A DNA stretch of 64,000 nucleotides from the NCBI GenBank assembly GCA_030841085.1, contig JAVEDP010000025.1, positions 248,001-312,000 on the forward strand. The letters run 5' to 3'. Of this stretch, positions 1 to 64,000 are shown in pieces. This stretch comes from Pyrinomonadaceae bacterium (GTDB lineage: Bacteria; Acidobacteriota; Blastocatellia; Pyrinomonadales; Pyrinomonadaceae). The notes under the pieces are model-generated. The model saw nothing but the letters and a program-made list of their open reading frames with translations. It ran no database searches and had not been told where the DNA came from. A program made the position numbers and the translations under genes. The stretch's first letter is position 1. Each line of letters starts with the position of its first letter.

Positions 1-356
1 CCGCTTACTGGTTCAAGGCGTCTCATTTAATATTCACCGAAATGCCGTCATTCTACATGCTGAACACCAGCATCGCACCCTGAAAGTGGCATGGACTTTA
101 GTCTGTGTCGGCCAGGCAACCGCAAACTTGGAGGTTCCGACTTCCGAGGTTTTAGAGAATTCAGACTGTGCATTCGCGGTAATCACAGACTAAAGTCTGT
201 TCCACGCAGTTACAGATTGAAAGTCTATGCCACTCACATGACGTTGCCCGGCTCATGTAGTAAACTTGCCCTAACTCGGCTGAATCTATCGCGTGCGAGT
301 TACGAATTTCAGGAACTCCACCGTAGTTGCAGCGTTAAATCGAGCAAGGAGAATTT
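1..356. other. Intergenic stretch before the pilin gene
   Basis: No credible gene is visible here. A plus-strand frame runs through the region, but it crosses a palindromic repeat (86-233) and resembles no protein family I know. The last bases carry the strong ribosome binding site AAGGAG at 346-351 for the pilin gene. Confidence 0.6.
86..233. repeat. Long inverted repeat, family J
   Basis: The left end GTGGCATGGACTTTAGTC is matched by an inverted right end (GACTTTCAATCTG... on the opposite strand). A second internal unit, CACAGACTAAAGTCTG, lies near 184-199. Each unit is itself a small hairpin (GACTTTAGTC core), so the element is hairpin-spacer-inverted hairpin, the architecture shared by many other spacers in this window. 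Confidence 0.7.
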
Positions 357-842
357 ATGAAGCGCAATCATAATCATCGCAATAACCAAAGCGGCTTTTC
401 GTTAATCGAACTGATGATCGTTATCGCCATCATCGGCATCTTGATTGCCGTTGGTGTGACAGGCTGGAAAGCGGCCGTCAGGTCGGCAAACGAAGCGGCG
501 GCCATCAAGACACTCAAAACGATTGCCGAACAACAGATGCTCTTCTACAACGCGCATCAACGGACGGCCTTCGGAAATTTTGATGAGATGCTGAAGGAAG
601 GCTTGCTTGATACGCGTTTTGCCGGCACCACGCCGGTGGTAGACGGCTACGTTTACGTCATGCGCGTCACTCCGAAATCCACCACTGCCCAACCAGGTTT
701 TGCCGTCAACTCCGATCCGCAAGTGACTGACGGCGTCGGCGCAACGGGCAAGAACCATTTCTTTCTCGACTCAAACAGCAACACAATTCACGTGAACTCG
801 ACACAACCAGCGACGATAGCTGATCCACCCATCGGCGGATAG
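357..842 (+). CDS. Type IV pilin-like prepilin
   Basis: A 161-residue type IV pilin or pseudopilin. After a short basic leader comes the class III prepilin cleavage motif: Gly13, then FSLIELMIVIAIIGILIAV. The mature protein would start at Phe and carry the conserved Glu5, followed by a hydrophobic helix that anchors the subunit in the membrane and then packs in the fibre core. A PilD-type peptidase would cleave and N-methylate it. The rest is a short globular head with no recognisable specialised motif. The start is set by AAGGAG six bases upstream. No pilus assembly genes lie nearby, so it may be an orphan major or minor pilin. Family assignment is firm; the exact role is not. Confidence 0.88.
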   Translation: MKRNHNHRNNQSGFSLIELMIVIAIIGILIAVGVTGWKAAVRSANEAAAIKTLKTIAEQQMLFYNAHQRTAFGNFDEMLKEGLLDTRFAGTTPVVDGYVYVMRVTPKSTTAQPGFAVNSDPQVTDGVGATGKNHFFLDSNSNTIHVNSTQPATIADPPIGG

Positions 843-941
843 AGCACGGGCATGACCAAATAGATACTATTGATCATCGGTACGCTCGGTTTTGCTTTTC
901 CGGTAGAGGAAAACTATGCGGGTTAGTTCTTAATCACCGGA

Positions 942-1709
942 TCAATGGAATCTGAATGCTGTCTCGTAGGCATACCACAATCCGAAGGCCACGCTGAAAA
1001 TGCCGGCAACCGTCTGCAAGACGTGATTGAAACGCGACAGCCGGCGCGCACTCAACGCAAATGGCAATCCGATCAGTCCGGACATCAGCAGCATGCCAAG
1101 AGTAGAACCAATCCCGAACAGCCCCAGGTATGACAGTCCCAACCAGACTGACTGAATCTGCGTGAGCACCAACAAAGTCAACGCCGCCGACCCTGCCAGG
1201 CCGTGCATCGCACCAACCATCAGCGGCTTGAAACCAATTTGCGCGATTGCATGTGAATGCGATGGCGGCTTTGCTTCAGTCGAATGATCCGAAGTCACAG
1301 CTGGAGCATGTTCAGTTCCCTGTTCATGGAAATGAATATGGACGTGCGACTGGCCATCATGACTGTGCCGGTGTAAGTGCACGTCGGGGCGTTTGCGCAG
1401 CACCTTGGAGACGGCCAACACGCCGAGCGAAATAATCATCAAGGCCACGCCAAACTCGAGCCAGTTAGCAATAGGCAGTGGAATGGCGACGCGAAAAACC
1501 AACACCAGCACGCCGACGATTACCAGCGCAGCCGTGTGGCCGGCCCCCCACAATCCGCCGACGAACGCAGCGCGCCAAACGTTGCGATGTTCGCTGACGA
1601 TTGTTGAGACAGCCACGACGTGATCGACTTCGGTCGCGTGCTTAAGTCCAAACACGAGCCCGAGGCCAAGCAAGGCGAACACGCCGATGGAGGTGAATGA
1701 TGGATCCAT
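942..1709 (-). CDS. NiCoT/UreH-like nickel or cobalt transporter
   Basis: An inner-membrane divalent metal transporter of the HoxN/NixA/UreH superfamily, about 255 residues with roughly six membrane helices. The first helix carries KHATEVDH, a variant of the signature [RL]HA-x-DADH that binds Ni/Co. GLWGAGHT and GAMHGLAGSAAL are the other conserved polar segments. The cytosolic loop is rich in His (HLHRHSHDGQSHVHIHFHE), as expected for metal binding. The start at ATG 1709 (MDPSF) is chosen because the in-frame upstream extension to 1787 is unlike the family. No urease or hydrogenase gene is adjacent, so the metal and user enzyme are unknown. It lies 117 bases downstream of the MFS gene on the same strand. 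Confidence 0.82.
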   Translation of the reverse strand: MDPSFTSIGVFALLGLGLVFGLKHATEVDHVVAVSTIVSEHRNVWRAAFVGGLWGAGHTAALVIVGVLVLVFRVAIPLPIANWLEFGVALMIISLGVLAVSKVLRKRPDVHLHRHSHDGQSHVHIHFHEQGTEHAPAVTSDHSTEAKPPSHSHAIAQIGFKPLMVGAMHGLAGSAALTLLVLTQIQSVWLGLSYLGLFGIGSTLGMLLMSGLIGLPFALSARRLSRFNHVLQTVAGIFSVAFGLWYAYETAFRFH

Positions 1710-1826
1710 TTTTATTTGGGCTGGGGTTGGAGTGTTAACAGATTCAAATGGTGAGTTCAAGTTTGAAGTGTAATTCCGAAGCGCCAAGGGCGCGGGAATG
1801 TAATAGCCAGGGGCAAGTGCTGAGCT

Positions 1827-3122
1827 TCAGATTTTTAGCTGTTCTGCTTTTCTTTGCAACTGCAGGGCGCGGCTGCCGCGCCACAACAACATTGCGCTCA
1901 GTACGCAGGCGACTGGACATACCAGGAGCGAATAGCGCATTACGCCCGGTGTAACACTGACGCCCAGTTTGTCGCTGAGTTTGCCAATCAGCGGCGAGCC
2001 GATGCCGTAGGCGAAAATATTTACCGTCGAAAAATAGATGCCGATTCCGAGTCCTCTTAAATGAGGACCAGCGACGTCGTGCACGTCCGCTGCCGCCGGG
2101 CCCAACCACATCAAAGCCAGCCCAAACAAAACTGAATTCAAAAGCAATAACACGATCAAGTTGTTGTTGAATAACAGCACCAGCCACAGCGGCACCGAAG
2201 CAATCGCCAGACCCGCGCTAAACATCATGCGACCGCCTTTGCCAAATCTGCGGAAGCGATCTGACATGTAACCGCCAAGAATCGTGACGGGCACGCCGAC
2301 GACAATCGAGAGAGTGCCCGCCACCATGCCGATCGTGCTCAAACTCATGCCATGAACGCGCACGAAGAACGATGGCACCCAGATGCCCAGGTTGTTCGAG
2401 GCTATGCCGAACAGACCATAACCGAGATAAAGATAACGCAGCGGCACCGAGCTAAACAGAATCTTCCAATCCTTGCTGCTGAAGTGGACGGAGGCGGTTT
2501 CCGTTCGACCGCGCTGTTGTTCGCGCAGAAAGAAAACTACGATCGCTAACGCCAGACCCGGGAAACCGAGAAAGTAAAATGCCCAGCGCCAACCAAAAGT
2601 CTGTCCTATCCAGCCACCCAGAAAAAATGCGAGACCGCTGCCGATAGCGATGCCCGAAGAGTAGACACCCTGCACGGTCGCGCGCATGCGTGGCGGAAAG
2701 TAATCGCTTAACAAAGAGAGCGCGGCTGGTCCAAGTGTCGCTTCGCCTACGCCAACCATCAGACGACAGAAAAACATCGTCCAAAAACCTTTCGCAAATC
2801 CGGTCAAACCAGAGAAGAGACTCCAAACCGCGAGACCGCCCGCGATCATGTTTTTCCGCACGACGCGATCGGCAAGCCGGCCAAACGGAATTCCCAGCAG
2901 CGTATAAAAGATGACGAACGACGTGCTGCCGAGCAGCGCTAGTTCCAGATCGCTGAACACCATCTCTTTCTTGATCGGTGTAAACAGAATGTAAATCAGC
3001 GTGCGATCGAGAAAGTTGAGGACGTAGACGAAGGTGAGTACGACCAGCGCGTACCAGGAATAGGCGGGTACTCTATCGGCAGCGATAGATGCGTGTGAAT
3101 CGGTTTTTCGAGAGGGACTCAT
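1827..3122 (-). CDS. MFS transporter, Spinster-like
   Basis: A 431-residue major facilitator superfamily permease with 12 predicted membrane helices. After helix 1 (VVLTFVYVLNFLDRTL) comes the loop motif GIPFGRLADRVVRK, the MFS motif A. The helix 4-5 segment GVGEATLGPAALSLLSDYFPP is typical of the Spinster/ExuT-like branch. Substrates in this branch range from sugar acids and aromatic acids to lipids, and the sequence alone does not choose. The N-terminal 20 residues are hydrophilic. A 14-bp tandem repeat and a palindrome occupy the DNA directly upstream, so its promoter is not obvious. Confidence 0.85.
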   Translation of the reverse strand: MSPSRKTDSHASIAADRVPAYSWYALVVLTFVYVLNFLDRTLIYILFTPIKKEMVFSDLELALLGSTSFVIFYTLLGIPFGRLADRVVRKNMIAGGLAVWSLFSGLTGFAKGFWTMFFCRLMVGVGEATLGPAALSLLSDYFPPRMRATVQGVYSSGIAIGSGLAFFLGGWIGQTFGWRWAFYFLGFPGLALAIVVFFLREQQRGRTETASVHFSSKDWKILFSSVPLRYLYLGYGLFGIASNNLGIWVPSFFVRVHGMSLSTIGMVAGTLSIVVGVPVTILGGYMSDRFRRFGKGGRMMFSAGLAIASVPLWLVLLFNNNLIVLLLLNSVLFGLALMWLGPAAADVHDVAGPHLRGLGIGIYFSTVNIFAYGIGSPLIGKLSDKLGVSVTPGVMRYSLLVCPVACVLSAMLLWRGSRALQLQRKAEQLKI

Positions 3123-3150
3123 CTGGGCTTATCAGTCTCAACTGACTGTA

Positions 3151-3192
3151 CTGGGACCGGATTGCTGGGACCCTATTACTGGGACCGTATTA
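3151..3192. repeat. 14-bp tandem repeat (CTGGGACC...)
   Basis: Three consecutive 14-bp units of the form CTGGGACC[GC][GT]ATT[GA] occupy 3151-3164, 3165-3178 and 3179-3192. A fourth partial unit begins the palindromic element at 3193. The array appears to be a local expansion of the left end of that element. Confidence 0.85.
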
Positions 3193-3312
3193 CTGGGACC
3201 GCGGGCGTCTCGCCCGCTAAGTCGCGGCAGGTGCAACTTCAGCAACGCAAACGATCACCAAACTCCTTTCGCGCTTCGCGCTCATTGCGGGCGGGACGCC
3301 CGCGGTCCCAGT
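3193..3312. repeat. Long inverted repeat, family G
   Basis: The left arm starts CTGGGACCGCGGGCGTCTCG and the right arm (about 3275-3312) is its reverse complement with few differences. The arm is itself a hairpin (GCGGGCG-TCT-CGCCCGC). It lies in the gap between two minus-strand genes. Confidence 0.85.
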
Positions 3313-3329
3313 AACTGGCGCCCGCGTTC

Positions 3330-3414
3330 GTAAAGCAACCTGTTAGTTTGCGATCGGTAGGTACCGTCCAACTCGACACCTCTTCCACGAACGCAAACTA
3401 ACAGTTTGCTTTAC
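3330..3414. repeat. Inverted repeat, family A copy 1
   Basis: GTAAAGCAACCTGTTAGTTTG at the left and ACGCAAACTAACAGTTTGC plus TTTAC at the right face each other across about 40 bp. The unit contains CAAACT-GTT-AGTTTG, a hairpin by itself. Other copies are at 18709-18777 and 22030-22114, with a half copy at 15950-15974. Confidence 0.9.
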
Positions 3415-3422
3415 AGTAATTC

Positions 3423-3818
3423 TTACTCCACCAGCACTACGGCCTCCCCGCGGATGAGCATCTCGCCGCGCTGGTTCTCGCAAACAGTTTCCAGCGTTAC
3501 GATCGGCTTGCCTTCTTTGATCTTCGTGACCGTAACTTTTGCTGTGATTGTGTCGCCCGGAAAAACTGGAGCCAGAAATTGAAGCGTTTGGCTTAAGTAA
3601 ATCGCCCCTTGCCCCGGCAGCTTTGTTCCCAGGACGGTTGAGATCAGCGACGCGCCCAACATGCCGTGCGCGATGCGCCGGCCGAATCTCGTCGTGCGTG
3701 CAAACTCATCATCAAGATGAACGGGATTGAAATCGCCGCTCAGTTCGGCGAACGCCCGGATGTCGGCATCGGTTATCTGCCTTGATATCGAGGCTGTGTC
3801 TCGAATTTGTAGATTCAT
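3423..3818 (-). CDS. MaoC-family (R)-specific enoyl-CoA hydratase
   Basis: A hot-dog-fold hydratase of about 131 residues. The catalytic segment AELSGDFNPVHLDDEFA has the hydratase-2 Asp and His (D-x4-H), followed by the conserved RFGRRIAHGMLGASLIS helix. Single-domain members such as PhaJ hydrate trans-2-enoyl-CoA to (R)-3-hydroxyacyl-CoA, linking beta-oxidation to polyhydroxyalkanoate or other acyl pathways. ATG 3818 (MNLQIRDTAS) is preferred to ATG 3848 because it matches the usual N-terminus of the family and avoids the palindrome that begins at 3850. Neither start has a clear Shine-Dalgarno. An acyl-CoA ligase lies upstream on the same strand, fitting fatty-acid metabolism. Confidence 0.85.
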   Translation of the reverse strand: MNLQIRDTASISRQITDADIRAFAELSGDFNPVHLDDEFARTTRFGRRIAHGMLGASLISTVLGTKLPGQGAIYLSQTLQFLAPVFPGDTITAKVTVTKIKEGKPIVTLETVCENQRGEMLIRGEAVVLVE

Positions 3819-3849
3819 CGTGGCTACTTGCGGCGACATGAAGGGCATT

Positions 3850-3978
3850 AGCCGCGGATTAACGCGGATGCGCGCGGATCTGAAAAAACTTCTTCAAAAA
3901 AGGCAACGACCTTGGTTTCTGGTTCTACCTTTCTGCCTTTGGCTCTGATCCGCGTTCCACCCGCGTTAATCCGCGGCT
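3850..3978. repeat. Long inverted repeat, family H
   Basis: AGCCGCGGATTAACGCGGAT at the left is answered by ACCCGCGTTAATCCGCGGCT at the right. Each arm folds as CCGCG-GATTAA-CGCGG. The element fills the spacer between the acyl-CoA ligase and the MaoC gene and probably adds strong RNA structure between the two cistrons. Confidence 0.88.
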
Positions 3979-4002
3979 GAAAATTTCCGAAGCGCACGAA
4001 TT

Positions 4003-5541
4003 CTAGATGCGTGTGTCGCGGCCGGCCCAATAGGGATCGCGCATGACTCGCTTGAGAGTCTTGCCGGCAGTGCTGCGCGGAAAGTCTTTCATGATCACGA
4101 CGCTGTGAACGCGCTGCAGCTTGCTGTCGACTCGCTCGTTAATCCAATCGCGCAATTCATCCTCGCTGACCGAGTCGCTCTCGCGCAGAATCACAGTGGC
4201 CATCGGTGTCTCTCCCCATTTCTCGCTGGGAATCCCGAACACTGCGACCTCGCGAACCGCCGGATGCTGCACAATGATCTCTTCAATGTCCCGGGGAAAC
4301 ACATTGCAGCCGCCGCTGATTATCAGATCCTTCATGCGGTCGACAAGAAAAAGAAAACCGTCCTGATCGACGTAACCCAAATCGCCGGTGTGCAACCAGC
4401 CGTCGATGATTGTCTGCTTGGTCAAATCGGGACGCTTGTAATAGCCGGGCATCAGCGCCGGGCCGCGCCCAATAATCTCACCCACTTCACCGACGCCGGC
4501 GTCCTTACCTTCCCCGTTAACAATCCTCATTTCAAAAAAAGGCGGCGGCGCGCCGACCGAGTTGGGCTTTGCCTCGTAATCGTTCTTATCGAGGATGGTC
4601 ATGAAACCTTCAGTCAAACCGTACAGCTCATAAAAACGCCCGGGCAGTACTTTGTTCAATTTTTCCTTGTGGCTGAGGTGAAGTGGCGCGCCAACAGCGC
4701 CAACCATCTCAAGTGACGACAACGCTTCCGCCGAAAAGTTTGGCGCATTGATCATCGCGATGATTTGCGAAGGCACCATCTTCACGTGTGTCACGCGTTC
4801 GCGTTGAATAGTTTCGATAAACTCTTGCGGGTGAAAACTTTCCTGAAGAATGTAGGTGGCGCCGACGTACATCCACGGCATCAAGGTTAGAAAAGCGCCG
4901 TTGAAAACTATCGAGCCCGCGTGCAAGATGATGCTTTCCGGATGAATTCGATAAGCCGAGGCAAATAGGGTGCAGTACATCGCGCGAATGTAATGCGTGT
5001 GCACAATCCCCTTGGGCTGTCCGGTTGTGCCGCTGCTGTAGATGATATTAAAAAGATCGTCGTCGTTGATTTCGATGTGCTGCGGTTCTTGCTCGCCGGC
5101 GGCGGCGGTCAGTTCATCGTAATTGCGATAACCGCTTAGTGCGCCTGCGCCGGTCACGACATAACGATCGTTTGCAATCCCCGGCAGTTCGCTTTTGATT
5201 GCATCAACCTCAGCAACAAAATCCTGATTGGTGACGACCGTCGTGACATCCGAATCCGTAAGCAGATTTACCAGCCCTTTCCCGCGCGTTAATGTGCTCA
5301 GCGGGACAACTACGGCGCCGATTTTCGCCACCGCCCAATAAACATCAAGCAGCTCGAGGCAATTCGGCAAAATTGTCGCAATCTTGTCGCCTTTGCTAAT
5401 GCCCAAATACAGCAAAGCATTTGCAAGCCGATTAACTCGCCGGTTGAATTGATTGAAGGTCAGGCGCTGATCGTTGAAGATTACGGCAGTGTGATCGGGC
5501 CGGTAGCGAGCGTGCCTGGGAAGAAGCGAACCGATATTCAT
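4003..5541 (-). CDS. Acyl-CoA ligase (class I adenylate-forming enzyme)
   Basis: A 512-residue ANL-superfamily ligase that would activate a carboxylic acid to an acyl-adenylate and then an acyl-CoA. Seen in order: the P-loop-like motif [11 protein letters not shown] (A3), the A5 motif YELYGLTEG, the A7 motif [10 protein letters not shown], the hinge [11 protein letters not shown], and the C-terminal lysine motif [11 protein letters not shown]. Domain order and length match medium- or long-chain fatty-acyl-CoA ligases; the acid is not predictable from sequence. The ATG at 5541 overlaps the stop of the upstream esterase gene as ATGA, which fixes the start and implies translational coupling. Upstream in-frame codons to 5688 are therefore not used. 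Confidence 0.9.
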
Positions 5542-6596
5542 TGACTCTTTTCCCGTGTCTCGGGGTATTTCTTTTTTGCAGCGGCGTTCACACGCTTGCC
5601 TGCTTGTTCGAAGAAGCGCCACATCTCTTCGCTCGCGTTTGGACCTTTCGGATCGGCAAACGCGCCCGCTGCCGGACTGCCCGACCACGCGTGCGCGAGT
5701 CCCTTAACAATCCATTTCTCCATCACCAACCGCCCAGCTCTATTCTTGTAAATTGATCTTGTGTAACTGTAACCACCGTGAATGTTTCCCTCGAAAGTCT
5801 CGGCCGTTTCCATCTTCACACTCTGGTTAGCTTTCCCGTCATCGAGATAATCGTTCACGCCGGCCCATTGAATAAGTAGCTGGTCCGCATTCAACGGATT
5901 GACGTACGGATCGGCGCCGCCCTGGAAAACAATTAGCGGCAATAACTTTTTAGGCCGCACGCGCAGACCGTCGTTCATCGCCGTGTAAGCTAACAAACCC
6001 AACTGCTGCGGATTGGGAGTGCCTTGCTTCATCGCAGCGAGGCCACTCTCGACGCTTGTAGCTGATTTGAATGCAAGCCCGGCGCTGGCACCGACGCCCG
6101 AGAACAAATCAGGATAGGTCGCTGACATCACTACCGCCATCGCGCCGCCCGCAGAAATTCCCGCGACGTAAATCTTCTTTGGATTTATGTTGTTCGACGA
6201 CTGAACTTTGTCAACGATTGCGGCGAGCAACGCAGGTTCACCACTGCCGCGTGTCTGGTTCTTCGGATCAAACCAGTTCCAACATTTAAGCGGATTGGCG
6301 GCAGCAGTTTGTTCGGGGTAGACGACGAGAAAATTGTGTCTGTCGGCGACTGCATTCATCCCGGAGATCGCGGCGAGGTCTTCGGGCGTCTGCATGCAGC
6401 CATGCAGCATCATCACGAGCGGCGTTGCTTTGTGTTTGTCGTAAGCGGCGGGAACCCACAGCGCATAATTGCGCGAGCCGGAAGCGCTACTTGCAGTGCC
6501 GCGCACCCACTCACCCGCACTTGCTGAGTTTGAACGTACCAAGAGAATTGATAATAGCGCCAACAAAATCGCGATGTATTTCGACTGGCTTAACAC
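5538..6596 (-). CDS. Secreted PHB-depolymerase-type esterase
   Basis: An alpha/beta-hydrolase of the extracellular PHB depolymerase/feruloyl esterase (LpqC-like) family, about 350 residues. The first codon taken is GTG 6596, preceded by AAGGA at a good distance. It gives a signal peptide ([19 protein letters not shown]... SASA). An ATG farther upstream at 6698 would place the start inside a palindromic repeat and is rejected. Family features: the oxyanion segment [16 protein letters not shown], the nucleophile elbow GISAGGA, and a late His in [10 protein letters not shown]. Family members cleave short-chain polyhydroxyalkanoates or ester-linked plant phenolics. Its stop overlaps the acyl-CoA ligase start, suggesting that released acids are activated to CoA thioesters. 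Confidence 0.83.
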
Positions 6597-6614
6597 TCGA
6601 AGGTCCTTCGGTTT

Positions 6615-6836
6615 CCAGTCCGCGCAGCGGACGAGTGAAAATAGCCCAGCACTTCGAGTGCTGGGTGGACAGCCGGAACAACTCCCAGTCCGTTTCACGG
6701 ACGGCTGACACTTTTTCTTCGGCGGTGCCCGGCTGGGTTTTCAGTCGCCCGTTTCACGGGCTGCGTTTCTCTTTGGTGTTGTAATCCCAGCACTCGAAGT
6801 GCTGGGCTATTTTCACTCGTCCGCTACACGGACTGG
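6615..6836. repeat. Composite palindromic element, family C copy 1
   Basis: The outer arms, AGTCCGCGCAGCGGACGAGT plus GAAAATAGCCCAGCAC, face an inverted copy at 6787-6836. Between them are two more hairpins of the same type (AGTCCGTTTCACGGACGGCT and GTCGCCCGTTTCACGGGCTG). The right end supplies the last residues and the stop codon (6824-6826) of the alpha/beta hydrolase gene, so the insertion has modified that protein's C-terminus. Confidence 0.85.
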
Positions 6837-7762
6837 GTGGCCTGACAGCGCTGGCTGAACTCTTCAATCACATCGGCGACCCTCGACGCGCCACGTTCGC
6901 CGAGCACGATCGTGTAATGCGTTGTGCCCGGAATCATCTCATCTTCAATTTGCGGAAGGAAAGAGCGCATCTGTTCCACCGCGGCGTCCGGAATGAGGGG
7001 TGGTCGATCGAGTGCGAAGCCGGTTTCGGCGCGCAGCAACATCACGGGCACGCGCAAAGATTCGAGGCGCGCGGTGATCTCCGCCGTCTTAAAACTTTCC
7101 GCCACATCAAAACGCACCGCCGCTTCCGATGCCTTCGGACGCAACACTCCGTCTTCGCCCGCAACTTCGTAGTCTAAGAACGCTTCCGTCCACGGTCCCC
7201 AATCCGCCGCCGGAAAATTTGGGCGTTGCCGCCAAAATTCCCTGTAGACTTCACGCGACGGGTACGTTTCCTGCAGCTGCGTAATTCGTTGCGCGAGCAC
7301 CGTGTCCAGCGCCTGTTCCGGATCAACTCCCGCGGGCATGTCGAGAAGATAGCCGCCGTCGATCAAAATCAATCCCGCGACTAGTTCCGGATTTTGCGCC
7401 GCCAGGGCAGTGGCGATGAATCCGCCCATTGAATGGCCGACAATCACACTTGGACCAAGCCCCATCTCTTTCATCGCCACCGCCACATCGCGCGCGTGCT
7501 GGGCCAACCCGTACGGACCTGGCGGTTTGTCCGAGTCACCACGCCCTCTTAAATCGAAGGCGAGGAGTGGACGCCGTCCGGCCAGGCGCTCTGCGATACC
7601 GATGAAGTTGACGTAGGAAGCCGTCAGTCCGTGGAGTGCGACGACCGGCGCGCCCCGCCCCGGCCAGTAGCCGAAGTTGAGTTCAATACCATCCCCGGGC
7701 ACGCGTCCTCGTGCCTCTCTCGTCACTTTTAGAGCGACTTGCAGCTGAGCGGCACGTGACAT
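6824..7762 (-). CDS. Alpha/beta-fold hydrolase
   Basis: A 312-residue cytosolic alpha/beta hydrolase with no signal peptide. Visible: the oxyanion strand VVALHGLTASYVNF, the DLRGRGDSDKPPGPYG segment typical of epoxide hydrolase/haloperoxidase relatives, the nucleophile elbow GHSMGG (Ser near residue 111), and a catalytic His in PGTTHYTIV near the C-terminus. The substrate cannot be inferred. It begins 10 bases after the stop of TonB-dependent receptor 1 on the same strand, so the two are probably co-transcribed and it may act on what the receptor imports. Its stop codon lies in a palindromic repeat, and the last few residues (TQSV) are repeat-encoded. Confidence 0.85.
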   Translation of the reverse strand: MSRAAQLQVALKVTREARGRVPGDGIELNFGYWPGRGAPVVALHGLTASYVNFIGIAERLAGRRPLLAFDLRGRGDSDKPPGPYGLAQHARDVAVAMKEMGLGPSVIVGHSMGGFIATALAAQNPELVAGLILIDGGYLLDMPAGVDPEQALDTVLAQRITQLQETYPSREVYREFWRQRPNFPAADWGPWTEAFLDYEVAGEDGVLRPKASEAAVRFDVAESFKTAEITARLESLRVPVMLLRAETGFALDRPPLIPDAAVEQMRSFLPQIEDEMIPGTTHYTIVLGERGASRVADVIEEFSQRCQATQSV

Positions 7763-7772
7763 TAGCGTCTCC

Positions 7773-10700
7773 CTAGAAACTGAACTTGAGCCCGAATTGA
7801 ATTAGGCGCGGATTACTGCTGGTGGAAATAATTTTTCCAAAGCGTCCAGCTCCCAGCGTCGGATTGATCGTGCCGTCGGCATTGAAGTTCGCCGCCGGGA
7901 CGGCATTCAGATCGCTGATTGGGTTCGCGTAGTTCACCGTATTGAAAAGATTGAAAAACTCCGTGCGAAACTCAATGGCCTTCGACTCCATAAAGCGGAA
8001 GCGCTTGATCACGGAAAAGTCCACGTTGTTTTGATGTGGTCCACGCAGGATGTTGCGCGTGAGGGTGCCGATGTCTGTGCCGACTGCGGCTGCAGTTGCC
8101 AAACCTCCGGAACTTGGTATCACAGCTCCTGCCGCCACCACCGGGCGAGCGAATGCGAGTGGATTAAAGAAATACCCGGCAGGCACATTGCTAAACGGAT
8201 CCCCGACCAGATTTGGTCGAGACAGCGCCGCGCCGTTAAGTCCATATAACGATCCAGCGCCAGTGTCCACGATGTCGATCGGCAGACCTGACATGGAAGT
8301 TACGATCGTGGCGACTTGCCAGTTGCCCAGCAACACCTTGCCGGCACTGGATTCCTTGGCGAACTGCGGTGTCGGAATTTCGTAGATGGCGCTGAACACT
8401 AAACGATGTTTACGATCAAAATCGGACCGCCCGCGGTTGGCATTAAAATCCAGTTGATTGCCGAGAATTGGACTGGTTTCGCCGACTGCGCCAGGATTCA
8501 GCACCCCACCCGCGCCTGGACCACCGCCCTGCCCGGAAGCGTTATCGATCGATTTGGCCAGCGTGTAAGAAGCGAGAAAACTGAGACCGTTTGTGAAACG
8601 TCTCGTCAAACTCATTTGCAGCGAGTTGTAGTGCGAATACGCCGTCGATTGGTTCTGGAAGAAATTATTAATCCCGACACCTTGGAACGGTGCGCGCAGA
8701 GCGGCATTCGCGGGCGTGTTAGTAGTGATTACTGCACCGGTCACAGCGTTGGTAATCGGACTCGTGGGACTTGCAAGCCTTGCCTGATTAATACCCACCT
8801 GACGAAAGAGATTTTTACCGCGCGTGCCCACATAGCCTACTTCAAGCAGATAGTTCTTATGGATTTCGTACTGTGCATTAAAGTTGAATTGATGAAGATA
8901 CGGAGTGCGAATGTTCCGATCGAAAAGCGTTCCGGATAGTGCCACCGTCGGCACCAGAGTCGGGAACGCGCTTATCGGAGGCGCAGGAAAGAAGGGATTC
9001 GCGATTGAAGGAAAAACGAGGGCGCCGAATACGTATGTCGGCGGCGCGATCACGTTAAGAGTGATGTATTGAAACGACGTGCGCGAATAAAAGATTCCAT
9101 AACCGCCTCGCAACACCAACTTTCCAGAATCGAGCGGCGAATAGGCAAAGCCCAGCCGCGGCGCAAAATTGTTCGGGTCAATGCTGTTGAGCACGCGTTT
9201 GCCAACATTCGGTATGTCAGCAAGGTCGTATTGTGGAATCACATTTCCAGCCTGCACGTAACCGCCGATAGGTGGTCCAATCGGAGTTCCGTTAACCGCA
9301 AGGGGCCGGGGAACATACAGGGCCGGATCGAATGTGGCGATGCGGCCGCGCGTGTCATAAGGCGGTAGATCGAGCTCGTAACGCAGCCCCAGATTCAGCG
9401 TCAGTTTGCGGTTGACCTTCCAGTCATCCTGCGCAAAGAAATTGTAGTCCGAGGCGCGAAGACTTCGATTTCCAATACCACTTCCGAAAACCGTAATGAA
9501 TGGAACACCCTGCAAGAAGTTTGCAAAGCTGAGGAATTGAATCTGACCGCGAGTAAAGAAGTTTAGAACGTAGTTGTTTTCGTTGTAGCGATACTCACCA
9601 CCAACACGCAGGTTATGACTCCCCTTAGTAATTGAAAGAGTATCGGACAGAGTGGTTGAAGGCGCGACTGCCTTCACATCGATAGTGGCCGAGGTGCCGA
9701 TCGTTACACCGCCGGCAGACGGATTAATTTGAATCAGTCCCAAACCGGGGAAGAGATTCGCGTTCGAGCGGGTAATGCCGACTGCTGAATCATTCAACGG
9801 TTCCTGCGGGTAAGCATCCACTCGAATGAAGTTGTAGCCGACGCGCAGTTCATTGAAAACAGTTGGACTGAAAATGTGTGTGTGCTGCAACGTCACCAGG
9901 CGGTTGTTGTTCTGCTGGAAGTTGCCAAAGCCAGGGACGTTCGGCCCACCGCCAAGGAAACTCGGCAGCACGAGAGTCTGCGGCGCGTTAGAAAAAAAGA
10001 ATTTGAAAGAGAACGTATTGTTTTCGTTGTAGCGATAATCGAGGTTGGCGTTGAACTGGTTTTCATTAAATACCGACGGCGTTGAGCCGGTATAGGTTCC
10101 GTTGGGACCGTTAGGCGTAGGAATAAGAAAACTGCCATTCGGCAGTTTGGCGTTCAGAAGGTTCAGGGCCACCGCGTTGATGGGGAAACCGTACGTCGCC
10201 TGCAATGTCGCCGCCGATCGATCGTTCGTCAAACGCGGATCCACAAGAATGCTCGAGGAAACGCTGTTGATGAGCGAAGCACCGTTGCGCTCGCGCGTGG
10301 CCTGGAAGGAACCGAAAAAGAATAGTTTGTCCTTCTTAATTGGGCCACCGACGTAGCCACCCAAAACTTTGCGCGTCAACACGGGGCGCGCCACGCCCGA
10401 TGCAATTAGAAAAGGATTGTTTGCGTTGAACCGTGCGTTGCGCAGGAAACCATAAGCGCCGCCGTGAAAATCGTTGCCGCCACTTTTCGTTACCGCCTGA
10501 ATATTCCCGCCGCCCGAGCGACCGAACGTTGCGTCGTAAAGCGAAGTCTGAACCTTGAACTCTTGAATTGTTTCCGGCGCTGGTACCGCCAGCGATGGGG
10601 CCGAGTTCGTGCCCATCGAGTTTGCGTCGATGCCGTTAATCTGAAAATTGTTGTTGGTTACGCGTGCGCCATTGACCGAGATGTTCTGCGAGTTACGACC

Positions 10701-11228
10701 AACCGCAGTGTTGTCCGGCAGATACGTCGCGGCGCCGGGCGATAGTCCCAGGATTTGTGTGAAGTTGCGTGTCGCCAACGGCAATTCCGAAACGGTTCGG
10801 CTGTCAACTACCCGGCCCAATTGCGGGCCTTCAGTTTGCGCCAACTGCGGCGCCGCCTCGATCGTCACGGTTTCGGTAACAGCGCCTACCACCAAACCAG
10901 GATCAACCGTTGTGGTTTCGGTGAGCGCGACCTTGACATTATCGGCGATGAATTTTTTGAAACCATTCGCGGTCGCGGTAACGGTGTAGTTGCCGGGCGC
11001 TAACAACGGAACAACATAGTTACCCGATTCATCAGCGACGACGGTGCGCATTTCGCCAGTGCCCTTGTTGGTCACAGTCACTTCCGCGCCAGGCACCGAA
11101 GCGCCAGTCTCGTCGGTAACATTGCCTCCGATGCGGCCGCTAGTCTGACTTTGGGCAAGCGCCGTAACACTGAACAAGACCAACAGCGAAAGGGAGATTA
11201 GAGTTAGAAAGGCTCGTCGCATAGTCAT
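7773..11228 (-). CDS. TonB-dependent receptor 1 (Oar-like, CarboxypepD_reg domain)
   Basis: A 1,151-residue outer-membrane receptor. A signal peptide ending ...TALAQ is followed by a carboxypeptidase regulatory-like beta-sandwich (about residues 30-115; GNVTDETGASVPGAEVTV, GNYTVTATANGFKK). Next come a plug domain (about 130-260; NISVNGARVTNNNFQINGID, TKSGGNDFHG) and a long barrel ending in the terminal aromatic signature LIQFGLKFSF. This layout is the Oar-like class abundant in Acidobacteriota, used with TonB/ExbBD to import large or scarce ligands. No ligand can be named. The start ATG 11228 has AAGGAG upstream. An alpha/beta hydrolase gene follows by 10 bases. No SusD-like lipoprotein is adjacent. 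Confidence 0.92.
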   Translation of the reverse strand: MTMRRAFLTLISLSLLVLFSVTALAQSQTSGRIGGNVTDETGASVPGAEVTVTNKGTGEMRTVVADESGNYVVPLLAPGNYTVTATANGFKKFIADNVKVALTETTTVDPGLVVGAVTETVTIEAAPQLAQTEGPQLGRVVDSRTVSELPLATRNFTQILGLSPGAATYLPDNTAVGRNSQNISVNGARVTNNNFQINGIDANSMGTNSAPSLAVPAPETIQEFKVQTSLYDATFGRSGGGNIQAVTKSGGNDFHGGAYGFLRNARFNANNPFLIASGVARPVLTRKVLGGYVGGPIKKDKLFFFGSFQATRERNGASLINSVSSSILVDPRLTNDRSAATLQATYGFPINAVALNLLNAKLPNGSFLIPTPNGPNGTYTGSTPSVFNENQFNANLDYRYNENNTFSFKFFFSNAPQTLVLPSFLGGGPNVPGFGNFQQNNNRLVTLQHTHIFSPTVFNELRVGYNFIRVDAYPQEPLNDSAVGITRSNANLFPGLGLIQINPSAGGVTIGTSATIDVKAVAPSTTLSDTLSITKGSHNLRVGGEYRYNENNYVLNFFTRGQIQFLSFANFLQGVPFITVFGSGIGNRSLRASDYNFFAQDDWKVNRKLTLNLGLRYELDLPPYDTRGRIATFDPALYVPRPLAVNGTPIGPPIGGYVQAGNVIPQYDLADIPNVGKRVLNSIDPNNFAPRLGFAYSPLDSGKLVLRGGYGIFYSRTSFQYITLNVIAPPTYVFGALVFPSIANPFFPAPPISAFPTLVPTVALSGTLFDRNIRTPYLHQFNFNAQYEIHKNYLLEVGYVGTRGKNLFRQVGINQARLASPTSPITNAVTGAVITTNTPANAALRAPFQGVGINNFFQNQSTAYSHYNSLQMSLTRRFTNGLSFLASYTLAKSIDNASGQGGGPGAGGVLNPGAVGETSPILGNQLDFNANRGRSDFDRKHRLVFSAIYEIPTPQFAKESSAGKVLLGNWQVATIVTSMSGLPIDIVDTGAGSLYGLNGAALSRPNLVGDPFSNVPAGYFFNPLAFARPVVAAGAVIPSSGGLATAAAVGTDIGTLTRNILRGPHQNNVDFSVIKRFRFMESKAIEFRTEFFNLFNTVNYANPISDLNAVPAANFNADGTINPTLGAGRFGKIISTSSNPRLIQFGLKFSF

Positions 11229-11753
11229 CGCTTGAGATTCTCCTTCACGTAAAACTGGGCTGCAACCTGATTGATGGGATGGCGACTGACCTGCGCAGAA
11301 CTACGCGGCAACGTCGCACGGAGATGTTTGGCCGAAACTCCTGGTGCAAATGGCGCTCCATGCCAAACCGATTGCTCAGCGAAACGAGAATCGCGGATTA
11401 TCTGATTGAAACAGGCGTTATTTGCGAATCGCGCAAGCGAGTAACGGGTGGGCTGGCGGCGAGATTGCTAAATTAATGAACAGTGAAATTCGGGGAGCGC
11501 TCAAACTTTGGACAGTGTGGGTTTTAACATTTTCGTTTGATAGGTGTTGGAACTTTACCCTGTCGTGGGTTGATGAATACAGAACCGGAAGCGGTAGCGA
11601 CCGGGTCGGACTGGCGATAACAACATCTTCAAGAATCCCCGAATTGCCAGTTTACAATTACGGTGAATTCGCGACTTCGCAGACCCGGTCGCTACGGCTC
11701 CCGGTTCTGTATTCGTCGACCCACAACGCAAAATAGACCCGGCAGGTTCACGA
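11229..11753. other. Spacer between response regulator and receptor 1
   Basis: A stretch of 525 bases with no convincing gene. It contains the leader of the receptor gene (ribosome binding site AAGGAG near 11240) and, at 11565-11727, copy 1 of palindromic family B. Short frames here overlap the repeat and have no family features. Confidence 0.6.
11565..11727. repeat. Long inverted repeat, family B copy 1
   Basis: GTGGGTTGATGAATACAGAA, continuing through CCGGAAGCGGTAGCGACC, faces its inverted copy ending CGTCGACCCACAAC. The arms are about 45 bp and the loop about 70 bp. A second copy, alignable through the loop in the same orientation, is at 15675-15844. Together the two copies bracket the two-component system. 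Confidence 0.9.
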
Positions 11754-13115
11754 TCAGGTGGGTTCGCCCTGATACTTGCGCATCTTGTTGTAAAGAGTGT
11801 TGCGCGTGACGCCGAGAATCTCAGCGCCACGGCTGAGGTTGTTGCCGGTGGCCCTCAGTATTCTTTCGATATGCATTCTTTCAATTTCATCAAGCGATAA
11901 AAACTCATCACCATCGCTGGTCTGTTTCGTTTCCAGTATTTCTGGTCCACCGAGCGGCAGATCGCGCGCGTGAATGCGATCGCCCGAACACAAAATAACC
12001 GCACGCTCGATAACGTTGCGCAGTTCGCGAATGTTGCCGGGCCAGTTATAACTTTCAAGTAAGACTTCCGCTTTCGGAGTCATGCCCTCCACCCGCCGGT
12101 TGAGTTTCTGGCTGTAGTGTTCGACGAAATGTTGCGCGAGCGGCAAGATGTCTTCGCGACGTCCTTTGAGTGACGGCATGGTTAGTGGCACGACGTTGAG
12201 ACGGTAATACAAATCTTCGCGAAAGTGTCCGCGCTTTATTTCTGACTGCAGATTACGATTCGTCGCCGCCACTACGCGCACGTCAACTTCCTTCTCCTGG
12301 ATTCCGCCGACGCGCCGGAAACGTTTTTCTTCCAAAACGGTAAGCACGCGCGCTTGAATGGCTGGCTCCATCTCGGCGATCTCGTCGAAAAAAATCGTGC
12401 CCGCATGGGCCAGCTCAAACAGTCCCGGCTTGTTTGCCACGGCGCCGGTGAACGAGCCTTTCTCGTGTCCGAACAATTCAGACTCTAACAATTCGCGGCT
12501 CAGTCCAGCGCAATTAACAGCGACAAACGGCTTTTCATGGCGAACGCTAAGCCGGTGAAGCAGGCGGGCAATGACGCCTTTCCCCGTGCCGGTTTCGCCC
12601 TGCAACAGCACGGTTGTATCGGACGGCGCGAGCAGTTCAACCGTTTGGTAGATGCGCAGGATCGCGTCGCTTGTCCCCTGAAAATGCTCAGCCGCCATGC
12701 GCTGTTGGACCAGGCCGGCGAGCAACAATTCGCGACGGGCCCGGCTCTGTTCCAAAGTTTTCGCGATCAGAATCAGCAGGCTTTCGGGATCGAAAGGCTT
12801 GGTAAAGAAATTTTCTGCGCCGTTTTTCAGCGCGAGGATTGCAGTCTCGATCGTTCCATGCGCCGTCAGAATGATCACCGGCACGTCGTCGTCAATTTCT
12901 TTTATGCGCGTCAGCAACTCGAGGCCGCTAACGTCGGGCAAACGCAGATCGAGCAAGATCACTTCCGGCGCATTTTCAGTAACGATTGGCAGGGCCTGCG
13001 CGCCACTCTCGGCTTCGAGGACGCGATAGCCTTCGCCTTCCAGCAGTTGGCGCAAACCAAAACGCACCGAAGGCTGATCGTCTACTACAAGGATTTTGTC
13101 TTTTGCCGAAACCAT
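11754..13115 (-). CDS. NtrC-family sigma-54-dependent response regulator
   Basis: A 453-residue bacterial enhancer-binding protein. The receiver domain (1-120) has the acidic pair VVDD, phospho-acceptor Asp56 in VILLDLRLPD and the switch Lys in FFTKPFD. The AAA+ domain (about 140-380) has Walker A GETGTGKG, the sigma-54 contact loop as GSFTGA (Ser in place of the usual Ala), Walker B GTIFFDEIAEM and the arginine-finger region. A Fis-type helix-turn-helix ends the protein (SRGAEILGVTRNTLYNKM). Phosphorylated by the upstream kinase, it would activate sigma-54 promoters. I could not find a clear -24/-12 element in this window, so its targets are unknown. It is separated from the kinase gene by 141 bases on the same strand. 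Confidence 0.93.
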   Translation of the reverse strand: MVSAKDKILVVDDQPSVRFGLRQLLEGEGYRVLEAESGAQALPIVTENAPEVILLDLRLPDVSGLELLTRIKEIDDDVPVIILTAHGTIETAILALKNGAENFFTKPFDPESLLILIAKTLEQSRARRELLLAGLVQQRMAAEHFQGTSDAILRIYQTVELLAPSDTTVLLQGETGTGKGVIARLLHRLSVRHEKPFVAVNCAGLSRELLESELFGHEKGSFTGAVANKPGLFELAHAGTIFFDEIAEMEPAIQARVLTVLEEKRFRRVGGIQEKEVDVRVVAATNRNLQSEIKRGHFREDLYYRLNVVPLTMPSLKGRREDILPLAQHFVEHYSQKLNRRVEGMTPKAEVLLESYNWPGNIRELRNVIERAVILCSGDRIHARDLPLGGPEILETKQTSDGDEFLSLDEIERMHIERILRATGNNLSRGAEILGVTRNTLYNKMRKYQGEPT

Positions 13116-13256
13116 TTTTTAAACGAGTTTTGGACAGAATTTACAAGATTCACGAGATGCAGAAAGAAAAACTTTCGGAAGAACTAGAATCCATTTGGAC
13201 CACCTAAGCTATCTGGCTATCGTGTCAATCATGTAAATCCTGTCTAACTCCTGCTC

Positions 13257-15548
13257 TTATTCCTGGCCCAGTGGCAATTTAATCGTGAACGTCGTCCCTC
13301 GCCCGCCGTCCGACCGCAGTGCAATGCTGCCGCCGTGATCGTGAATTGTCTTGCGAACGATCGCCAGGCCCAATCCCACTCCATTCGGCCGCGTCGTAAA
13401 GAACGGATCGAAAACTTTGTTCAGATTTTCGATAGCAATCCCTGCGCCAGTGTCGCTCACCTGTATCTGCACCTGCGAAGGTCCGTTCGCTTCCCTGCTC
13501 GACGCCAGCCGAATTTCGCCTCCGCGCGCGGTGTGCTGTAACGCATTCTCAAAAAGGTTCGCAAAGACGCCATACATCTTGCGGCGGTCGACACGCGGGT
13601 AGCCAACCTCTTCCGGATACTCGACCGTCAGCCTGATGCCTTTCTTTTCCGCCTGGCTGCGAAATTCTTCTGCGACTTCAGCAATTACTACGCGCAAGGC
13701 GGAATCGTCGGTGTCCAGGCGCACCGGACGGCTGTGCTCAAGCAATTGCTCCATCAAATAATTTAGCCGGCTCACTTCCGTCATCACGACATCGAGGAAC
13801 GGTTGCACTGCTTTACGATCCGCCAGCCGCCGCGCCAGCGCGCTTAACGTCGTCGTGATGCCAAACAGCGGATTGCGCACTTCATGCGCGACTCCGGCCA
13901 CCAGTTCGCCCACCACGGCAAGCCGCTCGGAAATGATCAGTTGCTGCGACAGTCGCTTCTGCTCAGTTACATCTTTGACTATTCCAAGGTGAAACACTTT
14001 GCCGTCGGCCGCATCAGTAACCGCGCGAACACTAAGACGCGCCGGCATCAATTCGCCGGTTTGCCTGCGCAGGTCGCATTCGATGTCCAGCGCTTTGCCT
14101 TCGCGCGTAAGTTGATTTTGCAAGCCCGTTCGTGCCATGTCGCTTAGCACGAGTTCGTCAATAAGGTTGACGCCTTCCAGCTCTTCACGCGAATCGTAGC
14201 CAAGCATTGCCGCCAGCGCCGGATTAATGTTTACCAGCTTGCCTTGCGGAGTACTGCGATACAGGCCATCGACCGCGCTTTCAAATATCTGGCGATAGCG
14301 TTCTTCGGACTCGCGCACTTGTTCGAACAGTTGCGCGTTACGCAACAAGTGCGCTGCCTGCGTCGCGAAGATTGTTACCAGTCGCTTTTCTTCCTCACGA
14401 AAACCGCCCTGCTTGTTGATGACCTCGATCGTGCCGAGCATGTGTTGCCCGGCATTCAGCGGCACGGCCAGCAACTCGCGAATATTCCCTTGTGCCTTTT
14501 CGCTCAGCAACGGATCCATGCGCGCATCATTCGTCATGTACGCCTCGCCGGTGCGAAACACGCGCGTGGCAATGCTGCTTTCTTCAGGGGCGAAACTCAG
14601 GCTTAGGAGGTCTTCATCACGCATGCCGTACGCGGGCACCTGTGCGTGGATGCGCTTCTTTCGTTCGTCGTATAAGAGGATCACGCAGGTTTCAGCGCCC
14701 AACAGCCGCGCAATCTTTCGTGTCAGCAATTCGCAAATCTGACTGACTTCGGCGCCGGTGCCCATCAGCAACGAGATGTGATAAAGGCCGCTGGAGCGCT
14801 CGATTTCCTGTTGCAGTTGCAGCGCCGCTTCATTAATCGTCTGCGCAAGTTGTCCGATTTCGTCTTGCCGTTTCACCTCCAGCGGTTCGACCACGCCGCC
14901 AACCGTGAGACGAGCGGCGAGTTCTTCCATTTCCCGAAGCGGTTTGAGTATGACGAAGTAAAGAATGCCAACGGTTATGGCAGCCGTAACAACGAGTGAA
15001 GCAATCGCAGCTTGAATCGCAATTCCCACCTCGGTCGAGTCAATAAAAAAACGCGAAGCGAAGTACGCGACCAACAGCGCCAGCAAAACGGCTAGCCAGC
15101 CGGCGGCAAACTTCCCAATCAAACTGCGGCGCGGATCGAACAACCAGCGCGCGGAAGGCTTTTTCGCAATGCGACTGCGATCCTTTATTTCCTGAATGGC
15201 GCGAATCGCTTCTTCGCGAGTCGCAAAAATGTTGGATTCGAGATCCTTCGCGGCGCCGAGGTAACGCAACACCGAACGCGTCAGGCCGCTCGAGGAATAA
15301 CGGACCGTCTTCAGGCTGTAACGATCGTAAAGGTCCTTAATGCTTTCGCCGTAGTAATCGACGATCTCCGGCGCCATCTCGGTGCCTTCATAGTTGACGA
15401 CGGCGTAAGCGCGGCCACCTGCGAGCGTGGCGCGCACCATACGCCGCATTTCGTCCACCTGCTCGCGGGTTTCAATGCGCAGACCGGCGAGGTCGATGAA
15501 GAGGATGTTTTCCCTGGCGTCAAATACGAATCGATCTTGAAACTGCAT
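13257..15548 (-). CDS. Membrane histidine kinase (HAMP-GAF-PAS-HisKA-HATPase)
   Basis: A 763-residue sensor kinase. Residues 1-125 form a soluble alpha/beta domain resembling a STAS/SpoIIAA-like fold (FVFDARENILFIDLAGL), unusual for this position. Two membrane helices (about 146-168 and 178-201) enclose only a short external loop. HAMP (200-250), GAF (about 255-405) and PAS (about 412-530) domains follow. The HisKA domain carries phospho-acceptor His555 in GVAHEVRNPL, and the HATPase domain has the N, G1 and G2 boxes (NLFENALQH, DTGAGI, GVGLGLAIV). The tiny extracellular loop suggests an intracellular or membrane signal read by GAF/PAS. It pairs with the downstream NtrC-type regulator. Confidence 0.92.
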   Translation of the reverse strand: MQFQDRFVFDARENILFIDLAGLRIETREQVDEMRRMVRATLAGGRAYAVVNYEGTEMAPEIVDYYGESIKDLYDRYSLKTVRYSSSGLTRSVLRYLGAAKDLESNIFATREEAIRAIQEIKDRSRIAKKPSARWLFDPRRSLIGKFAAGWLAVLLALLVAYFASRFFIDSTEVGIAIQAAIASLVVTAAITVGILYFVILKPLREMEELAARLTVGGVVEPLEVKRQDEIGQLAQTINEAALQLQQEIERSSGLYHISLLMGTGAEVSQICELLTRKIARLLGAETCVILLYDERKKRIHAQVPAYGMRDEDLLSLSFAPEESSIATRVFRTGEAYMTNDARMDPLLSEKAQGNIRELLAVPLNAGQHMLGTIEVINKQGGFREEEKRLVTIFATQAAHLLRNAQLFEQVRESEERYRQIFESAVDGLYRSTPQGKLVNINPALAAMLGYDSREELEGVNLIDELVLSDMARTGLQNQLTREGKALDIECDLRRQTGELMPARLSVRAVTDAADGKVFHLGIVKDVTEQKRLSQQLIISERLAVVGELVAGVAHEVRNPLFGITTTLSALARRLADRKAVQPFLDVVMTEVSRLNYLMEQLLEHSRPVRLDTDDSALRVVIAEVAEEFRSQAEKKGIRLTVEYPEEVGYPRVDRRKMYGVFANLFENALQHTARGGEIRLASSREANGPSQVQIQVSDTGAGIAIENLNKVFDPFFTTRPNGVGLGLAIVRKTIHDHGGSIALRSDGGRGTTFTIKLPLGQE

Positions 15549-15674
15549 TGCGGTTTGCCATTAAGAGGTTCGCATCGAACTCTACTACCGAAGAATAGCT
15601 GTCGGCAACTGAACTCCCAAAATGGGAGCTTGCTCTGGGCTCGCGAAGCGCGGCGATAGCACAAAAGCCTTGGG

Positions 15675-15844
15675 GTGGGTCGATGAATACAGAACCGGGA
15701 GCAGTAGCGACCGGGTCGGACGTAGCGATAGACAGTGTCTCTATTTGATGGATCCTCGAGAATTTCATTTCACAATGACAATGAACGCGCACGTCGCCGA
15801 CCCGGTCGCTACCACTCCCGGTTCTGTATTCGTCAACCCACAAC
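15675..15844. repeat. Long inverted repeat, family B copy 2
   Basis: The same arms as copy 1 (GTGGGTCGATGAATACAGAA and CGTCAACCCACAAC). Its loop also aligns with that of copy 1 (GCGATA near the start, TTTCACAATGA versus TTTACAATTA later), so the two are full-length direct copies about 4.1 kb apart. Confidence 0.9.
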
Positions 15845-15846
15845 GG

Positions 15847-15882
15847 AAAAAAAGTCAGGCAGCCACTTCTCGTAGCTGCCTG
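15847..15882 (-). terminator. Rho-independent terminator after the DUF4956 gene
   Basis: On the minus strand CAGGCAGC, an 11-base loop and GCTGCCTG form a perfect 8-bp stem. It is followed by AC and seven T. It lies 95 bases beyond the stop of the DUF4956 gene and is the clearest intrinsic terminator in the window. Confidence 0.8.
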
Positions 15883-15949
15883 TTCGGCGATTGCAACCTG
15901 TCGGTTGTTTACGCGAGCGCGGCCAGGGCGGAAACAGTTGGCTTGGCAC

Positions 15950-15974
15950 CAACCGCAAACTAACAGTTTGCTTG
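15950..15974. repeat. Family A half element
   Basis: AACCGCAAACTAACAGTTTG followed by CTTGAC matches one arm of palindromic family A. The partner arm is absent upstream, so this is a solo hairpin unit or a decayed copy. It sits just after the stop of the DUF4956 gene. Confidence 0.75.
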
Positions 15975-15976
15975 AC

Positions 15977-16903
15977 TCAATTATAAATGTACGTGGAACT
16001 CTTCTTCTGCTCCCATTCTAACGCGGCGATGTTGTCTGAGTCTTCGGAAAATATTTCTTCGCTGAGTTGATCGGTCGTGTCGGCATAGCCAAGGCTTAGC
16101 TCATAGACGATCTTGCCGTGTTCGCCTTCCTCGCTGCCGCGCTCCAACTGGCGCACTTCAAAACTGAAACCATGTCTCTCAAAAAGATTCTTGAGCACCT
16201 GGCGCGTGCGGTCCAGATTCCGTGTCTCGATTCGCACTTCCATAGAACGAAATATCTGCGCCGATTCGAAGTGCTCCAAAATCCAAAGAACGGCCAGCAC
16301 GAAAATGGTGAGAATCACCGCCATGTCCAGCCGTCCCACACCGCACGCCAACCCGACGCCGAGGCAAAGCAACAGCACAGTCGTTTCTTTTGGATCGCGA
16401 ATGTTTGTGCGAAAGCGAACCAGCGAGGCGGCGGCAAAGATGCCGAAGGCGCGCGCGGCGCTATCACCGACAATGATCATCATCGCAGCGGCCACCACGG
16501 CCAACAGAATCTGCGTCTGGGCCACGTAGGGATTCCGTCTATTAATTGAAATGCCGCGCCGCCAGCGAAATGCCAGCAGCATCGCCAGAAATGCGGCTAT
16601 CAGGAATCTCAGCAAAACTCGAACGGCAACGATTCCACGTTCCTCTTCAGTCGCGGCGTGGGTTGGGGCGTCAATCCCAAAGACTTCAGAAAGCACCGAG
16701 CGATTGCCCTCGTTTCTGGCATCTGCAGAAGTTTGCGCCGGTGACGAATTATTATTTGCCTGCTCCGCCGGCGTCGTTGCGCGCTCGGGAATGTTTCTTA
16801 CCGGCGTTTCGGTACGACGCTCAAGCAGAACGTAAACGAGCAGGCCGCTGCCGAGAAGAACGGCGAAGAAAATTACCAGTAAGCGAACGGACTGTTTGTT
16901 CAT
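15977..16903 (-). CDS. DUF4956-domain membrane protein
   Basis: A 308-residue inner-membrane protein. One N-terminal helix (LLVIFFAVLLGSGLLVYVLL) is followed by a low-complexity Pro/Ala/Asn-rich linker of about 60 residues. A multi-helix core then contains FAAASLVRFRTNIRDPKETT, the signature of DUF4956 and related to the MgtC-like RFRT-x-IRDP motif. A soluble C-terminal domain of about 90 residues (MEVRIETRNLDRTRQVL) has an ACT- or ferredoxin-like feel. Function is unknown; MgtC relatives are linked to magnesium homeostasis, but that transfer is weak. The start is fixed by GGAAGGAG eight bases upstream. A terminator follows at 15847-15882. Confidence 0.78.
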   Translation of the reverse strand: MNKQSVRLLVIFFAVLLGSGLLVYVLLERRTETPVRNIPERATTPAEQANNNSSPAQTSADARNEGNRSVLSEVFGIDAPTHAATEEERGIVAVRVLLRFLIAAFLAMLLAFRWRRGISINRRNPYVAQTQILLAVVAAAMMIIVGDSAARAFGIFAAASLVRFRTNIRDPKETTVLLLCLGVGLACGVGRLDMAVILTIFVLAVLWILEHFESAQIFRSMEVRIETRNLDRTRQVLKNLFERHGFSFEVRQLERGSEEGEHGKIVYELSLGYADTTDQLSEEIFSEDSDNIAALEWEQKKSSTYIYN

Positions 16904-16953
16904 TCCTCAACACTCCTTCCAGCCGCGCGGCTTTGCACAAAAAGTATTTTTAT

Positions 16954-17275
16954 CAGTCCGAGTTTGCGGACGAATGATAATAGCCCAGCAGTTTAGAGCC
17001 CGTGCCAAAACTCACGGTTCCCAGCGCCAAAGGCGCGAAATGTGAAAGCCTGGGCCACCGGCCCAGGTCGGCGAGTAAATTCTCCCGAGCGCTGAAGGCG
17101 CGAAATACCGATCATGCAAACTATGCCGCGCTTTCAGCGCTTCAAAGTTTAACTTCTCTTTACCTGGGGCGTTGCCCCAGGCTTTCACATTTCGCGCCCT
17201 TGGCGCTGGGAGACTGAGTTTTGACACAGCCTCTTAATCGCCGAGCTATTTTCAATCGTCCGCCAACGCGGACTG
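16954..17275. repeat. Nested palindromic element, family C copy 2
   Basis: The outer arms CAGTCCGAGTTTGCGGACGA and TCGTCCGCCAACGCGGACTG enclose a second inverted pair (GTGCCAAAACTCACGG versus ACTGAGTTTTGACAC). That pair in turn encloses a third element (17020-17211; CCCAGCGCCAAAGGCGCG versus its inverse). The order looks like successive insertion of palindromes into loops of older palindromes. It fills the gap between the secreted kinase-like gene and the DUF4956 gene. Confidence 0.85.
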
Positions 17276-17284
17276 AGCCGCAAA

Positions 17285-18415
17285 TTAGTTTGAGCAGCGC
17301 GCATCGATGATCGTCTTGGCCTTGCGCACGAACTCCGCTGTCCATGCTTCAGGCGCTTCATCGCGCTCCGAGTTGCGCGACGCGCGAAACACCCGCGTGA
17401 TCAAGTTGTCAGTTTGCTCGGCGTCAAGCAGCCGTTGCAACCCATCTGCCAACAGCAGCCTGCCTGCTTCACTAATCTTCGTGTCACCGACGCCCTTCGC
17501 TGTCGTGTGACAGCGGCCGCCATCCACCTTAATAGGATCCTTGTCCTTCCAATTCGCCAGTCTCGCTTTCTTCTCGCTGGCGCTACTGTAGCCAAACGTC
17601 GCGCCCATGTCGGCGACGTAATAAACCGCCTGGTCCCGTTTACACATGCGCGTCCCGTCGGCATTCTTTTTGGAATCGAGGCAGCTAAACTTCTGGTTGT
17701 CAGCTTTGGTGTCTCCATGGTCGATGAAGGCGAGCCAAAGTTTGAACGCATCGATCTCCGCGCGATTGCCACCATTGTTCAGCAACTTGTCCAGCGAACC
17801 GGAAAGCGCTCCAGTATCTTTGTTGTTGCATTTCACATCGATACCTTTGCCGAGCGGCAACTCAATTCCCGCCGCCGGTTGAAATGGCGTGAAGCTGGTG
17901 CCCTGGAATTTCTTGTTGAGACTCTTCTCGCAATCGGGACAAGTGACGTCCGCCACCCACTCATCGTCCGCAAAGAAACCCAACGCTTTCGAGAATCGCG
18001 ATGACAGAAACTCGCCGTAGACTTCGCCGTTCCTCTTGTCCGGTGTCTGGCCTTTGAAATGAGGCTTGATTTTGTAGCGGATAGGATCGCCGTCCTCATC
18101 GACCACGCCTGCGACCGTGCAATAGAACTTTGGCGTGGTGCCGGAACCTTCATCCTTCTTTGGGCTAGCCACGCAGGTAATGCCCACCGCAAGGCCGTCG
18201 GCACTGACCGCCGGCGCACCGACGCGCGGGCCGGCAGTTGGATTATAGCCGAGCACCGGATCGTAACCCGGGTCGGGCTGCCGATAAACTTTTGCTGTCC
18301 GCTCCGCGACGTCGCGAGCGTCTTCGGTGAAACAAGATTTCTGCGCCGCTGCCGGCCTCGCAGAAAGAATGAAAAGCAAACCAAAGATAAACGCTGGAAT
18401 AATTTTTCTAAACAT
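17285..18415 (-). CDS. Secreted protein with kinase-like residues, unknown function
   Basis: A 376-residue protein with a signal peptide (MFRKIIPAFIFGLLF... PAAAQ, cleavage near 25). I recognise no named family. The spacing of conserved-looking residues recalls the HipA/PI4-kinase-like fold: Lys118 in RYKIKPH; Glu135 in GEFLSSRFSKALGFF; HGDTKADNQ at 233-241, resembling a catalytic loop D-x(n)-N; and VADMGATFG at 267-275, resembling DxG. Several Cys (TCPDCEK, KCNN, SCLD, MCKR) could form disulfides outside the cytoplasm. Similar uncharacterised secreted proteins with an HTD-K-QQ and DLGSTFG pattern occur in Acidobacteriota as I remember them. GGGAGG precedes the ATG. It stands alone on its strand. 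The kinase idea is inference. Confidence 0.6.
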   Translation of the reverse strand: MFRKIIPAFIFGLLFILSARPAAAQKSCFTEDARDVAERTAKVYRQPDPGYDPVLGYNPTAGPRVGAPAVSADGLAVGITCVASPKKDEGSGTTPKFYCTVAGVVDEDGDPIRYKIKPHFKGQTPDKRNGEVYGEFLSSRFSKALGFFADDEWVADVTCPDCEKSLNKKFQGTSFTPFQPAAGIELPLGKGIDVKCNNKDTGALSGSLDKLLNNGGNRAEIDAFKLWLAFIDHGDTKADNQKFSCLDSKKNADGTRMCKRDQAVYYVADMGATFGYSSASEKKARLANWKDKDPIKVDGGRCHTTAKGVGDTKISEAGRLLLADGLQRLLDAEQTDNLITRVFRASRNSERDEAPEAWTAEFVRKAKTIIDARCSN

Positions 18416-18708
18416 AAACCCTCCCGAGTAGTAGTGGACCAGTTAAGAATTAAGACTAATGCTTCCTTCGAAATGCAGTTGACTATTGAAGGGCGCTTTT
18501 CCGGGAGCCATGGGAACGCGCTCGTAAAGGTCGTCCGCATTCAACACTCTCTAAGGACCACGGGGGCGGTTGTGCAATCGTGGTTTCCGGGAATGCTTCT
18601 GCTCTCCGCGTCATTCTTAACTATTGGGGGTTGCAATTACATTAGGATCGTTTGTTTGTGACCGTCAAGGACGCGGTTCGGCTCGTAGTGACCTAATGTG
18701 ATTTTCTT

Positions 18709-18777
18709 GTAAAGCAAACTGTTAGTTTGCGGCCGTTGGATACCATTCAACAATCGCAAACTAACAGTTTGCTTTAC
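18709..18777. repeat. Inverted repeat, family A copy 2
   Basis: GTAAAGCAAACTGTTAGTTT plus GCGG faces TCGCAAACTAACAGTTTGC plus TTTAC across a short loop. The arms are nearly identical to those of copies 1 and 3 while the loop differs, pointing to conservation of the hairpin unit rather than of the whole element. Confidence 0.92.
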
Positions 18778-18867
18778 GAAATTAGGCAATACCGTTCGGC
18801 TCGGTACACCTTTGTGTGGGGCGGCAGGTTCAGGGACTGAGGTCTAATCCTTGCCCGAGTGCTACTG

Positions 18868-19044
18868 TGCGGCTTCGCCGCGTCCCGCGCGGTAAGGCTC
18901 TGCCTTACCGGTCGAATCAAAAGACTCTGCGGCTATGCCGCCGCGGGGGCCTGTGAATTTGAATGAAGCAGCGGCGTAGCCGCTTAGGATTCATTGCATT
19001 GTCGGTAAGGCAGAGCCTTACCGCACGGAAAGCGGGAAAGCCGC
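18868..19044. repeat. Long inverted repeat, family D copy 1
   Basis: In order it contains the hairpins GCGGCTTCGCCGC, GGTAAGGCTCTGCCTTACC, GCGGCTATGCCGC, GCGGCGTAGCCGC and GGTAAGGCAGAGCCTTACC. The same series with different but still complementary stems occurs at 25706-25883, so stems are maintained by compensated changes. Confidence 0.88.
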
Positions 19045-19110
19045 CGGACAGCGTTGTCAGACGCCTGCCCGTTGCTCGGCAACCTCGGCTGCCGCGCCGA
19101 AAACCGAACC

Positions 19111-19151
19111 TTGACATTTATCTCTTCATAAAGTATCTTGACATCAAGGTA
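19111..19151 (+). promoter_or_regulatory. Promoter and palindromic operator for the MarR operon
   Basis: TTGACA (19111-19116), 17 bases, then TATCTT (19134-19139) form a housekeeping-type promoter. The -10 box lies inside the near-perfect palindrome TATCTTGA-CA-TCAAGGTA (19134-19151), a typical size and form for a MarR-family operator. Binding there would block polymerase, implying autoregulation of the MarR gene that starts at 19161. The boxes and palindrome are seen; the regulator assignment is inferred. Confidence 0.65.
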
Positions 19152-19160
19152 TAAATAGGA

Positions 19161-19649
19161 ATGAGCAAGCGAACCCTGGAATCGCTGACCGGTGGAAGTG
19201 GCGTCCACGTTTTTCTGGTGTTGTGGAAGGCCTCGCGCGCGGCCCAATCGTACGCCGAAAAGAGCATCCTGGGTCTGGAAATGTGCGGCAGCGACTTTGC
19301 CGTGCTCGAAGCCCTGCTGCACAAAGGGCCGCTGCCGGTTAACGAAATCGGGAGAAAGGTCCTGCTGACGAGCGGCTCGATCACAGTCGCAGTCGACCGC
19401 CTGGAGAAGAAAGGGTTGGTGGAGCGCCGTGCCCACGGCACCGACCGGCGCGCGCGGATAGTTCATTTGACCAGGGAAGGCAGAAAACTGATCACACGCG
19501 CCTACGCGGATCACGCCGCCGACCTGGAACGGCTCGCCTCCGCTTCCCTGACCAGGGCTGAGCGCAAAACGCTCATCGCTCTGTTGAAGAAGATCGGCTA
19601 TGAGGCGGCAGATACGTCGGAGCAAAGTGAAGATGAGATTACGACGTGA
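19161..19649 (+). CDS. MarR-family transcriptional regulator
   Basis: A 162-residue winged-helix repressor. The helix-turn-helix and wing read LPVNEIGRKVLLTSGSIT, VAVDRLEKKGLVERR and HGTDRRARIVHLT. A cysteine in LEMCGSDFAVLEALL precedes the DNA-binding domain. In redox-sensing MarR proteins such as OhrR, a Cys in the N-terminal helix region is the sensor, so oxidant or electrophile sensing is possible here, though only by analogy. The neighbours downstream (pirin 34 bases on, NmrA-like, DoxX, YceI) suit a stress-response operon controlled from the palindromic promoter at 19111-19151. The leader is very short, about 15 bases from the likely start site. Confidence 0.9.
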   Translation: MSKRTLESLTGGSGVHVFLVLWKASRAAQSYAEKSILGLEMCGSDFAVLEALLHKGPLPVNEIGRKVLLTSGSITVAVDRLEKKGLVERRAHGTDRRARIVHLTREGRKLITRAYADHAADLERLASASLTRAERKTLIALLKKIGYEAADTSEQSEDEITT

Positions 19650-19683
19650 ATTGTTTACGTCGTCTTGAAGGAGAGGAGATCTT

Positions 19684-20622
19684 ATGTCGATGGCAAGCGA
19701 AGCATTGAGAAATAGTGAAGCATTAAGAGATGAAGAGCCTCGCGCGGTCGGAACGCGCACAGTCGCTGGAATTGTAAACAGCATTGAGACGTTGGAAGGC
19801 GGGGGCTTTCTTGTTCGCCGTCCGTTCCCCAAGGCGGCGTTCTCGGAGTTTGACCCGTTCCTATTGCTTGATGAGATGGGGCCAATTGAAGTTGCGCCCG
19901 GTGAAGCTAAAGGCGCACCCGACCATCCGCATCGCGGGTTCGAAACCGTTAGCTACATGCTCGCCGGTGACCTGGTACATAAAGACTCTCGCGGACACGC
20001 CGGCCGCCTGCGAGCGGGTGACGTGCAGTGGATGACTGCCGGGTCGGGCGTGGTCCATGCTGAGATGCCAAGCAGTGAATTCGCGCGTACTGGCGGTCGG
20101 ATGCATGGATTCCAACTTTGGGTGAACCTGCCGCAGCGCGACAAGATGATCAAACCGCGCTACCAGGAAATTCCGGGCTCGCAAATTCCTAAAGCGACGT
20201 CGGCCGATGGCCTGGTTAACGTGAGTGTTATCGCCGGCGAAGCGATGGGCGTAAATGCCGTCATCGAAACGCGCACGCCGATAATCTATCTGCATTACAA
20301 GATCGCACCCGGCGGCGTGGCGGTCCAACCGGTACCGAGCGCCTATAACGCCTTCGCTTACGTCGTGGATGGCGAGGGATTATTCGGAGCAGAAGCCGAA
20401 CGCGGCGGAGACGGACAGATGGTCCTGTTCACGCAGGACGGCGACGAGGTGAGAATCGAAAATCCAAGGGACGCGAAGGCGACGCTCGAAGTATTGCTCA
20501 TCGCCGGAGTGCCGCTGAACGAACCAGTGGCGCGCTATGGTCCATTTGTGATGAACACCGAGGCGGAAATTCGCCAGGCGTTTGCAGATTACCAACATGG
20601 CCGGATGGGCGCGATTGAGTAA
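19684..20622 (+). CDS. Pirin-family protein
   Basis: A 312-residue bicupin of the pirin family. The N-terminal cupin shows the metal-binding His/Glu set: PDHPHRGFETVSYML, then GHAGRLRAGDVQWMTAGSGVVHAEMP. A second, less conserved cupin fills the C-terminal half. Bacterial pirins may have quercetin 2,3-dioxygenase activity or act as redox-responsive protein partners, and the sequence does not discriminate. AGGAGAGGAG precedes the ATG; the third codon is also ATG. It is the second gene of the MarR operon. Confidence 0.9.
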   Translation: MSMASEALRNSEALRDEEPRAVGTRTVAGIVNSIETLEGGGFLVRRPFPKAAFSEFDPFLLLDEMGPIEVAPGEAKGAPDHPHRGFETVSYMLAGDLVHKDSRGHAGRLRAGDVQWMTAGSGVVHAEMPSSEFARTGGRMHGFQLWVNLPQRDKMIKPRYQEIPGSQIPKATSADGLVNVSVIAGEAMGVNAVIETRTPIIYLHYKIAPGGVAVQPVPSAYNAFAYVVDGEGLFGAEAERGGDGQMVLFTQDGDEVRIENPRDAKATLEVLLIAGVPLNEPVARYGPFVMNTEAEIRQAFADYQHGRMGAIE

Positions 20623-20654
20623 TTGAATCATCTTAAACGGAAGGAGTGGTAAAG

Positions 20655-21560
20655 GTGTTATCCAACAATAAGAAACTGATCGCCGTGATCGGCGCAACGG
20701 GACAACAGGGAGGCGGAGTCGTACGTGCCCTGCAGGCCAGCGGACAATTCAAGGTGCGCGCGCTGACTCGCAATCCAGACAAGCATCGCGAACTCGCTGA
20801 CGAAGTTATGGAAGCAGATTTGAACCGCCCCGAAACCCTCGCCGCTGCATTCGAAGGGGCACATGGCGTATTTCTCGTCACCACTTCTTCGTTAGAAGGA
20901 ACCGACGAGCGCAAGCAGGGAACCGCCGCTGTTAAGGCTGCCAGTGACGCCGGCGTCAAACACATAGTCTGGTCCACGCTGCCTGACGTCGAAGCGATCA
21001 GCGGCGGCAAGTTCCACGTTCCGCACTTTACCAACAAGGCCAAGGTCGATCGGATAGTCAAGGACGCGGGGTTTGCGAATCATACGTTCGCCATCGCGCC
21101 GTTCTTCTACCAAAACCTCGCAGGCGCCATGGCTCCGCAACAGCAGGCAGACGGATCCATGGGCTGGGCGCTCCCGCTCGATCCGAGTGTGCGTTGCATT
21201 CACATGGGTGACATTCGCGAACTCGGCGCCATCGTAGCAGGAGCCTTCGCGCAGCCGGATCAGGCCGGCCATGGCGAGTATCTGCCGCTCGTCGGTGACT
21301 TCATGAGCTTCAATGAGATCGTCAACGTGCTTAATCGACAGGGTCACAACTTCTCCTTCACGCAGGTCCCGGCCGAGGTCTTCGCGACTCTCTTCCCTGG
21401 AGCTGCGGAGATCGCCGCGATGTTCAGGTACTTCGAAGCTCATACCTACCTGGGTTCGGATTCGTCCGATCGCATTGCGCTTGCAAAGAAAATAGCAGGA
21501 CGGCAACCAACCAGGTTTTCGACGTGGGCTCAATTGAATGTCGCGAAAAGTAGCGATTAA
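20655..21560 (+). CDS. NmrA/HSCARG-like NAD(P)-binding protein
   Basis: A Rossmann-fold protein of the NmrA/HSCARG atypical SDR group, about 301 residues. The dinucleotide motif is GATGQQGGGVVRAL at the N-terminus, and VRALTRNPDKH follows strand 2 with an Arg that would suit NADPH. The usual SDR Tyr-x3-Lys is absent, as in regulatory NmrA proteins that sense NAD(P) redox state. AAGGAG at 20641-20646 is eight bases before GTG 20655, so that GTG is preferred to GTG 20646, which overlaps the ribosome binding site. It begins about 32 bases after the pirin gene. Confidence 0.85.
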   Translation: MLSNNKKLIAVIGATGQQGGGVVRALQASGQFKVRALTRNPDKHRELADEVMEADLNRPETLAAAFEGAHGVFLVTTSSLEGTDERKQGTAAVKAASDAGVKHIVWSTLPDVEAISGGKFHVPHFTNKAKVDRIVKDAGFANHTFAIAPFFYQNLAGAMAPQQQADGSMGWALPLDPSVRCIHMGDIRELGAIVAGAFAQPDQAGHGEYLPLVGDFMSFNEIVNVLNRQGHNFSFTQVPAEVFATLFPGAAEIAAMFRYFEAHTYLGSDSSDRIALAKKIAGRQPTRFSTWAQLNVAKSSD

Positions 21561-21622
21561 TCAAGCCTACGACGATAATGGTTGAACACCGCTTTTAAAA
21601 CTAGGTTCGAAAGGAACGCTAA

Positions 21623-22015
21623 ATGAAAATAGTAACTTCGATCGCACGTCTTTTACTTGGGCTAGTCTTCCTCGTGTTTGGCCTGAATGGATTTCTTAAC
21701 TTCCTCAGCATGGGCCCCATGCCGACAGGATTGGCGGGACAATTTTTCGCCGCACTGTTTATGTCTCATTACATTTGGGTAATTGCTGCACTACAAATCG
21801 CAGGCGGAGCGCTGCTACTGGTGAACAGGTTCGTGCCGCTCGGTCTGGTGCTGCTTGGACCAATTCTTGTAAACATTATTTGTTATCACGTGTTCCTGAA
21901 TGTAATGGGCTGGCCGTTGGCGCTCGTCGTAGTTGTTTTGTGGTTTATAGTCTTCTACTCGCGACGCCAATATTTTTCCGGGATTTTTGTGCAACAGACG
22001 TCGGACAAACAGTAA
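21623..22015 (+). CDS. DoxX-like small membrane protein
   Basis: A 130-residue protein with four hydrophobic helices and the opening IARLLLGLVFLVFGLNG, characteristic of the DoxX family. DoxX-like proteins often accompany oxidative-stress or thiol-metabolism genes; a firm biochemical role is lacking. GAAAGGAAC precedes the ATG. It lies 62 bases after the NmrA-like gene on the same strand and is probably part of the same transcript. A family A palindrome follows directly after its stop and may end or attenuate the transcript. Confidence 0.8.
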   Translation: MKIVTSIARLLLGLVFLVFGLNGFLNFLSMGPMPTGLAGQFFAALFMSHYIWVIAALQIAGGALLLVNRFVPLGLVLLGPILVNIICYHVFLNVMGWPLALVVVVLWFIVFYSRRQYFSGIFVQQTSDKQ

Positions 22016-22029
22016 AGTTTGGATTTGAT

Positions 22030-22114
22030 GTAAAGCAAACTGTTAGTTTGCGGCGGTTGGCAATCGTCCAAGCTGAGCTGTAACGAACGACCGCAAACTA
22101 ACAGTTTGCTTTAC
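22030..22114. repeat. Inverted repeat, family A copy 3
   Basis: GTAAAGCAAACTGTTAGTTT plus GCGG at the left and CCGCAAACTAACAGTTTGC plus TTTAC at the right, with a loop of about 37 bp unrelated to copies 1 and 2. It separates the DoxX-like and YceI genes. Confidence 0.93.
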
Positions 22115-22150
22115 GATTCACTCGCAAAGGCGACGAGAGAGGTTTCAGCG

Positions 22151-22705
22151 ATGGCTAAATGGACTTTTGAACCGGGACACACCGCAGCTGAGTTTCGTGC
22201 TCGGCACATGATGGTGACTTACGTCCGTGGACACTTCAAGAACGTTCACGGCACGCTCGAGTTTGATCCCGATAACCCGACCAACTCTTCAGCCGAAGTG
22301 CGGATTGATGTCACTGGAATTTGGACGGGCGTCAAGGAGCGGGACGACCATCTGCGCAGCGCCGACTTTCTTGATGTCGACCATTATCCGGAGATCACTT
22401 TTGCCGGCAATCAGGTTGAGGTCAAAGGTGAGCACGACTTTGCAGTCACAGGCGATCTCACCATTCGTGGAGTTACGCGCAAAGCGACGTTGAACGTCAG
22501 CTACCTCGGGCAATGGCAGACGCCCTGGTGGGAAGATGGCGTTGACAAGGGACCAAGGACGCGCGCGGGCTTTCTCGCCACGACTCAAATCAATCGTCAT
22601 GACTTTGGAGTCAACTGGCAGGACACGATGGACCGCGGCGGGATAGTCGTCGGCAATGAAGTCGATATCGCCATCGACGTTGAAGCGATCCTGGAAAACT
22701 CCTGA
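22151..22705 (+). CDS. YceI-family lipid-binding protein
   Basis: A YceI-like lipocalin-type beta barrel, 184 residues. It starts MAKWTFEPGHTAAEFRARHM and carries the typical strands HGTLEFDPDNP, RSADFLDVDHYPEITF and the late NRHDFGVNWQ. YceI proteins bind polyisoprenoid or other long-chain lipids, and some are periplasmic. This copy has no signal peptide from ATG 22151, so it is likely cytosolic. The longer frame from 22106 is rejected because its first codons lie inside palindromic family A. AGAGAGG lies upstream of the ATG. It is probably the last gene of the MarR-pirin group, although the palindrome between them could uncouple it. Confidence 0.88.
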   Translation: MAKWTFEPGHTAAEFRARHMMVTYVRGHFKNVHGTLEFDPDNPTNSSAEVRIDVTGIWTGVKERDDHLRSADFLDVDHYPEITFAGNQVEVKGEHDFAVTGDLTIRGVTRKATLNVSYLGQWQTPWWEDGVDKGPRTRAGFLATTQINRHDFGVNWQDTMDRGGIVVGNEVDIAIDVEAILENS

Positions 22706-22773
22706 GAAACTGACGCGCGCGCGCTCGGTGATTAACTCATAGTTACCTTCGCCCAAGTCTCGGGGATAAACCC

Positions 22774-22851
22774 GTCTGCCGCTGCAGTCTGCTGCTGCCG
22801 TCCGCTCTTGCGGTCCGCTCGTGCCGTCTGCTCCCGCCGTCTGCTTCAGTA
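22774..22851. repeat. 13-bp tandem repeat, six units
   Basis: Six contiguous 13-bp units start at 22774, 22787, 22800, 22813, 22826 and 22839. The consensus is GTCYGCTSNTGCC with a change or two per unit. The period is not a multiple of three, and the array lies between the YceI gene and the HExxH gene, so it is non-coding. It is a candidate variable-number locus. Confidence 0.88.
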
Positions 22852-22957
22852 ATCTGTTGACTATCCTTCCGGATTGGTTTAGAAAAACTCGTCCCCTTGT
22901 CACATCTTGCGTACCTGCAAGGAACAGGTACATCGTTCACAGAAGAGGGTTGCGAAA

Positions 22958-23884
22958 ATGGGCCTGGTCCGATGGACACGCGTTGGATTCATTTTGCTTT
23001 CGCTCGTCGCGCTCGCGTCCACCTTTTCTCCAGCCGGCCGCACTGCGTACCGCCGACCGGATCGGGGAATTGTGCGCTTAGCGGGCACGTCACAATCTTT
23101 GCCTGCATTGGTCGCTGAATATCACGGCTTCATTGCGGATCCAGCCAAGCCGGCAGCGAGCGTCCATCCCAGCAATTCAAGTGGGATTCGCGAACAAATT
23201 CCCAAAAAATACATTGCCCGATACCAGCATTGGAAACACGAGTTTCTTGAAACCCCAACTGGCCAACAGCAATGGGCTTTCTACCAAAACAATCCGAACT
23301 TCACCTTGACCGTCGTAATCAGCCGTGAAAACCCTGAAGGTGGAAACACCAGTAACTATCAGTGGAACGAAGAAGGAAAATTAGTGGCCGCGACGATCAC
23401 GCTTGGCGCTCGGCTTGATGAAGGCGTTCCGAATCCAGTGTATTTTCCGGTGATGAATTCCCTGTTGCCCAACGACACGACTCGCACCATCAGCGGAGAG
23501 ACTCTGGCGGCGACCAAGATGGCCCACGAGTTCGGGCATGTAAACCGAACGGCCAAGAGTGACCCCGTTCTGTACCAGCTCCAGCTGCAGTTGATGCCGC
23601 AGTACAATCAAATTCTTTTGGTGAATGGGCGCGATACCAGCGATCCGCGTTTGCTTGAGTTGGCCCAAAGAATGGGAGCGACACCCGTCGAGATTTGGGA
23701 AGATCGTGAATACTGGGGTGAAACAAACGCGATGCTTTATCTCAGCGATCGCTTTGCCGATGACAACTTCCGCTGCGTGCTCTTTAATAGGATTAAGCGC
23801 AGTGTTGATTTGTACGCCAGGAGTTATGAAGAGCGATTCCTTACCATAGCGGAATCGACACCACCCCCGCGCTGTGGCTGGTAG
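22958..23884 (+). CDS. Secreted HExxH-containing protein, putative metallopeptidase
   Basis: A 308-residue exported protein of no family I can name. The start ATG 22958 (GLVRWTRVGFILLSLVALAS) follows AGAGGG and begins a signal peptide. The segment TKMAHEFGHVNRT near residue 192 holds HEFGH, the zincin HExxH form, in a helix-like context. A downstream Glu (WEDREYWGETNAM) could be the third zinc ligand, giving a gluzincin-like arrangement; this is inference. The substrate is unknown. It precedes the sugar ABC genes by about 200 bases, but nothing ties them functionally. Confidence 0.62.
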   Translation: MGLVRWTRVGFILLSLVALASTFSPAGRTAYRRPDRGIVRLAGTSQSLPALVAEYHGFIADPAKPAASVHPSNSSGIREQIPKKYIARYQHWKHEFLETPTGQQQWAFYQNNPNFTLTVVISRENPEGGNTSNYQWNEEGKLVAATITLGARLDEGVPNPVYFPVMNSLLPNDTTRTISGETLAATKMAHEFGHVNRTAKSDPVLYQLQLQLMPQYNQILLVNGRDTSDPRLLELAQRMGATPVEIWEDREYWGETNAMLYLSDRFADDNFRCVLFNRIKRSVDLYARSYEERFLTIAESTPPPRCGW

Positions 23885-24009
23885 TCGTTCAGCACCGATC
23901 GCAATGCATCGACTAATCCGTCGCGGAAGAATGCCGATACCCCAGCAGTACACTACGGGGATCAGGAAGAGCGGTTGCGGTCCGTGAGGCCGGCTAAAAG
24001 CAGCGACTA

Positions 24010-24045
24010 GATAACTTCTCTTCAACCGTTCGCCACGGCGGACCA
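24010..24045. repeat. Possible solo family C hairpin
   Basis: Read on the minus strand, GGTCCGCCGTGGCGAACGG followed by TTGAAGAGAAGTTATC resembles the right arm of family C copy 2 (GTCCGCGTTGGCGGACG, TTGAAAATAGC). No clear partner arm is seen upstream. The resemblance is partial. Confidence 0.4.
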
Positions 24046-24087
24046 GAGCATTAGTTTTTTCGCAGCGCCCTGCGTATTTTTTTCAAT

Positions 24088-25629
24088 ATGAGTACCAACC
24101 TTTCAGTTCCGCTTCTCGAAATGCGCGAAATCACGAAGATCTTTCCGGGTGTTCGCGCGTTGGATGGAGTGTCATTCGATCTTTATCCCGGCGAGTTGCA
24201 CGCATTGGTCGGCGAGAATGGCGCCGGCAAATCGACGCTGATGAAGATACTTGGTGGCGTGTACCCGTACCCCGAGTACGGCGGCGAAATTGAAATCGAG
24301 AAAAAAGTGCAACGATTCAGTAGCGTGCGAGATGCCGAACACGCGGGCATCGCCGTTATCTTTCAGGAACTTTCGTTGGTGAAGGAGATGACCGTCGGCG
24401 AAAATATTTTTCTCGGTCGCGAGCCCGCCAGGCTGGGCGTGATTCGTTGGGACGAACTGTACACCGGCGCGCGGCGGTTGCTCCAGGATTTGCACCTGCC
24501 CATCGACCCGCACGTGCCCGTTAGCAATTTGGGAATAGGGCAACAGCAGTTGGTCGAGATTGCCAAGGCACTATCGCATGAAGCGCGCATTCTGGTTCTT
24601 GACGAACCGACCGCGGCTTTAACCGGCGCCGAAGTCGAAACTTTATTCGGCATTCTCAATCAATTGCGCGCGCGCGATGTAGGCATGATTTACATCTCGC
24701 ACAAACTGGAAGAAGTATTTCGCATGAGCGATCGCATCACCGTGCTGCGTGACGGACGAACCGTAGCCACAAACAGCCGGAGCGACCTCAATGAGGCGCA
24801 AGTGATCAAGCAGATGGTGGGACGCGAAGTCGGCGACGTATTTCCCACGGTCGATCACGCGCACGGCGAAGTGATTTTTGAGGTGCGCAACATGACGATC
24901 GCGGACCCGGTCATATCGGGCAGGAAACTTGTCGACAACTTTAGTTTTTCGGTGCGCCGTGGCGAAGTACTTGGCATCGCCGGTTTGATGGGCGCGGGTC
25001 GCAGCGATCTCTTGATGGGAATCTTCGGCGCGCATGCCGGTCGCGTCTCCGGAGAGATCCGAATTGCCGGTCAGCGGGTGCGTATCTCCAACCCGGCGGA
25101 GGCGATCGCGCACGGTATCGGTTTTGTAACAGAGGATCGGAAGCGCTTTGGGTTGGTGTTGGACCAGACGATACTCAACAACATGACGCTGGCCGCGCTG
25201 AAAAGGATTTCCGGACGCTTTGTCGCGGACGTTGATGCTGAGGCGGCGGCCGGCGGACGGGCCATGAAGGACTTGCGCGTGAAGGCAACTTCGGTATTCA
25301 CAATTGCCGGCACTCTCTCAGGCGGCAACCAGCAAAAGGTGGTCTTGGCCAAATGGTTGCTGACAAATCCGCGGGTGCTATTCCTCGATGAACCGACGCG
25401 CGGTATCGACGTCGGCGCTAAACAGGAAATTTATGCCGAGATAAATCGGCTGGCGAAATCCGGTCTGGCTATTGTGCTGGTATCGTCTGAACTGCCGGAA
25501 GTGCTGGGCCTGTCAGATCGGCTGATGGTGCTACGTGAAGGACGTCTGACCGGGGAGTTTACAAAGGACCAAGCGACACCCGAGAGCGTGATGGCCTGCG
25601 CAACTGGACAAGCAGAGCACGCGGCGTGA
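24088..25629 (+). CDS. Sugar ABC transporter ATPase, XylG/RbsA type
   Basis: A 513-residue double-ABC ATPase of the CUT2 family. The N-terminal ABC has Walker A GENGAGKST (42-50), signature LGIGQQQLVEIAKAL and Walker B ILVLDEPTAAL. The C-terminal ABC has the degenerate Walker A GLMGAGRSDLL and signature LSGGNQQKVVLAKWLL, as usual for XylG, RbsA and MglA. It would energise import of a pentose or related monosaccharide through the permease at 25930. A 300-base gap containing a palindromic element separates the two. No periplasmic binding protein gene is adjacent on either side, unlike typical xylFGH operons. Confidence 0.92.
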   Translation: MSTNLSVPLLEMREITKIFPGVRALDGVSFDLYPGELHALVGENGAGKSTLMKILGGVYPYPEYGGEIEIEKKVQRFSSVRDAEHAGIAVIFQELSLVKEMTVGENIFLGREPARLGVIRWDELYTGARRLLQDLHLPIDPHVPVSNLGIGQQQLVEIAKALSHEARILVLDEPTAALTGAEVETLFGILNQLRARDVGMIYISHKLEEVFRMSDRITVLRDGRTVATNSRSDLNEAQVIKQMVGREVGDVFPTVDHAHGEVIFEVRNMTIADPVISGRKLVDNFSFSVRRGEVLGIAGLMGAGRSDLLMGIFGAHAGRVSGEIRIAGQRVRISNPAEAIAHGIGFVTEDRKRFGLVLDQTILNNMTLAALKRISGRFVADVDAEAAAGGRAMKDLRVKATSVFTIAGTLSGGNQQKVVLAKWLLTNPRVLFLDEPTRGIDVGAKQEIYAEINRLAKSGLAIVLVSSELPEVLGLSDRLMVLREGRLTGEFTKDQATPESVMACATGQAEHAA

Positions 25630-25705
25630 GCAGGAGTGAACAAGGAAAACGTTAATGCGGGTATTCCACGTAGGTATGAAAAGAGCTTTGCACAAATTCG
25701 TTTCT

Positions 25706-25883
25706 TGCGGCTTTGCCGTGTCCCGTGCGGTAAGCCTACGGCTTACCGAAGAACGGTAATTTTTTCCGAGGCTACGCCTCATCTTTGATTGCTTTGGCAG
25801 TTCAGAATGGAGGCATAGCCTCGAGGAGAAAAGGTTGTTTCCGGTAAGCCATAGGCTTACCGCACGGACAGCGGCAGAGCGCA
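25706..25883. repeat. Long inverted repeat, family D copy 2
   Basis: A series of hairpins parallel to copy 1 at 18868-19044: GGCTTTGCC, GGTAAGCCTACGGCTTACC, GAGGCTACGCCTC, GAGGCATAGCCTC and GGTAAGCCATAGGCTTACC. Stem bases differ from copy 1 on both sides so that pairing is kept. It lies between the ABC ATPase and permease genes, probably an insertion into their operon. Confidence 0.88.
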
Positions 25884-25929
25884 TCTGGACGCCTTTCGCT
25901 GAACGCGCTCGAACGATGAATCAGAATCC

Positions 25930-27183
25930 ATGGACCACAAAACAAACGAACCCGGTGTCGATACTCCACCGACAAATGCAGATCTAATCGCCACTCCCGT
26001 GGCCGCGGAAGTCGTAGGGCAAACCAGGATCGGCAAGTTCAAAGTTCCAACCGAAACTTTGCGCGCCTATACGATGGTCTTCGCACTGATCGCGATCTGG
26101 GTTTTCTTTCACTACTCAACCGGTCGAATCTTTTTTGAGCCGCGCAATTTCTCGAACTTGATGCGACAGACTTCGGTTACGGGTGTGCTCGCGGTCGGCA
26201 TGTTAATGGTAATCGTCACCGGACACATCGACCTGTCGGTGGGATCGATTGTTGGATTGGCGGGCGGTATTGCAGCGATTGCGCAGGGCTGGCTGGGCTG
26301 GGGACTGGTGCCGTCGTTGACTGCGGGAATTGCCGTAGGTGTTGCAATTGGCGCGAGTCAGGGCGCGCTGACAGCGTATCTGAATATTCCCGCGTTCATT
26401 GTCACACTCGGTGGCTTGCTGGCGTGGCGCGGTGTGATTTTGGGTTTGAGCCGCGGCGCGACCATACCGATCCGGCTGCCGGCTTTTAAGTCCATCGGTC
26501 AAGATTATGTTGGCCCAATGGTGGGATGGGTGCTGGCGGCTTTGGCGGTGGCGGCCGTGGTTTGGATCAGCATCGCGGGAAACCGGGCGCGACGACGACA
26601 CGGTCTCGACGCGCCGGGAAAGGCTGCGACCGTTGCGCGCGTCCTAATTCCCTGCGCCGTGATCGTGGGATTTATCTTCATGATGAACTCGTACGAGTTG
26701 GCGGCGGGCGTATATGCCGGCATTCCGATTCCAGTTTTGATTCTGCTGGTGGTGGCGCTGGCGGGTGCATTCCTCACGCAGAATACAACCTTTGGTCGCT
26801 ACCTTTACGCCATCGGCGGTAATCCCGATGCCGCGCGCCTGTCCGGAATAAATATACGAAAGCATGTGCTCGCGGTCTTCGCGATTATGGGCGCCTTGAG
26901 TGGTGTGGCTGCGATTATCTACACGGCACGCGTAGGCAGCGCATCTCCCGACGCGGGTCAATTGCTTGAGCTCGACGCGATCGCCGCGTGCGTGATTGGC
27001 GGCACGAGCTTGATGGGCGGCCGCGGAACTGTTTTTGGAGCGCTGCTCGGCGCGCTGATCATGGCGAGTCTCGACAACGGTATGTCGCTCAATAACGTCG
27101 AGCCCTACATGCAAAACATTATCAAGGGTGCGATTCTGGTTGCCGCGGTTGGTTTAGACATGGCTGGTAGAAAACGGGGCTGA
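25930..27183 (+). CDS. Sugar ABC transporter permease, XylH type
   Basis: A 417-residue CUT2-family inner-membrane permease with ten or more hydrophobic helices. Typical segments are [20 protein letters not shown], the EAA-like [16 protein letters not shown], the late loop [13 protein letters not shown], and the C-terminal [20 protein letters not shown]. The length and the extra cytoplasmic loop between central helices ([13 protein letters not shown]) fit XylH rather than RbsC. It partners the ATPase upstream. The hydrophilic N-terminus, about 45 residues, is longer than usual. The true substrate is undetermined. Confidence 0.9.
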
Positions 27184-27512
27184 CTTCAAACGGTTGATAC
27201 CCGTCGATCAGGGCCTGTCGCATTTCCGATAGCGCACTCATTTCATTTTTTTCCGTGCGTGGTCTGTTGTCCGTTTTGTCTCTGTGGTGAGCGGGTTGTT
27301 AATAATGATTCACCAGTCTCAACTATTCAGTTAGTGATGCGGTTTGAATCAAACGTCTCGCAGTGGCAATGAGGTCAGTACCAACCAATCCGGTTGGCCC
27401 TCCTGAAATAACGTGCTATAAATCTAACTGAAGTTGAATGAATTAGAAGGGTTCCCAGGATCCCAAGGTTGACAGTCCCGCCCCGCTTAGTCTCCTTCCG
27501 AAAAGAATTCAA
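27184..27512. other. Intergenic spacer after xylH-like gene
   Basis: A 329-base gap with no credible gene. Fragments such as CTCTGTGGTGAG near 27280 resemble part of the family I palindrome. The promoter of the surface-protein gene lies near 27394-27422. Confidence 0.55.
27394..27422 (+). promoter_or_regulatory. Candidate promoter of the surface-protein gene
   Basis: TTGGCC (27394-27399), exactly 17 bases, then TATAAA (27417-27422). The start would fall near 27430, leaving an 80-base leader before the ATG at 27513. The -10 is strong and the -35 moderate. Confidence 0.45.
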
Positions 27513-30500
27513 ATGAAAAAATTAGCAGCAATGTGTCTCTTGCTCTTGTTGAGCGTCTTCGTGTTCGTGTTACCCATCGCAACCAGGCTAGGTCATGCTG
27601 CGATTGCCAGCGCCGACTTATCGGTGAGCAAGGTTGATAATCCGGATCCGGTAAACACCGGATCGAATTTGACCTACACGATCACGGTCACCAACAACGG
27701 ACCGGATGCGGCGAGCAATGCTTCATGGGCCGACACATTGCCGGCAGGAACAAGTTTCGTCAGCATGAACGGTGTTAGCGGATGGTCGTGCAGTTCGCCC
27801 GACGCCGGTGATACCGGGACCATTTCCTGCTCGAACCCTTCGTTCACCGCGGGAACTTCCGTTTTCACAGTGACTGTTGCCGTCGCTCCAAATGTTCCGG
27901 CCGGCTCGATTATCAGCAACACAGCGACGGCTAGCTCGAGCACGCCTGACGCAAATTCAGGCAATAACAGCGGTACGGCCAACACCACCGTGCTCTCGCC
28001 AGCCGCAGTCACGGGCAGCAAGAGCCGATCCGGAGGCGGCATGCCCGGTTCAACTCTTAGTTATCTAATCATACTTTCGAACAACAGCGACTCAGACCAG
28101 CAGGACAACCCAGGCAACGAGTTAACCGATGTGCTTCCCGCCGATTTGACACTGGTGGCGGCCAGTTCCAGCGGCGGATCGGCTACCGCCAATACCGGCA
28201 CCAATACAGTTACCTGGAACGGCATAGTTCCGGCGCGTGATTCGGTAACCATTTCTATCGACGCGATGATTAAGCCTGGCACCGAGGAACACACTATTCA
28301 GAACCAGGGCACGATCAGCTATGACGCGGATGGCAACGGAACTAACGAGGCGTCGGCTACGACGAATATCAATAGTTTTGCTGTCGGCTCAACACCGCTG
28401 AGCGCCGATCTAAGCGTTACGAAACTTGCCCCCGACAATACGCCTTCTGATTCCGATGTCACCTACACAATTACCGTCGCTAATGGTGGACCTGATACGG
28501 CCGCCAGTGCGACGTTGACCGATTTGCTCCCGGGAGACATGACATTCGTCTCGCTGTCACAACCTGCGGGCTGGAGTTGCAACTCATTGACGCCGGGTTC
28601 GGGCGGCACACTCAGCTGCTCGCGCGACCTTGCGGCTGGCAGCGGGCCTCAGGTCTTTACTCTGGTTGGGCACATACCGTCGGGAACTTCGGAGGGGACG
28701 TTCTATAACAACATGGCCACCGTCAGCACGACGGCGACCGACTCGACTTCGGAGAATGATGTTGCCACCGCCGGAACTACGGTCATGTGCGCAACTGATT
28801 CGGTTGTAACGACGAACGCGGACAGCGGTGCAGGTTCTTTAAGAAGAGCGATTGAGGATGCGTGTGCCAGCAGTACGATCACATTTGATATGACGCCGGG
28901 TCACGTCGTGAGTCCAATCACGCTAACTAGCGCCGAATTGGTGATAACTAAGAATCTGACGATTCAAGGTCCAGGCGCGAATCTATTGACGGTGCAACGT
29001 AGCGCGGCAGGCGGCACACCAAGCTTCCGCATCTTCAACATCGGGGCTGGTTCGATCGTCAAGCTCTCGGGTGTGACGATCAGCAACGGTAAACTCGGAA
29101 GCGGTCTCACCGGCGGCGGCATTAATAACATTTCGACCACGCTGACAATTAGCGACAGTGTTATCTCTGGTAACACTGCCGACTTCGGCGCTGGAATTTA
29201 TAACGGCGGCACGCTGACACTGGTCAACAGCACGGTCTCCGGTAACCAAACAATTGGTGGTTCGGGCGCAGGCATTCTAAGTACTTCCAGCCTGGGCGGC
29301 TCTAGTCCTGTGTTGACGGTTATCAATAGCACAATTTCCAATAACACTGGGGGCGGTGGCATTTACGACGGCGGCGGGCCAGCGACAATCATCAATAGCA
29401 CCATCTCCAATAATTCGTCTCAGGGTAGTGGTGGCGGAATCTTGAGTACTGGTGCCAGCACGGTGACCGTGACCAATTCCACCATCACAGGCAATCGCGC
29501 TGATTCCGGTGGTAATAGTGGTGGCGTTGGCGGCGGCATCCAAAGACTTTCCGGTTCGTTCGCGCTGTACAATTCGATCGTCGCCGGAAATTTCAAGGGC
29601 ACTGGCGCCACCGCCGACGATATCTTGGGCACGCTTGACACCTCAAGCTCTTTCAATCTGATTGGCACGGGTGGCTCAGGCGGGCTCGTTAATGGCACGA
29701 ACGGCAACCAGGTCGGAGTGAGTAATGCGTTGCTGGGGCCACTCACCAATAATGGAGGCGCGACCAGGACACACACACTCTTGCCCGGCAGCCCCGCGAT
29801 CAATGCAGGCAGCAATGCTAACTTGCCTGCGGACACTTTCGATTTGGATAGCGATGGTAATACTGCTGAGCCGCTACCGGTCGATCAGCGGGGGTTCGCG
29901 CGAATCGTGGGTACCAATGTGGATATCGGCGCCGTCGAAGTTAACTATGCCTTCAGTGCGACTGCCGGCACACCACAGAGCACAATCATCAACTCTGCTT
30001 TCGCGACGGCACTCAGCGCCACTTTCACTGAATCCGGCAATCCGCAAAATGGTGTCTCAGTAACTTTCACCGCGCCGGGAAGCGGAGCGAGCGGCACATT
30101 CTCAGGTGCCTCGACGACGGTGATAACGAATACTAACAGCAGCGGCGTTGCAACCGCGCCAACGTTCACCGCCAACGGTACAGCGGGCAGTTACAACGTC
30201 GTAGCCAGCATTGGCGCAGGCTTGCCAACTGCGACATTCGCTTTGACCAACAGCAAGGCAGCTACGACGACAGCGGTTACGTCGTCACTCAATCCTTCAA
30301 ACTTGAATCAGAGTGTGACGTTCACGGCTACAGTCAGCTCGACCGCGGGCACGCCAACCGGAACTGTGCAGTTCAAGGATGGCGGCACAAACCTGGGCGC
30401 GCCGCAGGCACTGAACGGCGGCGGCGTGGCAACGTTGTCGACGTCGTCACTCATTTCCGGCCTTCACACGATCACGGCCGATTACAGCGGCGACAGTAAT

Positions 30501-31760
30501 TTTCTGACCAGCACCGGCACGCTCTCGACTGGTCAACAAGTCGGAACGATCATCAGATTCAGCTCGTCGACTTACAACACGACCGAGGGCGCGGGCTTTA
30601 CGACCATTACTGTTCAGCGCATTGGCGATTTGTCTCAGGCGGTGAGTGTCGATTACTCGACGCCCGATGACAGCAGCGCCATGACGGTGCTTCCCTGCTC
30701 GACCGCCAACGGAGTTGCTTCTCCGCGATGTGATTTCGAAACGGCGCTTGGCACGCTACGATTCGCCGCGGGTGACGGCGCGGCCAAGACTTTCATTGTT
30801 CTGATCAACCAGGATAGTTTTGTCGAGGGCCCGGAGACGTTGACGATCACTCTGTCTAACCTGACGGGGGGCGCGGGTTTCATCACGCCGGGAGCGACGA
30901 CTTTGACGGCGACGTTAACAATTACTGACGATGTTACTGAGCCGGCAACGAATCCCATCGACGACACTGATACGTTTGTTCGTCAGCAGTATCGAGACTT
31001 TCTTAATCGCGAGCCTGACGCTTCGGGCCTGGCGTTTTGGAAGGACAATATCGATAAGTGCAACGATCCGGCGCGCCGTCCGCCTGGCTTGACAGTTCCG
31101 CAGTGCATCGAACTTTTCCGGATCAATACGTCGGCCGCGTTCTTCCTTTCCATCGAGTTTCAGGATACTGGTTATTTTGCCGAACGGATTTACAAGAGTG
31201 GCTTTGGCGACATCAGTCCGCCAACAGTTCCGGTGCCGGTAAGATTCAGGAACTTCCTGCGCGATACTCAGGAAATCGGAGCAGGCGTGATCGTGGGCCA
31301 GGGCAATTGGCAGCCGCAACTCGACAACAACAAGAGCGCGTTTGCGCTATCGTTTGTCCAGCGGGCTGCGTTCCTGTCTCGTTATCCGGGACCGACCAGC
31401 GCCACCGACTTCGTTGATTCGTTGAATGCGAATGCGGGAGGCGTGCTTTCCGACAGCGAGCGCTCAGCGTTGGTCGCCGAGTTGTCGCCAAATCCGGCAG
31501 ACCCAGTGCTGCGCGCCAGCGTGCTCAAAAAGGTGGCCGACAACGCAACGCTGAAACAGCGAGAGTTCAATCGCGCGTTTGTGCTGATGGAGTACTTTGG
31601 CTATCTGCGAAGAAACCCTGACGCGGCGCCGGACGTGAACTTTAACGGCTATAACTTCTGGCTGAATAAGCTGAACGAATTCAACGGTAACTTCGTCAAT
31701 GCCGACATGGTCAAAGCCTTTCTTTTATCAGGTGAATATCGGCAGCGGTTCGGTCCCTGA
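27513..31760 (+). CDS. Giant multidomain surface protein (DUF11, beta-helix, Calx-beta, DUF4214)
   Basis: A 1,415-residue exported protein. After the signal peptide come three DUF11 beta-sandwich repeats (about 30-150, 165-290, 295-425; motifs DLSVSKVDNPDPVNTGS and DLSVTKLAPDNTPSDSD). Next is a right-handed beta-helix (about 435-830) opened by GSLRRAIEDAC with repeated NSTISNN-like turns. Ig-like domains follow, one near 914 starting TTTAVTSSLNPSNLNQS, then a Calx-beta domain (about 1015-1130, TYNTTEGAGFTTITVQR). The C-terminal region has DUF4214 from about 1153 (FVRQQYRDFLNREPDASG). Such proteins are adhesins or S-layer-associated polysaccharide-binding proteins. No LPxTG or autotransporter barrel is present. 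The export route is unknown. Confidence 0.88.
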   Translation: MKKLAAMCLLLLLSVFVFVLPIATRLGHAAIASADLSVSKVDNPDPVNTGSNLTYTITVTNNGPDAASNASWADTLPAGTSFVSMNGVSGWSCSSPDAGDTGTISCSNPSFTAGTSVFTVTVAVAPNVPAGSIISNTATASSSTPDANSGNNSGTANTTVLSPAAVTGSKSRSGGGMPGSTLSYLIILSNNSDSDQQDNPGNELTDVLPADLTLVAASSSGGSATANTGTNTVTWNGIVPARDSVTISIDAMIKPGTEEHTIQNQGTISYDADGNGTNEASATTNINSFAVGSTPLSADLSVTKLAPDNTPSDSDVTYTITVANGGPDTAASATLTDLLPGDMTFVSLSQPAGWSCNSLTPGSGGTLSCSRDLAAGSGPQVFTLVGHIPSGTSEGTFYNNMATVSTTATDSTSENDVATAGTTVMCATDSVVTTNADSGAGSLRRAIEDACASSTITFDMTPGHVVSPITLTSAELVITKNLTIQGPGANLLTVQRSAAGGTPSFRIFNIGAGSIVKLSGVTISNGKLGSGLTGGGINNISTTLTISDSVISGNTADFGAGIYNGGTLTLVNSTVSGNQTIGGSGAGILSTSSLGGSSPVLTVINSTISNNTGGGGIYDGGGPATIINSTISNNSSQGSGGGILSTGASTVTVTNSTITGNRADSGGNSGGVGGGIQRLSGSFALYNSIVAGNFKGTGATADDILGTLDTSSSFNLIGTGGSGGLVNGTNGNQVGVSNALLGPLTNNGGATRTHTLLPGSPAINAGSNANLPADTFDLDSDGNTAEPLPVDQRGFARIVGTNVDIGAVEVNYAFSATAGTPQSTIINSAFATALSATFTESGNPQNGVSVTFTAPGSGASGTFSGASTTVITNTNSSGVATAPTFTANGTAGSYNVVASIGAGLPTATFALTNSKAATTTAVTSSLNPSNLNQSVTFTATVSSTAGTPTGTVQFKDGGTNLGAPQALNGGGVATLSTSSLISGLHTITADYSGDSNFLTSTGTLSTGQQVGTIIRFSSSTYNTTEGAGFTTITVQRIGDLSQAVSVDYSTPDDSSAMTVLPCSTANGVASPRCDFETALGTLRFAAGDGAAKTFIVLINQDSFVEGPETLTITLSNLTGGAGFITPGATTLTATLTITDDVTEPATNPIDDTDTFVRQQYRDFLNREPDASGLAFWKDNIDKCNDPARRPPGLTVPQCIELFRINTSAAFFLSIEFQDTGYFAERIYKSGFGDISPPTVPVPVRFRNFLRDTQEIGAGVIVGQGNWQPQLDNNKSAFALSFVQRAAFLSRYPGPTSATDFVDSLNANAGGVLSDSERSALVAELSPNPADPVLRASVLKKVADNATLKQREFNRAFVLMEYFGYLRRNPDAAPDVNFNGYNFWLNKLNEFNGNFVNADMVKAFLLSGEYRQRFGP

Positions 31761-31820
31761 ACGATTTCAGAAAGTGGGGTTGCCAACGGAGCTTTGCATA
31801 AAAGGTCCTATCGTGATCGA

Positions 31821-31963
31821 TGCGGAGCGATCTCATTAGCACCGTGGCTTTAGCCCGGTGACGACGGCTGTCCGTGAACGGTCCAACCGTTAAAACCGTT
31901 ACAGATTCCGACGACTCGTTTGTCACCGGGCTAAAGCCACGGTGCTAATGAGAGCGCCTCGCA
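31821..31963. repeat. Long inverted repeat, family F
   Basis: The left arm TGCGGAGCGATCTCATTAGC plus ACCGTGGCTTTAGCCCGGTG is answered by the right arm CACCGGGCTAAAGCCACGGTG plus CTAATGAGAGCGCCTCGCA. The arm includes its own hairpin (CACCGTGGC-TTTA-GCCCGGTG). Confidence 0.9.
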
Positions 31964-32011
31964 TAATGATTGTTTAGGGTAATGCCACGACGGGTCGCAC
32001 CATTCTGGGGG

Positions 32012-32180
32012 TGAGATGTTTATAGCCTGGCACTCCTTTCCCTTTTTTACTTAGCTCCGGAGGAGCGAAACTGCTGGCCCCGCACGGCTATTGCTCGAAC
32101 CCCGGGGTTCGCTCCTAAGGAGCTAATACATTGTGTCTGCGTTCGTAGCTATAAACATCTCGCTCCGCTGGAGCGAAAGG
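32012..32180. repeat. Long inverted repeat, family E copy 1
   Basis: Outer GAGATGTTTATAGC faces GCTATAAACATCTC. Inner hairpins are AGCTCCGGAGGAGC, GCTCCTAAGGAGC and CGCTCCGCTGGAGCG. A related element is at 33224-33346. Confidence 0.82.
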
Positions 32181-32280
32181 CAACTTCACTTTTGCACTTC
32201 CAACTTGAATCCACCGTCTCGCTTTTCCTTGATTCCTGATTTATAACATCCTCGAATTTCACATCAAGTCGGAGGTTCGA

Positions 32281-32928
32281 ATGGCCGCGCGCACAATCGT
32301 AGTCGGGGACATCCACGGTTGCTACGATGAATTGATGCAATTAATGGACAAGGTCGGATTGGCTCAGGGCGATCGCCTGATATCAGTGGGCGACCTTATC
32401 ACCAAAGGCCCAAAGAATCGCGAGGTGCTTGACCTTTTCATTTCTGACAAGCGGTTGTCGACGGTGATAGGCAATCACGACCTGGCACTTCGCCGCCGTT
32501 GGAATGGCGAGCACGTGAAATTGAAAGCCTCACAGAAAGAAACTCACAAGGAACTCAAGGGCGAGAAGGATCTCTATACTCCGTTCTTAAACACACTGCC
32601 TTTCAAAATCGACTTGGGGACGCATTTAGTAGTTCATGCGGGACTGCGACCCAACATCGAACTCTATTCGCAAACAACCGGAGACTTGACTCGACTTCGT
32701 ACCCTGGGACCAAAACGCGAAAGCGCCGAGGGCATGCCCTGGTACCAGGCGTACTATGGAGAAAAGATAGTTCTGTTTGGGCATTGGCCGTCCGCTGAAC
32801 CTCGACGCGGTCCGAAAGCGATCGGACTGGATACCGGATGCGTGTATGGATACAACCTCACGGCTTATATAATCGAGACGGATCAATTCGTCAGCGTTCC
32901 CGCGGCGCGTGCGTACGATGCATCCTAG
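32281..32928 (+). CDS. Metallophosphoesterase (bis-tetraphosphatase/PPP-like)
   Basis: A 215-residue calcineurin-like phosphoesterase. The metal-binding signature is complete: GDIHGCYDEL, SVGDLITKGPK and IGNHD, followed by His in VVHAGLRP and GHWPSAEP. The compact size and motif set match the ApaH/PrpE/PPP-like branch, which hydrolyses diadenosine tetraphosphate or phosphoproteins; which of these it does cannot be told. GGAGG lies upstream of the ATG. It is followed 75 bases later by the small DUF6496 gene on the same strand. Confidence 0.88.
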   Translation: MAARTIVVGDIHGCYDELMQLMDKVGLAQGDRLISVGDLITKGPKNREVLDLFISDKRLSTVIGNHDLALRRRWNGEHVKLKASQKETHKELKGEKDLYTPFLNTLPFKIDLGTHLVVHAGLRPNIELYSQTTGDLTRLRTLGPKRESAEGMPWYQAYYGEKIVLFGHWPSAEPRRGPKAIGLDTGCVYGYNLTAYIIETDQFVSVPAARAYDAS

Positions 32929-33003
32929 CGGGGCGATAAATCAGCGGCACGCGCTGCAACATCGGCCGGTTTATATGCGTCATAACGACGAGGAGGTAAC
33001 AAC

Positions 33004-33198
33004 ATGGCCAAGTACGGCAAGAAGGCAGGTAAGAAGGTCGAGAAAGCGATGCACGAACGAAAAAAAGGCACGCTTAAGAGTGGCAAGTCCGGAAAAAAAG
33101 TAACGAGTAAGAAACAAGCGATTGCGATTGGCCTGTCACAGGCTCGCAAGGAAGGCGCTAAGGTTCCGCGTAAGAAATCGGCGTCGAAGAAGAAGTAG
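33004..33198 (+). CDS. Small basic DUF6496 protein
   Basis: A 64-residue, Lys-rich protein (MAKYGKKAGKKVEKAMHER, GKKVTSKKQAIAIGLSQA) of the DUF6496 family. The segment KQAIAIGLSQARK is the family core. The composition resembles histone H1-like or nucleic-acid-binding peptides; the function is unknown. A very strong AGGAGGT lies seven bases before the ATG, which supports real expression despite the small size. It may be co-transcribed with the phosphoesterase gene. Confidence 0.82.
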   Translation: MAKYGKKAGKKVEKAMHERKKGTLKSGKSGKKVTSKKQAIAIGLSQARKEGAKVPRKKSASKKK

Positions 33199-33223
33199 CT
33201 TAGCCAGGAGAAGAGGATCGTTT

Positions 33224-33346
33224 TGCCATAAACATTTAACTCCTAACGGAGCCAGGAAGTCTTCGCTCCCTAGGAGCGAGATGTTTTAGGCCAGAAGAGC
33301 GGGTTACGAGCATCTTCGCTCCAGCGGAGTGAGAGGTTTATGGCAT
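33224..33346. repeat. Long inverted repeat, family E copy 2
   Basis: TGCCATAAACAT faces GTTTATGGCA. Inner hairpins are ACTCCTAACGGAG, CGCTCCCTAGGAGCG and CGCTCCAGCGGAGTG. It exactly fills the convergent gap between the DUF6496 gene and the GH31 gene and could serve as a bidirectional transcript end. Confidence 0.8.
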
Positions 33347-33349
33347 CTG

Positions 33350-35890
33350 TTACTCGATTACGATGTTATGAGCTTTTCCATCGTCAGGAATCCTGATAAG
33401 CAACGTCGTCCGATTCCTCGTCCACATAGTTCCATCGGTTCGCGCACGAGGAATAGACTTCCCATCAAGTAAGATTTTTCTAACTGATAAATCCGCCGGC
33501 ATAAGGAAACTCAGGTTTCTGGCTTCAGTGCGATACGTACCTTCCGCTGCACCGAGATGTATTTGAATGCCTTTTCTGTTACTTACAAACTGTATTCTTG
33601 TTCGACGAAAAACACCTTGCCGGTATGCGGGGGTCAGTCCGTCGTCTTCGTAAAGCGTGGTTTCCGCCCTGCGCGCGTCGTCAGGGTAAATGGAAAAAGA
33701 GCGATCGGCAGGTTTTTCACCAACGTAATTCATCTCCGGCCCAGTCGGAATAATCGCCCCGGCGCGCACAAACATGGGGACCGTTTCGAGCGGCGCATCG
33801 ATTGAGATTGTCGTTCCGCCTTCATACTTTCTGTTGGTCCAATAGTCGTACCAGGTGCCTTGCGGTAGTAAGACCAATCTTTTAGTAACGTCGGGTTTGA
33901 CTACCGGCGCGACGAGTAGATCGTTTCCAATCATGAACTCATCATCAAGATTATAAGTATCGGGATCGTGCTGGTAGTTTAGCAGTAACGGCCTAAACAG
34001 CGGCACGCCGGTTCGCTGCGCTTCCTCCAATGTAGTGTAGAGAAAAGGCAACAACTGATAGCGCAGTTTCAAATACTTGCGAATGATATCTTCGTAGTAT
34101 TTGCCGAAACGCCATGGCTCCTGATCGTAACCGTCAATCACTTTGTGGTTGCGACAGAACGGCGCCAGAAAACTTACCTGGTAAGCACGAACCAACAGTT
34201 CGCCATTGCCGCGGCCAATAAATCCGCCGACATCGCTACCGACAAACGGTTCGCCCGATAAGCCCAAACTAGTAAACATGGGGATGTTTAGTTGCAGTGC
34301 CTCCCAGGTGCTGTTGGTGTCGCCGGTCCACATGGTCGAGTATCTTTGGATTCCGGCGTAGCCGGCGCGAGTGATTACATAAGGCCGCTGGTTAGGCCGA
34401 AGCCTCTCAAGCCCTTCGTAAGTTGCCCGAGCCATGAGCAGCCCAAACACATTGCGATTCTTTGCATGCGTCGTCTGCTCGCCTTCGTCGTAACTAACTA
34501 CGTCGATCTGGTTCTTGCCTGTCTGGTCAACGAAGTCAGAAGGTTCGTTCATATCGTTCCAGATCCCGGAGACGCCATTGTCTGTGTAAGCGCGATGCAG
34601 ACTCCCCCACCATTCGCGCGCGGCTGGCAGTGTGTAATCAACAAAAACGCTTTCGCCGGGCCAAACTTTGGGAATGAACTGCGCGCCGCTCTTTCGCTTT
34701 TGAAAAAAGCCTTTCTCGGTTCCCTCTTCGAAGACGTAATAATGCGGATCCTGCGGCTCGAGTTCCGGCCTTGTCGAAGTCGTGCGAGCAGCAGTTTTGG
34801 GAACCGGCTGATACTTGACGCCCGGATCGATGATGGCAACCAGCTTCACACCCTGCCTTCCGAGTTTCTCGCTAAGCTCTTTGGGGTTCGGAAAACGCTC
34901 GCGGTCCCAGGTGAACACGCGATAGCCCTGCATGTAATCGATGTCGAGATGGACCACATCGAGCGGTAAGTCTCGTTTGCGATATTCGCTTACAACTTCT
35001 TCGACCATCTTGTCCGGATAATAACTCCAGCGGCTTTGCTGATTGCCCAGCGCCCACATCGGTGGCAGCGGCATGCGGCCGGTGAGTTCTGTGTAGCGAT
35101 TCAGGATCTTCTTAATGGCAGGACCGTAAAAGAAATAGTAGTTCAACTCACCGCCTTCGGCCCCAAACCAGGCGCGCCGCTGCGATGATTTTCCGAAATC
35201 AAAATAGCTGCGATAACTATTGTCGAAGAAGATGGCATAGGCACTTCCCTTTTGCAGGCCTATGTAGAAAGGTACTGTTTGGTAAATCGGATCCCTTCCT
35301 TCGGTGTATCCGGGCGTGTCGGAATTCCAATTCACAAATGAACTGCGTCGCTTATCGAGCCTGGCAGCCTTTTCGCCTAAACCATAAAAGTGCTCGTCGA
35401 ATCCCAACTTCTTGGCAGCCGCAACAAAAGTCCCAGCCTCGGGATCAAACATTATTCCCTTCAGCAAGCCCTTGGCGTCATACGCCATAGGTCGCTCGTC
35501 GGCATTAATTATTTCGTGGGTGTGAGCATCGCGAAACTCGATAAGCAAGGGTGCGCGACGAATAACGACCTCGACCTCGTCGGTCGAGATCGTGAACGAC
35601 TCCGGGGTTTCATTAAAATTCCATCGCGGTGTTTCCCAAGTCTCTTTGGCAATGGCCCAGGAGTGGTCCTTAGTCGGAATCGCCTTCGCGAAAGACGTGC
35701 GAATGCGAAACAGATCCGGCGCCAGAATGGACACCTGGACTTGAGAATTGTCTGCGCACTTGAAGGTAAGACTCTTCTCGTTCCGTTCAAAACTAACGAT
35801 CGGACCAATTCTTTCAAGAGTGGTAATGTCCTGGGCCGAGACGCTAACAACAGTGAGCAGAAGGGAAAGAATTGCGAGCAGTTTGATCAT
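33350..35890 (-). CDS. GH31 alpha-glucosidase, exported
   Basis: An 846-residue glycoside hydrolase family 31 enzyme with a signal peptide (MIKLLAILSLLLTVVSVSAQ). An N-terminal beta-sandwich with a galactose-mutarotase-like fold precedes the barrel. The catalytic nucleophile Asp lies in GIWNDMNEPSDF (near residue 445) and the acid/base Asp in TMWTGDTNSTWEAL. PFVGSDVGGFIG and the C-terminal beta domains are also standard. Such enzymes release glucose from the non-reducing ends of maltodextrins or isomalto-oligosaccharides. It is the last gene of the maltodextrin locus, 78 bases after the glucokinase gene, and probably acts in the periplasm or outside. Confidence 0.93.
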   Translation of the reverse strand: MIKLLAILSLLLTVVSVSAQDITTLERIGPIVSFERNEKSLTFKCADNSQVQVSILAPDLFRIRTSFAKAIPTKDHSWAIAKETWETPRWNFNETPESFTISTDEVEVVIRRAPLLIEFRDAHTHEIINADERPMAYDAKGLLKGIMFDPEAGTFVAAAKKLGFDEHFYGLGEKAARLDKRRSSFVNWNSDTPGYTEGRDPIYQTVPFYIGLQKGSAYAIFFDNSYRSYFDFGKSSQRRAWFGAEGGELNYYFFYGPAIKKILNRYTELTGRMPLPPMWALGNQQSRWSYYPDKMVEEVVSEYRKRDLPLDVVHLDIDYMQGYRVFTWDRERFPNPKELSEKLGRQGVKLVAIIDPGVKYQPVPKTAARTTSTRPELEPQDPHYYVFEEGTEKGFFQKRKSGAQFIPKVWPGESVFVDYTLPAAREWWGSLHRAYTDNGVSGIWNDMNEPSDFVDQTGKNQIDVVSYDEGEQTTHAKNRNVFGLLMARATYEGLERLRPNQRPYVITRAGYAGIQRYSTMWTGDTNSTWEALQLNIPMFTSLGLSGEPFVGSDVGGFIGRGNGELLVRAYQVSFLAPFCRNHKVIDGYDQEPWRFGKYYEDIIRKYLKLRYQLLPFLYTTLEEAQRTGVPLFRPLLLNYQHDPDTYNLDDEFMIGNDLLVAPVVKPDVTKRLVLLPQGTWYDYWTNRKYEGGTTISIDAPLETVPMFVRAGAIIPTGPEMNYVGEKPADRSFSIYPDDARRAETTLYEDDGLTPAYRQGVFRRTRIQFVSNRKGIQIHLGAAEGTYRTEARNLSFLMPADLSVRKILLDGKSIPRARTDGTMWTRNRTTLLIRIPDDGKAHNIVIE

Positions 35891-35968
35891 GGTCAGTGAA
35901 CATGGACACCGATCGAGTTTAGCCGATCGGCGGAAAAGTTTTGGGCGCGCACTCGCCGCGGTTTCAGT

Positions 35969-36955
35969 TTAGCGGTTGATGGCCAGCCAAGCTGCGCCCA
36001 GTAGTCCCGCATCGTCACCGCATTCGGCGGGTACAATTTTCACATTGGCTGCCGGCAGAGGAAAAGCACGCTCGGCGACCTGCTGATGCATAGGTTTTTC
36101 GAATAGCTCCCACGCATTCACCACCCCGCCCCCGATAACAATCATCTCTGGGTTGAGAATATTGATCAGGTTCGCCAGGCCAATGCCGAGATAGACACCC
36201 ATCCGGCGAAACACTTCGAGCGCCAACTCGTCCCCATTCAAACCCGCGCGATAAACGTCTTCAGAGGTCATACTCTCGCCGGTGTGCAATACGGAGTTGG
36301 GATGTCGAGGCCGCGCTTCACGAGTCATACGCACAATCGCGGTCGCCGATGCGTAAACTTCCAAACAACCTCGACTGCCGCAGCCACAGGCAACTCCACC
36401 AAACGGATCGACACACATGTGTCCTATTTCTGCAGCCGAGCCATCGGCGCCGCGCCACAATTTTCCATCCAGAATAATGCCGCCACCTAATCCCGTTCCC
36501 AGGGTCGCGCAAACGATCGAGTGATGATCGCGACCCGCTCCCCGCCACATTTCGCCCACTGCCGCCGCATTGGCATCATTCTCAAGGATGGCTGGAAGAT
36601 TGAGCTCACGTGTTAACGCCTCGGTCAGTCGAAATCCATCGAGGCAAGGTACGTTTGGCGCCTTGAGGACCGTGCCTTCTTCGACATTCACAGTGCCGGG
36701 CACCACTACCGAGATAGCGCTGATTTGTTCGCGTGCTCCGGCACACTGCTTCTCACACTCGCTGACTGCGGCAACCAACGCCTCCACGATCTCATTACCG
36801 GCTTCAGCCTGAGGCGTACTTTGCTTATGGCGAAAATGAATCCTTCCGCTCCGGTCCACCGTGGCCGCGCGAAGATGAGTACCGCCAAGGTCCGCGGCGA
36901 AAATCAGGCCGTGACTCGCTTGCTCGCTCGCTGGGCTGTTATTTCGGTCGTTCAT
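35969..36955 (-). CDS. ROK-family glucokinase
   Basis: A 328-residue sugar kinase of the ROK family. The ATP-binding motif is FAADLGGTHLRAATVD, the sugar-binding part is LENDANAAAVGEMWRG, and the zinc site CGCGSRGCLE follows GHMCVD. No DNA-binding domain is present, so it is a kinase rather than a repressor. It would phosphorylate glucose released by the amylases and MalQ. ATG 36955, preceded by GGAAAG, is preferred to GTG 36970. The gene overlaps the 3' end of the glucoamylase gene by 17 bases, implying coupled translation. Confidence 0.9.
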   Translation of the reverse strand: MNDRNNSPASEQASHGLIFAADLGGTHLRAATVDRSGRIHFRHKQSTPQAEAGNEIVEALVAAVSECEKQCAGAREQISAISVVVPGTVNVEEGTVLKAPNVPCLDGFRLTEALTRELNLPAILENDANAAAVGEMWRGAGRDHHSIVCATLGTGLGGGIILDGKLWRGADGSAAEIGHMCVDPFGGVACGCGSRGCLEVYASATAIVRMTREARPRHPNSVLHTGESMTSEDVYRAGLNGDELALEVFRRMGVYLGIGLANLINILNPEMIVIGGGVVNAWELFEKPMHQQVAERAFPLPAANVKIVPAECGDDAGLLGAAWLAINR

Positions 36956-39086
36956 TTGCTTTCCAGTCACGATAACGATTCATAACAATTGCCGGCGTCT
37001 CGAGATTTCGTCCGCTCTTTAGATTTAGTGTCAGCCGGATAAATTGGGCCATGGACCAGGCAAGTGGCGTCGCCGAGCCCGTTCCCGAGCCGAGGCGAAA
37101 CGCCGAATCAGATGTAACGCTGCGATCCCAAACTTGCTCAGGTATCATCAAGCCGTCGTTGGCAAATGCGAGCATCGTATCCAGCCGTTTTCGCGCGGCG
37201 GCTGTATCGCCTCTGGCGAGTTCATACTCGCCGCGTTCGCCGGTAAGCAACACCCAAAGGCGTCCGGCGCCGCTTCTGCCGTCATAAGGCTTGCCGTCCA
37301 GGCGTTCGCCATAGGCATCGTGGTTGTAACGGTACCACGCGTCTCCTGCCCGCGTCTCAACCTTAAGCAGCTTATCTACAACGGCAAGCGACTTGACGAT
37401 CAAAGGATCGTCGGGAGCCTTGATGCCAAGTCGAACCAACTCGAGAAATCCAGCGTCAATGATCTCGCGCTCGTCATAGCTGCCGCCGCCGCTATTGATC
37501 TCTATCTTTGCGCCGTCGTTCGGGTTGTCATTCGCGGTGATGCGCAGGTAATACCGGCCATTTTGGTAAGGCCCGGTGGACGTACTAGTCCAGCGTTCAA
37601 TGTTGCCAACCCAATCATCTGCGCTTTTCAAATATGCTCGCGCGGAAGTGAAGGCCCCATTCATTCGAGCAATATGAGCGGCGCAAACTAGTCCGGCAAT
37701 TTCCGCGGCAATCGTCGCGGGCGAGTAGCCGGGCTTCTCTTCCCAACGATCCTGGATGGTGGCCGGCCCTTTCGCCGCGATGAAGTCCGCAGCGGGTTTG
37801 ATATGCTTCAACCACGTCTTCCAGTCGGTGCGTCCAAACTGATAAGCCATGATAAGCGGAAGTGCGACCTGGTCCATCTGCAAACCGTCGCCGATCGGCC
37901 GGCCGTCAACGCTGGAGTTTTGCGGGAAACTTCCATCCGATTTTTGTTGTACACGGAAAAGATAATCAAGAGCGCGATTGGCCGTAGCGTGGTCACCGAT
38001 AGCATGAAATGCGGTCGCAACCTGATAGAGATCTCGCGACCAAACAGCGTGATAGCCGCTAACTGTGGCCTCGTTACCATTGGGCCCGCCACCCCAGGGA
38101 ATGGATGGCGAAGCAATCATTGCTCCGCGGTAAGTCTTGTCTTCGAGTGCCCGTAGAACCATGACGGACATGTTGAACTGTTGCTGGTATTTCGGTTCAA
38201 CGCGCGGAAGTGTTTTCGTGTAGTCGTGCCAGCCTTGCTCATACTGTGCGCGGGTCGCCGCGAAACCCTTCCTCGCTGTTGCCGCTCCATTTGTGATCGC
38301 CTCGCCGGCACTCCGCCCAAAGCTGAGAACAAGAGTGAATCGCATCTTGGATTGTGCCAGTCCGGAGGGCACGCGCACGCGCGCCATCTGCACAACGTTC
38401 CCCTTGTCCGCTCGCTCGTAACGTGCAATGGTTCCGGCGCTCCGCAGTTGAGTGAGACCATCGCTAGTGCCGAGGTATCCGTTGACGGCGTTATCGAAGC
38501 CATACTCGATCGTCGTCAGCGCGGAGGCTTTGTCGCTATCTGCAGAGACCAGCCAGTTGCCGTCCGTCCAAGCCGAATCGTGCATTCCACTGTTGTTGAG
38601 CGACGGATCATAGTAGACATAGATACTGCACTTGCATCCGTCCGCATGATTCGTTTCGAAGCTGACATCAACCAGAACAGAGTTTCGTTCGGGATCGGTT
38701 AGGTATGTCTTCGTAATTTTATAGGCACCGCTTTTTGCGGTATTGACCTGACGGAAAGTAAGCGCTGCCGCGTCGGGTACCTCAACGCGATGTACGGTGT
38801 CCTCCAGTTCGGTCTGGACCTGGTTACCTTGCGTGACTACGAGCTGCAATGTCTGCACATTGGGAACGTCCAGCGTGGGATAATAAACTTCCGTCATAAC
38901 GCCTTCGGCCAGCGTGAACCAAACTTTCGAGCGAAGAGAATTTGCTGTACCGAAACCGTTTTTGGCTGCAGTGGGCCAGTGGGCATCCGCGCCCGGCGCG
39001 CCCGGAGCAAAAAGGTTAGGAGTCTGCCCGAACAAAGTTGTGCAGTTTACAATCGCCATCAATGCGCTGAGTATGATCGGTTTCAT
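36939..39086 (-). CDS. GH15 glucoamylase/glucodextranase-like, exported
   Basis: A 715-residue family 15 glycoside hydrolase. After the signal peptide (MKPIILSALMAIVNCTTLFG) an N-terminal beta-sandwich of the glucodextranase type (GAPGADAHWPTAAKNGFGT) leads into the (alpha/alpha)6 barrel. HAVWSRDLYQVATAF lies in the active-site rim. The likely general acid is Glu in DRWEEKPGYSPAT (near 445) and the base Glu in MIPEQVWD (near 650). It releases beta-glucose from chain ends of starch or dextran-like glucans. It starts seven bases after the GH13 gene and overlaps the glucokinase gene. Confidence 0.92.
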   Translation of the reverse strand: MKPIILSALMAIVNCTTLFGQTPNLFAPGAPGADAHWPTAAKNGFGTANSLRSKVWFTLAEGVMTEVYYPTLDVPNVQTLQLVVTQGNQVQTELEDTVHRVEVPDAAALTFRQVNTAKSGAYKITKTYLTDPERNSVLVDVSFETNHADGCKCSIYVYYDPSLNNSGMHDSAWTDGNWLVSADSDKASALTTIEYGFDNAVNGYLGTSDGLTQLRSAGTIARYERADKGNVVQMARVRVPSGLAQSKMRFTLVLSFGRSAGEAITNGAATARKGFAATRAQYEQGWHDYTKTLPRVEPKYQQQFNMSVMVLRALEDKTYRGAMIASPSIPWGGGPNGNEATVSGYHAVWSRDLYQVATAFHAIGDHATANRALDYLFRVQQKSDGSFPQNSSVDGRPIGDGLQMDQVALPLIMAYQFGRTDWKTWLKHIKPAADFIAAKGPATIQDRWEEKPGYSPATIAAEIAGLVCAAHIARMNGAFTSARAYLKSADDWVGNIERWTSTSTGPYQNGRYYLRITANDNPNDGAKIEINSGGGSYDEREIIDAGFLELVRLGIKAPDDPLIVKSLAVVDKLLKVETRAGDAWYRYNHDAYGERLDGKPYDGRSGAGRLWVLLTGERGEYELARGDTAAARKRLDTMLAFANDGLMIPEQVWDRSVTSDSAFRLGSGTGSATPLAWSMAQFIRLTLNLKSGRNLETPAIVMNRYRDWKANERPK

Positions 39087-39093
39087 TGGCTGG

Positions 39094-40524
39094 TTATTTT
39101 AGGCTTCGGCGAAAGATGCGGTAACCCCACGCGTCCAACGATAGGGTTGGTAATGCATTTATTGGCGACCGCCGTCCAGCTGCAGGGGACGGCGCGTCCG
39201 GTGGCAAGGGTCGACCAATATCCGGCGTTATGTCGCTGAATAATTGGCCGTGAGCGACTTCAACAGATCCAAAAAACGCGCGGTTCGAAAAATTAATCGC
39301 CACTACGATCTCTTCATCGGCGCCACGCCGCAGGTACGTGACAATCCGGGCCTCGTCGGAATTCCGCAACCATTCGGTCGAGCCTCGTCGCAAAGCATCG
39401 CTCGATTGTCGTAAAGCAATCATTCGTTTATAAAACTGCGGAAACTCGGGACGCCTTTCCGCGATGGGCCAGAAGATTGGTAGTTTCTCAAAGAGCGCGG
39501 GCGCGCCGGATTCCGTGGTGTCGCCCACTTCCATTCCGTTGTAGAGCATTGGCACCCCATCCAACGTCAACACGAACGCAGACGCCGCCAGTGCCGCCGG
39601 TTCACCGAAGCGCGCGATCGCGCGTCGTTCATCATGGTTGTCGGAGAAACGCATGTGCAGAGAGTTGCGCGGCCAGGCTTTGAACTCCTTCTCCCACTCA
39701 CTGCTTAGTTCAGTAGCGCGAAGGCGGCCATGTAAGACATCAGTCAAGGCGCTATGAATCGGCCATGAGTAATCAAAATCAAATGCTTTGATTAGCAACT
39801 CAGGTTTGTGACCCTCAGCCAGCATTACAATATCGGGTTTGATTTGATCCAACTCGGCGCGCGCGTTTTCCCAAAAATCGGTTGGCACTTCCTCGGCCAC
39901 GTCGCAACGGAAGCCATCAAGATCAAACTCGCGAATCCAGTATTTCAACATGTCAATCATATATCGCCGCAACTGCGGATTCGCGTAATTCAGTTCGGCA
40001 ACGTCACTCCAGTCGTGAGGATAAGTGATACGGCCTTGCGCATCGTGCTCATAAAATTCCGGATGCTTCATCATCACGCTGTCCCACGACGTGTGGTTCG
40101 CCACGATGTCGATGATCACTTTCATTCCGCGGCGATGCGATTCTTTGATGAGCCGGTGAAAGTCGGTCTTTGTGCCATAGTCGGGATTGATGGCGTAGTA
40201 GTCGCGGACGGCATAAGGGCTGCCGATAGTTCCCTTCTTCTTTTCCTGACCGATGGGATGAATAGGCATCAACCAAAGGATATTCACGCCAAGGGCTTTC
40301 AGATCATCGAGCCGCGCGGTAATGCCGTCGAAGTCTCCCTGCTGCGAAAACGCACGCGGAAAGATTTCGTAGACCACCGCATCGTGCACCCATTCGCGCG
40401 TGGCTCGTGCTTGTTCTTTTGAAACGTCGCGAGCGGGTTCTTGCGACGTACTTCCGAACCCTTGCGAGGCTATGATCAGAACAAGCGCTGTTAGCTTCAG
40501 CTTGCCAAGTCGCCAGTTTTTCAT
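39094..40524 (-). CDS. GH13 alpha-amylase family enzyme, exported
   Basis: A 476-residue GH13 enzyme with an N-terminal hydrophobic signal (MKNWRLGKLKLTALVLIIAS). Catalytic set: nucleophile Asp in GFRCDVAEEVP (near 206), acid Glu in IVMLAEGHKPE (near 235) and stabilising Asp in FSDNHDERRA (near 296). Region I reads DIVANHTSW. It likely cleaves alpha-1,4 bonds in maltodextrins. ATG 40524 is chosen; the open frame reaches back to 40707, but those codons lie in the family I palindrome and are not protein-like. The palindrome separates this gene from the MFS porter gene upstream. Confidence 0.9.
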   Translation of the reverse strand: MKNWRLGKLKLTALVLIIASQGFGSTSQEPARDVSKEQARATREWVHDAVVYEIFPRAFSQQGDFDGITARLDDLKALGVNILWLMPIHPIGQEKKKGTIGSPYAVRDYYAINPDYGTKTDFHRLIKESHRRGMKVIIDIVANHTSWDSVMMKHPEFYEHDAQGRITYPHDWSDVAELNYANPQLRRYMIDMLKYWIREFDLDGFRCDVAEEVPTDFWENARAELDQIKPDIVMLAEGHKPELLIKAFDFDYSWPIHSALTDVLHGRLRATELSSEWEKEFKAWPRNSLHMRFSDNHDERRAIARFGEPAALAASAFVLTLDGVPMLYNGMEVGDTTESGAPALFEKLPIFWPIAERRPEFPQFYKRMIALRQSSDALRRGSTEWLRNSDEARIVTYLRRGADEEIVVAINFSNRAFFGSVEVAHGQLFSDITPDIGRPLPPDAPSPAAGRRSPINALPTLSLDAWGYRIFRRSLK

Positions 40525-40596
40525 TCTTCTACTCGCCGGCAGCACATGATTTTGATTTATCAAATGCGGCTTTACCGCAGCCAATCTCGAAAACCA

Positions 40597-40732
40597 GCAG
40601 TGTCTTGATTTCAGTTCTCTGTGCGTCCTTTGTGCCCTCTGTGACTCTGTGGCGAGCAATCGCCAAAAACATTCACCACAGAGGCACAGAGGGCACAAAG
40701 GACGCACAGAGTAGTTTCAAACTAAGACAGTG
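40597..40732. repeat. Long inverted repeat, family I
   Basis: CTCTGTGCGTCCTTTGTGCC and onward (CTCTGTGACTCTGTGG) faces CCACAGAGGCACAGAGGGCA and onward, with arms of about 60 bp including less conserved ends (CAGTGTCTTGATTTCAG versus CACTGTCTTAGTTTGAA). Closely similar CACAGAGGCACAGAG sequences are scattered through many bacterial genomes, from general knowledge. Here it interrupts the maltodextrin operon. Confidence 0.92.
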
Positions 40733-40747
40733 CTCGAAAACCGGACT

Positions 40748-42160
40748 TCATTTCTCATCGATCAAGCCAGTGCTGGGCACAGGTTGCACTGATTCGGGAA
40801 TCATAAACAGTTCATCCTCATCAGCCTCGAGCACCGCGTCCTCCCGCACTTCATTGTCTCCGACGTCTCGCACGAGCATTACCAAAAGCGCGGCAATTAT
40901 CATGAAGCAGCCACCGATGATAACCACATAGAGTGGGCTGCGCGGGTTGTTCGCGCCAAAGAGCCCGCGAATGAGCGGTCCAAACGTAAGCGCCTGCGTG
41001 ATCTCCGGTATCACGATGAAGAAATTGAAGACACCCATATAGACTCCAATTCTCGCCGCCGGCAATGCACCTGAGAGAATGGCGTACGGCATCGAGAGTA
41101 TTGATGCCCACGCGATTCCGACGCCCACCATCGAAAGGACCAGCAGCCACGGAGTACTAATAAAATAGATGGAAAGAAGTCCGAGCGCACCGCAACTCAA
41201 ACAGAGTGCGTGCACGATTTTCCGGCTGGTGACTTTCGCCAGCTTCGGCAACAAAAACGCCACGGCAAAGCAAGTGATGTTCATGAACGACATCGCGAAG
41301 CCGCCCCACTCGACTCCGTGCGTGTAGGCTTCGGACTGCGGATCCACTGCACCAAAGACGTGTCGCGCAACTGCCGGCACATAAAACAGCCACATGCAAA
41401 AGAGACCAAGCCAGGTGAATATCTGCACCGGCGCGAGCTGCCGCATCGTCTTTGGCATTTCGCGTAAGGCGGTAATGATTTCGTTGATGCCGGCCGCCAC
41501 GCCTCGCTTCTCACGACGCATCCGTTCAAACGCTTCCATATCTTCGGGCGGATATTCTTTGGTCGTAAACACCGTCCAAAGTACCGCCAACAGAAATGCC
41601 ACGGCGCCCAGTTGGAAGGCATACTTTAACGTTAGGGGAATTCCGCTATCTGTGTTGCCCGAAACCCCAAAGCGATGAAACACGAGCGGCAACCACCCCG
41701 CAAACGTCGCGCCGAGTCCGATGAAGAATGATTGCATGACAAACCCGGTGGTGCGTTGGTCGGCGTTAAGCTTGTCTGCTACGAAGGCACGAAACGGCTC
41801 CATCGTGATGTTGATGCTGGCATCCAAAATCCAAAGCAGTCCCGCGGCCATCCACAAAGTGGACGACGTCGGCATGAAGAACAGTGCAACGCTGGCCAGG
41901 AGGGCACCCACTAAAAAATATGGACGACGACGGCCGAAACGGCCCCAGGTGCGATCACTCATTGAGCCGATGATGGGCTGAACAATCAGGCCAGTGAGTG
42001 GCGCGGCTAGCCACAGCAGCGGTAGCTGATCCGGGTTCGCCCCCAACTTTTCATAGATGCCGCTCATGTTGCCTAGCTGCAGTCCCCAGCCAAACTGGAT
42101 CCCCAGGAACCCGAAACTCATGTTCCAGATCTGCCAAAAACTCAGCCGTGGTTTTTTCAT
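40748..42160 (-). CDS. SLC45/GPH-type sugar MFS transporter
   Basis: A 470-residue inner-membrane porter with about 12 helices. The N-terminal signature LSFWQIWNMSFGFLGIQFGW and GSMSDRTWGRFGRRRPYFLVG are characteristic of SLC45-like and GPH-like disaccharide/proton symporters (sucrose, maltose). In the maltodextrin loci of TonB-receptor-using bacteria such as Caulobacter, a porter of this kind moves maltose across the inner membrane, and the same role is inferred here. The C-terminus is acidic (EADEDELFMIPES). It starts 17 bases after the SDR gene. Confidence 0.9.
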   Translation of the reverse strand: MKKPRLSFWQIWNMSFGFLGIQFGWGLQLGNMSGIYEKLGANPDQLPLLWLAAPLTGLIVQPIIGSMSDRTWGRFGRRRPYFLVGALLASVALFFMPTSSTLWMAAGLLWILDASINITMEPFRAFVADKLNADQRTTGFVMQSFFIGLGATFAGWLPLVFHRFGVSGNTDSGIPLTLKYAFQLGAVAFLLAVLWTVFTTKEYPPEDMEAFERMRREKRGVAAGINEIITALREMPKTMRQLAPVQIFTWLGLFCMWLFYVPAVARHVFGAVDPQSEAYTHGVEWGGFAMSFMNITCFAVAFLLPKLAKVTSRKIVHALCLSCGALGLLSIYFISTPWLLVLSMVGVGIAWASILSMPYAILSGALPAARIGVYMGVFNFFIVIPEITQALTFGPLIRGLFGANNPRSPLYVVIIGGCFMIIAALLVMLVRDVGDNEVREDAVLEADEDELFMIPESVQPVPSTGLIDEK

Positions 42161-42177
42161 TTCATCGCTCCCATCGT

Positions 42178-42897
42178 CTATCTCGAGTAGATATTGATAT
42201 CTTCAAGCACCACATTTCGATCAAGCGACAGCGCATACATCAAAGTGCGCGCCATGTTTGAGACGTGAATAAAGCCATCGCGAGGTTCCTGTTCCGCGCT
42301 GCTATTCTCCACATCAACCAGACCCGGACAGAGATTGAAGACTCTGATATTTGCTCCGGTCTTTCTAACGTGATCGCGCAGCGATTCCGCGTAACCAAGC
42401 AGACCAAACTTGGAAGCGCAATAGGAAGGCACGTCAGCGTAACCATGCTTACCGGCTTGCGACGACACGTTCACAACATCGCCGAAGTCCGCGGCAATCA
42501 TGTGCGGCAGCGCGGCCTGAACCAATTGCACGACGCCGCGCAGGTTCGTATCCATTACCGTGTCCCAGCCCTCTTCTGTAATTTCCGCAACTGTCTCAGG
42601 AACGGCCAGGCCGGAATTGTTAATCAACACATCGATGCTCTTCCATCTCTCGATGACGTCACTCACTAACAGGTCGATTTGGTCCTTTACGCGAATATCG
42701 AATTCGTATGGGAACACCCGCTCGCTTCCCAACCCGTGGTTTATGTCGTCGGCGGCCTTACGCAAAACATCCCGTCTTCGTGAAGCGATCACTACCTTGG
42801 AACCGGCAGTCGCGAGTGCCGCTGCAAATGCTCGACCGATGCCGCTGCCGCCGCCGGTCACGATTGCTATCTGTTCCGACAACGATTTTGTTTTCAT
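42178..42897 (-). CDS. Short-chain dehydrogenase/reductase
   Basis: A 239-residue classical SDR. The cofactor motif is TGGGSGIG, NNSG stabilises the sheet, and the catalytic set is Ser in VNVSSQAGKHG with Tyr-x3-Lys in YCASKFG. The Arg-rich segment after strand 2 (IASRRRDVLRK) favours NADP. The substrate is not known. Its start overlaps the stop of the GH13 gene by four bases (ATGA) and the sugar porter follows after 17 bases, so it is locked into the maltodextrin operon. A sugar- or oligosaccharide-related oxidoreduction is therefore plausible. Confidence 0.9.
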   Translation of the reverse strand: MKTKSLSEQIAIVTGGGSGIGRAFAAALATAGSKVVIASRRRDVLRKAADDINHGLGSERVFPYEFDIRVKDQIDLLVSDVIERWKSIDVLINNSGLAVPETVAEITEEGWDTVMDTNLRGVVQLVQAALPHMIAADFGDVVNVSSQAGKHGYADVPSYCASKFGLLGYAESLRDHVRKTGANIRVFNLCPGLVDVENSSAEQEPRDGFIHVSNMARTLMYALSLDRNVVLEDINIYSR

Positions 42898-44828
42898 TGC
42901 CTAACCAGTATTGCTGCCGACCGTTGCGGAAGCTCGACGCGTAGTTTTCCGTCCTGAACTTTGACCGGACGGATACCAATCAAACGATCGTCCAGCTGCG
43001 TGCCGTCGCTGAGCCCTAATGTTGAAACGTCAAATTCGATGGTCTGCGATTTCTTGTCATTGTTGATTACAACGACAGCGACTTGGTTTTTTGTCTTCCG
43101 TGCATAAGCGTATTGCTGGCCGGTGGCGTAAAGATTAATCAACTCGCCGCGACGGAGCGGCTCGAGCGACGCCCGCACCTGGTTGAGACGACGAACGTAG
43201 TTGAAGATTTCATTCTCTTCGCGCGTGCGGCCCTGCGCCGTAAACGCATTCCGCTTGTCGCCTGGAAATCCACCGGGAAAATCCTGTCGTGTGGTTGGTT
43301 CGTCTGGTCCAGTCATCGCGATCTCATCGCCGTAGTAAAGCTGCGGAACGCCGCGAGTCGTCAGCAGGAAAGCATTTGCCAGTTTCAGGCCATCCAGCGT
43401 GGCGCCCTTTTCACTCATGAAGCGCCCGTCATCGTGCCCGCCAAGCAAGGTCACCAGAATGTCCGAGCGCCTATAAAGGAAATCCTTAGCAAGAGTTTTC
43501 GGGACTTCGTCGAGCACTTGTCCTTCTGCAAAGGCATGCCGGATCGAGTAAAACAGCGGAAAGTCGAGCAGTGAATCCAAACCTGAATCCACGCCGTCGC
43601 GCGCGCGTCCACCCTGAAAATAGGAAGTATGGACCACGTCGCCATCCTTCACTTCACCCACCACGGTAAAGCCTGGAAACTCGCGTTTCAACGCTTTATT
43701 CCAGTCCCGCCAGAAGTCGTTTGGCACATACTGCCACGTGTCCATACGAATTCCATCGAGTCCGGTCGTCCCGATCCACCAAAGCGTATTTTGAATTAGA
43801 TAACGCGAGACTTCCCTGTCGTGCTGATTCAAGTCGGGAAGGAAATCAAGAAACCAGCCCTCGAGGGTTTCGCGTTTCAACTCTTCAACCGGCCGCGGAT
43901 CGTGTAGCACCCAGGTTTGAAAAACATTCTTGAGATGCTTCTGTCGGGTGCCGTTGAACCACTTCGGCGTAGGCGAATCATCGACCCAGGGATGGTATGG
44001 TCCGGTGTGATTCACAACCTCGTCCTGGATAATTTTGATGTTCAACCTGTGTGCGGCTGCGACCAGTTCCTGAAGTTTCTCGAGTGTGCCGAAGTGTTCT
44101 TCAACACTGTAAAAGTCCTGCGGGTTATACCCGTGAAACCCGGTGCTCGGTTTGTCGTCCTTCAGTTCAATTTGATTTGGATGATCGTAGTTGTCGTACC
44201 AGGGAGTCAGCCAAAGGGCAGTGATTCCCAACTCCTTCAGGTAAGGCAGTCGATCGATCACGCCCTGAAGATCTCCACCATGATAATAAAATTTGTTCTT
44301 GCGATCGTAAATACCGCGCGACTGCGCAGGGTCGTTATTGGTCGGATCCCCGTCACTGAATCGATCGATCATGGCCAGATACATCACGTCGTCCGGAGAG
44401 AACCCCTGAAACCGTCCGGCACGATTAAGTGCTGGAAGGATTTCGAAGCTGACAACCGTCGCTCCGCCAGACGTGGTTATCTTCAATTGCTTCTTGCCGG
44501 CACGAGCGTTAGGAGAGATCGCAACGTCGGCGAAGATGTATGTTCCCGCCGCGTTGATTTTTGGTGGGCCAACCAAGCGCAAATCTGGTCCAACCGGCTG
44601 CACGCGAGCTGCCGACAGATTGCGGCCGCGGATGAGAAGTCGCACCGGATTCATCGTGCTCCCGACCCACCACGACGGTGGATCGACTTTGAGAATCTCG
44701 GGCGCTGTTTGTGAGAAACAAACTGAGACGCTTGCTAAAACAAATACGACGGTGATTAGGAGACCAAACACGCGCCCCCGCAAAATCCGCGCAGCGTTTG
44801 CTTGATAGCGCATCGTACGTTTTGTCAT
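42894..44828 (-). CDS. GH13 cyclomaltodextrinase-type enzyme, copy 1
   Basis: A 644-residue exported GH13 enzyme. After the signal peptide (GLLITVVFVLASVSVCFS) an Ig-like N-terminal domain of the cyclomaltodextrinase type begins PEILKVDPPSWWVGSTMNPV. The barrel has nucleophile Asp in GIRMDTWQY (near 363) and acid Glu in VVGEVKDGD (near 388). The stabilising Asp is in LLGGHDDGRFM (near 464), where Gly replaces the Asn of the usual NHD. A C-terminal beta domain ends the protein. Members hydrolyse cyclodextrins, pullulan or maltodextrins. A paralogue with the same layout is at 47488. It starts 29 bases after the MalQ gene. Confidence 0.9.
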   Translation of the reverse strand: MTKRTMRYQANAARILRGRVFGLLITVVFVLASVSVCFSQTAPEILKVDPPSWWVGSTMNPVRLLIRGRNLSAARVQPVGPDLRLVGPPKINAAGTYIFADVAISPNARAGKKQLKITTSGGATVVSFEILPALNRAGRFQGFSPDDVMYLAMIDRFSDGDPTNNDPAQSRGIYDRKNKFYYHGGDLQGVIDRLPYLKELGITALWLTPWYDNYDHPNQIELKDDKPSTGFHGYNPQDFYSVEEHFGTLEKLQELVAAAHRLNIKIIQDEVVNHTGPYHPWVDDSPTPKWFNGTRQKHLKNVFQTWVLHDPRPVEELKRETLEGWFLDFLPDLNQHDREVSRYLIQNTLWWIGTTGLDGIRMDTWQYVPNDFWRDWNKALKREFPGFTVVGEVKDGDVVHTSYFQGGRARDGVDSGLDSLLDFPLFYSIRHAFAEGQVLDEVPKTLAKDFLYRRSDILVTLLGGHDDGRFMSEKGATLDGLKLANAFLLTTRGVPQLYYGDEIAMTGPDEPTTRQDFPGGFPGDKRNAFTAQGRTREENEIFNYVRRLNQVRASLEPLRRGELINLYATGQQYAYARKTKNQVAVVVINNDKKSQTIEFDVSTLGLSDGTQLDDRLIGIRPVKVQDGKLRVELPQRSAAILVRQ

Positions 44829-44857
44829 ATTCGATTCTCTATAAGTATTCGTTGCTC

Positions 44858-46426
44858 TTACTGCTTTTCGTTTTCCACCGGTTTCGAATGCGCGGCTTCT
44901 TTCTTGGCTCTGCCATACAACTCGGTCAAGTCTCGCAAGCGAGCTGAGATTTCACTCGTTAAAGCCCCGGATTTGAAGCGCCAATTCCAGTTACCTTTTG
45001 TGCTGTTCGGCAGATTCATTCGCGCTTCAGTCCCCAGTCCGAGCACATCCTGCAAAGGGACAACTGCCGTGTCAGCTACCGAAGCCAATACCGCCCGAAT
45101 AAAGTCCCAATGAATTTCTTTGCCGTCCGTATCGAGATATCTAAGGCAGAACTCACGCTCGGCCTCTATTTGATTGGCGGTGCGGGTTGAACCTTCTCCG
45201 GCAGCGCTATTGAACCAGCCCACCGTCGTGTCGTTGTCGTGAGTGCCGGTATAGACAACTACATTGCGATGATAGTTGTGTGGCAGATCGATATTTTTCG
45301 TGTCACTGCTAAAGCCAAACTGAAGGATTCGCATGCCGGGAAAATTGAAGTCGTCACGCAACCTCTCAACATCCGGCGTGATGACCCCCAGGTCCTCCGC
45401 GATGATTGGCAAATCTCCAAGCTCTTGCCTGATGGCGGTAAACAAAGCTCGGCCGGGAGCGTCGACCCAACGGCCGCGCTCAGCCGTGGTGTCACCCGCC
45501 GGAATTTCCCAGCACGCAGCGAATCCCCGAAAATGATCGATGCGAACAATATCAACAATCCGGAGCGCCGTCTGCACGCGCTCGATCCACCACTTGAAAC
45601 CGTCACGAATCATGCCGTCCCAGTTGTAAAGCGGATTACCCCAGTATTGACCAGTCGCACTGAAGTAGTCTGGCGGCACCCCGGCCACGACCAGCGGGCT
45701 ACCGTTCTTGTCGAGTTTGAACTGCTCGGGGTTGGTCCAGACATCCGCCGAATCATGGGCCACGAAAATGGGAATGTCCCCCACCAGACGGATACCGCGT
45801 TCGTTGCAGTAGTCTTTCAGCGCGAACCATTGTTTGAAAAAAAGAAACTGGAAAAACTTATGCGCATCTATTTCTCGACGCAGTTCCTCGCGCGCGTGGG
45901 CCAATGCATTTGGTTCTCGATGTACGAGCGGCTCTTCGCATTCATGCCATGCTATGCCGCCGTTCGCGCTCTTGAGCGCTCGAAAGAGAGCATAGTCATC
46001 CAGCCAGGAATGGTTCTCCTGGACGAAAGTTTCAAAAGCCACGCGCAATGCCGTATCAGTGCTATGCAGGTAACGTTCGTAAGCGCGTTGCAGAAGATCA
46101 TCTTTGTATTTATGGACGCTTTCAAAATCAACCTGCTGCGAGGATAGTTCGGGAACGGACGACAAATCACTGCGAGTGAGCAGCCCGTCGTCCGCCAGTT
46201 GTTCGGGACTGATGAGCAACGTGTTTCCGGCAAATGCTGAATAGCACGCGTAAGGTGAATCACCATATCCGGTTGGACCAAGCGGCAAGACTTGCCACAG
46301 GCTTTGTGCGCCTGCCGCCAGAAAATCTGCGAAGGCGTATGCTTCGGGTCCTAAGTCGCCGATACCGAAAGGTCCCGGCAAAGAAGTTGGGTGAAGCAGA
46401 ACGCCGCTGGATCTGGGAAAGTTCAT
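44858..46426 (-). CDS. malQ: 4-alpha-glucanotransferase (amylomaltase, GH77)
   Basis: A 522-residue GH77 amylomaltase, cytosolic with no signal peptide. It begins with the family hallmark RSSGVLLHPTSLPGPFGIGD. The nucleophile Asp is in VRIDHFRGF (near 295), the acid Glu in IIAEDLGVITPDV (near 340) and the third Asp in TGTHDNDTTVGWF (near 396). It transfers maltosyl or longer units between maltodextrins and frees glucose, feeding the ROK glucokinase of the same locus. The RAYT transposase and its hairpin array lie directly upstream and separate it from GH13 copy 2. Confidence 0.95.
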   Translation of the reverse strand: MNFPRSSGVLLHPTSLPGPFGIGDLGPEAYAFADFLAAGAQSLWQVLPLGPTGYGDSPYACYSAFAGNTLLISPEQLADDGLLTRSDLSSVPELSSQQVDFESVHKYKDDLLQRAYERYLHSTDTALRVAFETFVQENHSWLDDYALFRALKSANGGIAWHECEEPLVHREPNALAHAREELRREIDAHKFFQFLFFKQWFALKDYCNERGIRLVGDIPIFVAHDSADVWTNPEQFKLDKNGSPLVVAGVPPDYFSATGQYWGNPLYNWDGMIRDGFKWWIERVQTALRIVDIVRIDHFRGFAACWEIPAGDTTAERGRWVDAPGRALFTAIRQELGDLPIIAEDLGVITPDVERLRDDFNFPGMRILQFGFSSDTKNIDLPHNYHRNVVVYTGTHDNDTTVGWFNSAAGEGSTRTANQIEAEREFCLRYLDTDGKEIHWDFIRAVLASVADTAVVPLQDVLGLGTEARMNLPNSTKGNWNWRFKSGALTSEISARLRDLTELYGRAKKEAAHSKPVENEKQ

Positions 46427-46441
46427 TCCGATAATCTATTT

Positions 46442-46485
46442 GATCTTCTCGATCTTCTTGATCTTCTTCATCTTCTTGATCTTCT
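46442..46485. repeat. 9-bp tandem repeat next to REP array
   Basis: Five consecutive units of GATCTTCTT (variants GATCTTCTC, CATCTTCTT, GATCTTCTG) lead directly into the first hairpin unit at 46486. The same GATCTTC precedes each of the next two hairpins, so it seems an expansion of the hairpin's left flank. Confidence 0.85.
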
Positions 46486-46625
46486 GTTTAGATAGCGGAC
46501 TTGTCCGCCTGCTTTTTTGGCTAATATCTTTTTGATCTTCCGTTTAGACAGCGGACTTGTCCGCCTGCCTGCTTTGGACTGTATCTATTTGATCTTCTGT
46601 TTAGACAGCGGACTTGTCCGCGTGC
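46486..46625 (+). repeat. REP-like hairpin array, three units
   Basis: Three units start at 46486, 46542 and 46599, spaced 56-57 bp. Each reads GTTTAGA[TC]AGCGGACTTG then TCCGCC/G. The hairpin is GCGGAC-TT-GTCCGC with conserved 5' flank GTTTAGA. The third unit lies inside the 3' end of the transposase gene. The array is in inverted orientation relative to that at 47294-47470. Confidence 0.9.
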
Positions 46626-47217
46626 TTTCGGCTGCACTCAACTCTTCCTCACTCCACAACCAGCGCTGATCTATTTCGATCGGCACACTGCCGGGTTCAT
46701 GCGGCAGATACGCTTTATAACTCGACCACCGCCACTTTCCAGGATGATCGCACAGTCCCGCGCGGACCGGATTCATGTGGATATAGTTAAGCTTCTGACG
46801 AATGAACTTGCGGCTCCAGATATCAATCGCTGAAAACTCTTTCATCCAAACTGCATGAGTCTGACCAGACTTGAGTGGCTTTTCCAAGGCTAGCTTGGCG
46901 AGCGACGTCGACTGAACTTCAGCCCGCAACCAATTCAGAATTGAAACCGCCGATCTACCTTTGAGTCTGCCTACTACGACACTTATGTCCAGACAAAGTG
47001 GGTTAGCCAGCAGATGAATATGATTGGGCATAATTACATAACCAATAAGCTTGAATGGCTCCTTGTCGCGCGTCGCTGCCAGAGCATCAATGAAGAGTGA
47101 GCACGTATGATCTTTGCGAAAGACCGGAACGCGATCAAAGGTAACTGATGTTACATAGTGAACAAGGTTTGGCTCTTGCGATTTGAAGAGACGCATCTTT
47201 CCCGGGCGCTTAAGCAT
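46585..47217 (-). CDS. REP-associated tyrosine transposase (RAYT, Y1 HUH family)
   Basis: A 210-residue Y1-type transposase of the RAYT/IS200-related group. The HUH metal motif is in YVIMPNHIHLLANP, and the C-terminal family signature KLNYIHMNPVRAGL is followed by WRWSSYKAY. The catalytic Tyr is expected in the helix around that signature. RAYTs cut and join single-stranded hairpin REP sequences. The last residues (STRTSPLSKQKIK) are encoded by a REP unit, so the reading frame runs into its own repeat. ATG 47217 or ATG 47196 (MRLFKSQ) may be the start. All motif residues look intact, so the enzyme may be active. Confidence 0.88.
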   Translation of the reverse strand: MLKRPGKMRLFKSQEPNLVHYVTSVTFDRVPVFRKDHTCSLFIDALAATRDKEPFKLIGYVIMPNHIHLLANPLCLDISVVVGRLKGRSAVSILNWLRAEVQSTSLAKLALEKPLKSGQTHAVWMKEFSAIDIWSRKFIRQKLNYIHMNPVRAGLCDHPGKWRWSSYKAYLPHEPGSVPIEIDQRWLWSEEELSAAESTRTSPLSKQKIK

Positions 47218-47293
47218 GCCGAGTGGACCTCTCTATCTTCGTTTACTGACAGACCCTATCCGCTGCGAACAGGGCAACGACGTTCAATTTTGC

Positions 47294-47470
47294 GGGACGG
47301 CGCACAAGTGCGCTTTCTAAACGCAGTCGAATCATTTTTTGTGCGACGGTGCACAAGTGCGCTTTCTAAACCGGTGACCGATCATTTTTTGTGCGACGGC
47401 GCACAAGTGCGCTTTCTAAACCGGTGACCGATCATTTCTGCGCGACGGCGCACAAGTGCGCTCTCTAAAC
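47294..47470 (-). repeat. REP-like hairpin array, four units
   Basis: Four units end at 47322, 47371, 47421 and 47470 (period 49-50 bp). On the minus strand each reads GTTTAGA[AG]AGCGCACTTG then TGC, followed by a GC-rich CGCCGTCGC tail. Compared with the downstream array the stem GCGGAC/GTCCGC has become GCGCAC/GTGCGC, with both sides changed together. Confidence 0.9.
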
Positions 47471-47487
47471 GGAACACTGAATTACTG

Positions 47488-49389
47488 TCAGCGGAGCTTG
47501 TATGCGACAGCGAGACGTGCCGGAATATTTAGCACCGCTTGGCCGTTCGCGATGCGAGTGCCTCGCGAGCCGCCGATCAAATTCGCGAGTTCAGATCCAT
47601 CCCTTAAGCCAATCGCGCTCGCCGGCACGCTCACTTTCTTTTCCATGTCCGCGCGATTAAATGCAACAATCACAGTTTCGCCTTTATCCTGTCGCGCAAA
47701 CACGTAGCACTCATCGTCATAGAAAAGATCTATCAAACGCCCGCGTCTGATCGCCGGATGTTCAGCGCGAAGCCTGATCCACGAGCGTGTCCATTCGAAC
47801 ATCTCCTGCTCTTTCGATTTTCTGCCGGAAGCTGCGAAAGCATTCCGTGAGTCGCCGGGAAACCCGCCGGGAAAGTCTCGGCGATTGTCCGGATCGTCCT
47901 TGCCTTCCATCGCAATCTCCTCGCCGTAATAGAGCTGCGGGATACCTCGCGTGCTGAGCATGAAAGCGGTATGCAGCTTCGCTCCTTCCAGCGTTGCTCC
48001 ATCGAGCGACATGAAACGAGGTTTGTCGTGATTATTTGTGAGGGTCGTTATTCTTGCCGGGTCTGGATAAAGCGCGTCGTATTTCAACTGATCGCGCAGA
48101 GCTCGCATTGGGACCTTGTTCGTGAAGGCAAGCAGCGACGTGTGCCAGAGCGCAAAATCAAAAACCGAATCCAGCTTCGTGTCGACGCCGTCCCAGCCTG
48201 TATGCCCACCGATGAAGAATGAGGTCTGGGCCGCGTCTTCTTCAAAAACTTCGCCTACCATCCAGATGCGCGGGTACTGGCGATGCAAAGCGTTGGAAAG
48301 CTCGCGGATAAAACTGCGCGGCATGTATTGGATAGTGTCCTGTCGAATTCCATCAATTCCCGTCGTTCCAATCCACCAGATCGCATTCTGAATTTCGTAG
48401 CGAGCAACTTCCGGTTCCTCCTGGTCCATGTCGGGCAAGTCGTCGCTAAACCAACCGTCAAGCGTATTACGGACCTCGGCGCCATTCGCATGGGGAGAAA
48501 GAAGAGTGCTGTTCTTGAACTTATTAACTTCATGTTGGCCCACACTTCCGTGAAACCAGTTTTCTAATGGTGGATCCCTAACCCAGGGATGCTGCGAACC
48601 GACATGATTCCCGACTTGATCCTGAATGATTTTCAATCCCAGCGCGTGCGCCTTCTCGACTAATTCGCGAAGCGTTGCCAGATCCCCGAAGTGATCTTCC
48701 ACAGCGTAATAATCGATAGCGTGATAGCCGTGATAATAAGTATTCGGACACCAGGGCTTATCGCAGTTGTTCACTCCGTTCCAGTTGTCGTACCAGGGAG
48801 TTAACCATAGCGCCGTCACACCCAGTTCCTTCAAATACGAAAGGTGATTGATTACACCGCGCAAATCGCCACCGTGATAAGACCGGGGGTTGCTGCGATC
48901 AGTTGCGTTTGCCGGCGCATTGCGCGGTGCGTCGTTCGCAGGGTCTCCGTCGGCAAAACGATCGGTCATGATCAGATAGATGACATCGTCATTGGTGATG
49001 CCCTGAAAATGCGTCCGCGAATCAAGCTGAGGTTCGACATGGAATGGAATGGTGGCCTTGCCTTCAGTTGTCTGAACCGTTAGCAGATAGATTCCAGGTT
49101 TCGCTCGGGCACTGACCGTAACATCAACAAACAAATAAGTGCCGCGCTCATTTATCCGAATGGCAGACGTACGTAGCGAGGTTGTATTTGCACTAACACG
49201 AGCGCCGCTCAGGTTGCGGCCGCGCACCAGAAGTCTAACGGGATTGATGCTGCTACCGGCCCACCACGAGGGCGGGTCTACCTTCGCAATTTCCGGAGGT
49301 GCGGCGCTGAGAGGAACCGCGTTAGCGAGTAAAAGGAGAAATGCGCCTGCCGCGACCTTCACAAAGCAGTCAAATTTTGACGTTCGCAT
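47488..49389 (-). CDS. GH13 cyclomaltodextrinase-type enzyme, copy 2
   Basis: A 633-residue exported paralogue of the enzyme at 42894. It has a signal peptide (VAAGAFLLLLANAVPLSA) and the same N-terminal Ig-like domain (PEIAKVDPPSWWAGSSINPV). The catalytic set is Asp in GIRQDTIQYMP (near 349), Glu in MVGEVFEED (near 377) and Asp in LTNNHDKPRFM (near 453). Here the canonical NHD of region IV is kept, unlike copy 1. A small beta domain ends in NIPARLAVAYKLR. The two paralogues probably divide linear and cyclic or branched maltodextrins, which is inference. The stop codon is 18 bases from the upstream REP array of the transposase. Confidence 0.9.
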   Translation of the reverse strand: MRTSKFDCFVKVAAGAFLLLLANAVPLSAAPPEIAKVDPPSWWAGSSINPVRLLVRGRNLSGARVSANTTSLRTSAIRINERGTYLFVDVTVSARAKPGIYLLTVQTTEGKATIPFHVEPQLDSRTHFQGITNDDVIYLIMTDRFADGDPANDAPRNAPANATDRSNPRSYHGGDLRGVINHLSYLKELGVTALWLTPWYDNWNGVNNCDKPWCPNTYYHGYHAIDYYAVEDHFGDLATLRELVEKAHALGLKIIQDQVGNHVGSQHPWVRDPPLENWFHGSVGQHEVNKFKNSTLLSPHANGAEVRNTLDGWFSDDLPDMDQEEPEVARYEIQNAIWWIGTTGIDGIRQDTIQYMPRSFIRELSNALHRQYPRIWMVGEVFEEDAAQTSFFIGGHTGWDGVDTKLDSVFDFALWHTSLLAFTNKVPMRALRDQLKYDALYPDPARITTLTNNHDKPRFMSLDGATLEGAKLHTAFMLSTRGIPQLYYGEEIAMEGKDDPDNRRDFPGGFPGDSRNAFAASGRKSKEQEMFEWTRSWIRLRAEHPAIRRGRLIDLFYDDECYVFARQDKGETVIVAFNRADMEKKVSVPASAIGLRDGSELANLIGGSRGTRIANGQAVLNIPARLAVAYKLR

Positions 49390-49474
49390 TGGCCGTCCAC
49401 CTGCCAGAACTTTTCTTCCGCATTAAAAGAAGAGGTAGCAAATCTATTTCAATTCGGATTATTGAATTCTGACC

Positions 49475-51247
49475 TCACGGTGCTTCCGGCTTCCTGTTTT
49501 CACCAGACGCCGCGGAAGGAATCGGCGGCAGCGCTTCGAACTCGTTCGCTGGTCCGGCCTTGACTGTCATACCCAGTGGCGTCGTCGTATATTTATTAGC
49601 CTCATCCAACTGTTTGAATGTCGCCAGCTCCCGGTCGGCTTCCACTTTTTTCCTGAGCCGCGAGTAAGCGAGAAAAAGTTGATAGTGTACGCCCGGGTCC
49701 TTCTTGTTTAACTCCGCACCGCGCTGCAAAATCCCGAGCGCCTCGTCATACTCTTTCTGTTTCACCAGCAGCCGGCCCAGATCGTGATAGGCCGGAAAAC
49801 TATTAGGGTCAAGCGCAATCGCGCGGCGCAGCAGGCGCTCGGCCTCCTGATGTTCCCCGCGCTGGCTGGCGATGTAACCTAGATTGCCAAGCACATCGGC
49901 GTTGTCGGGCTGCAATCGCAGGGCCTCTCGAAAAGCTGCGACGGCGCGATCGTATTGTCCTTCAGCCCGACCCGTGTAACCCAACAGAAAATACAAATTG
50001 GCATTTTCGGGAAAGCGTTGGAGAGCCCGAGTAAAAATTTCGCGCGCTTGCTCATAATGTTGCCCGCGCACGTTTGCCACGCCCAGCCGCAAATAGTAAA
50101 TGAGCTTTAGCTGGTCCTGTTCGAGCGCGCGCTCGTAAAATGGAATTGACTTTTCCGCCAACTTATTCTTCAGCAACTCTTCGCCAATCATAAAGTTGGC
50201 TTCGGCGAACGCCGGTCGCAACTCCAAGGCCCTGTTCCAGTGAACCAGTGCTGCTTTGGTATCTCCCCGCGCCGAGGCGATAAGCCCGAGCCGGTAATAC
50301 GGCTCCGCCTCGTTCGGCGCGATTGCGGAAGCGGATGACAACGCCTGGACTGCTTCATCGAGCCGGTCAAGATTGTAGAGTGCAACTCCAAGATTGTAGA
50401 ACACCTCATAAGTTTGTGGCCGCAGTTCATTTGTGCGCTTAAACAACCGCACTGCTTCGGTGTATTCATGCGCTTCCGCCAAACTCAAGGCGAGCGTAAA
50501 AAGCAATCTTGGGTCACTACCGGCGCTTTGCTCCAGGCTATGTGAGAGTTGCATTGCTTCCTGCCCGTGGCCGTCATGAACATAAGCATTCAGTAACGTC
50601 AGACGTAGCACGACATTAGACATGTCGGCGTTGCCGGGATGGTCGGGTGTATTTCCGACAGCCTTCTCAAGTAGTGGAATCGCCAGCTTATAGTCTCCAC
50701 GTGCAGCATAAAGAGCGCCCAGATTAAAAATAGCGGTTGCGTGCTTTGGGTCGAGGCGCAAAACCGTTTCAAATTTTTGAATGGCTTCAGCCGCTCGATT
50801 GGTTTTGGCCAACAGCACGCCCAGATTCGCTAAGGCACTCACTGAATTTGGTTTCAGCAGCAATGCCGCATGATATTCGCGCTCAGCTTCTCCGGTGAGG
50901 CCACGCTGATCCAGAACAACCCCAAGCAAAGTGTGCGCCTCCGCGTCGCGAGGAGTTGCCGCAATTATCTTTCGCGTAGCCGCTTCGGCTTCTTCAACTC
51001 GACCCGCCTGCAACAATGCCACTGCGTGACTGAGCGCCCGGTCGTTACTACCCGCCACAACGGTCGCGCGTCGCTGATTAGCTGCCTGCGCATGCCCTGG
51101 TTCGAACGCTTTGGCTGCGTCCGCCGAGAAGCTGAGTGTCAGAGCGCAAATCACCAGGACGTAGTGAGCTCGGGAGCGGCAGATTGCTACACGGCCGTTT
51201 GAAACTCGCCTTGCCTTGAATATGCGACTGGCAGAATTCATTGTCAC
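49475..51247 (-). CDS. Exported TPR-repeat protein
   Basis: A 590-residue protein with an N-terminal hydrophobic segment (YVLVICALTLSFSADA) and about a dozen tetratricopeptide repeats spanning roughly residues 65-550. Examples are ALANLGVLLAKTNRAAEAIQ, ATAIFNLGALYAARGDYKLA and NADVLGNLGYIASQRGEHQE. No enzymatic motif is seen. It is likely a periplasmic scaffold for protein contacts. It begins 12 bases after the stop of the small secreted protein gene, so the two are one transcript, and 85 bases separate it from GH13 copy 2. A link to the maltodextrin receptor complex is possible but unproven. Confidence 0.87.
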   Translation of the reverse strand: MTMNSASRIFKARRVSNGRVAICRSRAHYVLVICALTLSFSADAAKAFEPGHAQAANQRRATVVAGSNDRALSHAVALLQAGRVEEAEAATRKIIAATPRDAEAHTLLGVVLDQRGLTGEAEREYHAALLLKPNSVSALANLGVLLAKTNRAAEAIQKFETVLRLDPKHATAIFNLGALYAARGDYKLAIPLLEKAVGNTPDHPGNADMSNVVLRLTLLNAYVHDGHGQEAMQLSHSLEQSAGSDPRLLFTLALSLAEAHEYTEAVRLFKRTNELRPQTYEVFYNLGVALYNLDRLDEAVQALSSASAIAPNEAEPYYRLGLIASARGDTKAALVHWNRALELRPAFAEANFMIGEELLKNKLAEKSIPFYERALEQDQLKLIYYLRLGVANVRGQHYEQAREIFTRALQRFPENANLYFLLGYTGRAEGQYDRAVAAFREALRLQPDNADVLGNLGYIASQRGEHQEAERLLRRAIALDPNSFPAYHDLGRLLVKQKEYDEALGILQRGAELNKKDPGVHYQLFLAYSRLRKKVEADRELATFKQLDEANKYTTTPLGMTVKAGPANEFEALPPIPSAASGENRKPEAP

Positions 51248-51259
51248 CTTCGCCCAAAA

Positions 51260-51925
51260 CTATTGTTGCTGCATTGCCTTGATAAATTTCTCTTCGTCAC
51301 CTGGCGCCACGAGGATAGCCTTCCGCACGATCTGCTTACCCTCGATGGTTCCCTCCTCGGGTTTTCTCACGGAGACGAATTCGATGCGTTCGCGAAAGCC
51401 CTTTGGACTCCTTTCGTCGCGGTACCAGATTCGTTGGCGCTTTGCTGTAGTCTCCTCGGTAAAGACAATGGTATAGCGATCATCGTAGCGCTGACCACCC
51501 ATGGCATCGTTTATGTTCCCGTTGGGGGCAAGGCGCAACTCGTCGTAGAGCGGACGCGTGGCGTAGTCAAGGACGATCTCCTTCACCCATTTCCCGTCGG
51601 CAAAAACAATCTGAAGTTTTCCCACCTTCAAATCGTTGTACAACACCCTGACGTCTCTCTTGTCGGTCCCCTCCTGCCGCATCGCATCGGGTTTTTCCTG
51701 ACCGGCGTGGCGGTTGGCATTAACAAATACAGCCTGCAAAGCCTCGGGGACTGTCATCCCAAGCTTTACGCCCAGGATGTTGTCGTCGTGCTCTTTTCCG
51801 CCGATGCTCTTTGTTTGCCACGCGTCCGATGCAACAAAAAGTGTGGGGGACACCAGCAGCAAAATAAGCAGCCTGGCGACGGCGTAAGGATTTGCCTTTT
51901 TTGTTTTCATTATCACCATCGACAT
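51260..51925 (-). CDS. Secreted protein of unknown function
   Basis: About 221 residues from ATG 51925 (later ATGs at 51919 and 51910 are also possible). It has a signal peptide (YAVARLLILLLVSPTLFVAS). I do not recognise the family. The segment ILGVKLGMTVPEALQAVF resembles small repeat-like modules often seen at the start of uncharacterised acidobacterial exported proteins. The C-terminal half is rich in charged residues (DDRYTIVFTEETTAKRQR). It lies between receptor 2 (127 bases upstream) and the TPR protein (12 bases downstream), suggesting an accessory part in the receptor system. The reading frame to 52042 upstream is not supported. Confidence 0.65.
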   Translation of the reverse strand: MSMVIMKTKKANPYAVARLLILLLVSPTLFVASDAWQTKSIGGKEHDDNILGVKLGMTVPEALQAVFVNANRHAGQEKPDAMRQEGTDKRDVRVLYNDLKVGKLQIVFADGKWVKEIVLDYATRPLYDELRLAPNGNINDAMGGQRYDDRYTIVFTEETTAKRQRIWYRDERSPKGFRERIEFVSVRKPEEGTIEGKQIVRKAILVAPGDEEKFIKAMQQQ

Positions 51926-52052
51926 GATGTTCGCTGGGGAAACGCGCCTCGATTTCACGGCCGGACTGTGGGGGAGACTGGTACCAAGAAACATCGAGTG
52001 GCACGCAATAAACAAACGCGCCACTCGATCAAACGAAAGCATTGGAAAACAG

Positions 52053-55000
52053 TTAGAAGATTAGCTTGAGCGAAAACTCCATTTGGCGTCGCCGCTGTTC
52101 GTTGGTATCGCGTCCAAAGTCTCCCGTGTTATTTATGTCGCCGTTCGGGGATGAACGGTTGACCCGGTTCAGCACATTGTAAGCGGAGAAACGGAACTGC
52201 ACGTTGAAAGCTTCGCTAATCGCAGAGATCGGGAAGTTCTTGAAGAGCGACGCGTCCCAATAAAACTGTTTCCGGCCGCGGAAAACGTTGCGGCCCAACG
52301 AGCCGATGTGTGGCCCACCGGGATCGCTTGCAAAGACAGGCGTGGTGGCGCATCTGAACGCAGCACGATTGAGCTCGAGACCTTGAGCCTTTTGCGCGGC
52401 TGTGGGTTTTGGATCGCCGATCAGATCGGCGCGACCGCCGTTGCAGGTAACATTGAATACCGGACCGCTCTGCGCGGTGATGATGTTATTAAGCTGAAAT
52501 CCGCCGACGACAAAATCCAGGGCTTTGGGCATGCCGCTGCCAAAACTTCGATGACGCCCAATAGGCAGATCGTAAACATTCGAGAACGTAAAGCGATGTC
52601 GTACATCTGTGTCCGAGTTACCTCGTTCGAGTTCAAATCTCAACGGATCATCAGGACCACAATCACGCGCGCTGGCACCGCCGGAACAAATGCCTCCCGG
52701 AGAATCATCAATCCCATGCGCCCAGGTGTAAGTCGAAAGCAGTGACAACCCCTTTGAAAAGCGCTTTTCAAGTTTTGTTTGCAGCGAGTCATAGCTTGAC
52801 TTACCGAAATAGCGAGTCGCGATAACCGCTCCGACTCCGGTTACTTCGCGCGCGCCTGGGCCACCTTCGTCGTTGCCGGTGCCGATATTTTGCAACACCA
52901 GCAGGTTGCGTCCCTTTGATCCCACGTAGGCAACCTCTGCGAGCCAACCTGGCCTAAACTCGTATTGGGCAGTCAAATTGTACTGGTGATACATCTCGTC
53001 TGTGCGGTTCGGATCATTGAAGAGAATCAGACCCCCGCCAGTGGGCGCCGCAAAACTAGTTCCGGCAGCCGCCACCGTGAAAGGCGCGGTCGGAATGCCG
53101 TTATCAAAAGGATTTCGAGCCCGGAAGACGGCCGGACAACCTGCCGGGTTGGTGATGGGTGTGCAACCATAGCTTGCGGAACCAGTGCCCGGATTGGCGG
53201 TCAGCGGCTGGGCGGCACTGATGTCGATCGAATAAAGCAAACCGTAGCCGCCACGAATAACCAAAGTCTTGTCAGATTTGATCCCGCTATAGGCGAACCC
53301 AATACGAGGCCCAAAATTGTTCTTGTCGGTGTTCGCAAGATCGCGTCCTCCCGGCGCATTATCGCCGGCCATTTGGATCGTCTTGGTGGCAGGAACAAAG
53401 TTCGACTGCAGATCAAACCTCTCAGTAGGGGCGGTGAAAATGTCGTAGCGCAATCCGAGGTTAAGGGTCAGATTAGGATTAACTTTCCAGTCATCCTGGA
53501 CGAAGAAGGCCATCTCTTTGCTCGACTGAAAGTATGGACCACCGGGATCACCGCGGCCAACGAAGCCGGGCTGATAGCCCAGTAAGAAATTGGCCAGCGA
53601 AGAGCCTGTATCATTCGCGCCAATTCCGTTGTAGTTACCGGAGACGAAGCCGCTGTCCGTCGTGCCATATTGATAATTGCCCTTAGTGCCGTTGTTGCGA
53701 CCGCCATCGTAGTTGCTGTTCTGTCGCACACGTAAATCGCCGCCAAACTTGAAAGAGGAATTTCCTCTTACCACTGTCACCGCGTCTGCGAAGTTAAAAT
53801 TATTAGATGTGAAATAGAAAGGGCCACCGTCTCCGGTAAACTCAGTTGCTCGATCCGTGCCCGTAAGATTGTCAACAATGCCGACCAGCACAATGCCGGT
53901 GGTATTTGGGGAAATGTTGATATTCGGGGCGCCAAGATTTGCAGTGACTTGCGGGTTGAATCCGCCGGCCCCGTTGACGCCCGTATTGAAGATGCCAATC
54001 TGAACGCGGGTAACACCAAAGCGCGCGTCGTTAATGACGGTGGGGGAAAAAATATGTGTGTCGCCCATTGTAAAACCCTTCGAATCGCCAAACTCGTCGC
54101 CTGCCGACGGACCGGCGGGCAGATCGTTTCCGTTGGGCGAGCTGCCGAGCGGAAAGAAGTTGTCGCGCGAACGAGCCGTGTTTGATCTGCTGTAACGAGC
54201 AAAGAAGTTGTTATTGCTGTGAAGGCGCTGATCGATTCGGACGTCGTAACTGTTGACTATCGCGTGTTCCTTGCGGTTGGTCGAATAGTTTCGCCCGGCG
54301 CCGGGAAGGTTGGGTAGCGGAAACGCATTTATATAGTTCCGCGCGAAGTTCGAAAAGCCGCCACAGCTCGGGCAGTTGCGAAGATCGTTTCCCGGGATCG
54401 GGGTTCCGTTGGGAGCAAAAATTGTCCCATTGGGCGCGGTAACGGTCCCACCCGCCGCTAACCGGTAGACTCTGGTACCCGGTTGAAGCAATTCACCGAA
54501 GTCGCCAACGCGCATGCGCAAAGTGGGCACCGGAACGGCCTGCGGGTCACCCGTGCCGCCAAAAATTGGGGTGCTGTTTCGCTGTCCGTTCATTGAGAAA
54601 AAGAAGAAGGAGCGGTTTCGTCCGTCGTAAATGGCTGAACCACCTTCGCCGGGTTTGGGTAAAAAAATTGGCCCGCCGACGGTGCCATAGTAGTTGTGCG
54701 TGACGTAGTTGGGAACAATATTGGTCAGGTTATCGTCGAACTTACTGGCTGCGGCGCTCCAAAAGCGGCCCTGATAAATCTCCCCTACTGTTCCATGAAC
54801 TGAATTACCGCCAGACTTGAACGTTGTTGAAATGATTCCCCCACCGGCGCGTCCTGATTCGGCAGAAGGGACGCTCGATTCAATCTTAAACTCAGCGATT
54901 GCATCCGGATTTGGATAGATGGCAATTTGGCCGAACTGCGATTCGTTGTTATCAACTCCGTCGAGAGTGAAATTATTGTTCGTCGCGCGAGCGCCGTTGA

Positions 55001-55619
55001 CAACCAGAACCGAACCACCTGATTCGCGGAAACGTGTTGACTCGGTATTGTTTTGACCGCCACCACCATTCACGAAATTACCGCCGCCTCCGAGCAGGCC
55101 CAGGTTTGGACGAGTGACGCCGGGTGAGAGCGCTGCCAGCAGGGTAAAGTTTCGTTGCGAGATCGGAAGATCGGTCACCTGTCGACCGGTGATAATATCG
55201 CCGCGTACGCTTGTCTCGCTCTCAGTAAGCGGCGCAGATTCCGCCGTCACTGTTACCGTGCCAACGCCGCCGGCAATGGCGCCGAATTTCAGGTCGAGCG
55301 GTAATCGCGCGTTCGTCTCTACCTGCACGCTCTCAACAGACAGCGTCTGAAAGCCGGGCGCGTCGACGGTTACATTGTAAGACCCGGGCACAAGATTGGT
55401 AACGGTGTATGTGCCATCGTCATTGGTTTCAGCGGTGCGCACCTCCCCGTTTTTGACGCTCGTGACTTTGACCGTAGCCCCTGCCACCAAAGCATCATTG
55501 GGATCTTTCACCGTTCCGACGATGGCTCCCTTGTTGTTTTGGGCCAGGCCTGCGATCCCGCAAAGCAGGATTGTGAGCAGAACAAAGAAAGGTTGCGCGG
55601 CGAATCGTGGCTTGCTCAT
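52053..55619 (-). CDS. TonB-dependent receptor 2 (Oar-like), maltodextrin locus
   Basis: A 1,188-residue outer-membrane receptor. The signal peptide ends ...GIAGLAQ. Then come a carboxypeptidase-regulatory-like domain (about 28-110; GTVKDPNDALVAGATVKVT, YNVTVDAPGFQTLSV), a plug (about 125-290; LVVNGARATNNNFTLDGVD, FKSGGNSVHGTV) and a large barrel ending RRQMEFSLKLIF. As first structural gene of the maltodextrin locus, behind a strong promoter at 55813-55841, it is the likely outer-membrane importer for maltodextrins, a SusC- or MalA-like role. No SusD-like lipoprotein is present. The substrate assignment rests on context only. Confidence 0.9.
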   Translation of the reverse strand: MSKPRFAAQPFFVLLTILLCGIAGLAQNNKGAIVGTVKDPNDALVAGATVKVTSVKNGEVRTAETNDDGTYTVTNLVPGSYNVTVDAPGFQTLSVESVQVETNARLPLDLKFGAIAGGVGTVTVTAESAPLTESETSVRGDIITGRQVTDLPISQRNFTLLAALSPGVTRPNLGLLGGGGNFVNGGGGQNNTESTRFRESGGSVLVVNGARATNNNFTLDGVDNNESQFGQIAIYPNPDAIAEFKIESSVPSAESGRAGGGIISTTFKSGGNSVHGTVGEIYQGRFWSAAASKFDDNLTNIVPNYVTHNYYGTVGGPIFLPKPGEGGSAIYDGRNRSFFFFSMNGQRNSTPIFGGTGDPQAVPVPTLRMRVGDFGELLQPGTRVYRLAAGGTVTAPNGTIFAPNGTPIPGNDLRNCPSCGGFSNFARNYINAFPLPNLPGAGRNYSTNRKEHAIVNSYDVRIDQRLHSNNNFFARYSRSNTARSRDNFFPLGSSPNGNDLPAGPSAGDEFGDSKGFTMGDTHIFSPTVINDARFGVTRVQIGIFNTGVNGAGGFNPQVTANLGAPNINISPNTTGIVLVGIVDNLTGTDRATEFTGDGGPFYFTSNNFNFADAVTVVRGNSSFKFGGDLRVRQNSNYDGGRNNGTKGNYQYGTTDSGFVSGNYNGIGANDTGSSLANFLLGYQPGFVGRGDPGGPYFQSSKEMAFFVQDDWKVNPNLTLNLGLRYDIFTAPTERFDLQSNFVPATKTIQMAGDNAPGGRDLANTDKNNFGPRIGFAYSGIKSDKTLVIRGGYGLLYSIDISAAQPLTANPGTGSASYGCTPITNPAGCPAVFRARNPFDNGIPTAPFTVAAAGTSFAAPTGGGLILFNDPNRTDEMYHQYNLTAQYEFRPGWLAEVAYVGSKGRNLLVLQNIGTGNDEGGPGAREVTGVGAVIATRYFGKSSYDSLQTKLEKRFSKGLSLLSTYTWAHGIDDSPGGICSGGASARDCGPDDPLRFELERGNSDTDVRHRFTFSNVYDLPIGRHRSFGSGMPKALDFVVGGFQLNNIITAQSGPVFNVTCNGGRADLIGDPKPTAAQKAQGLELNRAAFRCATTPVFASDPGGPHIGSLGRNVFRGRKQFYWDASLFKNFPISAISEAFNVQFRFSAYNVLNRVNRSSPNGDINNTGDFGRDTNEQRRRQMEFSLKLIF

Positions 55620-55759
55620 GATCTCGTCCTCGTGTGCGGTTAAGGTGAGCGCGCATCTCCAGCCAATATCTGGGGTGTGAAATGCGTCGGTCTTTTGTTG
55701 TTGAAGTTATAGGGCCATTGCATAGTGCGATTGCTTTGGCCGAACACGTGCCGCGGTAT

Positions 55760-55781
55760 GAAAACGTCAAACTGAAAACGT
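55760..55781. promoter_or_regulatory. Direct repeat GAAAACGT, possible operator
   Basis: GAAAACGT occurs at 55760-55767 and again at 55774-55781, 14 bp apart, downstream of the promoter and inside the leader of the receptor gene. This could be a binding site for the adjacent ROK repressor. The spacing exceeds one helical turn, so support is weak. Confidence 0.3.
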
Positions 55782-55812
55782 TGCGAACAGTTTGTTGTCT
55801 AATCGAACGAAG

Positions 55813-55841
55813 TATTTAATACAGTTTCAGAGGCCTGTCAA
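55813..55841 (-). promoter_or_regulatory. Promoter of the maltodextrin locus
   Basis: On the minus strand TTGACA (55836-55841), 17 bases, then TAAATA (55813-55818). The -10 overlaps the odd-length perfect palindrome GTATT-T-AATAC (55812-55822), a possible operator. Transcription would begin near 55805 with a leader of about 185 bases before the receptor ATG at 55619. Confidence 0.6.
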
Positions 55842-55918
55842 CTTTTTTTTGCGCAATTCTTAACGAGAGTGGGTCTTATTCCTGGAATTCCCGCGCATGC
55901 GATGAGGAAAACGCCACT

Positions 55919-57112
55919 TCAGGCGGCGAACGCAGCTGCAAACTTTCTGGCAAGCACCAGGCTCAGGGCGCCTCGCAAGACAGGGTTTTCACCCAAGGTG
56001 GATGGGAGAATTGTTGCCGAGGGTAATCCGCGACGAACACTATGCTCGATCGTTTCCTTGAGGGCGTCCTCAACCAGCGGCCAGGCGCGGGTTATCTCTC
56101 CGCCCACTACGACGGCTTCCGGACTGAAGCCGACTACCAGGTTTGAGATTCCAATGCCCAGATAGTGAGCTGTTTCAACGAGCGCGGCAGTGGCATTCTT
56201 TTCACCGCACAATGCGCGATCTACCAATTCTCGAAAATCGATTAGTGCCCCGTGTTCGTCGCCCGACAGTTTTTGGTGGCGTGCCAGCGCCGCCCGCTCA
56301 GACGAGAAGGCTTCCCAGCAATCGCGGTTACCGCAGGAGCACGGTACCGGCGCTTGCGTGCCGACGACCATGTGTCCAAATTCGCCGGCCGCGCCGTGCT
56401 GTCCGCGATAAACCTGTCCGTCAAAAATGATGCCGGTGCCAACGCCCTCCGCGACGAACACCAGAATAAAATCTCGGGCATCGCTCACCTCCGGCCGCCC
56501 AAACCAGAGCTCCGCCAGTGCAACCGCGTTAGCGTCGTTATCAATGATGACTGGAAGTCCGAACGCCGTTGAAATTGTCTTGGCGATTGGAATGTCGCGC
56601 CACTTAAAATAGGGAACGTAAACCGCAGTACCGGTTGAAGGATCGACCAAGCCTGGAAGGCTGACACCCACCGCTTCAATCGAACCCTTGTTTCTGACTG
56701 AGAACTCACGCACCAGACCAATAACCTTTGTCAGCGTGTTATCAGGATCTGGGTCGGTGAGAAACTGTTTTTGCTCAATAATGCGTCCAGCCAAATCACT
56801 GGTTGCGACTGTCGTACAAGTAGGCGTAATAGCCACTCCAATAGCGATCGCCTCTTTCGTACGCAGTCTTAGCAGCGTGGGCCGTCGCCCGCCGGTTGAT
56901 TCGCCTTCGCCTACTTCCTCAACCAGGCCTTCAGCGGCCAGCGCTTCGACGATCGCCGAAATAGTTGAACGCTGCAAGTCAGTCTCGCGAGCGATTTCGG
57001 CGCGCGAAATCGGCTCACGCTCGCGGATGTAGTTCAACACAATCTGCCGATTGATATCGCGGATGGTATTGAGGCGGGCTGCCTGAGTCTTTCGTAAATC
57101 AAGTCGTCGCAA
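55919..57112 (-). CDS. ROK-family transcriptional repressor (NagC/XylR type)
   Basis: A 397-residue ROK repressor. The N-terminal winged helix reads ISRAEIARETDLQRSTISAI then VEALAAEGLVEE. The ROK domain follows with zinc motif CSCGNRDCWE and sugar-binding VIIDNDANAVALAELWFG. The kinase-type phosphate loop is not conserved in the N-terminal part (GVAITPTCTTVATSD), so sugar binding without catalysis is expected. The start is TTG 57112, with GAGGAG about 11 bases upstream; no ATG is available before the HTH. It is the first gene upstream of the maltodextrin locus, same strand, 300 bases from receptor 2, and is the probable local regulator sensing glucose or a maltodextrin product. Confidence 0.88.
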   Translation of the reverse strand: MRRLDLRKTQAARLNTIRDINRQIVLNYIREREPISRAEIARETDLQRSTISAIVEALAAEGLVEEVGEGESTGGRRPTLLRLRTKEAIAIGVAITPTCTTVATSDLAGRIIEQKQFLTDPDPDNTLTKVIGLVREFSVRNKGSIEAVGVSLPGLVDPSTGTAVYVPYFKWRDIPIAKTISTAFGLPVIIDNDANAVALAELWFGRPEVSDARDFILVFVAEGVGTGIIFDGQVYRGQHGAAGEFGHMVVGTQAPVPCSCGNRDCWEAFSSERAALARHQKLSGDEHGALIDFRELVDRALCGEKNATAALVETAHYLGIGISNLVVGFSPEAVVVGGEITRAWPLVEDALKETIEHSVRRGLPSATILPSTLGENPVLRGALSLVLARKFAAAFAA

Positions 57113-57166
57113 GTTCTGAAACGCTCCTCGGGGTAGAGCTGTTATTTACGCGTCCAGGCGGTGAGG

Positions 57167-59029
57167 TTATTTGGCGGCGCCCTTTCCTTGAATGATCGTC
57201 AAGGTTTTATCAATCGCCGGGACCTCGAAAGTTTCGCTGCTGCCATTGGCCCACTGAATTTCCAATCTGTCGACCCTGGTGGCGGCGCCCAGACCGAAGT
57301 GCAGCGTCATGTCGTTTTGTGAGCAATATACAGCACCACTGATTACGTCGAGTCTTTGCCTAATTTTACCAGAGGTCAAGTAGGCAATGCTGCCTATTGC
57401 ATCTTTCGGAGTCTTCTTTCCGGGGTCACCAACAAGCCGCAGATTCAACCAGTGTCCGGCCGGAGCGGCAACGTTTCGCAGGATAGACGGCTTGCCATCC
57501 ATATTATTGATCACCAGATCGAGTCGTCCGTCACCATCCAAATCACCAACTGCCAGCCCACGGCTGGACCACGCTCTCGCGAGGGCGCTACCAGGCGCGG
57601 CGCCTACTCGATCAAATTTTCCGTTTTTGAGATTGCGGAAGAGCAACGACTGTTCGGCGAAACTGGTTCCCCACTGGTTACCATCGACCGCCGGGTAAAC
57701 GTGTCCATTTACGACAAACAAATCCAGCCACCCATCGTTATCGTAATCGAGGAAGCTGGTTCCCCAGCCGAGAAACGGAATGGTAACTTCGCCGAGCCCA
57801 GCCTGAAAAGTTACGTCGGTAAAATTTCCGTCACCATCATTGTGGTAAAGAACGTTTGAGTCGTCCGAAAAATTCGTGATATGAAAATCGACGCGCCCAT
57901 CATTGTCATAGTCACCGATGGCCAGTCCCATGCCCGCCTGCTCGCGCCCATTTTCGTTAAGCGCGACACCGGAAGGGTAGCCGACTTCTTCAAACGTTCC
58001 GTTCCCCTTATTGATGTAGAGCTGTTTCGGAGTGGAATCGTTAACCACGATCAGATCCAGTAGCCGATCTTCGTCGGCATGGACGAAAGCGGAGGTGAAA
58101 CCGTAATACTTCTGCGGATCGTTTACGCCGGCCTTCGCGCTCACGTCCTCAAAACTGCCGTCAGATTTTTGATGATAGAGAGTATCAGCCTCGCCCGGTA
58201 GTCCGCGTGGCCCACACATAACCGCCACGCCGCGAAACTGACAAAAATTTTGACCAACACCACCGGGCTTTCCCGCCTCGCTGGGACTCGGCGGCAAATT
58301 TTTCAAATCGATTTCAGCGTAACCGGGAACAAAAAGATCCAGGAGCCCATCGCCGTCGTAGTCGCCCCAACTGGCGCCCGTACTCCACCCTTTCCGCGCG
58401 ACGCCGATTTTCTCAGCCACGTCGGTAAAGGTGCCGTTCGCGTTGTTGCGATAGAGACGAGAGACACCGAAATTTGTAACGTACAAGTCAGCCCGGCCAT
58501 CGTTGTTGTAGTCGCCGACAGTCACGCCGGAGCCCCAGCGATCGTTGGCGACGCCGGCTTTGTCCGTCACGTCTTCAAATTTCCAGTTGCCCAGGTTGCG
58601 GTACAGGGCTGCCTGGGGTGGTTTTTCCTTGCCCTCGAGCGCGGGCATCGTCGAACCGTTGACTAAATAAACGTCGGGAAGTCCATCCGAATCATAATCA
58701 AAAATCGCGACGCCGCCCGAAGTCGTTTCAAAGATGTAATTTTTCTGTGGGCTGCCGGATCGATGTTTGAAGTTTGCCATCGCCGTTTTGTCGGTCACAT
58801 CTTCAAACACGACGGGAGCGTTTGCATCCGTTACTCCGACCGTGCGGCGCGAAGAATAATTAAGAGGCGTGCCGGTTGAAACCCCGCCCTGACCTTCAGG
58901 TTTCTTTGCAGGCGTTTGCGAGAAGACCAGGACCGAAACCGCCAGCGACGCCATCGTCGCCATCGTCGCAAGCAACACAAGAGGATGGAGCCGTGCTGCA
59001 CGGCCAAACTTTTTCATAGCGCTCAACAT
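57167..59029 (-). CDS. CRTAC1-family FG-GAP/ASPIC-UnbV protein, copy 1
   Basis: About 620 residues. A signal segment (PLVLLATMATMASLAVSVLV) is followed by seven or more FG-GAP/VCBS repeats with calcium-binding loops such as FDYDSDGLPDVYLVNG, GDYNNDGRADLYVTNFG and LDYDNDGWLDLFVVNG. The C-terminal ASPIC/UnbV domain (VDRLEIQWANGSSETFEV) is present. This family forms a beta-propeller, exported, with unclear function (adhesion or surface scaffolding). ATG 59029 or 59017 is likely the start, because the longer frame to 59071 would overlap the upstream gene. It shares layout with the copy 22 bases upstream. Confidence 0.9.
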   Translation of the reverse strand: MLSAMKKFGRAARLHPLVLLATMATMASLAVSVLVFSQTPAKKPEGQGGVSTGTPLNYSSRRTVGVTDANAPVVFEDVTDKTAMANFKHRSGSPQKNYIFETTSGGVAIFDYDSDGLPDVYLVNGSTMPALEGKEKPPQAALYRNLGNWKFEDVTDKAGVANDRWGSGVTVGDYNNDGRADLYVTNFGVSRLYRNNANGTFTDVAEKIGVARKGWSTGASWGDYDGDGLLDLFVPGYAEIDLKNLPPSPSEAGKPGGVGQNFCQFRGVAVMCGPRGLPGEADTLYHQKSDGSFEDVSAKAGVNDPQKYYGFTSAFVHADEDRLLDLIVVNDSTPKQLYINKGNGTFEEVGYPSGVALNENGREQAGMGLAIGDYDNDGRVDFHITNFSDDSNVLYHNDGDGNFTDVTFQAGLGEVTIPFLGWGTSFLDYDNDGWLDLFVVNGHVYPAVDGNQWGTSFAEQSLLFRNLKNGKFDRVGAAPGSALARAWSSRGLAVGDLDGDGRLDLVINNMDGKPSILRNVAAPAGHWLNLRLVGDPGKKTPKDAIGSIAYLTSGKIRQRLDVISGAVYCSQNDMTLHFGLGAATRVDRLEIQWANGSSETFEVPAIDKTLTIIQGKGAAK

Positions 59030-59051
59030 ACCACATACGCGCACAGCGATT

Positions 59052-60869
59052 TTACGGCCCGCTTCTCTCATTGATAACCAGGTAACGATTAATCTGCGGT
59101 CCGGGAATCGTCTGAACGACGCCGCTGGGCCACTTCACTTCAACCTGGCGCACACCCTCAGCCGCACCCAATCCGACAATAATGCGCGGATCATTCGAAG
59201 AGAGATAACTCCCCGACGTGTTCGCGTCGAATATCTGTTTCCTGCCGGCGCTGTCAGTGACGGTGAGGCGCGCGCCAATTCCATTCCGATTGGATTTGGA
59301 TCCGACCAGGGACAATCCCAGCCAGTGATTTTTCTTGGCACCTTCGTTTCGCAAGATGACCGGAGCACCATCAAGCGTCGCGATTGCAACATCGATTTGG
59401 CCATCGTTGTTCAAGTCGCCAAATGCTGCTCCTCGTCCGACCAGCGGATTAGCAAAAGCCGCGCCGGCGCTGGCCGATGCGTTTACAAATCCTTTGCCGG
59501 TATTGATCATCAAGAGCGGCGTCTGTTTGTATCTCAGGTAGGGATTAGTTTTTTCGATCGTATCGAGAACGTGACTTTGCGATACGAAGAGATCGCGCAG
59601 TCCGTCATTGTCGACATCGATAAACCTGGCGCCCCAACCGGAATACAGAAGAGTGATGTTGCCTATGCCCGAAGAGTTTGTGCTGTAAGTAAAACTTAAG
59701 TCCCCATCGTTGTGGTAAAGCGGATAAGTTTCGTTTGAGAGCGTGGTAATAAATATGTCCATCAGGCCGTCGTTATCATAATCAGCAACATCGATCCCCA
59801 TCCCCGCGTAGGTGCGTCCGTTCTCGTCATAGCCGGCCCCGGAAGCAATCGCGACGTCTGCAAAAGTGCCGGAACCTCTGTTGTGATATAGCGACTGCCG
59901 GACGCTGTCGTTGGCCACAAAGATGTCCATCAGGCCGTCGTTATCAAAATCACCGAAGGCGACACCCAAAGCTTTGCCGCCCGGTTCGGAGATGCCGGCT
60001 TTGACACTGACGTCTTCGAAAGTGCCGTCCGCGCGCTGCCGGTACAAAATATTTGTTGCGCCCTTGAAATTATCCGGATGGCAGAAGGCGCGATAACCCT
60101 GACGAATCTCGCCGCAATAAACCGAGCCCACTTCGAAATCCCAATCGACGTAACGTCCCACAAAAAGATCGAGCCGCCCGTCGCGGTCGTAATCCAGCCA
60201 GCCCGCACTGGTGGACCATCCCGCTGCGCCAACGCCGAGCTTCTTCGTAACGTCCTCAAACTTGCCGTCGCCGTTGTTGCGATAAAGCGCATTGCCGCCA
60301 TAGCCGGTCACGTAAAGATCTGTGTTGCCGTCGTTGTCATAATCAGCAGCGGCCACACCTATACTAAAACCGCTGCCTTTCAGTCCGGCGTTTTCGGTGA
60401 CATCTTCAAAGGTTCCGTCTGCGGTTTGGTGGTAGAGCCTATTCCAGTATTTGGCATCGCGTTTGTCAGGTGAATCTGTTCTTGCCATCGGGTCCTTCAA
60501 AGCGGCGCCGTTGGTAAAAAACAGATCCATACGACCATCGTTGTCATAGTCAAACATTGCGACTCCGCCGCCCGTTGCTTCGAGCAGATACTTCATGGAC
60601 GTGAACCCCGGCGCCCGTTTGAACCCGATGCCCGTGAAACTCGTGATGTCGGTGAAGGTAACAGGTGATTGCGCCTGGGGCGCCGGTGACGGAGGCTTCC
60701 TGATTGACGCTTCCGAACTATAGGATTTGCCGGTGCGTTGTGGACCAGGACTAGCGGTAGGACCGGGACTCGGCTGCTGGGCGACGACAGTCAGCGGTGA
60801 AACGCTTAAACAAAAAGCCGCGACCAATAGCGGTATGCGGGAATAGACTACGCGCATCAGATGAAGCAT
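59052..60869 (-). CDS. CRTAC1-family FG-GAP/ASPIC-UnbV protein, copy 2
   Basis: A 605-residue paralogue of the downstream gene. The signal peptide is followed by a Pro/Ser-rich linker (QQPSPGPTASPGPQRTG) and a calcium-loop beta-propeller (FDYDNDGRMDLFFTNG, ADYDNDGNTDLYVTGYGG, VDVDNDGLRDLFVSQ). The C-terminal ASPIC/UnbV domain reads VRQVEVKWPSGVVQTIPGP. Its ATG directly abuts the TAA stop of the small secreted protein gene (TAAATG), so the three genes form one operon. A second ATG four codons in is an alternative. Function is unknown. Confidence 0.9.
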   Translation of the reverse strand: MLHLMRVVYSRIPLLVAAFCLSVSPLTVVAQQPSPGPTASPGPQRTGKSYSSEASIRKPPSPAPQAQSPVTFTDITSFTGIGFKRAPGFTSMKYLLEATGGGVAMFDYDNDGRMDLFFTNGAALKDPMARTDSPDKRDAKYWNRLYHQTADGTFEDVTENAGLKGSGFSIGVAAADYDNDGNTDLYVTGYGGNALYRNNGDGKFEDVTKKLGVGAAGWSTSAGWLDYDRDGRLDLFVGRYVDWDFEVGSVYCGEIRQGYRAFCHPDNFKGATNILYRQRADGTFEDVSVKAGISEPGGKALGVAFGDFDNDGLMDIFVANDSVRQSLYHNRGSGTFADVAIASGAGYDENGRTYAGMGIDVADYDNDGLMDIFITTLSNETYPLYHNDGDLSFTYSTNSSGIGNITLLYSGWGARFIDVDNDGLRDLFVSQSHVLDTIEKTNPYLRYKQTPLLMINTGKGFVNASASAGAAFANPLVGRGAAFGDLNNDGQIDVAIATLDGAPVILRNEGAKKNHWLGLSLVGSKSNRNGIGARLTVTDSAGRKQIFDANTSGSYLSSNDPRIIVGLGAAEGVRQVEVKWPSGVVQTIPGPQINRYLVINERSGP

Positions 60870-61388
60870 TTACTTCGCTGCTATTACCGCATAGTCCCTG
60901 CCGCTGTAAAGACGAATTTCATTTCCTGCCTTGGTCATCATCAGCGGGCGCGGGCGCTTCATCTGAGTGTCTTTCGTGGTGGAGACCGAGAGTATTTCGT
61001 TGCCGGCCAAGTCAAGCACGTTAAGCTTCCCGTCGTTGCTGAAACCAAAACCATAAGCCCCGGTGCGCAGCTCGGAACCGTTTATCTTGATGGCTGAATC
61101 GGTGATCAAGAACCCTTCATATTTCGCCCGCACGTCAGCGGCGTATCCTGAAGTGTCAACCAGGCCGGCAATCACATAACGGTTCGAGCCAAAACGCGCG
61201 GCTGCCGAGTTACGCAACTGCGTCGGCGCGGTTAGCCCCTGAAAATAGAATCCGGGGGGTACAACTCTGGCGAGCTCAGGGCCGGTCAGTATCCTCGCTG
61301 CGTCCTGGGCCCCTACGGTAAATGGCAGAGAACATAAGATGAGCAAAATGGCGAGTGCGGTGATTGAATATCTTCCCCAACTTTTCAT
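60870..61388 (-). CDS. Small secreted protein of unknown function
   Basis: A 172-residue exported protein (signal SITALAILLILCSLPFTVGA). I do not recognise a named family. Visible features are the segment PPGFYFQGLTAPTQLRNSAA and a repeated beta pattern (GLVDTSGYAADV, GFLITDS, GFSNDGKLNVLDLAGNEIL), suggesting an all-beta fold. It is the first gene of the CRTAC1 operon, abutting copy 2, so it may be a partner or chaperone of those propeller proteins. This is inference. Confidence 0.72.
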   Translation of the reverse strand: MKSWGRYSITALAILLILCSLPFTVGAQDAARILTGPELARVVPPGFYFQGLTAPTQLRNSAAARFGSNRYVIAGLVDTSGYAADVRAKYEGFLITDSAIKINGSELRTGAYGFGFSNDGKLNVLDLAGNEILSVSTTKDTQMKRPRPLMMTKAGNEIRLYSGRDYAVIAAK

Positions 61389-61485
61389 AAACGGTTCCTC
61401 CTAATTAGAAGTGCGAGCCGCGCGCGACTTCTTGTGCAAAGTCGTTCCAGCTTTCCTTGTTAGCAGCGTCCCTTGATGATTGTCT

Positions 61486-61731
61486 TTATCGATTACCGAG
61501 ACTATAAACTGCCGTCGTGGGATTATTAGTCTTCCCGTCGAGCCAGTAATCATTGAGCACGCGCAGTTTCTTCAACTGCTTCCCGCTCAACGGGCCCGAT
61601 GTTGCTCTGCCAGTGAAGTCCCACTCGCTCCCGGTTTCAGCCTCAACCATAACCGGGCTCGTGTTTGGTTTCAAATAGAATTCCAACTTCCGCCTCATAC
61701 CCGGAAGAAATTTGTGGTCGGCATTTGCCAT
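61486..61731 (-). pseudogene. Remnant of a DUF3179 protein
   Basis: An 81-codon frame matching only the C-terminal end of DUF3179 proteins as I know them: the pattern FYLKPNTSPVMVE, ETGSEWDFTGRATSGPLSGKQ and LNDYWLDGKTNNPTTAVY. The family normally exceeds 300 residues. The frame is closed upstream by a stop a few codons before the ATG, and no continuation is found. It is a truncated relic rather than a gene. Confidence 0.6.
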
Positions 61732-62801
61732 CGAATAGTCTCACTCGCAACTGAACACAAAAAGGCCTTGTAACACTTGTGGTACGAATATGTCGAGCAC
61801 AGTAATCGGATAGTAGCGTTCGTCGATTCATAATCGGTCTGTTGAATCTACCCGTCAGTAATTGGAATGTAGCCAGGGTTGCGGAACCAACGTCGCACTA
61901 TCATTTCCGACAGTGGTCACAAGTCACTGCGAGTCATTCAATACGTATCTGCCTGCTCCCGAACCGCGAGCTGTGCAGCGATGAAGTTCCCGCGAAACAG
62001 AGCGATATACATTAATACTTACTGATCGACGCATCGCGAGCTGATCGACGCATCGCGAGCGCTGACCTATTTTTCGGTATTGCTGGGAACATCGGGAATG
62101 TCGAAAATGTGGGAATGACCGACGAAAGGTCTTACGCCTTTGGAAACGCAGCACGTCGCTGTATCATGGCCACCTTTCCAAACATGTGCCCGCTTGGCGC
62201 AGAAAGTGAACATTCCTGCGCAAACCTCTGATCTAGTAACCTTAGAGACGCACACAAAATGCGATGGACTGATATTGGCCACCACTTTTCGACTGCTACT
62301 TCTTGGCATGAACTAGTTGTACTTGATTGTCGGATGCTGTAACGGCACACCATTAGGATGCCATCAATATCTTGGTGAAACATGGCGACCTTATCCTGAG
62401 GCATTTTGAACTTCCAGTTGGCACTTTCCTCTTCAGAGTCGACCGTCAATTCAATAGCCAGTGTCAGAGTCCAGGCGAGCAAATCCCCAATACTAAAGCC
62501 TGCCTTGCTTTGAAGAAGCGTTAGTGGCCGTCGGAAACGTGAGCTCTAGTTCTGGAGAATTTCGATAACCAAAAGTGTGATAGTTGAAACTGACAAACAT
62601 TCAGCCGAAGCTGACGATCTGCCGGATTTGTCGTTTACTTTTGCTCCGATGTCTAGCAGGTATTGAACTTCGAAAATCGGTGGCGAACCCCTTGGCAAGT
62701 TAAGAGGCTAGGTCATAGACTGTTCCAAAAGGGCTAATGATCGCCTGCGGACGGGTTTGTCCGTTGTGCCGATGTCATGAATACGAGAGAGGCTTAATCA
62801 A
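61732..62801. other. Gene-poor, eroded region
   Basis: About 1.07 kb without a gene I can support. It contains short minus-strand frames (62067-62309 and 62132-62482) in different registers that may be decayed coding DNA, and a perfect 19-bp tandem duplication at 62022-62059. No strong ribosome binding site or family motif is seen. It may hold the degraded front part of the DUF3179 gene and another lost gene. Confidence 0.5.
62022..62059. repeat. 19-bp tandem duplication
   Basis: CTGATCGACGCATCGCGAG occurs twice in direct succession (62022-62040 and 62041-62059) without mismatch, which suggests a recent slippage or duplication event. Confidence 0.9.
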
Positions 62802-63470
62802 ATGAAGAGTCCAATCTATAATGTCGTTCTTGCTCTGGTATTGACGATTTCGATGAGTGTGACGCAGAACAGAGCGTTGGGACAGTCCATATCAGTTGCT
62901 CCCGAAAAAAGGGAGGAGCCTTCACCTCTAAAGGACTACGTCGGCAGGTACGAGCTGGCTTCCAGCGAGATTTCAATTACCACGATTGACGTGACACTTA
63001 CGAAACAAGGACTGTGGGCCAAGCCTTCGCTGGCAGCGAAACGCAAACTCATGGCCCAATCGAAGACGGAGTTTCTGGATGAATTAGAGAATGCCCGCTA
63101 TACCTTCACGAGAGGCGAAAGCAAAAAGGTTGTTAGTTTAACTTTTGAGTATCAGGGCAAAACTTATACTGCGCGAAAACTCGAACCGGTTGCTCCGAGC
63201 CTTACTGGTAATGTGACGTTTCAGTTGCTTAGGTATCCGGACGCCAACATCGTGGCTTTGGCAGGCTCCTTCAATAATTGGAATCAGTCGCAAACACTCT
63301 GCGCTAAAGAGGGGGATCGCTGGGTATGCCGGATGAAGCTCGAGCCAGGAAAGTATCTGTATAAGTTCATCGTCGATGGAGACTGGATTACAGATCCAGA
63401 CAATCGGAACACCGAAGATGACGGCAATGGGAACATCAACTCAGTACTCGTGGTGATGAAGCACGAGTAG
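62802..63470 (+). CDS. Secreted DUF3471-like + CBM48 glycogen-binding protein
   Basis: A 222-residue exported protein. The signal peptide (MKSPIYNVVLALVLTISMSV) is followed by a DUF3471-like beta barrel (about 42-130; LKDYVGRYELASSEISIT, ARYTFTRGESKKVVSL). A C-terminal CBM48/AMPK-type glycogen-binding domain (about 135-220) has VALAGSFNNWNQ, the Trp in DRWVCRMKLEPGKYLYKFIV and the terminal NINSVLVV. CBM48 domains bind alpha-glucans, which ties this protein functionally to the starch-degrading locus about 6 kb away. No enzyme domain is attached, so it may be a binding or sensing protein. AGAGG lies upstream. Confidence 0.8.
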   Translation: MKSPIYNVVLALVLTISMSVTQNRALGQSISVAPEKREEPSPLKDYVGRYELASSEISITTIDVTLTKQGLWAKPSLAAKRKLMAQSKTEFLDELENARYTFTRGESKKVVSLTFEYQGKTYTARKLEPVAPSLTGNVTFQLLRYPDANIVALAGSFNNWNQSQTLCAKEGDRWVCRMKLEPGKYLYKFIVDGDWITDPDNRNTEDDGNGNINSVLVVMKHE

Positions 63471-63524
63471 TGTCGTGAGGACGAAGCTATCGCAACGAAT
63501 TGCTTCAGGATAACTACCCAAACT

Positions 63525-64000
63525 TTATTGTGGTTTTGCCGGCGGCTTCGAATTCGAAGGCAAGTTGAACGCGCCCAAGCGGAGGACTTCGCTGACGATC
63601 AAAGTGTCATCAACGATCTGCGAACCCATCCTCTGACGAACTTCCTTTTCGTTAGATGAGCCCGGCCAAACCTGAAGCACGGTTCCGTCCTGGGCGATAA
63701 GCAGATGTGACGGGACAGTCATATCGAGAATTGAGAGTGGCGGCGCAACTTCTCCTTGCCATTCAAATGTCGGTGCAGCAATTCCGATCGAATTTGCGTA
63801 TTCGTAGAAGTTGCTAATTGAATCCACCGGTCTAAAGCAGACCGCGTAGTATTGGACGCCGGCGGGCACGACATGCTCCCGGACAAATTGCATTTCGTCT
63901 TTGGCAACGCTGCACATAGCGCAGGTTGGATTAATAGAAGCCAACATCACTGGTTGTTTGCCGAGAAGTTGCCCAAGTTCCGAGCCGTCAGATGCTTTAA
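63525..64000 (-). CDS. Thioredoxin-fold redoxin, 5' end beyond the window
   Basis: A partial frame that stays open to the window edge; the readable part is about 158 residues. LGKQPVMLASINPTCAMCSV contains Cys-Ala-Met-Cys in the position of a thioredoxin CxxC, followed by the rest of a redoxin fold with a cis-Pro loop (DMTVPSHLLIAQDG). It resembles TlpA- or AhpC/TSA-like disulfide proteins, often periplasmic. The N-terminus and any signal sequence lie outside. The GTG at 63950 is an internal codon, not a start. Confidence 0.8.
   Translation of the reverse strand, partial: KASDGSELGQLLGKQPVMLASINPTCAMCSVAKDEMQFVREHVVPAGVQYYAVCFRPVDSISNFYEYANSIGIAAPTFEWQGEVAPPLSILDMTVPSHLLIAQDGTVLQVWPGSSNEKEVRQRMGSQIVDDTLIVSEVLRLGAFNLPSNSKPPAKPQ

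Follow-up and report, generated by a model that had tools for sequence, protein, structure and literature searches.

The window analysed here is a stretch of 64,000 nucleotides (bases 248001-312000) of a 401,941-bp contig, C31, in the 4.69-Mb, 43-contig genome of a Pyrinomonadaceae bacterium (G000). It contains a Y1/HUH gene located between malQ and a GH13 gene, with three hairpins downstream and four upstream (Table 1). A first-pass annotation of the sequence had already described this arrangement, and it proved accurate: both neighbours are identified by Pfam matches, and all seven hairpins carry an exact GTTTAGA head and point head-out around the gene, the two groups thus being oppositely oriented. 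The downstream hairpins read GCGGACTTGTCCGC on the plus strand, and the upstream hairpins read GCGCACTTGTGCGC on the minus strand. There are seven exact sites of GTTTAGANAGCG within the window, a number that was reached in none of 100 dinucleotide shuffles, even with one mismatch allowed. The 9-mer TTGATCTTC, which is tandemly repeated next to the first downstream hairpin, also stands before every downstream hairpin. Both arrays consist of tandemly duplicated hairpin-plus-spacer units (57-bp units downstream, 49-50-bp units upstream), and the copies within an array are therefore not independent evidence. Other REP families of this genome (the L017, L022 and L024 types) are present at window positions 3309, 3414, 18709, 22030, 32160 and 33263, and nearby.

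Table 1. Features at and around the RAYT locus (positions within the window).
Feature	Position	Strand	Details
malQ (GH77 4-alpha-glucanotransferase)	44858..46426	-	Adjoins RAYT downstream; Pfam PF02446, E 2e-185
9-bp tandem tract	46440..46485	.	TTGATCTTC x5, not a hairpin
Downstream headed hairpin 1	46486..46508	+	GTTTAGA-TA-GCGGAC(TT)GTCCGC
Downstream headed hairpin 2	46542..46564	+	
RAYT (TnpA-REP) gene	46585..47217	-	210 aa; H66/H68 HUH, catalytic Y145, W124, SS165-166
Downstream headed hairpin 3	46599..46621	+	Overlaps 3' end of the RAYT ORF
Upstream headed hairpin 1	47300..47322	-	GTTTAGA-AA-GCGCAC(TT)GTGCGC
Upstream headed hairpin 2	47349..47371	-	One uncompensated stem base (GTGCAC)
Upstream headed hairpin 3	47399..47421	-	
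Upstream headed hairpin 4	47448..47470	-	
GH13 alpha-amylase/cyclomaltodextrinase-like gene	47488..49389	-	Adjoins RAYT upstream; Pfam PF00128, PF09087

The proposed identity of the Y1 gene as a REP-associated tyrosine transposase (RAYT) was corroborated. Its product scores 96.9 bits against the NCBIfam model of that name (NF047646, cut-off 80), and an AlphaFold2 model based on an alignment of 23 relatives (pLDDT 91.9) has as its top PDB match 4er8 (E 2.5e-7), the E. coli TnpA-REP in complex with a REP hairpin. H66, H68, Y145, N149 and S165 are invariant across the 23 aligned sequences and W124 is found in at least 90% of them, and the protein thus has the HUH motif, the one catalytic tyrosine and the C-terminal motif by which RAYTs are recognized. 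The gene is single-copy, the closest other Y1/RAYT protein within the genome being 39% identical, and together these data support its classification as a single-copy domesticated RAYT. In total, the genome carries ten Y1/RAYT-like genes; the others (L015, L017-L024, other contigs) mostly have their own, different flanking inverted hairpins, with GGTCRGG-, GTAG-, GTAA-, GTGCGG- and other heads.

Several of these features would also be shared by a conventional IS200/IS605 insertion sequence, one that transposes whole and has the hairpins for its left and right ends: Pfam Y1_Tnp matches the protein, the predicted HUH Y1 fold also matches the structures of ISDra2 and IS608, these elements carry a 5' guide sequence at their subterminal hairpins, and the unlike stems on the two sides of the gene recall left and right ends. 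However, the protein reaches only 17.9 bits with the NCBIfam IS200/IS605 model, far under the cut-off of 55, and no second copy of the gene was found in the genome. Furthermore, hairpin arrays and dispersed pairs occur without the gene, and near-identical copies of gene plus ends at other sites were seen in none of 162 genomes of the class. We therefore regard an insertion sequence of this kind as highly improbable.

The locus resembles the REPtron of E. coli (TnpA-REP with Y and Z REPs; PMC6006769, PMC8266576) in having one RAYT flanked by inverted, 5'-headed hairpins of two subtypes, in the dispersed intergenic pairs and in the protein fold. It differs in its head, which is GTAG there and GTTTAGA here, in a stem without a bulge, and in the contact residues: of those that read GTAG in E. 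coli TnpA-REP (PMC6006769), only W94 is kept, as W124, and a pairwise alignment places M125, A130, I131 and W134 at the positions of Q95, E100, H101 and R104. The canonical REP head GT[AG]G is absent from the window's hairpins, whose GTTTAGA belongs to a clade-wide GTTNAGM head. With RAYT subclass 2.6 (Bertels group 5; PMC6006769), the protein shares the HUH motif as NHIH, a YIHxNP tyrosine motif, the downstream SS and a longer HUH-Tyr spacing, and the locus shares atypical, non-GT[AG]G hairpins that are copied elsewhere. Compared with the published motifs of this subclass (NH[LIV]H, WQ, YIH[QN]NP and SS; Table 1 of PMC6006769), NHIH and SS agree, while WM and YIHMNP deviate. Overall, the window REPtron appears closest to subclass 2.6 (Quentin et al. 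2018), although that subclass has been reported mostly from Bacteroidetes, and the present case comes from Acidobacteriota. Its atypical hairpins were already known in general terms (PMC6006769). The acidobacterial TIRYT/TIRtron genes (PMC3733652) are likewise RAYT relatives whose flanking inverted repeats are not GTAG REPs, but they have long terminal inverted repeats (TIRs), some with a GGGGWSAS motif, in place of the short headed hairpins that here form arrays and REPINs, the head-out hairpin pairs.

A search for further copies, which the first-pass annotation had proposed, was successful. The relaxed pattern GTTTAGA-N6-ACTTGT has 21 exact sites in G000 versus one for reversed-pattern controls, the copies are intergenic by ORF calls, and they are often inverted pairs. 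The dispersed intergenic pairs expected of a REPtron are thus present, though confined to one contig: all GTTTAGA-ACTTGT hairpins of the genome are on C31, where they group into five clusters (44, 64, 89, 120 and 294-295 kb; 44412-120233 and 294486-295470). The four clusters without the RAYT sit between long ORFs, in some cases between convergent genes. C31 makes up 8.6% of the genome, and if placement were uniform, all four of these clusters would fall on it with a probability of about 5e-5. This distribution could point to a recent acquisition of C31, by transfer or as its own replicon, from a species such as the congeneric G005. The GC content and tetranucleotide profile of C31 are, however, like those of other contigs, the other REP families of G000 occur both there and on many further contigs, and stretches of C31 have about 64-82% DNA identity to G005, as have sampled stretches of other contigs, so that such an acquisition is very unlikely. 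Mis-binning of C31 was also considered as a cause and was rejected on the basis of composition and the shared REP families. Outside C31, G000 was covered by sampled stretches and by pattern searches. A further hairpin family, GTTCAGAGT[CA]CAACCTTYAGGTTG, whose head resembles GTTNAGA, has 40 copies in G000 at up to one mismatch (control 0); these are mostly solitary and spread over many contigs (C12, C15 and C22, and on C31 at 228058-228081, outside the window). This family also occurs in G005; a RAYT specific to it was not located.

Across the 162 genomes of the class, 14 encode a RAYT at E <= 1e-38. At most RAYT loci of this clade, GTTNAGM stands immediately before the stem, or in one genome at a distance of 0-2 bases, and the stems vary by species (GGCGGGC, GTCGGGC, GCAGCGC, GCAATGC, GGCGGTC and others). 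In a maximum-likelihood tree of the RAYTs, the GTTNAGM loci form one group, the GGTCRGG loci a second, and those with GTGCGG-like heads a third; the support of the GTTNAGM group (82/88) lies under the strict threshold. These comparisons support that the head tracks the RAYT clade, while the stems appear to change. Headed hairpins were counted with two IUPAC patterns and reversed-pattern controls, and at least five were found in 14 of the 162 genomes, namely in 7 of the 14 RAYT-bearing genomes versus 7 of the 148 others (Fisher 1.7e-5, uncorrected for kinship). The seven genomes without a detected RAYT of the clade, most of which are draft assemblies, comprise G005, G100 and five species congeneric with the RAYT-bearing G148 and G152. 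G100 has 95 hairpin copies and distant RAYTs only; two of its hairpins, spaced by 700 bp (G100:C15:146031-146748), enclose a small cytochrome-c-like ORF and no RAYT.

The sister species G005 (97% complete) allowed the comparison of orthologous sites. It has 45 exact GTTTAGA-N6-ACTTGT sites on 27 contigs, and hence at least 45 dispersed copies, but a RAYT of the window lineage was not found in this genome; RAYT fragments that we considered as possible remnants belong to other lineages. In the G005 gap between GH13 and malQ, a truncated GCAC hairpin is fused to a GGAC hairpin and followed by a second GGAC hairpin, in the same order as in the window and with no RAYT, and in three other genomes malQ and GH13 are aligned only 5-29 nt apart. 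This is most simply read as loss of the RAYT from G005 through a deletion between hairpins, although the window's lineage may instead have gained it late. Moreover, two junctions within the same operon carry REPINs in G005, whereas the genes adjoin tightly there in G000, and REPINs therefore come and go at orthologous sites. At another orthologous intergenic site (L120, ~13290-13400, versus L172, 2964-3023), a GTTTAGA REPIN in G005 corresponds to hairpins of other REP families in G000, which suggests a shared insertion hot spot. A head-out REPIN also lies at L176 (~1476-1568, G005:C54) at what resembles the junction of a rearrangement, the collinearity with C31 being broken there (287 kb to 381 kb).

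The first-pass annotation had stated that its reading would fail if related genomes had these repeats without any RAYT, while RAYT-bearing relatives lacked them. The first half of this constellation indeed occurs, since in G005, G100 and several sister species the repeats are found but a RAYT of the clade was not detected. The second half largely does not: most RAYT loci of the clade have headed hairpins, with none seen at L293 and L298 or at L058 and L059, copies that are broken or lie at a contig end. The repeats thus seem to outlive the enzyme, and their presence without a RAYT does not refute the link. The loss of REPtrons with survival of their repeats has already been described in E. coli strains (PMC3733652). 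The hairpins could also have been retained by the host as transcription terminators or as mRNA-protecting structures, with the RAYT having merely settled among them. Host functions of REPs have been published, all checked copies are intergenic, and the position of some between convergent genes would suit such a role. However, no conserved T-run follows the hairpins, the conservation of the head goes with the RAYT clade and not with the host gene context, and the presence of hairpins at one gene junction varies between species, which together make a host role very unlikely as the explanation.

Another aspect is the compensation of the stems. According to the annotation, both sides of the stem had changed together between GCGGAC/GTCCGC downstream and GCGCAC/GTGCGC upstream, and this holds for six stems, but the stem at 47349-47371 (GCGCAC/GTGCAC) has changed on one side only, which weakens the predicted single-stranded DNA fold from -5.5 to -1.1 kcal/mol. 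We examined covariation in 84 hairpins of G000 and G005, counting stem pairs from the ACTTGT core outward. Pair 2 hardly varies, and pairs 1, 3 and 4 are G-C/C-G in 49/31, 45/34 and 49/21 hairpins. Watson-Crick pairs were found at these three positions in 82, 79 and 75 of the 84 hairpins, with shuffled means of 41.2, 40.4 and 40.2; this null ignores relatedness and array duplicates, and the differences are still large. Pooled, the three positions comprise 229 G-C/C-G pairs, 7 A-T pairs and 16 mismatches. Across this sequence set, hairpin pairing is evidently under real constraint.

The annotation had taken the compensated changes to imply selection, and the covariation speaks for this, although compensation alone is no proof, since it can be mimicked by template switching during replication, in which one arm is copied onto the other. 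Template switching has been reported to generate hairpins and to maintain them (PMC8794818), and pairing persists in G005 and G100, where the cognate RAYT was not found. On the other hand, seed mutations arising at random would frequently be transitions, leading to A-T pairs, which are scarce here in a genome of 54% GC, and mismatched intermediates are present, while head and loop remain fixed. We consider it doubtful, albeit conceivable, that template switching rather than selection for a RAYT-recognized hairpin produced the compensated stems. It may supply some of the second or double changes, on which selection then acts, but the scarcity of A-T pairs is not explained thereby.

The two stem versions of the window could be a founder effect. 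As every cluster in G000 has GGAC-stem hairpins in one orientation and GCAC-stem hairpins in the other, they look more like two types of end on a single element than like plain drift. The 28 head-out pairs of G000 and G005 include none whose two sides share the same four-base stem core (null mean 4.4, P = 0.004), and GGAC/GCAC pairs account for 18 of them (null 12.7, P = 0.026); the P values are uncorrected for several tests, and the copies are related. Differing ends also flank the RAYTs of G152 (GGCGGAC/GCCGGAC), G076 and G074. A universal rule had to be rejected, as L290, L291, L295, L055 and L054, and likewise one hairpin pair of G100, have the same stem at both ends; different ends are thus a tendency. 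A mobile REPIN with two distinct ends, similar to the left and right ends of IS200/IS605 but with the identity in the stem (GGAC versus GCAC) and not in the head, is a tentative idea to which we would give a minor chance; the Y and Z2 REPs around the E. coli RAYT are a precedent for two end types. If it were true, unlike stems would stop inverted hairpins from pairing together, and each would fold alone for the transposase.

In summary, the locus is very probably a REPtron, a single-copy domesticated RAYT bracketed by head-out copies of its hairpin, as the first-pass annotation had proposed. This reading agrees with the RAYT identity, the gene's private hairpins in inverse orientation on its two sides, the dispersed intergenic paired copies, the RAYT-less orthologous site and the REPIN-free junctions. 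Against it stand the missing GT[AG]G head and its missing E. coli contact residues, the seven genomes that are rich in copies without a detected RAYT of the clade, and the location of all G000 copies on one contig. We infer that the window RAYT binds and cleaves single-stranded DNA, probably the lagging-strand template, and mobilizes its hairpins. It would recognize the fixed head GTTNAGA together with the shape of its GC-rich hairpin, Tyr145 would nick beside the hairpin, and REPINs of about 50-100 bp would be transferred to intergenic sites elsewhere. The gene encoding it would stay in place and eventually be lost, with the hairpins remaining. Both local arrays expanded via tandem duplication.

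The REPtron is a known kind of repeat-enzyme pair, to which this locus adds a good example with a non-canonical head. It bears on how RAYTs select their repeats and on what maintains the repeats after enzyme loss, as within one RAYT clade a seven-base head is kept while the stems freely swap G-C to C-G, and related genomes offer gene plus repeats, repeats alone, or neither. This separates the enzyme's probable sequence readout, of head and loop, from a shape readout of the stem, and yields testable residue-to-head predictions beyond the well-studied GTAG systems.
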